Made by a program: the position numbers and the translations under genes. DNA of 64,000 nucleotides from Haematococcus lacustris (taxonomy: Eukaryota > Chlorophyta > Chlorophyceae > Chlamydomonadales > Haematococcaceae): positions 699,501 through 763,500 of the forward strand of contig JASKMD010000031.1 of the NCBI GenBank assembly GCA_030144725.1, written 5' to 3'. The notes below the pieces were generated by a model. That model was given only the letters and a program-made list of their open reading frames with translations, was not told the DNA's origin and did no database searches. Numbering within the stretch: position 1 is the first letter of the stretch; the number at the start of each line of letters is the position of its first letter. Shown piece by piece: positions 1 to 64,000 of the stretch.

Positions 1-1033
1 ACATCGATGGCACTCTTTCCTGGGGCTAATCCCCCTTGACCACTGCGCACCTCATCAAGACTAACAGCTTTAATGCTTGAAGGCTGACAGCCTGGCAACT
101 CAAACCAATCCTACCCAGCCCTAGAGGTTGCCAGGGCTCTTGGGCTGGGGTTCAGAGAGCATTGACGCTCTCTGCGCACACGGAACTTGTTGATCGCACC
201 AGGGTTGCGATGCCTGCGAGCACATAGGGGGCGCGCTATTGTATGGGCGTCGAGGGAAATTTATGCTATGCGGGCTATGTGCGGGGCGACCAGGTGCGGT
301 GTGTGTGGACGCATCAGGGGAAAGATGCGCATTGTGAGCTATGTGCGTTGTGCGCTGTGTGCAGTGTGCAATGTTCGGGGCTGTAGGCGCAGGACTTGAC
401 TTACCGGGGAAGGGCAGAGGTAGGGGGACGTGTATCATTTTAATGCGCTGGCACGGGTTGCGCGTCGCTCTGCGGACACAAGCACAAGCAATAGTTCAAC
501 AGCGGACACAAGCAAGCACAAGTAATGGCTGCTGTAATGCGGTGCTAGTCTTCGTGCGGAGCTTACCTTCAATGGGCTCCTTAAGGCACCGCATCAGCGG
601 TGTTGCAAGTTTGGCCCACACCGGGGTGGCAGCTAGGGGCCCAGCCGATAGTCTAAGCGGGCCGCCACGCCCGCTCCGAGTAAGAGACCGAGTTGAGGCA
701 GAATGCAGCTTTTATACTGTCCGCTGTCACACGGTGCGCGTGTCCGTCCTTTGACAGCCGTTGCATTTGAGGACACGTCCTTAGCTGCTGACAGTTGAGA
801 CCTGCAGGGGAGACCTCAGCGGAGACCTCAGCGGAGTCATCAGCGGAGACAGCTTACAGTGCGGCGTAGCGTCCAGTCTACACACACGCAGCCCTCCTAG
901 GGATCGTCCCTACTCATTTTGACGAGGTGACGGCACCATGGAACAGCCAGCCAGACATAAACAGTACTGCACAGGCCGCAGATTCAAAAGCGAGTCAAAC
1001 AGACGCCTCGAATGAACCAGGCCATCCACCCAC
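1..1033. other. Left edge, no recognised gene
   Basis: About 1 kb without an open frame that looks protein-coding by composition or motif. Short direct repeats of a ggagacctcagc type lie near 808-850. A small hyphenated palindrome, tagggatcgtccc, near 898 recurs near 34140. The short open frames here have no family signature and overlap on both strands. Confidence 0.5.
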
Positions 1034-1210
1034 CTGAATAAACAGCTCCTCGCCCGCAGCCAGAGGAGCCGGATGGCCGTGCCTGCTGGACGTCACATAC
1101 GCTATGGTCTGCGCAGTGGCCACCCCGCGCTGCAGAGTCAGCACCTCGCGCCCGTGAGGCACCCTTCGCAACAAGGACAGGTAATAGGGCTTTTCCAGGT
1201 AGTAGGGCTG
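1034..1210 (-). CDS. Orphan exon of an unidentified protein
   Basis: A 59-codon open segment on the minus strand is bounded by an AG acceptor (after tatatccag) and a GTGGGT donor, and is exactly phase 0 at both ends. It reads as ordinary globular protein (QPYYLEKPYYLSLLRR, then REVLTLQRGVATAQTIAYV, ending AAGEELFIQ), unlike the low-complexity frames around it. A short terminal exon of about 18 codons could follow near 915-970. I do not recognise the family. It may be the 3' part of a gene whose upstream exons were replaced by the neighbouring mobile relic, or part of that relic's own cargo. Confidence 0.35.
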
Positions 1211-1473
1211 CTGGATATATGTCAGCATGCACAGACAGACGATCAGTGCATGCACAGACAGACGATGTCAGCGTGTGTGCGCACTACACACGCCCCCTCC
1301 CCCCCCCTCCTGCCCCTCCCCCAGCTGCCAGCAGCAACAGCCGCCCAAGTGCAGCAGCAGCGGCGGCCCATACTGTGGATATCCCCTGCATCGGTTCGAG
1401 ATGGTGCTCAACCCAGCCACACAGATTGGGGTGGGCAATCACCCAGGCAGTCAGTGCAGCCTCATGGGTGTGT

Positions 1474-2506
1474 TACCAGGAGTCAGGCCAGCTGGTGTCA
1501 GGCCAGCTGGTAGCAGTACAGCTGGCCCGGTGGAAGCTGACCAAGGGCGGCAGGCCAGCGGCCTGAACAACTCCTGCCGCGACACCCAGCGGTGGCTAGC
1601 ACCAATCCAGCCCCACCTCCAGCACCTGGTAGCAGCCAGCTCAGCCGGTGCCTCCCTGGAGGCCAACCTGAAGCACATCACCGTCACCCTGTCCACCTGA
1701 GATGTGGTGTGGGAGGTGTACCTGGACCGCAAATGGGCACGGCAGCGGCTGAGGCTGTACGGAGCCCAGGACCGTGCGCTGGAGCAATTCTTCAAAAAGG
1801 TGAGGGTGTGTGGGTGGGAAGGTAAGGAACTGAGAGGTGGTGGTTGGGACATTAAGTGAAAGAGTAGTTGACTTTGCCATGCCTAACCCTGTACCACCAT
1901 GTTCGCCACCGCGTGTGCATTGTGTGCATGGCTGCAGCTGGAGAAGGACATAGTAGAGGTGTCCATGCAGCGCCATGGGCGTGGCCAGCAGCTGGTGGTG
2001 TTCTATGGCGCAGCTAGCATCGGCACCGGGGGAGGGTGGGGTACTGATGCGGTGCTGCGGGCCTGCTGCAAGGTGGTGTGCAGGCCCAAGAGGGCGCAGG
2101 CCAGCGGCGGGGCAGGGTGGTGCTTGTGGATGAGCACCGCACCAGTCGGGTCAGTTCAGCAGTGAATGGCCAGCAGCCCTGTGAGGAGGAGCTGGACCAT
2201 AAGCAGCCCACCAGGCGCGTAGGCTGGAAGCCCCCAGCAGGGCAGGTGCACTACCAGCTGCTGCGGCCAGCCTGGAGCCAGCAGCGTGACCTGCCAGTGC
2301 GGGGCCTGATGTGGTGACTGGTAGTGGCCCCACGCAAGCCCCATGCAGCAGCCAGGTAGCCACACAGCCAGCAGCCTCGGCACCAGGGCCCAACACTCCC
2401 AAGGTTGAGCAGGCAGCTGAGCACTCCCCTGTACCCTGGCCTAGGCTACAAGCGGGTGTGAGACCGCCCACCCAAGGCCAAGCAGCAGCCTGCTGAGGCA
2501 CAGTAG
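1474..2506 (+). pseudogene. Decayed TnpB/Fanzor-like (OrfB) mobile-element protein
   Basis: The remains read: an N-terminal stretch with SGLNNSCRDTQRWLAPIQPH and SLEANLKHITVTL; EVYLDRKWARQRLRLYG and RALEQFFKK; a GT-AG intron at 1800-1937; LEKDIVEVSMQRHGR; LVVFYGAASIGTGGGWG; and VVLVDEHRTSRVSSAVNG. The last resembles the NEYRTS-type segment before the zinc ribbon of TnpB/Fanzor proteins, with cysteines lost. Lesions: TGA at 1698 where a Trp codon is likely, a frameshift near 2075-2105, TGA at 2315, an in-frame TAG near 2355 and TGA at 2459. The C-terminal end (YPGLGYKRV, then KAKQQPAEAQ) survives to the stop at 2504-2506, but the zinc ribbon and the last RuvC motif (DRDxNAA) are not visible. 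I recall a repetitive family of this kind in Haematococcus; that identification is from memory. Confidence 0.6.
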
Positions 2507-3009
2507 TGTGCCTCCCCTTTGTTGAGCTGTCACCAGCACACAATCAGCGCATGTTTTCCATGCCGACTCTTCACAATAGTCCTAGCGGTCAGGCAATAGG
2601 GTAGGTGGTAGGCACTCATGCACCATGTCCATGTGCATGTACACTCCACACATCCCCATAATCAAAGTTTGAGCTGTTCCGCTATTGATCCCTAGTGGCC
2701 CAACTCAAATGGAGGCCCTTTTGTGGAACGAGGGGGCTGTTTGTAAGAGTTTGGTTCGGTCAAGTCGGACACTGAAAAGCGTTCATCATTCAACATCCTT
2801 GGTCAATCACCAAGTATGCCAGTATGGCTGCTTGCTCCTTACCATCCTGGGCGTTGCGCTTGAACAGCGCACGATAACAAATGAACGAAATAGGTCGCTG
2901 CGCGAGGCCTCTGTGCGTGTGATACCGCATGCGCAGTACCGACACATATCCACGGCTTGTACATCTCGCATCATTCTCCTCCATAAGAGGCCGCCGAGAC
3001 GTTGGTACA
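2507..3009. repeat. Spacer with a copy of a dispersed repeat
   Basis: The segment at about 2683-2745 (contains ctcaaatggaggccc and gagggggctgt) matches 34418-34475 in the same orientation over about 55 bp with scattered mismatches. No gene is seen here. The spacer separates the TnpB-like relic from the 3' end of GLE1. Confidence 0.5.
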
Positions 3010-6000
3010 TCACGCACGCTGATAGCTAGACATGTCGATGCGCGGCATGTTGCGGCCTTCTGGTTCCTGCCAAAACTGCGCGTTGTCCAGGTAATGCTGC
3101 AGCAGCGTGCTCACAGCCTACGGCGTGCATCCCGCACGGCAATCAGCGGCAACACTACTACTGTTGCAGACACCAACAGCAGCAACAATCAGCATCACCA
3201 GCAGTCGGCAGTAACAGCAACAGTAACATACCTGCACATCCGGTTCATGGCTCTGGTGCAACTCGGGCAGGAACTCGGCTCGCATGCACAACAGCAGCTT
3301 CACAAACTGGGTACCAAACCTGCAGAGAGGCGGGCTGGCAGGCACATGAGGGGAGACTGTAGAGGTCAATGCACAGTTACCATATCAGGTTGATGGCTGA
3401 AAGGGGTGAAACAATAAGAGCAACAGCAAGGGAAGGCATACCATGCAAGTAGGCAAGCTGGCAGGTACGACACGAACAGGCGAGACAAATTAGCCTGCCG
3501 ATCATGCTGTATGGACTGAAAGCCCCGCGATGAGGGAGGGGAGGGAAGGGGGTCTGCTGCTGATGGGAAGTACACCTTTGCAGTGCCCTTCGTTTGCATG
3601 AGGGCTGCTGCGCCCAGCTAGGCTCTGTAAGCTGTATTCTTGACTTGCCAGCTAGGCCACCACTCCTTGCGAGAGCCTAGTCAGGTAGAAGGCTGTGTGA
3701 CTTCAATTCCAAGTGGGTAGACAGGGAACTGTCATTGCCAGCCTGGCCTTTGGGTTACCATATGATCCACGACCTGGGCCCATGCTGACAACTACGGCGC
3801 CTTGCTGCTGCCCCTTGTATCCCAGCCCCACCTCCCCACCCGTGCCTACTCCATCCTAATTCCATGCATTACGACTCACCTGCCGGACCCTACTCTTCTT
3901 ACCCATACCACCGGGCTCTGCCCGAGCACAAGCCCCCGCCACGTGACTCCCCCCCGCCACACCCAGGCCTGCTGCACTTCTCCCACCCACCCGCCCTCCC
4001 CCTGCTGGCCACCTCACCTCACCCCACTCACTGCACCTCAGCGGGACCCCTGCCCCCTGCTGTCCCCCCTGCTGTCCACCTCACCGGGCATGCAATGCGT
4101 AGCCAGCCGGCCTGAGGAAGAAGATGAGGGCCTTGGCCGCGATGCGTGAGGCCGGCAGGGCGTTGAGCAGGCGAGCTAGCCAGGACCAGCCGTGATCCAG
4201 GCCATGCGGGTGGGCTGCCTCATCGACCTGGAACAACGCAACATATGTCTCTGCCCCAGCCCCAGCTCCAGTCCTGCCCTTGCCCCGAACCCTGCTCCTG
4301 ACCCTGGCATCATACTCATTACACTGGCAGCTGTCGTGTGACGTCTGGAGTGCCTGACTCCTGCTAGACCTGCCGCTAGGCCTGATTTGCTTACATGACA
4401 ACTGAACAGTGAAGACACGTGCTTTCTCTTCCATGCCCTTCCCACAGACCTCTTCCCCAGCTATACCCACCAATGCCTGCCGCCCACCTTCCCCCACCTC
4501 ACCATCACCCCTCAGCCTGCCAACCCTAAGGGCTGGCGGTGTGGCCCCTCCCCTACGCCCTGACCTGCACGAGTGCGCCGTACAGCAGCATGCAGCCCTC
4601 CAAGCGCTGCAGGTACTGGTCATGGCTTTCGAACACCTTGCTGCCTGAACAAGTGGCAGGCAGGAGGCAGGCCTTACAAGTAAGGCTACGAGCTGCTAGC
4701 AACCAGTGTCAGGCAGCCAGTATGAGCTGGGAAGCAAGCGGTGCAGGGCGCAGCAGCAAGGAGAGCAGGAGGGCCATGATGAGAGGAGGCAGCAGCTGAG
4801 GAGTGGTTGGGAGGCTGTCAGGGGCCGACACATCCCCCTCTCATACTTGGGCCACCCCCCTGCAAACCCCCCTACCATTGTGTGACAGCTCCCTTCCTCA
4901 CTTTACTACCTGCTCAGTATGACGAGCAGGTACCACACCGCCGACCTGCCTCGCGCGCCTGCTCTTCTGTTGCTCACCCCTCCTGTTCCTCTCCTGCTTC
5001 CCTCTTGCCACCTGCCTTGCCTGCTTGGTCCTTTAAGGGAGAAGCTATCAGACCTAGACCCAACAGATGCTGGATAGGTGTTCGATGACATGCGGCTAGT
5101 GCATGAGCCAGGCTCAGTGAAGTCCATGTCTGACAAGCATGGCATTGAGCATCTTTTCCAGCTGCTCAGGTACTGCAAAATCAGTGCTTCACAGCAGCCC
5201 CACCGCATGTTCCCACAGCTGCTACCTCTAACCCCGACACCCTCTTCCCTTCCGCCCCTTTGCCCTCCCTCCCACCGGCAGTGGTCTCCACCTCTTCGTA
5301 GCCCATGAGGCGGTGGTGTTGTGCAGCGGTGATGCGGGCGCCGCTGGCAGGGTCTTCCAGCACGAAAGCACGCGGGACAGTGAGCACACACTGTCGGTGC
5401 AGCAGGCCCAGGGTGAGGGCCATGAGGTCAGGGAAGCGGGTGGACACCTGGGCGCAGGGGCAGGGGCCATTGGATGAGTCCAACGCTTAGGTGGGGCAGC
5501 AGGGAAGGCAAGATTGGGGCAGGTAGGGCAGGGGCAGGGGCAAGGGCAGGGCAGAGGCTGGGGAGGTGCAGCAGGGGGGTAGGAGGAGCGGCATGCCCTG
5601 CAGGAGTGAAGTGGCTGGGTTGGCTGGCTGGGGTGGAGGGTCTGGGGCATAGGCTGAGACGTACATGAGCAGGAGGGTCTAGATGTGGCAAGGAAGGATG
5701 AGGCGTGTCGGTGCAAAGTCAGGAGCAGGGGTGACTGGGTGTGCCTGCTGCCTCATGCCTTCCAAGAGGAGGGAACCCCACAGCTCCTTGTTGTAAAGTT
5801 ACACAACCTCACTCCCATTCTCAAGTGAAGCCATACCTGTGCTTGTTTGCGCACGCCATTCAAACAAGGCATGCCATACATTGTATGCTGGAATGCTGTG
5901 TCAACAGTGTGCCGTGCAAGAGATGTGTGACCCACCTTCACCAAGACGGTGGCCAAGGGGAACGCTGCCTTGTTGTTCTGAGTGATCAGCTCACCTTGCT

Positions 6001-9000
6001 TGATGACCTGCACTGCCAGGCACCATGGGGAGGGCAGTGGGCGGTGCAGTGCAGGGCACAGATCAGACATGCCAGCATGCAGCCTATTGCCTCCTGCCAG
6101 CCCCACACTCTTTAGCCAGACAGGGAGGCTAGGTGGGAGGCCTGGTGGCTAGGTTGTGGGGAGGCTAGCTTGCTAGCTTGCTAGTCAGCTGGCTGGGCTG
6201 CCAGCTAGGTAGGCTAGCTTGCGCCTCAGGGTGGCTAGGTTGTAGGTAGGGAGGCCTGGTGGCCAGCTTGTCAGGGAGCCTGGCTGAGTCCTGTTTTGGC
6301 CTCGCCGACCATCACATAATCAGGCCAAACTACCCAGGAGCCCCAGCTGCCTGTCCCCCAGAAGGCTTGCAGCCCCTGCCGGCCTCTGCCAGCAGCCTGA
6401 ATTGGCAACCCCCTGAGGAGCCCTGAGAAGCCCTGAGACACGCCGCTGCTGCCACACGCCGGACGCTCAACCCACATAAGGTGGCCGCTACCCCATGACA
6501 GGCCTGCAAGAGTTCCATGTGCTCTGGTCTGGTCTGGTTTGACGGCTCTGCACTCATGGCCGTGTAAGGAGGCAGCACAGGGCAGATCCCTGATGACCAC
6601 TCTGTTCCTCCTCAGTGCCTCAGCAGCAGCTTCCCTGCCCTCACTCTTTATCCCTCTGCTCTTGATCCTGTCCTCCCTCAGCCTGCATACCCCTCCTGCT
6701 GCCACCCCTGCTGGCCCATGGGGACTGACCTTTGTGGCGAACATGAGCTGGGCGTAAGTGCGCCACGCTGCATCGGTCTGTGCAGCGATCAGGTCGTGCA
6801 CGTCCCCACACTTGCGTGCTACCTGCCAGGCTCGGTGGCACCAGCAGACACAACACCATGGTCTCACCACATGCAACACACACAGGGTTGTCTACTCATC
6901 ACAGCCCATCTCTTGAACACCACCACCGCCACCACCACCAGCAGCTCGACCAGAGTGTGGGAAGGGTTCAGGTGGACTGTGCACAGTGGTCAACGGTGGG
7001 GGAGGTATGTGGAGATGGCATCCTGCTCTGACACTACCAAATTCCACTGCCTTGAGAGCAGGCACTATGCTTGAACCTTCAACTGAACCGTTCACCTGCC
7101 CCTGCCCTTGTTCCCGCCCCTGTCCATGCCCCTGCCTTCACTCCCCAAAACTCCTCCTGCCCTCCCAGCCCTCGCCTCATACCCACCTGTTCCAGTGTGG
7201 CAGAGATTTGCTGCACATGCACAGTCATCTTCTTTTCAATGCCCCGCCGCATAACCTTGGTGCTTGGATCCGTTAGCAGCGGCTGTGCAGCCAGCAGCAG
7301 TGTGAAGCGATGTCACACAGTTAGCCTGGAAAACAGAGGCTGGGCAGGCGGCAGGGCCCAGGGACGATGCTGACTAAGGCATAGGCTGCAGCCTTTTCAA
7401 GCGACAGCGTTCAGTGTGTGGCTGGTTGGGGACAACAGTGTGATTCTTAAACGGCTACAAAAGCTACAGAATGTGACAAGAGTGTGCTTTTCAAAAAGCT
7501 ATGTGGGATGCTGAGATGCTGAACCACTCCTTGGGCTCCTAAGGGGCTGTGGGGACAGCGAGCATTGCTGTGTTGCGTCCCCACATAGCAGTGCCAGGAG
7601 ACACACGGCATCTGTGGCACCTAGCGATGCATCTCGGATTGTTCAGATGCTGAGATAGTCCTTCAAAAGCTTACAAGGGCAACAGCTGCCACTGGTGATG
7701 GTGAACGTCATTAACTAACACATCGTGGCGCTTTAGGGGCGGCAGCGATAGCAGAAACACCAGCAGCAGCCCTGTCTGCTTGATGAGGCAAGCAGGCAGG
7801 CAGCACTGGCTACCTGCATTGGATATGGTGCAAGCACAGACCCTGGAGGGCAGTTCCTGCTGAGCGTGAGGCTCACCTGAATCAGCTGCTGCAACTCCTC
7901 AAACCGCTGTCCTACTTGCTGCTCTGCTTTTAGGGCACCTGGGGAAGCCCGCATGCACAGCCTGGCTTGCGCCACCTGAGTGTGGCATCCCACCGCATGG
8001 GACATTATGCATGGCATGCCACATGGCATGACATGGCATGGCGTGACATGGGGTGTGGCATATGGCATGACATGGCATGGCGTGGCATGGGGTGTGGCAT
8101 ATGGCATGGCATGGGGTGTGCATGGCATGGCATGGGGTGGGCATGGCATGGCATGGCATGGCGTGGCATGGCATGGCGTACAGAGGTGGGTAGCAAGGAA
8201 GACCGTAGTGACAGCGAGCATGCATAGCACAGCGTGGAAGAGCCAGGCACAACTGGAGATAATGGCAGGCATGAAAGGCAGTCTATGGCCAGGTCCTGGA
8301 GCCTGCTGACCCAGCCTGTGGCAGCCCTAGGCAGACCTTGCTGCTGTGCTCACCCCAAGCCAGGCAAGGTCAGCTGACATCCGGCCACATCAACCCAGCT
8401 TGAGCAAGCCAGCACAACACGATTACTCCATGCGTGCTTAGTGACTGGCCACAGCACCTGCCTTGTCGTTGCTGGTTATGGCTGGCGAGGGCGCCCCTTG
8501 CTGTGGTGCGGCTGGTGTGAGCGAGGGGGGGCCAGGAGGAGGGGTGGAGGCTGCTGTCGTGCCTGCAGCCTTTTGCTGCTGCTGCTGCTGCGCCTGCACA
8601 CGCACAAACACGCATTTGGGAGGCTGCCCCTATGAGATGACCCTGTGTAGTAGTGGTGCGCCAGGCATAAGGTCAAGCTGTGAGCAGGTGCTGGGTAGCT
8701 GGTGCTGGGTGGCGGGTTTGGGTAGCCCTAAGTCAAGAGGTTACTAAGGTGGGCATAGGTTTGTTACGGCAGCAGGCAGAACACAACATGAGGCCCATGA
8801 GTAAAGTGCATCATCGAGCTCCAGACTCATAGCAGGCCACTGCCCATGCCTTGCACTTTGCCACACCTACCATGGTTGCAGCAGCAGCAGCAGCAGCAGC
8901 AGCCCTGGCGGCCTCCTCTTGCTGCTTGGCTTGTGCAGCAGCTGCTGCAGCAGCCCTGGCAGCTTCCTGCTCAGCTCTTGCTTCTGCCGCTGCTGCTGCC

Positions 9001-10775
9001 ACTGCAGCCTCTTCGGCGCGCTTTCTCTGGGCGGCCTGCTGGGCTTGCTGTTGCAAGCGTTCAACCTGCATGCAGCGCGGCCACTGGCTCATGGTCGCAT
9101 GACCAGACAGCCCAACGACATGGCGGCAAACATGTCAAGGAACTAGTTTCCCTAGCCTTGACGTGTCTCTCTGTAATCGAGTGTTGAGTGCCGGGTGTTT
9201 GAGCCAAGGTGGGCCTGACAAAGCCTGCTCAACCATCTGTCCTATCTGATCAATCTGATGCGCCTTGCTGTACTTTGCTAGAAAATTGCTGCATCAGCAG
9301 ATGCCTTGCATGCAGCTTGCATAGCAGTGCAGAGTGCCAGTGTGAGGGCAGTACCGCCATGCATGGAGGTTGTGGGTTAAGGCCAGGGGGCCAGTACCTG
9401 CTGCTCCTGCACACGAGCTGACTGAGCATGGGTGTGTTGGAGCTGCAGCAGCCGTTGCTCCCGTTCCTGTTCCACAGCAAAACAGCAGCAAGGCAACCCA
9501 ATCCCATGGCGACATAGTGTTTTTAGCAATACCATGTTTGTTTTCCACGGCTTTCCTGCATGCTGCCTGGGTGTGCCCTGCATGGAGGCCATGTAGCTGG
9601 CAATCACAGACCATGCACCATCTGACGTCATGCAGCTCCGTTGCTGCATCCCTGACATGGGCAGCAGCAGCAGCGACGGCAGCATAGCAGCAGAAGTAGC
9701 GCAGCAGCTTTATGTTTTGCTATTTGTGGACAAGAGTGGGACCTGCCTGCTTGCCTGATTGCCTGGTGGTGCGCCTGCCTGCCCTGTCCTCTCCTGCCTC
9801 TCTGCCACCCTTCCCCAGCCGTTAGCTCACATGCGACTGCTGCGCTGCTTGCAGCTCGTCAGCCCGCGCAAGCTCCTTCTGCGGTGCACGATGCACAAGT
9901 CCATGTCTTTACCATTTGCTCGAGTCCTGCTGTACGCAGCCACATCTGATGTGTGTTCGCTTTGTCATCATCAGCTGATCTGTTGTGTGTGCAGGATAGT
10001 GAAGCAAAGACTGCACCCAATAGCATAGCATAGTAAAGCATTCGCCATGCTCGCTCACATGCCTTCACCATGCACGCACATGGGGGACAAGCTGTAGCCA
10101 TGTGACACATCCCAAGTCTGCTGCCTGATGAGACGGTCACACACAGATGAGTGTAAGGTTGCGAGTAGGTGCTGCCTGACTTGCATGTCGCCCACCTGCT
10201 TTTGATGCACACTCTGCTGTATCTCAGCTAGCTGAGATGAAAGCGTCTGATCCGCTGCCTCTAAAGCGCTGTAAAGCTTACCCGCTCGCTCGGAGAGTGT
10301 TAGCTGCATGCACAAGGGGTAGTGCACGCACAAGGAGTGTGCCAGCTGCGCTCCACTAGTAATGTCTTTTCTAGTTGTTGAGCATGAGCTGTTATGCAAG
10401 TCGTATCAAGCCCACCACATGGCAGCACACCTGCACCACAGTCTCCCACCGCCGCTGTAGCTGCAATAGCATGTCCTCCACAGGGCTAGCTTGGGTGAGC
10501 TCATACTTCGTGGTCCCTTCCCCGTCCTCTTCTTCCTCGTCCCCAAACGGAGCAGCGTATACAACTGATGGGGAAGTAACTGCTTTATTGAGTGCATCTG
10601 GGTCGTCTGGAGCGCAGTAGCGCACTGGCTGAGTGCTTGCGGGTGCATTTCCTCTGCCGTAGGCGATGGAGGGAGTAAGTGTCGCAGCAGAGCTTGCTGG
10701 GGTAGCTGACTGTGATGCGCACTGTGGACGGCACTGCAGTCCTGATTGTGGAGTTTCAAACACAAGTCTCTTCAT
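3010..10775 (-). CDS. mRNA export factor GLE1
   Basis: GLE1 is the nuclear-pore protein that, with inositol hexakisphosphate, activates the DEAD-box ATPase DBP5 to release exported mRNPs. Minus-strand exons: 10775-10431, 10303-10196, 9878-9831, 9466-9398, 9065-8871, 8593-8458, 7938-7877, 7282-7187, 6822-6730, 6007-5936, 5447-5276, 4644-4565, 4227-4085, 3319-3232, 3117-3010. All phases agree and sum to 604 aa, close to plant GLE1. Residues 1-115 are unique and acidic near the end (GDEEEEDGEG). Residues 116-255 are coiled coil, including an Ala/Glu/Gln-rich helix. The C-terminal helical domain starts near 322: KVMRRGIEKKM, VIKQGELITQNNKAAF (385), RFPDLMALTLGLLH, DQYLQRLEGCMLLYGALVQ (473), HPHGLDHGWSWLARLLNALP (497) and FGTQFVKLLL (541). 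An extra exon near 9530-9665 is possible but not needed. Confidence 0.95.
7985..8185. repeat. catgg-rich short tandem repeat in a GLE1 intron
   Basis: Irregular repeats of gcatggcatgg with variants (gtgacatgg, gtgtggcatat) fill about 200 bp of the intron between the GLE1 exons at 8593-8458 and 7938-7877. The frames left open by this repeat (Met-Pro-Cys-His) are not coding. Confidence 0.85.
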
Positions 10776-10904
10776 GTGCGCAGCTCAAGCATTGAGTCTT
10801 ACGTGTGTAATTACATTCAGTATCCGGCGCCTAACTGCTGCTGTGCACCCAACCGTTTTCCCGCCCAAATAATAATGAAACCAGAAAAACCAGAAATGTA
10901 ATAA

Positions 10905-11516
10905 CGTAGTAGATAATGGTGTCGCGGGTCGTTTTAGGTGGTTGTAATTGAGTTTTACTCGGTTGTAATCATTAATAAACCTCGTTTTAAGAATCGTTAA
11001 CTGCAGCGACCTGGTGTATTAACAAAAAGTGCTCCCAACGAACACGTAACAGCCGGCCAGCACCATCAGGGCAAGAAGCATCACATTGCGCGGCTTCGCC
11101 GCGCCAATAGAGCTTCGCCTACGTAAAACTCAATTACACTAGGGCCCTGTTCGCACTCGATTCGTTTTTCTATATTTCGATGTCGTTGACGGTTAACTAG
11201 TTAACTGCCGCGCTGTAGTTGGCTAGCTTCGTCCGCGGGGGCTGCTGCGTCCGAGTCTGTTCCTAGTTATCCGTCAACGACATCGAATATAGAAAAACGA
11301 ATTGAGTGCGAACAGGGCCTAGATAATGGAGTCGCCAGGGCCGTTTTAGGTGGTTGAAAAAGGCTCGGTCTCGGCGCTGGAGCGACCTCAGCCAGCGGCC
11401 GCGTCGCTACGCTCCGCGGCTGCTGGCTTCGGTCTCGAGCTGTTACGCTCCAGCGCCTCCACCTCGCCTTTTACAACCACTTAAAACGACCCGCGACACC
11501 ATTATCTACTACGTAA
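10905..11516. mobile_element. Foldback/MITE-like element (family B), invaded by MITE A1
   Basis: The left end (about 10905-10945, acgtagtagataatggtgtc...) recurs inverted at about 11475-11516, giving near-identical ends of about 40 bp. A diverged third copy in direct orientation starts at 11320 (tagataatggagtcgcc). The 11320-11512 part alone folds into an imperfect hairpin (ggcgctggagcg against cgctccagcgcc). A second inverted pair, tgtaattgagttttac against gtaaaactcaattaca, joins 10944-10960 to 11124-11140. No protein is encoded. The arrangement suggests two adjacent or nested copies of one palindromic element. Confidence 0.6.
11143..11319. mobile_element. PIF/Harbinger-type MITE, copy A1
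   Basis: A 177-bp element with terminal inverted repeats of about 60 bp starting GGCCCTGTTCGCACTC. It is flanked by the 3-bp direct repeat TAG (11140-11142 and 11320-11322). A 3-bp target duplication and a GGCCCTGTT-like end are typical of Tourist/PIF-Harbinger MITEs. It has no coding capacity. A second copy lies at 12039-12213. Confidence 0.85.
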
Positions 11517-12038
11517 TATCAGTTCAGGATGATGACGAAAACATGTAGGCCCTATTCGCGGTCGCGGTTTTATTGATAGTTTGAATTTATTGAGTAGCTA
11601 GCGGTTGTCCGTTGTCAACGAACTTCACGCTGGTGGTGGTGGCCGGTGCTTGCAGCAGCATATGCTTTTGCTACTGGGCGACTGCTACTGTGCCATTGCC
11701 ATCGTGCGATTGCCATTGTGCTGTAGCAGCGATTGCGATTGCCACTATGCGGATGTGGGCAATGGGTTCTTGCGCTTGCTCTGGCGGTCCCGCCATACAA
11801 ACGCTGCCCGTTTCGCGGTCGCAACATTCGCCTCACTGGCTGCGGATTTAGGGCTTGTGAGCGCGAATCGCTATTGCGTAGCAATTTGTTGCCCTTCGCG
11901 CTGCTAAAGAGCGAGAAAGGAAGCCATTTTTCGAGATTTGTTGGGAAGTTGATGGGCAATTAGGGAGCGGCTCCCCCCGTCTAGTATTTAGGGTGCGGTA
12001 TTTAAACCTATATATAATGATATAAGGTATAGTATAAG
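11517..12038. other. Spacer between MITE copies, no gene seen
   Basis: Moderate-GC sequence with short overlapping open frames on both strands and no family signature. It starts near 11547 with ggccctattcgcgg, which resembles the MITE A terminus, but no matching inverted end was found, so it may be a solo or decayed end. Confidence 0.4.
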
Positions 12039-12213
12039 GGCCCTGTTCGCACTCGATTCGTTTTTCTATATTCGATGTCGTTGACGGTTAACTAGTAACA
12101 GACTCGGCGCAGCAGCCCCCGCGGACGCAGCAGCCCCCGCGGAGCGCGGCAGTTAACTAGTTAACCGTCAATGACATCGAATATAGAAAAACGAATCGAG
12201 TGCGAACAGGGCC
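12039..12213. mobile_element. PIF/Harbinger-type MITE, copy A2
   Basis: A 175-bp element with the same inverted ends as copy A1 (GGCCCTGTTCGCACTCGATT) and a different, GC-richer centre. It is flanked by the 3-bp direct repeat AAG (12036-12038 and 12214-12216). Its last three bases were later captured in the target duplication of the hAT-like element that follows. Confidence 0.88.
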
Positions 12214-12218
12214 AAGGT

Positions 12219-13091
12219 TAGAGCACGACCCGGTTTGTTAACCCAAAGCTAACATGGGTTAACCAAGGGAGGAAAGTTAACAAATTGTTAACACGACCGC
12301 CAGGTCGCGCTCCGCAGTCGCGATGGAAGGCGAAGCAACCGCGACCCCAATCTTCGAACACGCAGCCTCTCCGCAAAGCTACAGTGCTCGGTCGGCGTTT
12401 CACTATGATGTAACTCTGCTTGGAGCAGGCCAAGGCTGGTCGGCTGTAGCTTTGGGGGTTGGCTGTAGCTTTGGGGGCGATTTTTTGACATGGCGACGAA
12501 CAAGGACGCTATTGTCTCGGTAGTTGGGGTGGTGGCAAGGATGATGGCGTCAAGCATCGCAAGCGCAAATGCACAAAGTGCGCCGTGCAAGTCAGTCGTG
12601 CAAGTCAGTGCAGTCGTGCAAGTCAGGCTGCGGGGCTATTCAGGCCAACTAGTCAAGCACTCTCCGCACTAGGGGGACTAGCTAAGCATAGCGGGACCAG
12701 CTAAGCTCCGGGGGGCTACAGCTCTCTATGGCGCAGGCTCCAGGAGGCACCTTAGTCGATGCTAGGCGCAACGAGCCGTGTAGGAAGTCGCTGCAACAAA
12801 AGGACCACAGTGGCTGCGCGGCTTACTCAGCTGCTTGCTTAGCGGCTCAGAGGAAAAGCCCACATCAACACCAATGTTCTCAATGAAGCCCATTGCCTGG
12901 CTCTTTAGATGTCGGGAGCGTACTTTGCTGCCTATTCGTGTATGTTATATACCGAAGACCTCTGCCAAACCCCCATCGCACTCCGGGTCGTCAGGGTGTT
13001 AGGCTCAAGGCGTTAACGTTACGTTAACAATTTGTTAACCCACGTTAACAGGCCCAAACATCAGGATGTTAACGTTAACAGTCGTGCCCTA
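12219..13091. mobile_element. Non-autonomous hAT-like element with 8-bp target duplication
   Basis: 873 bp bounded by the perfect 8-bp direct repeat GCCAAGGT (12211-12218 and 13092-13099). The ends are TAGAGCACGAC and, on the other strand, TAGGGCACGAC: 11 bp with one mismatch, fitting the YARNG rule of hAT termini. GTTAAC hexamers cluster just inside both ends (12236-12290 and 13012-13078), as expected for subterminal transposase-binding sites. No transposase frame is present. Confidence 0.8.
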
Positions 13092-13224
13092 GCCAAGGTA
13101 TTAGACCTAATTAGATTAGTCCCAGCCGGTACTAGTTATGAGATGGGTACTAGATGGCAATGTTTGATCCTGAGCGCTATGAGTGCAGACGTGCGACTCC
13201 AGCGCACTGGTCGCAATCGCAGTC

Positions 13225-13517
13225 GGTCACCCCCGCCATTGGCTGCACCCCCATGGCTCAAGAGATAACTTCCAACTCATTTTTGCACGGATGAGGCCGC
13301 CGATTCGTGCGATGAGCTGCCTATGGCCTGATTAGAGTGCGGCCAGCTCCAGCGGTTTGCCGGGTGGCTGGCCCCCAGCACGCGACGTGTTCTGGCGCCA
13401 CGCGGACGCTCTTAGCGACCGCTAGAGGCAGCCTGGACCCAGCGCGGCGTGATTGGCGCATCCAAACTAACTTTCAAACCAGCATGCAACAGCGCTTAAT
13501 ATCGCATTCTTCAACAC
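13225..13517 (+). repeat. 293-bp direct repeat, left copy
   Basis: Runs from ggtcacccccgccattgg to cttcaacac and is matched at about 90 percent by 14837-15129. The pair brackets a Harbinger transposase fragment and a convergent ORF. The repeats lack LTR hallmarks such as TG...CA ends or a primer site, so they are better read as copies of a dispersed repeat or as the product of unequal exchange. Confidence 0.75.
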
Positions 13518-13804
13518 AGGTTCACCTCACATGTGACAGCAACTTCAAGGTGTTCAATACATTAGTGTCTGTGGTTCCTGTGCAGCCAAATGCAGCTAGA
13601 ATCAGTCAGAAAGATGCAGAAACTTAGTATTCATTGACGCCCTTTCAAAAGGGCCTTCATGAATACACCCCATGGTATATTATGGGCCTATCCGCGAACG
13701 GGCTCGTATTTCAAACTTTTCTGATTAATTCAAAATTAACTAGTTCGGTAGTGGCTGGGCCAACCGCCTGCGCCTGCGCCTGCACCTTTGCCACTACCAA
13801 CCCA

Positions 13805-14387
13805 TCTGCCGGGCCCTGCTGGATACTGATAGCAGCGACGATGAGCGCCAGCGGCAGCAAGACGATTCCGACGCTGACGCTGACAGGCTTCGAGGGCAGA
13901 ATGGCGACTTTCTTCTTTACCTGCAGTTGTACGAACTCGAAGGGAGAGCTAAGTGAGTATGGGGGCGCCCGCCATTTCGCAGGCCCCTTGCCCGCCGCAA
14001 CCCCGCATCTTGCACACTGTGCGCAGGCGGGAATGGGACGTACTGCCCAGGTCTCTTGACCACTACAAGACTGTCAAAGCCGTCGATGCAAATGGCGAGC
14101 GACTCTGCGGCGACAGCCATTACCACACGTGGTACAGGATGGGAAGGGGCACGTTCGATTGGCTTCAGCGTCAGCTCCGACCACTCATCAAGACCCGTCG
14201 GCTAAGCTCTGGCCAGCGCCTAGCCCCAACGCTAAGGTTCCTTGCATCGGGCTCCTCTATGCTCTCTGTGGCCAATGAGCTGGGTATGGGCCACTCCACT
14301 GTGCACAAGGCGGTTCATGAGGTGTGTGCTGCCATAGTGACCATACTGTCCGCGACACATCAGACAACCACGATGTCAAGCCATTAA
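13805..14387 (+). pseudogene. PIF/Harbinger transposase, N-terminal part only
   Basis: The first exon segment reads HYQPICRALLDTDSSDDE, an Asp-rich stretch and FLLYLQLYELEGRAK to about 13951. A 75-bp intron (13952-14026) in the right phase leads to REWDVLPRSLDHYKTVKAV. Exon 2 has YHTWYRMGRGTFDWLQRQL and the helix-turn-helix SMLSVANELGMGHSTVHKAV, the usual N-terminal pattern of Harbinger transposases. The frame stops at 14385-14387, just after the HTH. The DDE catalytic domain is not in the visible sequence, so this copy cannot encode a complete enzyme. The start codon is not identified. Confidence 0.75.
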
Positions 14388-14785
14388 GACAAGCCATAGT
14401 CCAAGCCCCTATGAACATTCACACCATGTGAGTCATTATCGCTGTCCTCCTCCGCAGGTGCCTCCTCCCTCCCCAGCTGAGCCCTCTGGCTGGAGTTGGG
14501 GCCTAGTCGCTGGGGCAGTTGAGGCAGAGGCTCGGGCTTGGGTGGCAGGTCCAGCTGGGGCTTGTGTTGCTCCCAGGTCCGTGTCAGCTCCTCCATCCAG
14601 GAGCGGTAGTGTTGCATGTCACCATTGCTGTTCTCCATGGCGATGCTGGTGTGCTTCAACACGGCGTCTCGGTCAGCTGCAGCGGCCGTGGACCGCACTC
14701 GGCTGCACTCTGTCTCCCACGCTTGCAAGCGGCGCTGGTAGTCACGTTGGGCATCCCTCTGCACACAAGCGGAAACAACAAGCAT
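14384..14785 (-). CDS. Convergent ORF, probable Harbinger accessory (Myb-like) protein C-terminus
   Basis: Open minus-strand frame with a charged helical region (RDAQRDYQRRLQAWETECSR, HYRSWMEELTRTWEQHK) followed by Pro/Gln-rich and acidic stretches. It likely begins at an AG acceptor near 14763 rather than at the first Met. It meets the transposase fragment tail to tail, with stops overlapping by a few bases. Autonomous Harbinger elements carry a transposase plus a Myb/SANT-like DNA-binding protein, and this could be the tail of that protein, but the Myb domain itself is not visible. Confidence 0.45.
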   Translation of the reverse strand: MLVVSACVQRDAQRDYQRRLQAWETECSRVRSTAAAADRDAVLKHTSIAMENSNGDMQHYRSWMEELTRTWEQHKPQLDLPPKPEPLPQLPQRLGPNSSQRAQLGREEAPAEEDSDNDSHGVNVHRGLDYGLS

Positions 14786-14836
14786 GCTTCAAGTTGTATA
14801 GTCTCATCATGGGTGAACCTGTAAGTGTAAGCAACA

Positions 14837-15129
14837 GGTCACCCCCGCAATTGGCTGCACCCCCATGGCTCAAGAGATAACATCTAACTCATTTTTGCAC
14901 GGATGAGGTCGCCGATTGGTGCGATGAGCTGCTGATGGTCTAACTAGAGTGCAGCCAGCCCCAGCGGTTTGCCGGGTGGCTGGCCCCCAACACGCGACGT
15001 GTTCTGGCGCCACGCAGACACTCTTAGCGACCGCTAGAGGCAGCCTGGACCCAGCGCGGCGTGAATGGCGCATCCAAACTAATTTTCAAACCAGCATGCA
15101 ACAGCGCTAAATAATGCGGGCTTCAACAC
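14837..15129 (+). repeat. 293-bp direct repeat, right copy (runs into gap)
   Basis: Second copy of the repeat at 13225-13517, in the same orientation. It ends exactly at the assembly gap, so its true length is unknown. The gap probably reflects collapse or ambiguity at this repeat. Confidence 0.75.
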
Positions 15130-15629
15130 NNNNNNNNNNNNNNNNNNNNNNNNNNNNNNNNNNNNNNNNNNNNNNNNNNNNNNNNNNNNNNNNNNNNNNN
15201 NNNNNNNNNNNNNNNNNNNNNNNNNNNNNNNNNNNNNNNNNNNNNNNNNNNNNNNNNNNNNNNNNNNNNNNNNNNNNNNNNNNNNNNNNNNNNNNNNNNN
15301 NNNNNNNNNNNNNNNNNNNNNNNNNNNNNNNNNNNNNNNNNNNNNNNNNNNNNNNNNNNNNNNNNNNNNNNNNNNNNNNNNNNNNNNNNNNNNNNNNNNN
15401 NNNNNNNNNNNNNNNNNNNNNNNNNNNNNNNNNNNNNNNNNNNNNNNNNNNNNNNNNNNNNNNNNNNNNNNNNNNNNNNNNNNNNNNNNNNNNNNNNNNN
15501 NNNNNNNNNNNNNNNNNNNNNNNNNNNNNNNNNNNNNNNNNNNNNNNNNNNNNNNNNNNNNNNNNNNNNNNNNNNNNNNNNNNNNNNNNNNNNNNNNNNN
15601 NNNNNNNNNNNNNNNNNNNNNNNNNNNNN
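15130..15629. other. Assembly gap (500 N)
   Basis: Exactly 500 N, which suggests a placeholder length. Open frames drawn through the N run are meaningless. Sequence after the gap (15630-15916) shows no gene. Confidence 1.
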
Positions 15630-15916
15630 GCACAGGTGGTCACCCCTCCCATTGAACCACCAACCCCCCTAACGCTGACGCACGAGATATCCATGCTAAA
15701 AATCATCAAGCAGCATGATCATTGGCGCGGTGTGTACGGCACAAGTACAGCCGTCCGTACCAAGCAGGGGTCGGTTCCCTGTCAGTTGAAAGCGCCTGAC
15801 GCTGAAACCTCGGGAGCCGCAAGACAAAGCGTCACAGTGCACAGGCAAATCAGAGCTTGCATACAGCACAGGAAGTGAACTCCTTGCCGTACAGCCAATC
15901 TTGACTGTGCGCCAAA

Positions 15917-18900
15917 CTAGCTGTTGGGCTGCGCGCTGTGTGCCGGCGTCGATGAAGCTCGCTTTTGAAGCAATTGCGCCAGCCGCGCTCGAAGTGCGTC
16001 TCGAGATGTGTCCACGCTTTCTTGTTCCCGGGCCTGCTCCGCTTGCTCCATTGCGTCGCGCATGAGGGCCTTCAAGGCCTGTCTCTGCTCGAGCTGTGCA
16101 GCCCGCTTCGCGCGCATGGCTTCTTTCCGCCTCTCTCGCCGCTGCACGCGCCCCTCCCGCTGACGACTCGTCATATTGACATGCCGGTACGACTCCTCCG
16201 ACGCGTAGTTGCCCCACGCGCCTGCACACATGCCCGCCAGACTCGCAACGCATCACACACATCACTCCCCACGTCCCGCGATGAGGGTGAGCTGCCGCCC
16301 TGGCCCCAACGACGTTTCAGAATGCCCGGTTGCATGCATTGCCCTGTTAGGCTCCCCGCACCACGTAACATGCTCTGACACACAACACAGACAAGTGGGC
16401 TGTGCAGAAAAGCAGCTGGGTGGGTAATGCAAGGAAACAGCTAGGGTAGATTTGTGTTCACGCACCGTAGTGCCCCCCTTGTAGCAGCGCAGGCCGCAAC
16501 AAGCGTGGTGCAGGAAATGCATTCCTCGCAGCAGCAGCCCTTGAAGCGTTCCTTGCAGGCCCGGCAGGCAATGAACAGCTCTGCGCCACCACGCCAGCAT
16601 CGAGGGGTCAGCACGCACAAGACAGGCTGCATGTGGCAGGGGCCTGATGTCCATCTGAAGAAACGGTGGCCCAACCGCCAAGGTGGGTCCCCACATGCTG
16701 ATGCTGGTGTATGCGCATGCTACATCCACATGGCACTACACAATGCATGCGCTGCGAGGGAGGTCACACATTCACACCGTCGCCACGACATGGGCCACAC
16801 ATTGACGCCAACTGCCAAGGGGTGGCGGGCTGATGGTAATGATGGGAGGATGGATACTCGTGGTGATGGTGGTGATGGTGGGTAAGACAGTGAACCTAGA
16901 TGATGATAATGATGATGATGCCAACACCAGGTCAGGGCGCGCTTCAAATGGCCAGGCACTCCCTTGTCAGCTTCAATGTTTTGCCCAAGGGCTGAAGCAG
17001 ACAGGGGCTGTACATCCTTGACAAGCCATTGATGATAAGCTTGCCCTGTCCTGTGCCATCCGTGTTCAGCCAAGGGCCAGGGTGCTGACCTACCGTTGCA
17101 GTCTACGTTGGCGCAGTTGACGTGAGGGAGTTGAGCTTCACCACAACCACAGACCTGTGCAGGGGCCAGGGCAGGTTACCCACCACCTAAGAAACATGCA
17201 CCCCAGCAGCAGCAGTGGTGTAGGAGGTGGAGGCCGCGCAGCTACAGTTACAACATCAGTCTGCGGTAGTAAGCACATCGCTGCTCACTGCAGCATGCGC
17301 CAGCTGCGTTGTCGGGTGTTTACTAGGGGTCTGCAGCACGGAGGTGAGCTGCAGAGGTGGTGCAACCAGGGTGACAACGGACCAGGACCGGGACCGCTGA
17401 CAAGCATGTACACAACCACCTAACAATGCGATACGCGAAGAAACAAACGGGGGCTTGCAGTGAAGAAACAAGAGAACATGAGAAACGGGGTCGTCGGAAT
17501 TTAGGCAATTCCCAGTGTAGCCCAGCAGTGGCCCTAGCAACATGAAGGGGTGCCGCAGCGACAGTGACGACAACAGGCTGCAGCATTAATGCTTAGGGCT
17601 ACAGGGACAGCTCACAACCACGAACCCAGCATGGCCACGACCAACAGCCCTCAGCAGCGGCGGCTGCGAGAGCCACAGTCTGCGGCAGTGACCACATCTT
17701 TGGGGACTGCTGACAAACATGATCCTAAGCGGTGGCAACAGCAACAAGAAGCTGGCAAGACAGTCTACAGCAGTGACCAGCCCAGCATCAGCTCCACCAA
17801 CAGCTGTCTGCTGCAGCGATAGCGACAACAGCAGTCTGCAGCAGTGATGTCAGGGGCCACTGCAGCCGCAGGGGCAGCAAGCAGTGGCACACCTTGCCTG
17901 GCGTGACTCACCACCATCACTGCCACACATGTTTAGGGTGCGGCAGAAGAAAACAGCAGGCAGCAGCTGAGACCAGCGTGCATAGGCATAGGCATCAGAC
18001 CCCCAAACCCTGACCCTACCCCCGAACCCCAGCGCACGCAGCGCCCTTGCAGCCAGCGGCTCACTCCATCATGCGGCAGCTGTAACCGAGCCAACCCGCA
18101 TGCTTGCACTTGCCTGGCAGGGGACTGCGGCAGGCAGGGGGTGACCCGCCAGCGCTGCGGCCTCAAGGCTGCCAGACCCATCAACAGCCTTGGCCCCTGC
18201 GGCAGTTTGGGAGGGTGGTCACTCACAGTCACTCCCACAATCCCCAACCTCATGACATTGACATGGCTACACTTTAACACACCCTTCATGTTCAACCTCC
18301 TCCTGACCGCCACCCTCCTGACCGCCAGGACAGGCCAGGCAAGGCCAGGCAAGGCGCTGGTCACCTTGTGGGGAGATGGCCATGCGGGCATCAAACACGT
18401 ACAGGCTGCCCTGCCAGTGCTCGCCACCCTCCTCACGCAAGTAGTGCTGCAGCGCATGTCAACAGCAGGCAGCAGCCGTCACGCGCCACGCAGCAGCCAC
18501 TGCCAGCAGGCTGAGCAGCAGCATGAAGTGTAAGTGAGACAGTGTAAGCATCAATGTCAGCAGCAGCACCATCCACCCGTCCTCTTGCCCCCCTCCCACC
18601 CTGGGCTGGTGAGGTGAAGTGCTTGCCCACGCATGCTCCCCATCCTTGCTTGCCTGCCTGCCCTGGGCCTGCCCCCCACCTGCCCTGGGCCAGCCCCCTG
18701 CCCCTTCCAGCCCCCTGCCCCTTCCAGCCTCAGCTTGCCCTGTCCGCCCCAACCCTGTCCTCCCCCCGCCCTGCTCACCTGCACGCCCCCCTCGAGGGTG
18801 TACAGGTTGTTGAAGCCCCTGGACTTGAGGAAGGTGCTGTAGATGTCGCAGCGGATGCCCCCCGTACAATACATCTGCACCCGCCAACAGCAGCCTCACA

Positions 18901-21900
18901 CTGGAGCAACACCTGCTGCCATGCCCCTGCCCCCTGCCCCTTGCCCCTCCCCCTTCCCTGGAGCAACACCTGCTGCCATGCCCCTGCCCCCTGCCCCTTG
19001 CCCCTCCCCCTTCCCTGGAGCAACAGCTGCTGACATGCCCCTGCCCCCTGCCCCTTGCCCCTCCCCCTTCCCTGGAGCAACACCTGCTGCCATGCCCCTG
19101 CCCCCTGCCCCTTGCCCCTCCCCCTTCCCTGGAGCAACAGCTGCTGCCATGCCCCTGCCCCCTGCCCCTTGCCCCTCCCCCTTCCCTGGAGCAACACCTG
19201 CTGCCATGCCCCTGCCCCCTGCCCCTTGCCCCTCCCCCTTCCCTGGAGCAACAGCTGCTGCCATGCCCCTGCCCCCTGCCCCTTGCCCCTCCCCCTTCCC
19301 TGGAGCAACACCTGCTGCCATGCCCCTGCCCCCTGCCCCTTGCCCCTCCCCCTTCCCTGGAGCAACAGCTGCTGCCATGCCCCTGCCCCCTGCCCCTTGC
19401 CCTGCCCCTCCCCCTAAAGCAACAGTTTCTGCCGTGAAACAAGGTGCCAGCACAGCAGTGCAGCAGCAGGCCAGTGCGGCTGCGCATTGTTGAGCAATCA
19501 GCAGAAGCTGCCTCCCCCAGAGCCCCATTGGTGAGGCGGGTGGACGGCCACTACAGGTCAGGCAGGGGGCGGCAATCGCATAGCTGGACTACCTCACAGC
19601 CAGACCATGGACCAGGCAGACCAGGCAGACCAGGGGGTGTGGCGCCAGGCAGGTCAGGCAGGCCAGGCAGCAGCGCATGTCACAGCAGGCAGCACCTGTC
19701 TTAACTGGACATTAGGAGGCTGGGTCGGGCTTTCATGAGTCCTAGCCTGCTGTTTCAGCAGTCAGGGGCGGCCAGAGCCCTCTCTCTGCCATGGACTATC
19801 CCACCTCCCCACTCCCAGCCCTTTGCTCTGAACTCCTCCCTCCCCTGCTGCCAGAGCTGGACTGCGAAGGTGCTGGTCTTGCTCCCCCCCTCCCCTGCTG
19901 CTTCTGCCCCTCTCCTCCCCAAGGCAGCCCTCCCCCTGCTGCTCCTGGCTCACCCCCTGCTGCTCCTTCTCCCCCCAGGCATCCCTCCCGCTCACCATCA
20001 CGGGCGTGTCAGGGTCCATGCCCCTGAGGGGTGACGGCACGTCCTGCTCGCTGCTGCCGACAGGGGTCTCCGCGAATACCTCCTCGTCAGGCCGCCCTGC
20101 GACCAGCACAGCGCACCAGGCCAGGTGGACCTGCACTGCTTAGCCCAGCCTGCTTGGCTTGCTGCAAGGGGTGGGTGGGGGTGGGGTGGGGTGGCGTCCG
20201 GTGGGGTGGCGTCCGGTGGGGTGGCGTCCGGTGGGGTGGCGTCCGGTGGGGTGGTTTAGCCCTTGCACTCCAGGTCGCCACCCTCCCTGGCCATCTAGTC
20301 ACCCTTATTAAGCAGCTGCAGCGTGCCACGCACGGCTCCAGTCCCTTGAACTCAATAACATCTCCGCGCTGCTGCCTCCCCCTCACTCCTCGCATGCACT
20401 GCTCGGCCACACCACCCCCCATTCCCAGCCATGACCATCACTCCTTGAGCCACTGCTGACCCTGCCGCACACCTTACCCCGCCCTGCTGGCCCCCGCCGG
20501 CTACCACCACTCACCAGCACCCACAAAGTGACCCGCATCCCACTCGTAGTCGTTGCGCACGTCCAGCACCACTACATTCTTCTCCTGCGCCCACCACCAC
20601 CTGCCAGGCGTCAAGGCCAGGGAGCACTGCCACCCCACCACCACCCACACCACCACCACCCACACCACCACCACCTACACCACCACCACTACCACCACCT
20701 TGGTCAAGCCGGCATCACTACACATCAAACCTCAAACATGCCATCAAATCCTCAGGCTGCTTACCTAGGCTCACTGGCCCTCCACCACCAGGATGACCTG
20801 CCTACCAGCACTGCCCCCCATACCCTGCCACCTTCGCCCAGCCGGCAACATCCTGCCTCATCAGATGGCCTATCTTGCTCAACACACCACACCACACCAC
20901 GCATTGCCCAGCCTTGCTTGCCACACCACACACTATCCAGTAGCTGGCCACACCGTCCATGCTGGTGACCGGCTGCTAGGCCTTCAGCAATGCTAGCAGC
21001 ATGGCATGACGGCAGCCTCCCTTGCCGCCAGCTTCCCTCCAGGGGACCAGCTTCCACGCAGCTTCACCTGGGCCTCCGCGATCATTTGCTTCCACTGGGT
21101 AGGCTTCAGGGGCGTGGCTCGCGCCTCAGGCTGGGTGACGGGCAGGCCCTGGAGGCCCCCTGCCAGGCTGATCAGGTTGGGCTTGTACTGCAACCTGCCA
21201 GGTCCAGCAGCGGCAGAGGGAGCAGCAGCAGGCATGGCAGACAGGCAGGGGCGGGCGGGCGGGCAGAGCAGCAGGTAGCCTTGGCAGCAGCAAGCAAGGT
21301 GAGCAGGGAGCGACCAGGGTGGGGCCTGCTGAGCTGGGCAGCAGGGGCAGCACGCGGTGAGCTCAGCAGCTCCCAGCAGCAGTGTGCACAGTGGCTGGTG
21401 CAGGGGGTGCTGGCAGAGGGGGCTGGCTGCCAGGTGAGCTGCTGTGCAAGCTGGCTGCGATGCTAACCACGCAACCGGCTCTGCTGCACGCTTGTCATCT
21501 TGGCTGGTTCACTGCCTGGCCCTCCTGACTGCCTACACAGCTGTGGCTGGCTGTGGCTGGCTGTGGCTGGCTGGCTGGCTAGCTGGCCGCTGGCCGCCTG
21601 GCTGGGTGCCTGACCTGAGGCGAGGGAAAGCGTGGCCACCTGGCGAGGGCCACACACTGTAGCGCAGCCCCTGCCACAGCGGCTGAGCCTGCAGCCAGGC
21701 CAGGCAGCACAGGGCATGGTCCCGCGGCCCCCCGTACTGCGCATTCACACCTGCCCGGCCAGGTGCACCGCAGCACAGCACAGCACAGCACAGCACAGCA
21801 CCGCACACACAGCCCAGGTGTGCAAGGGTCACCACCAACACCAGCCTGGATGCCCCAGCCGACCCCTCCCCCATCCCTGCCCCTGCTGGCCCCTCCCCCA

Positions 21901-22708
21901 CCCTTGGCCCTGTCCCATCCGGCCCCTCCCCCACCCCCACCCCTACCCCTGCTGCGCCTACAGCCCAGGTGTGCAAGCAAGCAGCAAGCAAGCACCCGCT
22001 TTCTAGGCTAAGTCCCACCAGACCAGGCTGGTGCTTCTTCCCACCAGAGCTGTCACAGAGCTTGCACTGTAGAAGTTCATCATATTACTCGCTTATCCTC
22101 ATGTGCAGATATAGTATACAGCACACTCCGTGGTGTTCAGTTTCTTCTGCTGTGTCTTTCATTATATTCATCATTGCAGCACGCAACCCTGTTGGAGGGC
22201 CAGAGGGGAAATGTAGGGGCTGTGGCAGCACACCTTGGTGCGAGTAGTAGATGCGGCCCCGCACATCCAGGCCATGTTCCTTGACATAAGCTTTGTGCTG
22301 CAGCGCCACCTGGGGACCAAATGCAAGGAGGGAGACAGGGGAGGGTGATAAACAGCAGGCCGATGCCAACCTTGGCAGCTGTCGTTGGGACCATGCTGTG
22401 TTTTGGCTTACTTCTTCAGGGTTGGGCACGTCTACCAGGTGGTAGAGGTTTATTACACAATAGCTTTCGGCAGGGCTCCCAGCATCAGCAGTTGCTGTTT
22501 CGCCTGGAGTGGCTGAGCAACTCGTGCTGACCAACTCAGGGGCACGAACAGGGGTGAGGTGCCGGAGTGCACGCCCCGAGACTACGACTGCCTTGCCATC
22601 GAGGCGCTGGCGCAGGTCGAAGCATGCTTGGCGAGGGAGCATGGCACAGGGAGCAGGATATGGCGGCCCTCCCAGGCTGCTGTGCAGCCTTGTTAGCTGG
22701 TGTGCCAT
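15917..22708 (-). CDS. Rhodanese-domain protein, TrhO/STR8 type (tRNA uridine hydroxylase-like)
   Basis: TrhO-type proteins hydroxylate U34 of tRNA in bacteria; plastid STR8-like homologues share the fold. Minus-strand exons: 22708-22412, 22309-22234, 21750-21615, 21194-21068, 20584-20515, 20096-19996, 18874-18779, 18446-18365, 16643-16466 and a last exon from about 16241 to 15917. Phases agree and give about 495 aa. The N-terminal acylphosphatase-like domain has VINLYHLVDVPNPEE, DVRGRIYYSHQG and GVNAQYGGP. The linker has YKPNLISLAGGLQGLP and RATPLKPTQW. The rhodanese domain has VVVLDVRNDYEWDAGHFVGA, RPDEEVFAETP and the active-site loop MYCTGGIRCD (Cys near 272), then LYTLEGGVQ and SLYVFDARMAIS. 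A Cys-rich segment (CHMQPVLC, CRACKERFKGCCCEEC) and a basic coiled tail (REGRVQRRERRKEAMRAKRA) follow. The boundary of the last exon is the least certain. Confidence 0.93.
16800..18364. other. 1.7-kb intron of the rhodanese gene
   Basis: The long intron between the exons at 18446-18365 and 16643-16466. It contains gatgatgataatgatgatg near 16900 and CAG-rich stretches at 17590-17850. The open frames in it lack splice-phase support and family motifs. Confidence 0.6.
18903..19412. repeat. 57-bp minisatellite, nine copies, in a rhodanese intron
   Basis: Units start at 18903, 18960, 19017, 19074, 19131, 19188, 19245, 19302 and 19359. Each begins ggagcaac and has a C-rich tail. From the third copy on, units alternate cagctgctg and cacctgctg, a two-unit higher-order pattern. 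The 57-bp length is a multiple of three, which keeps several frames open on both strands and creates false repeat proteins. Confidence 0.95.
20175..20256. repeat. ggtggggtggcgtcc tandem repeat in a rhodanese intron
   Basis: About five copies of a G-rich unit near 17-18 bp (ggtggggtggcgtcc) in the intron between the exons at 20584-20515 and 20096-19996. Low-complexity CACCACC tracts follow at 20630-20700. Confidence 0.85.
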
Positions 22709-22869
22709 GCCAAGCCACTAAAGCTGGAGCCCAGACGAGCCGCAGCCATCTCAAAGTACCTAACTCCGAGAGGTAACGACATTACCTTTTTTGGGTTGCA
22801 AGTTTAGTGATTAGCTCCTCCGCTCCGCTTGAATTTCGTCACGATGTTACCAATTGCAGCTGCGATACC
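22709..22869. promoter_or_regulatory. Short divergent promoter, rhodanese / PI4K
   Basis: Only 161 bp separate the start codons of the two head-to-head genes, so both 5' UTRs and the core promoters must lie here or overlap the first exons. No TATA box is evident. Inferred from gene layout only. Confidence 0.55.
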
Positions 22870-33915
<11,046 letters not shown>

Positions 33916-34816
33916 GTCACGAGTCGGCCTCGGCTTGCCTAAGAAGGCAATGGCCGGGACATGTCAGTCACATGCACTGTGCATGGGCGTGCAGTGGCCC
34001 CAATGGGATGCTGGGGCACATGGGTGGGAATGCGGCAGGCTGGCTGGGCGTGACGTCACGGACCACAGTTGCTGCATGGTGTTGCCTGTTTGGACTGGTT
34101 GGGGGACGCTTTCAGCTGGATAGGCAGTACTTATGCTACTAGGGATCGTCCCGAGAGAGAATAGCTGGCAGTGCACATGCGCCTGTTGCTGACATGCGGT
34201 AGAACTTAGCAGTTTTGTCTAGTCCGTGGGCCAAGGCACCAGAGCATGCGAGGTGCGGCACTTCTTGACCTGGCACCGGGAGCAGCTTGGAACAAGAACT
34301 CATGTTTCTCAGCGGTGGGTAGGAAGGCTCGGCTGTCATAGCTCGAGCTGTCATACCACTTGACGGGCGACTATTGCCCACTAGTGGTTCCTAGTATTTC
34401 CGCTAGTGGCCACTAGTGGTCCCTGGTGGTCCGGCTCAAATGGAGGCCCTAGTGAGGGACAAGGGGGCTGTAGCTGATGTTGTGTTCAAAATCATCAACC
34501 TTGTGCATCGTTGGGTTCAGAACACTTCCAAATATGTACTAGATTGGCTGAGGGGAGCCTGTGCACGAAAATGGTTCGTGAGCAGGTGCCCTTCCTCAAA
34601 AGACCTTTCTCAGAACAACCGATCAATGTAGTTCAACTGCCCTTCAGCTTTTATAACAGTTCGTGAATCTTACTTCTGAAGGCGACGTGGAGGGCACTCG
34701 CTACTGAACAAAACCGCGGCACAGCACACCACATGCATGCCGATACCGATACATGCATGCCGATACGTATGCCGATGCCGGATCGCCGGTGCCGCGTCGC
34801 TGCTGCCTGCGCCCTC
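33916..34816. other. Intergenic region after PI4K, with dispersed repeat copy
   Basis: No gene recognised. Positions 34383-34430 carry several ctagtggt units. Positions 34418-34475 match the repeat at 2683-2745. A short gcatgccgatac repeat lies at 34733-34770. Both copies of the dispersed repeat lie just beyond the 3' end of a host gene. Confidence 0.5.
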
Positions 34817-35300
34817 ATGTTCCTGCAGCTTTACACTCGCGAAGTCGCGGTGTTGCACGTGAACGCTTTCCGAGCCAGCGCGGACAGTGTCAGCGTCTGT
34901 TCGCGCAGCACCTTTGCCGAAGGAGACCTGCGGCTGCGGCTGGCGAACAGCGGCGAGACACGGAAGCAGATTCGCGGCTTGATTGCGGTGGGCAGGGATG
35001 CAGACGCAATGTCATTGTCCCTGCCATATGCCATTCTCTCGAGACACGCTGACCACCTGGCGGTGTCTGTGTAGCTGGATTAGAGTAAACCTCGGGCGAC
35101 CCACGACTGCCAAACTGAGACTGCAGACGACGTCTTGTCACAGCCCTGCACCGGGCACAAGGAGTGCATGGACATCTCGGAGCGACGGCCAGACGAGATG
35201 TACCGGCGGCTGTGGCGGCATGATGCGCGGCACCGAAGCACCCACGAGGAGTTGGTGGCGAGGGAGTGGTACGCAACGGGTTGTGGCCAAGCACAGCATC
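34817..35300 (+). CDS. Hypothetical small gene, unconfirmed
   Basis: Frame from ATG at 34817: LYTREVAVLHVNAFRASADS, then STFAEGDLRLRLANSGETRK and QIRGLIAVGR, before a stop near 35072. A possible second exon after the acceptor at about 35139 reads CMDISERRPDEMYRRLWRHD and STHEELVAREWYATG. Both look more protein-like than neighbouring frames, and the gene would converge with the 3' end of GTF3C5. I do not recognise a family, and no donor joining the parts could be fixed. The minus-strand frame here is Arg-rich and less convincing. Confidence 0.3.
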
Positions 35301-35436
35301 AGAGCAATAACTACAGCCCCTGTGGAGCAGGGCGGGCAAGTATCGTGACAAAGTTATGCTTCGCCGGTGCTCGCCAGTTCCAACGACGACCCGTCGCTTG
35401 CCAACGCACATCCCCGGGCTCTTTAATCCCTTCCGC

Positions 35437-38400
35437 TCATCCCAAGCCTGCCAACTCATCGCCATCGTCGTCCTCCGCGTCAAAACCCTCCTCACTGTCC
35501 TCACTCTCCTTGTCCTCCTCACTCTCCTCGCTCTCTTCCGAGGGAGCCCGTTCTGCATCGCCCTGCTCCGGGTCATCGTCGACCACCATGGCCTCCCCTC
35601 CGCGCGGTGCTGCAGTCTCGCGAAGGGGGTGCAAGCTCAGCCCCGCCGTGCCATCGAGCAACCGGTCCCACCCAGGCAACCCCGGCAAGCCAACCAGGCC
35701 CCGCCCTGCTTCCGCGACTCCCTCTTGCTCCTCATCTTCCTCATCCGCCGCATCGCCATCGCCATCATCGTCATCATCATCGGCCTCCAGCAAATCGTAT
35801 GCGTCCGCCTGCAGCACCTCCGGCAGCACTTAACCCCCAGAAGCAGCCGTGGCAGCACAACACGCTGGGGAACAGCAGCCATGGGCATCACTCTGGTCAG
35901 CCACCAGAGCCACAGCACCTCTGTGTTTCAAGCCACTGGGGTTCAGGCCACAGCCAGCCCTGCGAGGGCAGCTGTCTGCAGGATTGCCTCGAGCAATGCG
36001 CACCATGTGAGCACATGTGGGCCCTTTCCCCTGGCAGTGGCCTGGTCCTGCCCTGCAGCAACCTCCAGCTACAGGCCTTCCAGAGCCTTGAGCAGCCACT
36101 GAGATGTGTCACCCACGAACACATGGCTCACCTCCCACCAGTCTCCTACACCTACCTACTGTACCCCTCCCCCTCCCCCTCCCCCTCCCATAGCTACCCT
36201 TAACTACCCCTACCCCTAGCTACCCCTACCCCTCCTACCCCTACCCCTCCTACCCTACCCCTCCTACCCCTCCCCCTCCACAAACACATGGCTCACCTCC
36301 TACCCCTACCCTTACCCACCCACCCCTACCCCTGCCTGCCCCCTCTTGGACCCCACTAGCTCACCCACCTCATCCAGGGCTGAGCCAGCCGCCAGCAAGT
36401 CTTGAGCAGCCAGCCCCTCAGCAACCTGACGCAGCAGCCCTGGCTGGGGAGCACCCAGGGCCAGATGTGCCGCCGGCCCCCCCCCTGGTGCAGCGGGGGG
36501 TGACGGCTGCCCAGGCCCCACTGCTGCCGCTGGCTGTGTGAAGGCTATGGAGGCGACTGCTGCTGCTGCTGCTCGTGCTGCTGCAGCTTGCCTGGTTGTG
36601 CCCACTGCTGCTGCTGCTGGTGCTGCTGCCGCTGGCAGACCCACTGGATCACACTCCATGGATTGAGCCCCCGCCCCCACCCCCCCTGCCCCTGCTGCTG
36701 TCCCCCCCTCCGCCCCTGTCAGTCTGCTGGCCCCACCTACGTCCGTCAGCTCCCCCCCAGGTGGGGCCTGCCCCACCCCCTGCCCCTCCCCCTCCCTGCT
36801 GTCCCTCCCCCCCTTCCTGCCTGTCCTCCCCCGCCCCCGCCCCAGCCTGCCCCTGCCCTGCCCTGTCGCCCCCCCCACCCCCACCCCACCCTCCGCCGCC
36901 CCACCCCACTGAACCTCCCCAGGCATGGGGGAGGTGTCCTCCCCTGCACCACCACCACCCCCAGGCTGAGCCACGTCCGCAGCCCCCGCCTCACCTTCCC
37001 TGCCCATCACACCCCCCTCAGTGTGACCGCCACCAACCTGCCCCGCACCCACCACCGCCCCTGCCTCCACCCCGTCCTCCAGACCCTCCATGGGAGCCTT
37101 GTCTGCAGCAGCAGCAGCAGCAGCAGGGGCCCCGGCGCCCCTCCCCCTGCCTCTCCCCCTCCCCAGCCCCCCCCCCTTGCCTTTGCGCCCCTTCCCCCTT
37201 CCCCCCCCCCCATCCCCTGCTGCTTCCATAACAGCCAGTCCCCCCACAACCCCCGCCGCTGCCTGCTTCTGCTCTTTTCGTAAGGCGGCTGCTGCGGCTG
37301 CAGCCTCAGCCTCAGCGGCCGTCTGCTGCTGGGCAATGAGGGCCAGGAAGCGCTGGGCCACGCAGGACTGCACAGCGGCAAGCTCGGCCGCAGTCAGCCA
37401 GCCGGACGCCTCGGAGCAGCGGGGGGGCGGCCAGGGGGCGGGGGAGGGGGGGCCAGCCAGCACCAGGCGCACGCGGTCGTCGTCCAGGTCGCACAGCTGC
37501 AGCAGGGTGGTGCGGTGCGGGGGAAGGGCCTGAAACCTGAGGCAGCAGGCCAGGGGGAAGGGCCGGGGGGGGGGGGGGGGGGCAGCACGCGGGTGAGGAG
37601 GGGCAGGGTGGAGAGGGTCCTGATGGGGCAGAAAGTGCAGGCTGGGGCTGGAGCTGCAGATGAGGCGGTGGGGCTGCAGAGCTGGAGCAATTGATAGATC
37701 TGAAGCTGGGCATTGGCCACAGTGGGGGGTGGGGGTGTTAGTGCACAGCGCACTGCCACCAGGCTAGCCACTGGGTGCCCCTGCGTATGGGTTGCAGGTG
37801 GTGGCCTGGTGGCCTGCTGGGTGCTGTGCTGCTCACAAGGTTACCGCTGGGCCCAGGGTGCCACAGCAGCAACGTCAGGGTCGGGTCAGGTGCGGCTGTG
37901 GGGCTGTGTGATTTTATTTGCAACTGCCTGACAACCAAACTGAATCAAGGTCCAAATCAAATCACGTCCCAAACGGCGACCCGCCCTCCTTCCTCGTCTT
38001 TACCTCCTCCCTTCCCCCTCCTCCCCACCACACCTCACCTACCAGGCTCTACTGCATTCCCCTCCCTCCCCTCCCCTCCCCCTCCCCCTCCCTCCCCTCC
38101 CTCCGCTCCCTCCCCCCCCTGCCCCTCCCCCCTCCCACCCCCCTCACTTGCTGATGCTGGCCATGTCCAGCAGTGGGCCCCCAGGGGGGGCGGCAGGCTG
38201 TCCCCTGCCATCCCCTCCCCGCCCTCCCTCAGCTGCAAGGGGGGCTTGGGTGGCCGGTGGCAGTTGTGGCAGTTGTGGCAGGGAGCCTCTGGTCAAGCTC
38301 TGGTACCTGAGGGTGGCGGGGGGAGGCAGGCAGGTCAGGGGGGGTCAGGGCCCCAGGCCACCCTCCCTGGCCCTGTGGCAGCAGCAGCAGCAGCGCCACA

Positions 38401-40249
38401 GCCAGCAGACCCACTGCGGGTGACAGCTGATGCAATGCTGGTGCCGATACAGCCCACCAAGCTAGCCCATGAGGAGGGAGGGTAATCCATGTTAACAAAG
38501 TCGTAGCCATGCTGCCCCTGCTTCCCCCCTGCCTGCACCCTGCCTCCCCCCCCTGCACCCTGCTTACCAATCATGCCCCACACAACTACCCACTGCGACT
38601 GACCCCTGCTGCTGCTGCTGCCGCTGCTGCTGCCGCTGCTGCTGCCACTGCTGCTGCTGCTGCCGCTGCCTTACCAGTCATCCGGCAGTGTGTAGGTGAT
38701 TGCCTGGTAGCGCTTGCTGCTGGGGGTGAGCCTCGGGTCATACCCCTTGCGGATCAGGCAGCCTCTCCACGGCCCTGTAAGCACAACACCCAACAGGTGT
38801 GACCCACATTCCACCATTGTGTGATATCAGGTGATGCTTGAAAAAGCCAGCGGACAGCTACAGAAATGAGGTGGAGGCCTCCAGGTCCTGCTGCAGCTCA
38901 TGCTGATGCTTCCACATGATGATCTCTGTAAGCCAAAAGCTGCACAGCGCCATTGGCCCATATGCTGCCCCCCCTGCTACCCCTACCCCTGCTGGCCCCC
39001 CTGCTGGCCCCCCTGCTGCCCCCCCTGCTACCCCTACCCCTACTGCCCCCCCTGCTGCCCCTACCCCTGCTGCCCCCCCTGCTGCCCCTACCCCTGCTGC
39101 CCCCCCTGATGCCCCTACCCCTGCTGCCCCCCCTGATGCCCCTACCCCTGCTGCCCCCCCTGCTGCCCCTACCCCTGCTGCCCCCCCTGCTGCCCCTACC
39201 CCTGCTGCCCCCCCTGCTGCCCCTACCCCTGCATGGGCATCTGTTCCTGAGTGCCGCATGCTCGCACCGGTCTTCATCATGTAGGCCAGCTTGGCCAGCG
39301 CAGGCTGCAGGGTCAGCCCAGCCTGCCCCCTCGCCTCCCGCACCGCCTGCTCAAGCATCAGCGGCGTCCACACGGGGCGCTGCTCCAGCAGCTGAGCCAC
39401 GGCCAGCAGCAGGGCATGGCCTAGCACCTCCCTGGCAGATGGCCCGGGCTCAGGGGGCAGGTCACGGGGCTGGCTGACTTCTGGCATGGCGCCGTGGGGT
39501 GGGGCAGGTGGGGGGCCGGCAGCGGGGCCGGGTGGAGGGGCTGGAGGGGCTGGAGCTGGCGCTGGTGGCAGGGTAGGGGCCGGGGGGGCGGCTTCGACAT
39601 AAAAGCTGATGCAGGTGATGGGGAGGGCTGTGCTCTTGACGACTGCAGGTCGGCGGTTGACGATCGGGTAACAGGCAGCACATGATTCGCGCATGCGGGA
39701 CAGCACTTACTACAGTTGATGCACAGCATTTCTTCCTGCGCACTTACTGCGGTGCTGTCGGTAGCCGTAGTCGAAGGGCTGGTCTGACCGCGAGAATGTA
39801 GGCGGCAAGAGCAGCAGTGGCTCAGCCACGCCCGTTGGCTCAGCTTTCTCTGGCAAGTTCGTGGGAGGCGTGTTGCTGTAATCTCTGGTGGCGTAGTGCG
39901 TATCCAGGGGCACATACTGGTAGTCAGCTAAGCCTACAAACCTGAAAGTCGAGCCTACCCGCCCCACGACTCGGCAGCTGGCGGGCTCGTCGGGGTTAGA
40001 GCCCTTCCGGCGGCTAATGCGGAGAACCAGTGACTTGGCGGGTTTATGATCGCCAATGATGGGATGGCACAGTGGCTCGTCAGGCCTGAAGCTAAGCTGT
40101 AAGAATGAGCGTTCGGCGGTTGCATTGCCAATAGCCGACTCTCCGCCCAGCGTCTTAATGGCCGCCTGCACATTGCGGACATTCCCCGGATACTCAACAC
40201 TTGCTAGAACGGTGTCGGGCACCACCGCACAAACCACGCCGCCCTCCAT
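35437..40249 (-). CDS. General transcription factor 3C polypeptide 5 (TFIIIC Tau95-like)
   Basis: TFIIIC binds the A and B boxes of tRNA genes and recruits TFIIIB for RNA polymerase III; this subunit contacts the A box. Minus-strand exons: 40249-39748, 39705-39268, 38774-38675, 38306-38148, 37536-36369, 35808-35437. All phases agree, giving 912 aa against about 520 in human. The N-terminal dimerisation domain has [69 protein letters not shown]. The DNA-binding domain has EQRPVWTPLMLEQAV and GPWRGCLIRKGYDPR, then PPHRTTLLQLCDLDDDRVR. Residues 450-780 are an Ala/Gly/Pro-rich insert. The tail is strongly acidic (LLEADDDDDDGDGDAADEED and DSEEGFDAEDDDGDE), as in other Tau95 proteins. The start at 40249 is the first ATG in the conserved frame. 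Confidence 0.94.
37561..37582. repeat. Long G homopolymer in a GTF3C5 intron
   Basis: A G run of roughly 18-20 bases just outside the exon that ends at 37536. Its length is probably not reliable in this assembly. C-rich and CCCTCC tracts at 38060-38145 precede the next exon. Confidence 0.8.
38967..39232. repeat. 27-bp minisatellite in a GTF3C5 intron
   Basis: About ten copies of a ctacccctgctgcccc-type unit with a 27-bp period, preceded by shorter variants. It lies in the intron between the exons at 39705-39268 and 38774-38675. The unit is a multiple of three, so repeat frames stay open on both strands (Ala-Pro-Thr on one), but the adjoining donor and acceptor place it in an intron. Confidence 0.92.
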
Positions 40250-40380
40250 ACGCGCTCGCCAGCTTGCAGACCATTTCAAACGTCACGGTCACTTAGGATG
40301 ACGGGAAACTATGTCGCTGTGAGCTTGCGACCGCGCGCTGCCGACCCTCAGGTGACAAAGCTCACAGCCTGGTCGTGGCC
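40250..40380. promoter_or_regulatory. Short divergent promoter, GTF3C5 / lipocalin-like gene
   Basis: Only 131 bp separate the two start codons in a head-to-head pair, so transcription of both genes probably starts within this interval. No core motif was recognised. Inferred from gene layout only. Confidence 0.5.
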
Positions 40381-42817
40381 ATGTCGAAAACCAGGGCTCT
40401 GACGTCTTGGGGGTTGCGTGCGGTGCGCATCAGCGATGTGCGGAGCCTTCTTGACGTCTTCGGATCGCAGCGGCCGAGCACATTTGCGTTTGCGCAGCTG
40501 GCCTTGCGAACAAGGCCACAGGGCCGGCCAGGCGACCAGGGCGCCCCCTCCCAGCATCCGTGGCCCCCTTTGTGGCCATTGTGTGCTTCTGCGGCGCTTG
40601 CTGTGGGAGTGACTGCCAGCGCAGCAGACAGCAAACCTTCAGCCCAAGCTCAGCAAATGCACCAGCAGGCCACCGCCTGCACATCAGGCCAGGCGTCAAG
40701 CGACACCAGCGGTAGCTGTGGTGAGGCACTCCCACTGACAGTGGAGAGCCTGAAACCCTATGAAGGACGATGGCTCTTGGTGCGATTGACATGCTGCTTG
40801 CACTTGAGCCATGCTGGCCGTGCTAGCTGCAGACTGCTGCAGTCCAGCTCAACCCATACCCCAGCAGCTTTGGGTTGTCCAGAAGCACACTCTCTCCCTG
40901 TTCCGAGGGTCACACGCTCTAAGTCACTCAGCCGCAACCAGCTCTGGCCCAGCTCCACCATGCTGGGTCTTAACCAGGGTCACCTCCTGCACACCCTCCT
41001 CTGTCATTGCTCTCCACCTGCAGCTGCTCTGGCTGCAGACGTTGCGGGTGGCGGGCAGCATGGACGATTTCTTCCAGCTCCTAGAAGTGTCAACGTGGTT
41101 GCAATGGTTGGCCAGCCACGTGTCAGGCTACGATATCCAGGTCAGCTTGCATGAGCACCTCTCGTGACATAGCAAAAGACCATGCCGGGTCCGTCCACCT
41201 GCTTATCACACCTGCTCACTCCACCACTCACCACATCTGCTTGTTTAGGCACTGTCCTCCACAGTCAGCAGCGGCAGCAGCAGCCCATACACCTATCAGG
41301 TCAGGCCACACGCACAGCTCAAATAAACGCAACTTGCTGTCCCCAATGCTATGGCCGCATGTCACATTACAGTAGATTTGATATCAGTTGGGAGCTCCTG
41401 GCTCCTGGCTGGGACGACGCAGCTGCTATACATCGCGCAGCCTCATGCCACTCGTAGCGCACTACCCTACCATGTCAACTGTGCAGGTGGATGCTGAAAG
41501 AGGCATTCTCCGGCTGTCCATGTTGTCCCCCATCCCCTTCATCAAGGTGCATGCCACCACCACCCCTGCCCCCATGCTCTACAGACACTTGCAGAAGGAT
41601 CCCAGCATTGCAGGACATCCAAAGCCCCTACAGCGAGAGGTTAGCCAAGCATCCCAGTGGCCCAGCGGCTGGCTGCTTAAGCAGTGTTAGCCAGTCACCA
41701 TCATGCTCCACAAGTACCAGTACTACCACACCAACAGTAGACAGGGCACCCCAGCAGGTAGTTCACATGTCAGCTTGCATGGCCCTCCCTGGTCTTTACT
41801 GCATGGCATGTCCTGCCTGCCTGGGCTGGTTGCCTCTATTGTCACATGCCATGGCTGGATGTACAGCAGGCTGCACTAATGTAGAGGCAGAGACAGTCCA
41901 CCAACAACCATCACCCCGTCATGGCTGCAGCTCACTGAGATCTACCACTTGGATAGCTCGACCAGCACCAACAGGCGACGAGACTTCAGACCAGGTGTGT
42001 TTTGTTGGCTATTGCACAACTGCTGTTCCCAACAACCTCAGGGTCTAAAAACTGCTGGCCAGCGGCAGCATTGTTTGATGGTGTGTAAGTTGTCAAGGCA
42101 ACCGTCGCTACCATCAACCAAGAAGACTGGTACAATAGGACCCGGTTTGGCAGCAGTACAATGTTCCAAGCTTGTCGTGTTAATGCTGCAGTGCACCATT
42201 CCCACGCTTTACACCCAAAGAATACATGCGAGCCTGGGTAGCTGAGTACTGGCTGCAGCTGTCTTTACTCACTAGGTACCACTCAAGCGACCAACACCAC
42301 TCCAAAGCGTAGCATCAGCGTCAGCATGCAGCTGGGGTCTGGTAGTGCCTCTGACTACATGAGAGGTACAGGAGTCCATGTCGGTGTCATGTGTCTCATC
42401 TGTTTGCCATTCAGTCTCCGTCCACTCTGCGTTGTGCAAGCAGGTACTCAAGCTGGACGATTGCAAGTTTCACAAAACTGTTTGAAGATTCTCCTCGACT
42501 GGCCAGCTCCCGTCCCAGGCTATGCTGTCGACGAGCTCCGGATGACGAGTGAGGACACGCTGGTGATGACGAGCACCGCGCATCGACTGCCGCAAAGCGC
42601 ACCCACAGGTTCAGATGCAGCCATTACACCAGGTGAGTGGAACCCCGATGGGGCTTGGGTGTTTCGCGCAGTGATCACGATGCGAGTTCACATGAACAAG
42701 CTCGCCACGCATTGGAGGTTTCGCAATTCGCGATGCCCGCAGGCCGCGTTCCATCGGCAACTTTTAGAAGCCTGTACCGTCGCGACCCTCCCCGTCAGAG
42801 CACATGGTGGTGATTGA
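40381..42817 (+). CDS. Organelle-targeted lipocalin-like protein
   Basis: Exons: 40381-40779, 41039-41140, 41487-41546, 41595-41639, 41931-41994, 42444-42817; phases agree and give 347 aa. The first 90 residues are basic and Ala/Ser-rich (MSKTRALTSWGLRAVRISDV, LCASAALAVGVTASAA), consistent with a mitochondrial or plastid transit peptide. The mature part has SLKPYEGRWLL, then VAGSMDDFFQLLEVSTWLQW, VDAERGILRLSMLSPIPFIK, STNRRRDFRPG, GTQAGRLQVSQN and DELRMTSEDTLVMTSTAHRL. The order (PYEGxW, SxSMDDF, RRRDxRxG, then a late beta strand with T/S-rich end) fits a small lipid-binding, lipocalin-like family that I recall from plant and algal proteomes. The family call is from memory and ligand is unknown. 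A phase-compatible 30-codon exon at 42276-42365 could be included. Confidence 0.65.
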
Positions 42818-42975
42818 GGAGGTGCCGAGCCGGCTTTGCTGTGATCCTGTGACTCCCTGCGGCTAGCTGTCGGTTGAAACTGAGGGTCACACCCCACTTG
42901 TTCTCTTGCTGGTCCCAACCTTTGCGCAAGGGTCTAGGCAGTGCGTATCTCGCCCGAGGGGCATCGCTTCCTGCA

Positions 42976-45900
42976 ATGGCCGCTCCCTGTCGCCGGCCTT
43001 CCCTGGGCGACTGGGGCGGCGACAACGGCAGCTCCAGCGCGTGTAAGCGCCAGTGCGTGAACGGGATAAGCGAGCGACATAGCGGCTCGCAGGTCCAGTC
43101 AGCCTGCTGCATCACTTTTACGCGGTGCCAGTCTGAACTTCACCGTGAACTTCGTGGTTGCAGTTACACGATCTTCTTGCGCCCAAAATTCATTGCAGCT
43201 GTGGTGAGTGTGGTGGCGCGACTGGCGTCACAAGCAAAACCGGGATCAACACCCGGGACAAGGGCAGCTTTTTGACTTTATTTCGCAAGATGTTTCAGGC
43301 GGCGACAGCGTGACGAATGCTAGCGATGCTTCCTCTCAGCGAGCAGGCGCCGATAGCGATTCGCACAATTGCAACTCGACAACAAAGGCAAGATCCATCG
43401 CGAGTATCTAGTCATAACTATGCAGCACCATGAACGCCAAGTATCAGAGGCAGTGAGCAGCGGGTGGTTCATGCTTTGCTACAGATGTTTCCCAGGCAGC
43501 ACTGCAGAACACATCAGTGGCCACACCAACACCACCGCACCCCCGAACCTACTTTTGCCTGCAGCGTGTCGTCCTGGGTCAACTTTTACAAGCCCAATGC
43601 CATGCCCTCACACCAGACAAACGGCGGCTGCTCTTATGCTGGATGCTTGAGGTTGTCGAGGAGCTGGGACTCTGTCCAGAAACTCTCCACCTGGCAGTCA
43701 GCTACCTTGACAGGTGGGGTGGCTCCTCTGGTGTGCTCCAGAATACTAGCAGTGTGATGAACTTGGCACATCAGCACACCAGCACACCACCATACCGCTC
43801 CATAGCTCCACCTTGCTTTGAAGTGCTGACGGCTGACGGCGTAAGCGGTGTAAGCCACCTAACCTTGACCACCTGCCCACCCACCATGACTCCACGGAAG
43901 CCTGCTCCGTCAGCCGATGTAGCAGAACACATCTCCCCTACAACTAAGGGCTGGGTTATCTGTAACCTGGATTGGCTGTCCAGGCAAGTGTCAGACAAGC
44001 TGGCTCATCGCATGATAAGGGATCAGCGAAGACAACTTCTGAATCCTACAATCCACATTCATGGGATCATGTCGGCACAGCACAGTGTGCCAAGTTAGCA
44101 GCCCACCATCAGCCCATCAGCAGCACCTCCACCGTTTATGAGACAGCACAACTACTGCCCCACAGCACTGCACAGCATTGGCACAGGCCCCAGTGCGTAG
44201 TACTCTGTATAGGGGTGGGCGCAGTGGTGGTGTGTCTGTACATATGGGTGTGTCATCGACTGTCAAAGCCGGGTTCACCCGGCACCAGCAGTCAGCTAGC
44301 GTCAGCATTCAGCGCTCTCAAGATGCTTTGACAGCGCTCAGGCGGCTTAAAGGCTTTAAGCCACAAGGCTGCTCTCAGGCTGCACCCTATCCTGCTAAGC
44401 TGCCATGCCCTACACCTGCAATGTGTGCCTAGCTTGTTCATGGTCATCACCAGCAGCCACAGAAGCTGCATCCTATCCCTTGTGAGCTGCAAGTGAGGCT
44501 CTACACGCTACAAGGCTAAGCTACAAGGCTCTAGGCTGCATTGAATGCGCCCAGGCTGCAGGGCGGCTCATTGAATGTGGAAGCCTGGTTCTCCCAGCAC
44601 CTAGCCCGCCAGCCTCGCCACTCAACACCCAGGGGTACCCTGGCACCCTTCCCCATGCTTGCAAGTGTGACATTCCCGCCACAGGTTCGTGCGCCATAGA
44701 GGCTCCCAGACAGGCTACCCTGAGCTCCAGCTGCTGGGCACCTCATGCCTTTGGCTGGCTTGCAAGTATGAGGAGGTCCACACTCCGACAGCTTCAAAGG
44801 TGCGCTGGTGCAGGGCGGGGCCATGACGAAGAGGATGGCTGTCAGGCTAGCAGCACCACCCCACATGGGGTGCAGGGCCACACCACCTCTTCCTCCTCAC
44901 CACCATCTCTTTTCCACCTCTTCCTACTCCCACCCTCTTCCTACTCCCACCCTCCTCCTCCTCCTCCTCCTCCTCCTCCCACCTCCTTCTCCTCCTCCTC
45001 CTCCTTCTCCTCCTCTTTCTCGAGCTCTTCCTTCTCCTTCCTACCTCGTCCACCCCCTTCTCCCCATCCTCCTCTTATTGTCATGATGCCTCTGCCACCT
45101 CATAAATGCAGCAGCTGCACCCTACCCTGCTGAGCTGTCATGCCCTACACCTGTGATGTGTTCCTAGCTTGTTCATGTCCAACACAAGCAGCAGAGTGCA
45201 CCTGGCTTGCGCATGTTCATTGTGTGCTGTGCCTGCAGATGGTGGCCTTGACAGCCGGCAGCTGTTCCGTGCAGCAGCTGCTGGCCCAGGAGGTCAACCT
45301 GCTGCACTGCCTGGGCTGGGAACTCAGCCAGCCCACCTCCCTCGCATTCCTGCACCTCTACCTGCAAGCCTTGCAGGTCAGCACCCAGCCACTCAACTTC
45401 CTCCTCCTCACCATCTCGTTTCCACCTCTTCCTACTCCCACCCTCCTCCTCCTCTTCCTCCTCCTCCCGCCCTCCTCCTCCTCCTCCCATGCAGGTCAGC
45501 ACCCAGCCAGTCAACCCACAGCAAAGCCACAACAGCCAGCCGCTTTTGTGTTCGTTTCATTCAGCCAATCACAACCAGCCAGCCACAGACAGCTAGCAAG
45601 GCTGGTGTGCTGCCACAGCATGGTCTGGGGGCTACCCCATCGCCATTACACGGCCTGCAGCGCACCTCCCACCTGCACAGCCTACCCTTCACCTGCAGGC
45701 TGCAGGTCCAGGGGTGCGACCCTACTGGAGCAGGGAGCAGCACCTCTCACTGCCTTCCCAACACCACCTGCCCATGCTGCCATCGCTGCTGCCTGACCCC
45801 CCTGACCCCCCTGACCCCCCGTGACCCCCCTGACCCCCCCTGTCCCCCCTGACCTCCCCTGACCCCTGGCTGGCCTGATGTGCCCAGGGTGCTGCCGGGC

Positions 45901-48900
45901 CCTTGGCCTGCCTGGCTGACAGCCTGTTGGAGCTGAGCCTGCTGGGTGTGGGGGAGGCCCCAGGCCAGCCCGGCTCAGCAGCCTTACAGGTGGGTGGGTG
46001 TTGCTGCCCTCCCACCCCACACCTCTACAGGGGCACTGCTGGTTTGAACTGAGGACCTGAGCGGCTCAGTAGGTTAGTGACCCAGTGCAAGATGGACGGT
46101 GAACCCCTGCTGTGGACGCCAAGACCTCTCACCTTACCTACTCCCTTTTCTTTCTCTTCTTCTCCTCTCTTTCTCTTACCTGTACGCAACCATGAAGCGA
46201 GTCGTCCCTTTCCATCACGAACCCATCAGTCACAGGATGTTGCAGGCCTGCCAGGATGACATCCTCCCTGGCATCAACTGATTCAATGGTTTTAAATTGA
46301 GCTCTCACCAGTGTTGTTCTCTACAGCGTCCCTGACTGGAGCACCGTATGCTCCCTGCACCTGCACCTGCACCTGCACCTGCACCTGCACCTGCACCTGC
46401 ACCTGCACCTGCACCTGCACCTGCACCTGCACCTGCACCTGCACCTGCACCTGCACCTGCACCTGCACCTGCACCTGCACCTGCACCTGCACCTGCACCT
46501 GCACCTGCACCTGCACCTGCACCTGCACCTGCACGCAGCCCTCCCGCAGCGCCGCCCTGGCCCTGAGCACGGCCATGTTCACCTCAGGCCAGCAGCACCT
46601 GGTGCCCCGGGTCCTGCAGCTGGCTGCATGGGACGGACAGCCTGGCCTCCACCACCTGGCCCAGGTGTGCTCCAACCTCCCACCACCATGCAGCCAGCTG
46701 CCAGCCAGCTGCTGGGCAGCTTCTAAGCAGCTTCCAGGCAGCTTCCAGGCAGCTTCCTGATATCTGTTTGTCAGTGTGCAGGCACCTTCCACCACCATCA
46801 CCTTCCAGCCGTCAGCCAGGCAGCATGGTGGCAGCATGGTGCGGCGGCAGGAGGCCTCTGGTGCTGCACCCACCCAGCCAGGTGTCAGCCCCCAGCACAG
46901 CCCCCCTGCCTGCTGCCTGGCCCCCACCTTGAGTGTTGTGTTTGAAGCTCACTCTCATAGTGTGACACAGGGTGTTCCATCTGCCTCCCAGCCAACCCTT
47001 GTCTCCCTGTTCAGGTATTGACAGGGGCAGGCAGGGGCGCATCCTGTCTCATAGGGCTGCTGCTGCTGCCATCAACCCAGCTGCCCCTGCTGCTGCTGCC
47101 CCTGCTGCTGCTGCCCCTCCTGCTGCTGCCCCTCCTGCTGCTGCTGCCCCTGCTGCTGCTGCCCGTGCTGCTGCTGCCCCTGCTGCTGCTGCTGCCACCG
47201 CCGCCGCCACTGCTTGCTTGGATGATATAGATGTGAGCGTCAGGCGAGCGATGGGTGAGGGGTTCGAACCCTGCTGCTCGCAGGCCTTGGCCCAGGAGTT
47301 TCACCAGCGCCTGCAAACACCTCCCCGCCAGCAGGACTGCCTCATCATAACTCGTTATGTCAACAAGGCGGCCCGCCTGGGCTGGGCTGTACAGCTTCCC
47401 TTGCCCCCTGCCCCTCCCCCTCCCCCTGCCCCTGCCCCAGTATCCCTCCACTGCCACCGCTCCCTCCCTCACCCCCTCCCCGTCCCTCCCCCTGTCAGCA
47501 ATGCAAAGAGCAAGCTCTTCAGCACTGTGGGCCAGACAGCCACAATTGACTCCTGCTCCCAGCTATCCCTCCCCCAGGCTGCAGGCGCACCCGCAGACCA
47601 CCAGCGACGAAACCTGGGTGTTGAAGCAGGTCGGGCAGCAGGCGTGCTGCTGCCTCCACTGCTGCCCAGCTTATCCACACCCACAGTATTTGCAGCCCAG
47701 CAAGGTGCTGCCACATCGCCACCCTGGTCACCCTGCTGCTGCCCTGACCCCCCACCCTCCCTGCCTTCCCAGCCCTTAGTGCAGACCCGATCCAGGCTAC
47801 TGCAAAGCTGGCTGGATCAAGCAGGACAGCATCCAGGACATCAGCAGGACCAGCAGCCTCTGCAGCAGCAGGGTCAACAGCAGCACAAGCTGCAGCCGGG
47901 GCAGCAGCAGGGGCAGCAGCTGGGGCAGCAGCAGGGGCAGGACGAGGAGGCAGAGGAGGAAGTGGGGCAGGAGCTGCCAGAGCCCTGGCTGATGAGTCGC
48001 AGCAGCACTGCCACCTCACACCTCCCCCGGCTGCCGAGCGTGCTCAACTCCTGGGGCAGCGGCGACTGGGAGCTGGTGCTAGGGAGCGATGAAGAGGATC
48101 AGGGACGCCCCACCCCACCCCTCCCAGCCTCCCCACCCGACACCAAGCTGGAGGGGGCTGGGTCAGGTGAGAGGGTAGCTGCCCGCACTGCACCTGCCCC
48201 TGCACCGGCCACCCAGGGGGCACTGGCAGGGCTGCAGCTGCAGGCTGGCAGCTGATGTGAGCTGGAGCAGGATGTCCCCAGCTGAGGCTGGGGGGGTGCT
48301 GGGTGCTGCTGGGTCAGGGCCCCTGGCTGGGCTGGGCTGGGCTGGGCTGGGCTGGGCTGGGCTGGGCTGGGCTGGGCTGGGCTGGGCTGGGCTGGGCTGG
48401 GCTGGGCTGGGCTGGGCTGGGCTGGGCTGGGCTGGGCTGGGCTGGGCTGGCCTGGCCTGGCCTGGCCTGGCCTGGCCTGGCCTGGCCTGGCCTGGCCTGG
48501 GCTGGGCTGGGCTGGGCTGGGCTGGGCTGGGCTGGGCTGGGCTTGGCTGGGCTGGCCTGGCCTGGGCTGGGCTGGCCTGGCCTGGGCTGGGCTGGGCTCC
48601 TTCATCTTACTACTTTGTGCTTTCATGTCAGCGGGAGTGAGTTCAGGCAGCGGGTGTGCCCCTAGGGGTCAGGGCCCCTAGCTAGCTGGTCAGCTAGCTG
48701 GTCAGGGCTGACCTCCCATGGGTCGGCTGGCACTGCTGCAGCTGACGTGTGCGGGGGACTGGCCGGCAGGGCCCTGCCTGCTGGCTGCTCATGGCTGACT
48801 GGGTTGCCCTGGGACACCTCGCAGCGGGTGGCGCACAGCTGGCAGTGTGGCTGCAGCAGGCTGTCGGGAGTGGCAGCGGGGTGTGAGGCAGCAGTCGGCA

Positions 48901-50293
48901 GCAGCTCCATCATCATATCCATACACCACCATGTCCGCATACACCACCATGTCCACATCAGTGCCGTGCACTCTGGGCTGGGGGGTGCTGGGGGCTGGCA
49001 GGGGGCGCTGGCAGTGCTGCGGCTGCTGGCCATCAGCTGATGTGAGCTGGGGCTGGATGTCTGGGCTGGGGGGGTGCTGGGGGCTGGGTCAGGTGAGGGG
49101 TCAGCTGCACACCAGCCGCACACCACCATGTCCATCAGTTAAGGCCATCACTCAGCTGCCTGTCCCGCCTGCATGACTGCGCAGGGCTGGTAGCTGGTAG
49201 CTGTGTCAAGGCCGGTGTTGGGGAGCATGGGGAGGGGCTGGACCTGTCCGCCGAGACGCTGCACTACATCTGCCCGCTCTCCGGCACGTTGCACTCCCTG
49301 GCCAAGCTGGGCAGCGACTGCCTGACCCTGCCCCTCACCGGCCTGACGCTGGGCTCGCAGCAGCCAACAGCGCATGCGCCACCGGCCTGTGGCCCCCGCC
49401 CCTGGTCTAACTGCACCCAGCCTAGCTCAGGCCAAGGTCCGGCGGCGCTGCTGCTGCTGCGGGGGGATGACCCGGGTCAGCAGGTGGCTGCCGCCCCAGT
49501 GCAGCCGCGCCCACCCTGCCCCCCCTGGGCCCCCCCTGGGCCGGCTGTTGAGGCGGCTGCTGGGGGAATGACAAGTGATGTGGCAGCTCGCCTACTGACC
49601 TCAGCATCTGCAAGTGGGGGGCAGGCAGGGGCAGGGGCAGGGGCAGGGGCAGGGGCAGGGGCAGGGGCAGGGGCAGGGGCAGGGGCAGTCCAGCCAGGGG
49701 GGCTGACCCGCCAGTGTTCCAGTCAGTCATACCCAGCAGGAGGAGGAGGGGCTAGCCAGCGTCAGCCCCTCCAGGACGTCACCGCCCACACCCTGCTGCA
49801 GCTTACAGCCAGCTGCCCGCCAGCAGCCCCCACCTACAACTGCCATCAAGCCCACAAGGCAGCCAGGCAGCAGCCGCCCGGCAGCTGGGGCGCGGCAGGG
49901 CTGGTGAGGCAGCTGCTCCCCCCTGTGCCGTGCCCCAAGGCCAGGCTGGCAGCCAAGGGCAGCCAGCCCCAGCTGCTGCCAGCTGCCAGGGGGGCGAGGG
50001 GCAGGGAGTGGGGGGCGGAGGTGCAGGGTGCTGTCCTGAAGCCCACCCACCCTCCCACCCAGCCTTGCGTCCACCCCCCACTCACCACCTCCCAATCCTG
50101 CAACACAGCAGGTGGCAGCCTGCCCCACTCCCAGCCCCAGATGCAGCAGCTGTGCCCGTGGCAGCTGGCCCTCCCCCTCCCCCTCCCCCTCCCCACACAC
50201 CGTGCAGCCTCCTGGGATGGGGCAGGGGCAGGGGCCAGGCCCGCTCCCCCCCGCTGCCTAGTCAGCAGCACCCCCCTGGCAGTCATACTCTGA
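42976..50293 (+). CDS. Cyclin with long C-terminal extension
   Basis: Cyclins activate cyclin-dependent kinases. Exons: 42976-43092, 43357-43440, 43508-43713, 44685-44799, 45239-45376, 45888-45989, 46539-46664, 46782-46881, 47015-48166, 49185-50293; all junctions are in phase and sum to 1,082 aa. The cyclin box starts near residue 80: [69 protein letters not shown] and [10 protein letters not shown]. The C-terminal cyclin fold has [15 protein letters not shown] and [14 protein letters not shown]. The tail is Ala-, Pro- and Gln-rich with acidic [16 protein letters not shown] and [13 protein letters not shown]. If the donor at 48167 is not used, the protein stops at 48253-48255. The subtype (A/B or D) is not settled. 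The exon at 43357-43440 and the start are the weakest parts. The gene begins 158 bp after the lipocalin-like gene on the same strand. Confidence 0.85.
44925..45060. repeat. Pyrimidine-rich CTCCTC tract in a cyclin intron
   Basis: A nearly pure TCC/CTCCTT strand-asymmetric tract in the intron between 44685-44799 and 45239-45376. A similar but shorter tract is at 45415-45490 in the next intron. Such tracts can extend polypyrimidine signals or form triplex DNA. Confidence 0.85.
46354..46534. repeat. (CACCTG)n hexanucleotide array at a cyclin splice acceptor
   Basis: About 30 perfect copies directly before the acceptor gcacgcag, whose exon (46539) restarts the cyclin fold. The array therefore takes the place of the polypyrimidine tract. 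Reading it as coding would give Cys-Thr or Pro-Ala repeats with no counterpart in cyclins. Confidence 0.93.
48322..48597. repeat. (GGGCT)n/(GGCCT)n pentanucleotide array
   Basis: About 55 copies of a 5-bp unit. An outer block of gctgg units surrounds a central block of cctgg units (about 48450-48498), then mixed units. It lies in the proposed last cyclin intron. If the earlier cyclin stop is used, it lies in the 3' flank. Confidence 0.93.
49619..49688. repeat. (GGGGCA)n array inside the last cyclin exon
   Basis: About eleven copies of a hexanucleotide that encode an Ala-Gly repeat in the open frame. The frame stays open on both sides, so the array appears to be translated. Confidence 0.8.
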
Positions 50294-52055
50294 TGTGGTG
50301 TCAGTAGCCACGGCCACTGTGTGTGTGTGTGTCTAGCACTGATGGCGATGGAGCAGGCTGTGGAGCCTGCAGGCAGGGGTGGTCTGCAGGCAGGGGCAGC
50401 AAGGAAGGGGCAGCAAGGAAGGGGCAGCAAGGAAGGGGCAGCAAGGAAGGGGCAGCAAGGAAGGGGCAGCAAGGAAGGGGCAGCAAGGAAGGGGCAGCAA
50501 GGAAGGGGCAGCAAGGAAGGGGCACCTCCAGTATTGACCAGCACTGACAGCTCAGACGCAGGTTGTTAAGAGACGGTCTGCAAGCCTTAGGCAGTCCTTA
50601 GGCTGTTGCTTGACTTGGTGCAGTCTGTTGGTCTCATGACCACCGAGCTGCAACCAGGCAAGGCAGGGTCACCAAGGCAGGGGCAGGGCACCAAGGCAGG
50701 GTCACTTGGGTTTAGCAATAACTGGGTGCGTCGCCACATTCAGCAGCAGAAGCGCAGGCTATTGTTCTAAATGGGCTACCAAGCTTCAGCCACAAGAGTT
50801 ATGGTCGTTGCAACCACTGTCAGCAGCAAAGCAGGGCAGTCAGGCAGAGAGCGCTCTGCAGGTTTTTGGCTCTTAGGGGAATAGAAGGAGGTTCAGGTGG
50901 GGCAGGTTGGGGCAGCCAAGTGGGGCAGCCAGGCAGCGAGGCCCCATCAGGGTAGGGCCACCTGCCTTGCCACGTCTGCAGCCCACCAGCAGCTTTGAAT
51001 AGGGGGTGGGGTAGGGGTGGGGTAGGGGTGGGGTAGGGGTGGGGTAGGGGTGGGGTAGGGGTGGTGGTTGGGGCTGCAGCTGGACAATTGAACAAATGAA
51101 GGCGGAACAACAATGTTGCGGCCTTGCTATAAACGTGCCACGCATCTCTAGGCAGCAGCCAGCGGGGTAGCCAGGCAGCCAGCCTTACCATGTACTGAAC
51201 AACGCTACACAGGCGTCTTCTGCAACGGCGTCTTCTGCAAAGGCGACTTCTGCAAAGGCGACTTCTGCGAAGGCAAAGCTGCACCCAAATGACCAAGCAC
51301 AAGCCGAGCTAGGTGCCAAGAGAGGGGGGATGGCGTCCACTGACTCGTGCTTACTGGCAGCAGCACCAATCGCAACAAGGGAGCCATGCAAGCGTAGGGC
51401 ATGTGAATGCATGGATCAGGATATATGCATGCATGCATGAAAGCATGCGGGTGCATCTTGCCACAATGCATGTCAGAGCGAGCTGGTGGTCAGGGTTCGA
51501 TTCCTAGCTTGCCGTCGCTAGTCTGTTGGCCAGCATGTGCTCAGTTGCAGCGGTAGGATGTGTGAGAGGAGCTGCCATCAGAGGGAACAGGGCACGCCAG
51601 TAACCTGCAGCAGGTGCCTGTCTCGATTTCTTGTGGGTTTCTGGATTGTTGGGAGCATGCGTGCAGGTGGCCTGGAGTGAATGTGCGCTGCAGGTTGGCG
51701 TGTGATTTAGTTGTTGCTGTGTGTGGCAGTAGGCGACGTGGTAGGTTGTAGGCACAAGTTCTGGGGCGTGTGATTTCTGGGCTGGCAGTGTGTGTGATGC
51801 GAGCTTCAAAATCCTCTGGGCTGGCAGAGTGTGCGCGTTTGATGTGAGCATCACAGTCCTAGTACCTAGCTCTAGAGGGCAGCAGCATCAGCAATGCTCA
51901 ATGGTAGCTCGATGGCCAATGCTCATGCTCATGCTCAATGCTAATGCTCAATGCTCGATGCTCATGCTCAATGGTAGCTCAGAAACGATTCAGTGGTGGT
52001 GGTGGTGAGCAAGACACCGTGTAGCGATGTCACAGTTTGCTGCTCCAGGGTGGTT

Positions 52056-52090
<35 letters not shown>

Positions 52091-53277
52091 GCCGAGTGGT
52101 AGCTCAGGCATGAGCCAGGAATGCTCAGCTGACCTTGGACCTGGGCGACAATGACTTCCAGGGGTGCAGCAAGGGTCTCTTTGAGCTGTAGGGATGGCTG
52201 GGCTGCTGCCGTGCTTGCCTTGCTGGACTGCCGCTTGCCATGCGTTGCGCCTGTGGTGGAGTATGAGTACATATTGCTCACCGGCATTATGCACTTTGCG
52301 TGAGTGTTTACAAGGGTTTTTCCAAAGCTGCCCTCTCTCACAGGGTTTAGGAACTGGCAAGCAGGTAGGTGCGCAGCCAAGCAGGCGAATGAGGCCACAG
52401 ATGGGGAGGTGCCTTCCTACATGGCCTTGGCATGTTCTCGGCAGAAGCAGGGCCATGCCCACCGCAAAGGGGTAGGGGTTGGGTGTAGCCCCCAATTGCA
52501 GAGGACATCATCACAGCGGATAGGGCCCAGCAAGGGGCAGGAGATGAGGAGTATGGGGGGGATGGGGATAGGGATGACCACCACCCCCATGCACTCATCA
52601 CATGAAAAGTCATCAACATAGCAGGCATGTCAGGTTGTAGTGCTGTAGCGCAGGATGTTCAAGGCGATTCCGCGGTGAATTGCGGGGGTGTTGTGGGCAA
52701 GTCCCGGGCTTGAGCAAAAGTAGTAGGTAGCATGAGAGGTTCTATTGGAGTGCTTGCATGAGTGCAACGGCTTGCATGTAGGGAGCGCAATCTAGTCGAG
52801 ATCTCGACGAGATCTCGACGAGTCAAATCTAGTCGAGATCTCGACTCGATTTGACTCGACTAGACGGGTTTTTTTGAATTCTGCCATGGGATGATTTCAC
52901 TCCGCCCACTCAACTAGCTGCAGGCAGGCTAGGTGCATCTATCTGCCGGCCTGCGTGCAAGGCACTATGTAACAGTTGTGTTTGTAAGGTCGGAATGCAT
53001 GTTTGGCTGAGGCATAAGTGCCGCCAAGCATGCTGAGTTGTGCGGCTATTGTGTCCACGTAGAGCGAGTGTATACGTACTCAGCGACAGCCTCGGAGTCC
53101 TGTAGTGGTAATACAGTGTACTTACATCGTGACGACGTCGTAAAGAACTAAATCAGGATAATAGTCATTGCGAACCATGAAGTCTCTAAAACGTTGAGTG
53201 TCAGGATTACTACACACTACGAGTTGGGGAAGTGATGGTGGCCTGCAGTGATTGTACTAGGAGGTGGTGGTGGCTGC
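50294..53277. other. Gene-poor region with short satellites
   Basis: No gene recognised. It contains a 14-bp satellite (ggggcagcaaggaa, about ten copies, 50390-50523), a ggggtaggggt tract (51000-51062), cttctgcaaaggcga repeats (51215-51282), a (CAG)n run (52053-52089) and an unusual palindrome with a T run at 52790-52875. A ggttcgattcc motif near 51500 is not backed by a cloverleaf. Confidence 0.55.
52790..52875. repeat. Dense palindrome followed by T7
   Basis: A perfect 16-bp palindrome, agtcgagatctcgact (52831-52846), is extended to a 36-bp near-perfect palindrome by agtcaaatc/gatttgact arms. Partial copies of the core (tcgagatctcgac, gagatctcgacg) lie just upstream. A run of seven T starts at 52869. 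It could form a strong cruciform or RNA hairpin. Confidence 0.8.
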
Positions 53278-53338
53278 TTACTCGCCCATGCGCGCGAGGA
53301 GCTGAGCCTCAGTGTTGTGGCGAGCACCCAACCCAGCG
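53278..53338 (-). pseudogene. 3' end of hAT transposase, separated by insertion
   Basis: Read on the minus strand after the CCCAGCG duplication, this continues the transposase frame ending at 58453 as LGARHNTEAQLLARMGE and then TAA (53278-53280). It is the displaced last 17 codons of the hAT gene split by the 5.1-kb element. Confidence 0.75.
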
Positions 53339-53925
53339 CAATCAAGTCTCCCGGTAACTCTTCCACCTGTGAGGTAGAATTACTTCCCGCTGTCAGGTGG
53401 AATAGCGCAACCGCCAAACCGCTGCCCGCACAGGTCGTGTTGCTCTATCTAGGGCCATCTGCAGCTCTGCGGAAAAGACGGCTGCGCAGCAGGGTAAAGA
53501 ATGCCCATGGTAATCCTCTCCAGTAGCCTCAGCGCCGGCAGCTCCTACCAGCACCAGACAAGGCGCACCAGCTGCAGTGCACAAATCAGCTGCTGGGCCA
53601 ACGCTACGTCCGTACCAGCTGCTGCGGATGCTAAGGATGGACTGCGGTCCCAGCGGCCAACGCAGCTCGCGCAGTAGGAAACGGTCGCTCCCACCCAGGT
53701 ATGAGCTGCGTTGTGCCCGTTGTTGCTGGTATACCCACACATGTTGTTGCTTGCTGCTGTTGTTGCACCTCACCAGCTCAAGTGCTTAATGCACAGCTAT
53801 GCGCTGCATTGCTTCACTCCTATGTGTGTCATCGTGCTGGTTGTGGTGCTCGCCCACAGGTATGGCGACACAGAAGCGTATCACCCGTGAGCAGACATTG
53901 CCCCAAAAGGGGCGAAGCCATGTTG
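53339..53925 (+). repeat. Left arm of long inverted repeat
   Basis: Matches 57869-58452 on the opposite strand, with only scattered substitutions over about 585 bp. The longest shared open frame (minus strand, 53393-53773; 126 codons) differs between arms mainly at amino-acid-changing sites, so it is probably not a protein under selection. Confidence 0.9.
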
Positions 53926-54049
53926 GAAGAGTTACAGGTGGAAGAGTTACTGGGACACTTGATTGGCTGCCCCGCAGCCAGCCCAGCCTATGCGAAGCCG
54001 ACCTGGTCAGCAACCCACGACCAGCCAGAGCTCTAGGACCGCCGCATCC

Positions 54050-54712
54050 CAGTCCCGCCCCACCCCCTCCCAACCTTGCGTTGCCCCTTCCCTCCCTGCC
54101 CACCCCTGCCCCACCCCCTCCCACCCCTGCCTCACCCCCTCCCACCCCTGCCCCACCCCCTTCCTGCCTTGCGTTGCCCCTCCCCTCCCTGCCCAACCCT
54201 GCCCCACCCCCTCCCAGCCCTGCCCCACCCCCTCCCAGCCCTGCCCCACCCCCTCCCAGCCCTGCCCCACCCCCTCCCATCCTTGCGTTGCCCCTCCCCT
54301 CCCTGCCCAACCCTACCCCACCCCCTCCCAACCTTGCGTTGCCCCTCCCCTCCCTGCCCAGCCCTGCCCCACCCCCTCCCACCCCTGCCCCACCCTATCC
54401 CAACCCTGCCCCATCCCAGCCCTGCCCCACCCCATCCCAACCCTGCCCTACCCCCTCCCAACCTTGCGTTGCCCCTCCCCTCCCTGCCCAGCCGTGCCCC
54501 ACACCCTGCTAGCCCTGCCCCACCCACTCCCAGCCCTGCCCCACCCTATCCCAGCCCTGCCCCACCCCAGCCCTGCCCTGCCCTGCCCTGCCGTGCCCTG
54601 CCCTGCCCTGCCCAGCCCTGCCTTGCCCAGCCCTGCCCTGCCCAGCCCTGCCCTGCCCTGCCCTCCCCTGCCCTGCCCTGCCCTCCCCTGCCCTGCCCTG
54701 CCTGTAGGTGTG
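54050..54712. repeat. C-rich repeat block (ccctgccccaccccctccca)
   Basis: Irregular tandem repeats of a ccctgccccaccccctccc-type unit, ending in shorter ccctg/cccag units near 54570-54710. All plus-strand frames read as Pro/Ala/Cys-rich noise. It lies inside the 5.1-kb element. Confidence 0.9.
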
Positions 54713-55335
54713 TGGCAGTGCAGGCTGCATGTAGCAGCAGGCTGTTGGTGTGCTACACTGCATGAGCAGCAGCAGTAGGAGCAGGCTGTAGTGCATGAGC
54801 AGCAGTGCAAGGACAGCTGCAGCAGCAGGCTGTGCGCTTGTAACAGTGCAGGTAGCAGCAGGCTGCAGGTGTGCAGGCTGCAGGTGTGTGCAGGTGTGCA
54901 GGCTGCAGGTAGCAGCAGGCTGCAGGTGTGTTGCAGTGCATGAGCAGCAGCAGCAGGCAGCAGTGCATGTGACGAAGTGCATGAGCAGCAGCAGGCTGTA
55001 GCGCATGAGCAGCTGTGCAAGGACAGCAGCAGCGGGAGGCTGTAGGTGTGTGGCAGTGCAGGCTGCAGGTAGCAGCAGGCTGTAGGTGTGCTGCAGTGCA
55101 TGAGCAGCAGCAGCAGGCTGCAGTGCATGTGTTTTAGTGCATGAGCAGCAACAGCAGCAGGCTGTAGTGCAACGAGCAGCAGTGCATGGGCAGCAGCAGC
55201 AGCAGGTTGTAGGTGTGTTGCGGTGCATGATTAGCAGCAAGAGCAGCAGGCTGTAGTGCATGAGCGATGCATGGACAGCAGCAGCAGGCTGTAGGTGTGT
55301 GGCAATGCAGGCTGCAGGTAGCAGCAGTGCCCATC
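54713..55335. repeat. gtagcagcaggctg interspersed tandem repeats
   Basis: Many diverged copies of units such as gcagtgcaggctgca, gtagcagcaggctgt and gcatgagcagcagcag. No gene is recognised. This block continues the low-complexity interior of the 5.1-kb element. Confidence 0.88.
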
Positions 55336-55535
55336 AGTCAGAGCCCATCAGTGCAGTCAGAGCCCATCTGAGAAGAATGTTGCATGGTACAAAAGCTTTC
55401 AAGAGGCTGTCCTGAGCGTCCGTTCAGTTCCATGCCACACAACGTGAATTGTAAGCTGTGAATGGTCAAGATGTAATGAAGAAAACGGTGGTGGTCATTA
55501 GCCGTGTATCCTCTTCTCAAACGATTCCTACGCCC

Positions 55536-55935
55536 CTTGTATGGACAACACCACCACGCGGTGATGCGCTTAGGCCGCAAATGTGGTAGCCACCTGCTAC
55601 AAACCCCCTTTGCATGTATGCATCACGGTCATGCTTAGCAAGTGCAACCCTGGCAGTGATCCACACCCAATGTGTCACAGCTTGCTGGACCACGGATGGT
55701 ACCTATAGTGGAGGCTCACCACGTCTAGCCACATGCTAGGGTGTGGTGCGCCACATGCCCCTTGTATGGACAACACCACCACGCGGTGATGCGCTAATGC
55801 TGCAAACGTAGTAGCCACCTGCTACATACCCCCTTTGCATGTATGCATCACGGTCATGCTTAGCAAGTGCAGGCCTGGCAGTGATCCAGCCACATGCTAG
55901 GGTGTGGTGCGCGTTATGCCCCTTGTATGGACAAC
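55536..55935 (+). repeat. Tandem duplication of about 220 bp
   Basis: A unit starting ccccttgtatggacaaca and running through ccctttgcatgtatgcatca to ctggcagtgatcca occurs at about 55536 and 55757. A third, truncated start is at about 55919. Copies differ by a few substitutions and small indels. Confidence 0.85.
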
Positions 55936-56274
55936 AACACACAGCTAGGTCCTGGAGACGCATCCATAACAATGTAGTGTGTGCATGTGGTCGGTGCATG
56001 AGGGCGACACTAGGGGTATCAGGCTTGCAGCTGCAAACCATGCTATCACTTGCGTCTCGTGAGTAGTGCATTACATCAAGGCTTGGTAAGGCACGTTATG
56101 CTAGCAAGGGCAAGAACACGAGAACGTTACGAAGATGGGTTATCCGTACAAGCGGGCCATCCATGCACTAACCGGTTGTCAGCTTGACACAAAACATCCT
56201 ACCCTCCCACTATTACATTAGAAGACTAGGTATCATTGAGACTTCAAGGCTGTGTGACGTACGCTTGCATCAAC

Positions 56275-56517
56275 ATGATGTTGCATACTCAACATGACTT
56301 TACAGGAGCCAAAATTACGATGCATGGCAAGTACATGACACACATCACCCCAACCCTTTTCAATGCCATTCACAAAGCCAAGCAGCCCAATGTCTCGCCA
56401 TCATCTGTGGGTGCTATTATCCACACAGCAAGGAAGTCAAGAAGCTCAAGACATACATGGGACAAGCGCAATTGTTTTCACTTGTCCCACAGGGGCCAAG
56501 GGGCAGGTGGCCAGTAG
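56275..56517 (+). CDS. Unidentified ORF inside the 5.1-kb element
   Basis: From ATG at 56275: MMLHTQHDFTGAKITMHGKY, THITPTLFNAIHKAKQPNVS, then SSVGAIIHTARKSRSSRHTW, to a stop at 56515-56517. The composition is balanced, unlike the surrounding repeats, and the frame is open upstream to 56236. It could be a remnant of element-encoded protein. I recognise no family and no splice context supports a larger gene. Confidence 0.3.
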   Translation: MMLHTQHDFTGAKITMHGKYMTHITPTLFNAIHKAKQPNVSPSSVGAIIHTARKSRSSRHTWDKRNCFHLSHRGQGAGGQ

Positions 56518-56639
56518 GGCTGAGCCCGGCTAAGCTAAGCAGAGGCTGTGTTGTGGCAGGTAAGGGGGAATGGTAGAAAGGAAGGGGAGAGGAGGTGCCC
56601 ATCAGACCTGCAACCAAGGGGCATGCACATGAGGGAGGA

Positions 56640-56935
56640 GGTTAGGCTGGGTATTGGGTGTCGGCCACTTGCCGGCAGGCGATTAGCTAGAAAGGGACGA
56701 ATGAGAAGGGGCAGGGAGAAGAGGGCTACTACTAGCTCTAGGCTGCCCGCTGGGGTGGGGGACTTGGTGGTAGTGGTTGGACAGCAGAGGGAAGGAGCAA
56801 GAAGCCAAGGGGCAGGAGGCCAGCTGGGCTGGGCTGGGTGTCAGCCACTTGCCAGCAGGCGGTTAGCCAGGCGGTTACCTAGGGCAGGCAGGAGAGGAAG
56901 AAGAGGAATGAGAATGGGCAGGGAGAAGAGGGACA
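56640..56935 (+). repeat. Imperfect tandem duplication, purine-rich
   Basis: A segment with gtcggccacttgccggcagg and gggcagggagaagaggg at about 56655-56728 recurs at about 56838-56933 with a small expansion. No gene is recognised here or in the remaining interior to 57868, where a minus-strand frame is kept open by repeats. Confidence 0.7.
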
Positions 56936-57540
56936 AGAGGGGGCTTCCTCCTGGCTGCTGGGTAGGGTAGGGAGGGGACCACGATGTCCAGGGGGAGGTG
57001 AGGGGGAGTGGGGGCGTAGGAGACTTGGAGGTGTTGGTGATGGGTAGGAAGGGGGAAGGGGCTATGTAACTGTTACACCTGCAGCAAGCAAGGGGCACGC
57101 TTGTGATCAACAAACAAGGACATGCATGACTAGAAGTGGGCAGGCTGGCCAAACACCCCGACAACGCCTGGCTGCCGCTCCTGGCTGTGCTGTGCTGGGA
57201 ATGCTGTGCTGGGAATAGACACACAGATAGGCACACATGATGGGACACACAGATAGGAACACGCAGGCACAAGCACAGGCTAGCACGAGACATGTGTACC
57301 TGGACATTTCTAGAAGATTGCCGACATTGCTGACTTGTATCGACATTTCCGCTGCTCCTGCCGCCACTGCCGCCGCTGCTGCCGCTGTTGCCGCTGTCGA
57401 CGCTGTCGATGCCTGTTGATGTCTCTGTCGCCTCTGCCACTGCTGCTGCCATCGTCCTACTTGCAATCCTTTGGTATGCTGCCCGCTTGCCCCTGTCCCC
57501 CACTATCTGCCTAGCCACTCTGTGCTTGCCATCGTTGTTA

Positions 57541-57572
<32 letters not shown>

Positions 57573-57868
57573 GCTAGCACCGCCTCCCCCACTGATGCCG
57601 CCATCACATCGTGCGCCTTGGGCGGGCATCTTCCCAAGCACCAGTAGGCACAAGCATGGACATATTCTTCCCTGTTGATAAGCAAAGCATGCCTTTCTCT
57701 GATACTCTATCCCTGCTGCGTTTGCCACTGCAGCCCTGAGTGTATACTGTTGTCTTGCCCCTCCACCGCCTGCCTACCCCTGCTGCACCTGCCCCGGCTG
57801 CGCTTCATACCTGCCCCTGCCCCTTGTGGGCCAGCTGTGCTTACTGCATGCTCCTGCTGTGATGCCAA

Positions 57869-58452
57869 CATGGCTTTGCCCCTTTTGGGGCAATGTCTGC
57901 TCACGGGTGGTACGCTTCTGTGTCGCCATACCTGTGGACGAGCACCACAACCAGCACGATGACACACATAGGAGTGAAGCAATGCAGCGCATAGCTGTGC
58001 ATTAAGCACTTGAGCTGGTGAGGTGCAACAACAGCAGCAAGCAACAACATGTGCGGGTATACCAGCAACAACGGGCACAACGCAGCTCATACCTGGGTGG
58101 GAGCGACCGTCTCCTACTGCGCGAGCTGCGTTGGCCGCTGGGACCGCAGTCCATCCTTAGCATCCGCAGCAGCTGGTACGGACGTAGCGTTGGCCCAGCA
58201 GCTGATTTGCGCACTGCAGCTGGTGCGCCTTGTCTGGTGCTGGTAGGAGCTGCCGGCGCTGAGGCTACTGGAGAGGATTACCATGGGCATTCTTTACCCT
58301 GCTGCGCAGCCAACTTGTCCGCAGAGCTGCAGATGGCCCTAGATAGAGCAACACGACCTGTGCGGGCAGCGGTTTGGCGGTTGCGCTATTCCACCTGACA
58401 GCGGGAAGTAATTCTACCTCACAGGTGGAAGAGTTACCGGGAGACTTGATTG
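57869..58452 (-). repeat. Right arm of long inverted repeat
   Basis: Inverted partner of 53339-53925. Similarity stops abruptly at ccatgttgg on the inner side, where the left arm goes on into a second copy of the terminal motif. The outer end gacttgattg abuts the CCCAGCG repeat at 58453. Confidence 0.9.
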
Positions 58453-58650
58453 CCCAGCGTTGGCCTTGATGTAGATGAGCATCTTGGCGCGCTCTAGGGT
58501 AAGCCTGGTGCGGGCGGATGTGAACAACCTGCCCCATGCTGACCAATTGCGCTCTGATGCAGCCGAGGTGGCATGCACACCCAAGAGCCTGCTGGCTGCA
58601 ACAGCCAGATGGGGGAAGCCGTCAGACACCCCCATGGCAACGGTCTGCAT
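58453..58650 (-). pseudogene. hAT transposase C-terminal (dimerisation) domain, interrupted
   Basis: Minus-strand reading: VSDGFPHLAVAASRLLGVHA, then TSAASERNWSAWGRLFTSA, then RTRLTLERAKMLIYIKANAG. This is the hATC signature (ATSAxxERNWSxxG, then a helix ending LIYIxxN). An AG acceptor lies at 58645-58646, so this is a terminal exon. The 5.1-kb element interrupts it at the Ala-Gly of KANAG, and its last codons now lie at 53278-53338. Upstream exons would lie beyond 58650, where (TGGC)n begins at 58731, so the rest of the gene is missing or beyond the gap. Confidence 0.85.
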
Positions 58651-58730
58651 GGAGTGCAGCAGGTTTCACGGAGGGGTTGAAGCTCAGTAATGGCAACCGT
58701 GCAGGCAGCAGCGTGCAGGCAGCAGCTAGG

Positions 58731-63726
<4,996 letters not shown>

Positions 63727-64000
63727 NNNNNNNNNNNNNNNNNNNNNNNNNNNNNNNNNNNNNNNNNNNNNNNNNNNNNNNNNNNNNNNNNNNNNNNNNN
63801 NNNNNNNNNNNNNNNNNNNNNNNNNNNNNNNNNNNNNNNNNNNNNNNNNNNNNNNNNNNNNNNNNNNNNNNNNNNNNNNNNNNNNNNNNNNNNNNNNNNN
63901 NNNNNNNNNNNNNNNNNNNNNNNNNNNNNNNNNNNNNNNNNNNNNNNNNNNNNNNNNNNNNNNNNNNNNNNNNNNNNNNNNNNNNNNNNNNNNNNNNNNN
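63727..64000. other. Assembly gap at window end
   Basis: Run of N that begins inside the (TGGC)n array and continues to the end of the window. Confidence 1.

Follow-up and report, generated by a model that had tools for sequence, protein, structure and literature searches.

The element at positions 53339-58452 of the window (the whole 64-kb stretch of Haematococcus lacustris DNA that was analysed) is, judged from its sequence, very probably one copy of a non-autonomous family of cut-and-paste DNA transposons of the KDZ (Kyakuja-Dileera-Zisupton) superfamily, whose members would be mobilised in trans by a KDZ transposase. The family is a new one of an already known kind, rather than an unknown superfamily. 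A preliminary description of the same DNA had matched the element to no superfamily and had considered it possibly undescribed. This part of it was abandoned because a KDZ transposase is encoded by elements whose first 37 bp are identical and whose duplications are 7 bp long, and because Kyakuja, one of the KDZ lineages, is reported to have CA..TG ends with 7-bp duplications (PMC12730594). No description of KDZ elements in Haematococcus, an astaxanthin-producing alga, was found in the literature searched. The superfamily is, in our judgement, little studied; with exact ends and target duplications defined, and with candidate coding partners and a non-autonomous derivative present in many copies, the ends of a KDZ system become directly testable.

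Boundaries, interior and insertion site

The 5.1-kb element was flanked on both sides by CCCAGCG (Table 1). Its arms (53339-53926 and 57865-58452) measured 588 bp each, slightly more than the "about 585 bp" first given, and their near-identity was confirmed, with 579 of 588 positions identical in a gapless alignment and no differences in the outermost 135 bp. When the flanks were joined across the element, the hATC frame ran on as KANAG-LGARHNTEAQLLARMGE-stop, as had been proposed, and the same string ended four of 13 hAT proteins. Six of the 13 ended in LGARRSNEAQLLARMGE, one in LGACQSNEAQLLARMGE and one (P0013) in KANARHNTEAQLLARMGE, and the last diverged more. The undivided site ACCCAGCGTTGG, with one CCCAGCG, was present in all five hAT copies read as DNA, an independent check of the join. 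Around the junction, the 68 bases displayed for these copies contained no gap; three of the five had gaps elsewhere within the 200 bases. The five were taken from 41 hAT matches, the window itself among them, and 40 of 114 hAT candidates were scored. The split of the hAT gene was as clean as initially claimed, but the gene was already a relic before the insertion: the host copy joins TVAMGVSDG directly to FPHLAVAAS, which in the 715-residue gene model P0003 occupy residues 185-193 and begin at residue 644, respectively; this marks an internal deletion. The insertion severed merely the final 17 codons of the frame.

Table 1. Coordinates of the element, its parts and the flanking hAT sequence in the window
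Position	Strand	Feature	Basis
53278..53331	-	final 17 codons and stop of hAT frame, severed by insertion	joined-flank translation; same string ends hAT proteins P0002, P0004, P0005, P0006
53332..53338	.	7-bp target-site duplication, left copy CCCAGCG	single copy at 5/5 empty sites
53339..53926	+	left arm (long terminal inverted repeat), 588 bp	579/588 match to right arm, gapless
53339..53370	+	outer left terminus CAATCAAGTCTCCCGGTAACTCTTCCACCTGT, common to KDZ-bearing elements	sequence comparison
53934..53965	-	third, inner terminus copy, 30/32 identical, inverted relative to outer left end	terminus comparison
53966..57864	.	non-coding interior, common to other copies	no Pfam match, six frames with X at stops
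54048..54702	.	C-rich tandem repeat in interior	repeat analysis of sequence
54702..55327	.	GCA/GCTG-rich tandem repeat in interior	repeat analysis of sequence
57865..58452	-	right arm, 588 bp, without inner terminus	arm comparison
58421..58452	-	outer right terminus	terminus comparison
58453..58459	.	7-bp target-site duplication, right copy CCCAGCG	flank comparison
58460..58665	-	hAT C-terminal dimerisation region, internally deleted hAT copy	Pfam PF05699 (Dimer_Tnp_hAT), E=1.6e-8 on 58417-58665

The interior was searched for a transposase in two ways. Ten open frames yielded just two weak and implausible Pfam matches (Phospholamban, E=0.063; VSG_B, E=0.29), and none came from the six frames when stops were read as X. 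A transposase concealed in the interior was rejected on the basis of these scans, which also found no KDZ domain in the window copy and agree with the earlier statement that no transposase is recognisable in it. An Rfam scan of the 64-kb window returned zero matches.

The family and its KDZ-bearing relatives

The genome search that had been proposed, run with the 22-bp terminus and at most one mismatch, gave 203 matches in the H. lacustris genome, inner termini included, compared to zero for the reversed control; the pattern had zero matches in viral and prokaryote collections. The flanks were readable in 42 paired copies, and 34 of these had an exact 7-bp duplication. Chance is excluded by these two results together. 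The constant length of the duplication held for those 34 pairs, whereas one of the others had 8 bp and seven lacked an exact repeat; the latter were counted against the KDZ assignment. Neither a target-site consensus (at most 0.22 bits per position) nor a palindromic tendency was detected in 33 distinct duplications.

Sixteen pairs were drawn from 27 fetched loci for the first pair count. Eleven loci (L012, L013, L017, L023, L024, L029, L030, L031, L033, L034 and L035) were left out: one of their ends was absent, was truncated, lay in a gap or ran past the limit of the sequence fetched; L035 was added later to the pair counts with its other end. All 16 pairs started with CAATCAAGTC and finished with GACTTGATTG. 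Different boundaries in other copies had been named as grounds for refutation; the first and last 15 bases were constant throughout. One copy, L014, was 99.3% identical to the window element over its full length, and recent movement, as suggested previously, is therefore probable.

Three elements with the same ends, each an independent insertion, carry KDZ matches. The first, L041, is 7828 bp long, has arms of 348 bp and is flanked by a 7-bp duplication. Its first 37 bp are identical to those of the window element and identity is 89.8% over 118 bp; the homology of the window element to the KDZ-bearing elements ends after approximately 118 bp. Two frames of L041 matched the Pfam KDZ domain PF18758 (E=5.6e-8 and 2.7e-6), the matches being modest, split over frames and interrupted by stops when read through, with introns assumed. 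The other two, C40:8701700-8709681 and C127:3390844-3398461, are known from fetched ends and the coordinates of their KDZ matches, and have the same terminus and 7-bp duplications of their own (GAAGCTG and CTTGGGG, respectively). Arms in the three elements measured 348 bp or about 329-358 bp.

Position within an element alone is no proof of ownership, because a gypsy-type reverse transcriptase was located inside one copy (L035). The distance from one end to the start of the KDZ match, in turn, was 1776 bp in both L041 (on C175) and the C40 element; it was 1723 bp in the C127 element, and the same 1723 bp separated a further match from a lone terminus at C127:3333479. This near-constant distance in two subfamilies indicates that the gene belongs to the element. 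Three of 42 KDZ loci fell inside terminus-bounded elements totalling 0.2 Mb in the part of the genome covered by the 100 of 203 termini listed, for which a rough chance probability of ~2e-5 was calculated assuming 170 Mb.

Seven related proteins, all from H. lacustris, each had a KDZ match. The CxC3 zinc cluster PF18804 was matched by three of the seven, in every case short of the curated cut-off (E 2.4e-4 to 1.7e-5), and is listed for P0019 in the database's own annotation. Those related KDZ proteins that cover the respective stretches have D, D and E motifs in common (DACL/DACT/DAMT, IDFACQ/VDIACR and GEQTEQ), which may be catalytic. A structure model of the KDZ protein P0017 had a mean pLDDT of 37 and carries no weight in the assignment.

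Since the window copy has no KDZ domain and no KDZ match lay within the 16 paired copies, movement in trans is the probable mode. KDZ transposase from the coding elements would bind coding and non-coding elements alike at their terminal ~40-120 bp (ends CAATCAAGTCTCCCGG), excise them, and insert them at 7-bp staggered cuts.

Arms and inner terminus

Arm identity was higher within one copy than between copies, and none of 20,000 permutations reached the observed value (13 copies). This supports homogenisation of the long arms by exchange between the two arms of a copy, a possibility already raised as gene conversion. Gene conversion or fold-back repair inside each copy would continually restore the likeness of its arms. 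At 348-588 bp and alike within a copy, they stand against arms of 139-241 bp or none in the published KDZ elements compared. A protein search with an open frame from an arm gave a single match, from H. lacustris, with 55% identity over 71% of the query.

The third terminus (Table 1), overlooked in the preliminary description, turns 53339-53965 into a 627-bp unit with terminal repeats. In 15 of 16 paired copies, such an inner terminus accompanied one arm and was absent from the other. Among the 100 of 203 termini listed, which were read by eye, no free-standing 627-bp unit was recognised, and pairs of termini ~605 bp apart were seen solely inside longer copies. For one ~605-bp pair, at L012, the 10 kb fetched contained no partner; ~15 bp past the inner terminus, this locus matches the core. 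Independent use of the inner terminus was rejected, as no free-standing unit was recognised among the termini listed. The inner terminus is probably a leftover of the origin of the arms, in which an end was duplicated or a short element became fused, and would have been inherited by the whole family with no visible use on its own. MULEs with an additional solo terminus, although of a different superfamily, likewise contain a third terminal sequence inside, without a target duplication of its own; in tomato, a second copy was found for only one of the 12 distinct elements of this type, unlike the extra terminus in nearly all paired copies here (PMC3310237).

It is improbable that the inner terminus is functional, that is, that it serves as an alternative end for the KDZ transposase and leads to aberrant transposition of the fold-back type, by which the arms would be kept alike and mirrored flanks sometimes left. 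If so, the family would be a chromosome-reshaping KDZ counterpart of the Foldback/Galileo elements.

Alternative assignments and known systems

An element of the P superfamily resembling Drosophila Galileo, with long arms, 7-bp duplications, a CA terminus and a P-type transposase, was the initial hypothesis. Galileo and other Foldback-like elements share very long arms, which in Galileo are internally repetitive, non-coding copies and 7-bp duplications with the family, but are described with a P-type transposase and no KDZ, unlike the H. lacustris partners; in addition, the duplications of Galileo have the consensus GTAGTAC, whereas the 33 distinct ones here have neither consensus nor palindromic tendency (PMC2775673). 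The P-type domains PF21787 and PF21788 had no match in the genome at E<=0.001, a weak negative, since the control genomes were silent too. The hypothesis was dropped because KDZ genes occur inside elements with these same ends and P-type domains were not found, and is considered very unlikely.

Even less probable is a hAT7 element, a hAT variant whose duplications are 7 bp long, mobilised by the abundant hAT transposase of the genome. Such elements are known in rust fungi (PMC12730594), and hAT copies are numerous in H. lacustris; however, neither of the interiors scanned, those of the window element and of L041, contained a hAT domain, hAT is here the target and not the cargo, and the transposase found with these ends is KDZ.

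A Mutator-like element, for which long arms are typical and extra internal termini known, is hardly credible. MULE duplications usually have a length of 9-11 bp, outside which the exactly 7 bp of 34/42 pairs fall, and no MULE domain was found in the same two interiors. Plant MULEs that combine long inverted repeats with extra solo termini have been described (PMC3310237).

An artefact of assembly or recombination of inverted sequence is the least probable reading: the dispersed copies agree, and the flanks of the window copy differ, its duplication is exact and the undivided site is present elsewhere, so the misassembly considered earlier is unlikely for this copy, but it may explain the three of 42 readable pairs in which the right flank is the reverse complement of the left (L032, 199/199; L038, 60/60; L037, 58/60). 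These three look like fold-back assembly or genuine palindromic duplication; the mirrored flanks of L018 are alike but not identical.

The KDZ assignment was compared with published elements of the superfamily. Kyakuja-1_LB and -2_LB of Laccaria bicolor resemble the H. lacustris family in their KDZ transposase (found here in the related elements), CA..TG ends and 7-bp duplications, but are described as lacking terminal inverted repeats and carrying a TET/JBP gene (PMC12730594). The H. lacustris family has two features of Kyakuja, the duplications and the ends, and differs in the third through its arms of 588 bp, or 348 and about 329-358 bp in the relatives. The part of PMC9861903 consulted contained nothing bearing on inverted repeats. 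KDZ1, KDZ2 and KDZ3 of Cryptococcus neoformans also have a KDZ transposase and terminal inverted repeats; their arms measure 241, 139 and 169 bp, respectively, their duplications 8 bp or 4-8 bp, and their transposase comes with a zinc-cluster domain, CxC1, compared to the weak CxC3 match here (PMC12810828). Another KDZ element of a green alga, Kyakuja-3_cRei of Chlamydomonas reinhardtii, was newly inserted in CBA1, and is set apart from the H. lacustris family by its description, with an 8-bp duplication and imperfect inverted repeats (PMC10828217).

Insertion into a hAT relic

The Haematococcus lacustris genome was searched as 308 Mb in 597 contigs. The boundaries of the element in the window and its flanking repeats were confirmed as given in the preliminary description. 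The arms were found to measure 588 bp instead of about 585 bp, with 579 identical positions and no gaps, and their first 135 bp are identical. Domain searches of the interior of this copy recognized nothing encoded, in agreement with the earlier statement that a recognizable transposase is missing from it.

Joining of the flanks restored the C-terminal frame of a hAT transposase, the uninterrupted part of which matched Pfam PF05699 (E=1.6e-8). Thirteen related proteins were obtained, 72-100% identical and all from H. lacustris. The string predicted from the joined flanks is the exact C-terminal end of four of the 13; six end in LGARRSNEAQLLARMGE, P0008 in LGACQSNEAQLLARMGE and P0013 in KANARHNTEAQLLARMGE, and P0012 differs more. 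The undivided site with a single CCCAGCG was present in all five hAT copies fetched as DNA from at least 41 matches (one of them the window itself; 40 of 114 candidates were scored). The hAT copy in the window passes from TVAMGVSDG (residues 185-193 of the 715-residue gene model P0003) directly to FPHLAVAAS (from residue 644). It is a relic that predates the insertion; since it was already internally deleted, the insertion removed the last 17 codons of a remnant and broke no working gene. The clean split of a hAT transposase gene described earlier is thus upheld as a clean split by the rejoined frame and the empty sites, and corrected as to the gene, which was not intact. The full 248-bp hAT end was also matched at C176:1249845 (99%), C89:2024433 (98%) and C276:610375 (83%).

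Positions of the features in the window (contig C182:699501-763500) and at other loci of the genome
Feature	Position	Length	Remarks
Window element	53339-58452	5114 bp	Arms; flanking CCCAGCG on both sides
hAT relic end	58460-58665		Internal-deletion derivative
TGGC tandem array	58731-63726		About 1249 copies, 100% matching; adjoins the insertion, borders the hAT relic
L041, KDZ-bearing element	C175:15874469-15882296	7828 bp	Duplication GGTAGGT; arms 348 bp
L032, mirrored flanks	C127:610561-617048		
L037, mirrored flanks	C143:13434439-13438677		
L038, mirrored flanks	C166:4912661-4917713		
Nested self-insertion	C127:5693345-5703760		Inner right end 67 bp from outer right end
Open frame nested in an element copy	L035:4027-7197	1057 codons	Gypsy-type reverse transcriptase-like (by eye)

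Family copies and target duplications

The arm search of the genome yielded at least 61 matches (40 of 345 first-look candidates scored). The 22-bp terminus occurred 203 times at up to one mismatch (97 forward and 106 reverse, a count that takes in inner termini); the genome had no match to the reversed control. Places were given for the first 100 of the 203 termini. The two ends of a copy were inspected in 43 pairs, which comprised 16 of the 27 arm-search loci and 27 from the terminus list (including L035 with its far end); L048/L049 was dropped because one flank is a gap, and 42 pairs were readable. A variable duplication length, which the preliminary description had set against its own reading, was seen to a small extent: an exact 7-bp duplication was found in 34 of the 42 pairs (L020 and L022 have one site in common) and an 8-bp duplication in one. 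Seven pairs had no exact duplication, namely L011 (6 of 7 bases matching), L016, L018, L032, L037, L038 and L056/L057. No target-site consensus was detected among the duplications compared. Locus L014 is 99.3% identical to the window element over its full length, and the interior is common to copies. The nested elements on contig C127 have the 7-bp duplications TTAATCC (counted) and GAACCCT (outer element, by eye, left out of the count). L037 and L045 are further subfamilies with different arms; what they have in common with the window element is limited to about 115-120 bp at the ends.

KDZ-bearing elements and proposed mobilization in trans

The element at L041 is identical to the window element over the first 37 bp and has a different interior. 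Its arms agree at 344 positions, and the minus strand of its interior matched the Kyakuja-Dileera-Zisupton (KDZ) transposase domain of Pfam in two frames (E=5.6e-8 and 2.7e-6). A search of the genome with this model, PF18758, gave 76 matches grouped into 63 loci; 14 control genomes gave none. The listed termini cover a part of the genome that holds 42 KDZ loci. Of these, three are enclosed in terminus-bounded elements, and another two have a single terminus within 8 kb. The duplications of the three elements differ (GGTAGGT, GAAGCTG and CTTGGGG), so the insertions are independent. The distance from an element end to the start of the KDZ match is 1776 bp in two of these elements and 1723 bp in the third; 1723 bp also separates the match from an end at another locus on C127. 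Given this near-constant distance, the gene looks integral to the element. The KDZ domain is present in seven related proteins, each of them from H. lacustris; three also show a CxC3 match, which falls below its cut-off. D, D and E motifs are common to the KDZ proteins covering those stretches and, by inference from the superfamily, are putatively catalytic. Structure prediction for a KDZ protein was uninformative.

Copies with the same ends and near-constant duplication length are dispersed in the genome, and empty sites are present. KDZ transposase from the coding elements probably moves the non-coding 5.1-kb family in trans. Against the KDZ reading, the window copy is without a KDZ gene, PF18758 matches were absent from the 16 arm-search pairs, places were given for 100 of the 203 termini, a gypsy-type reverse transcriptase (by eye) likewise lies inside one copy, L035, and seven of the 42 readable pairs lack an exact 7-bp duplication, three of these having mirrored flanks. 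The KDZ assignment is well supported at the level of the superfamily, not of a subgroup, and the earlier view that the element does not fit a recognized superfamily is not supported, as same-ended elements with 7-bp duplications carry a KDZ gene. Homology between non-coding and KDZ-bearing elements does not extend beyond about 118 bp, and at its left end L036 has only about 40 bp in common with other ends; a putative KDZ recognition signal is therefore probably located, as judged from sequence, within the terminal 40-118 bp. The inverted motif TCCACCTG ... CAGGTGGA is present in this stretch in six of eight end sequences compared; one half is missing in L037 and in the left end of L036.

Kyakuja elements of Laccaria are described with 7-bp duplications, CA..TG ends and no inverted repeats, in contrast to the 588-bp arms here, and the same account reports 8-bp duplications for Zisupton and a Dileera element (PMC12730594). 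An 8-bp duplication is reported for one Chlamydomonas Kyakuja element (PMC10828217), and arms of 139-241 bp with duplications of 4-8 bp for Cryptococcus KDZ elements (PMC12810828). Relatives of Chlamydomonas have been reported to contain Kyakuja and Zisupton elements (PMC8226300). For Haematococcus, the literature searched yielded no account of KDZ elements (Repbase, supplements and subscription papers outside its scope), and "KDZ" does not occur in the main texts of two Haematococcus genome papers (PMC7617258, PMC10400597).

No listed terminus lies within 8 kb of 37 of the 42 KDZ loci; the genome thus probably contains further KDZ families, with ends other than this terminus. The 13 best KDZ matches lie in stop-free open frames of 235-458 codons.

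Third terminus, arm exchange and mirrored flanks

A third terminus (53934-53965; 30 of 32 bases identical to the ends) borders one arm on its inner side. It was found on exactly one arm in 15 of 16 paired copies and is absent from L032, so it is probably ancestral to the family. Extra solo termini are likewise known in MULEs; the two differ in that another copy was reported for only one of 12 distinct such elements in tomato (PMC3310237).

Arms of the same copy are 98.87% identical, versus 98.60% for arms of different copies; the observed value was not equalled in any of 20,000 permutations (for 13 copies, with L022, L028 and L032 excluded). Some variants are shared by both arms of one copy; position 354 agrees between the arms in 14 of 15 copies, both states being common. 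Such agreement is not expected without exchange, which makes gene conversion, as previously suggested, or fold-back repair between the arms likely. At some sites (515, 543), left and right arms nonetheless tend to differ; homogenization is thus incomplete.

At L032 (199 of 199 bases), L037 (58 of 60) and L038 (60 of 60), the two flanks are reverse complements of each other, representing either a fold-back assembly error or a real palindromic duplication. L032 is a near-perfect palindrome of the right half of the element (2 x 2.86 kb at 99.5%).
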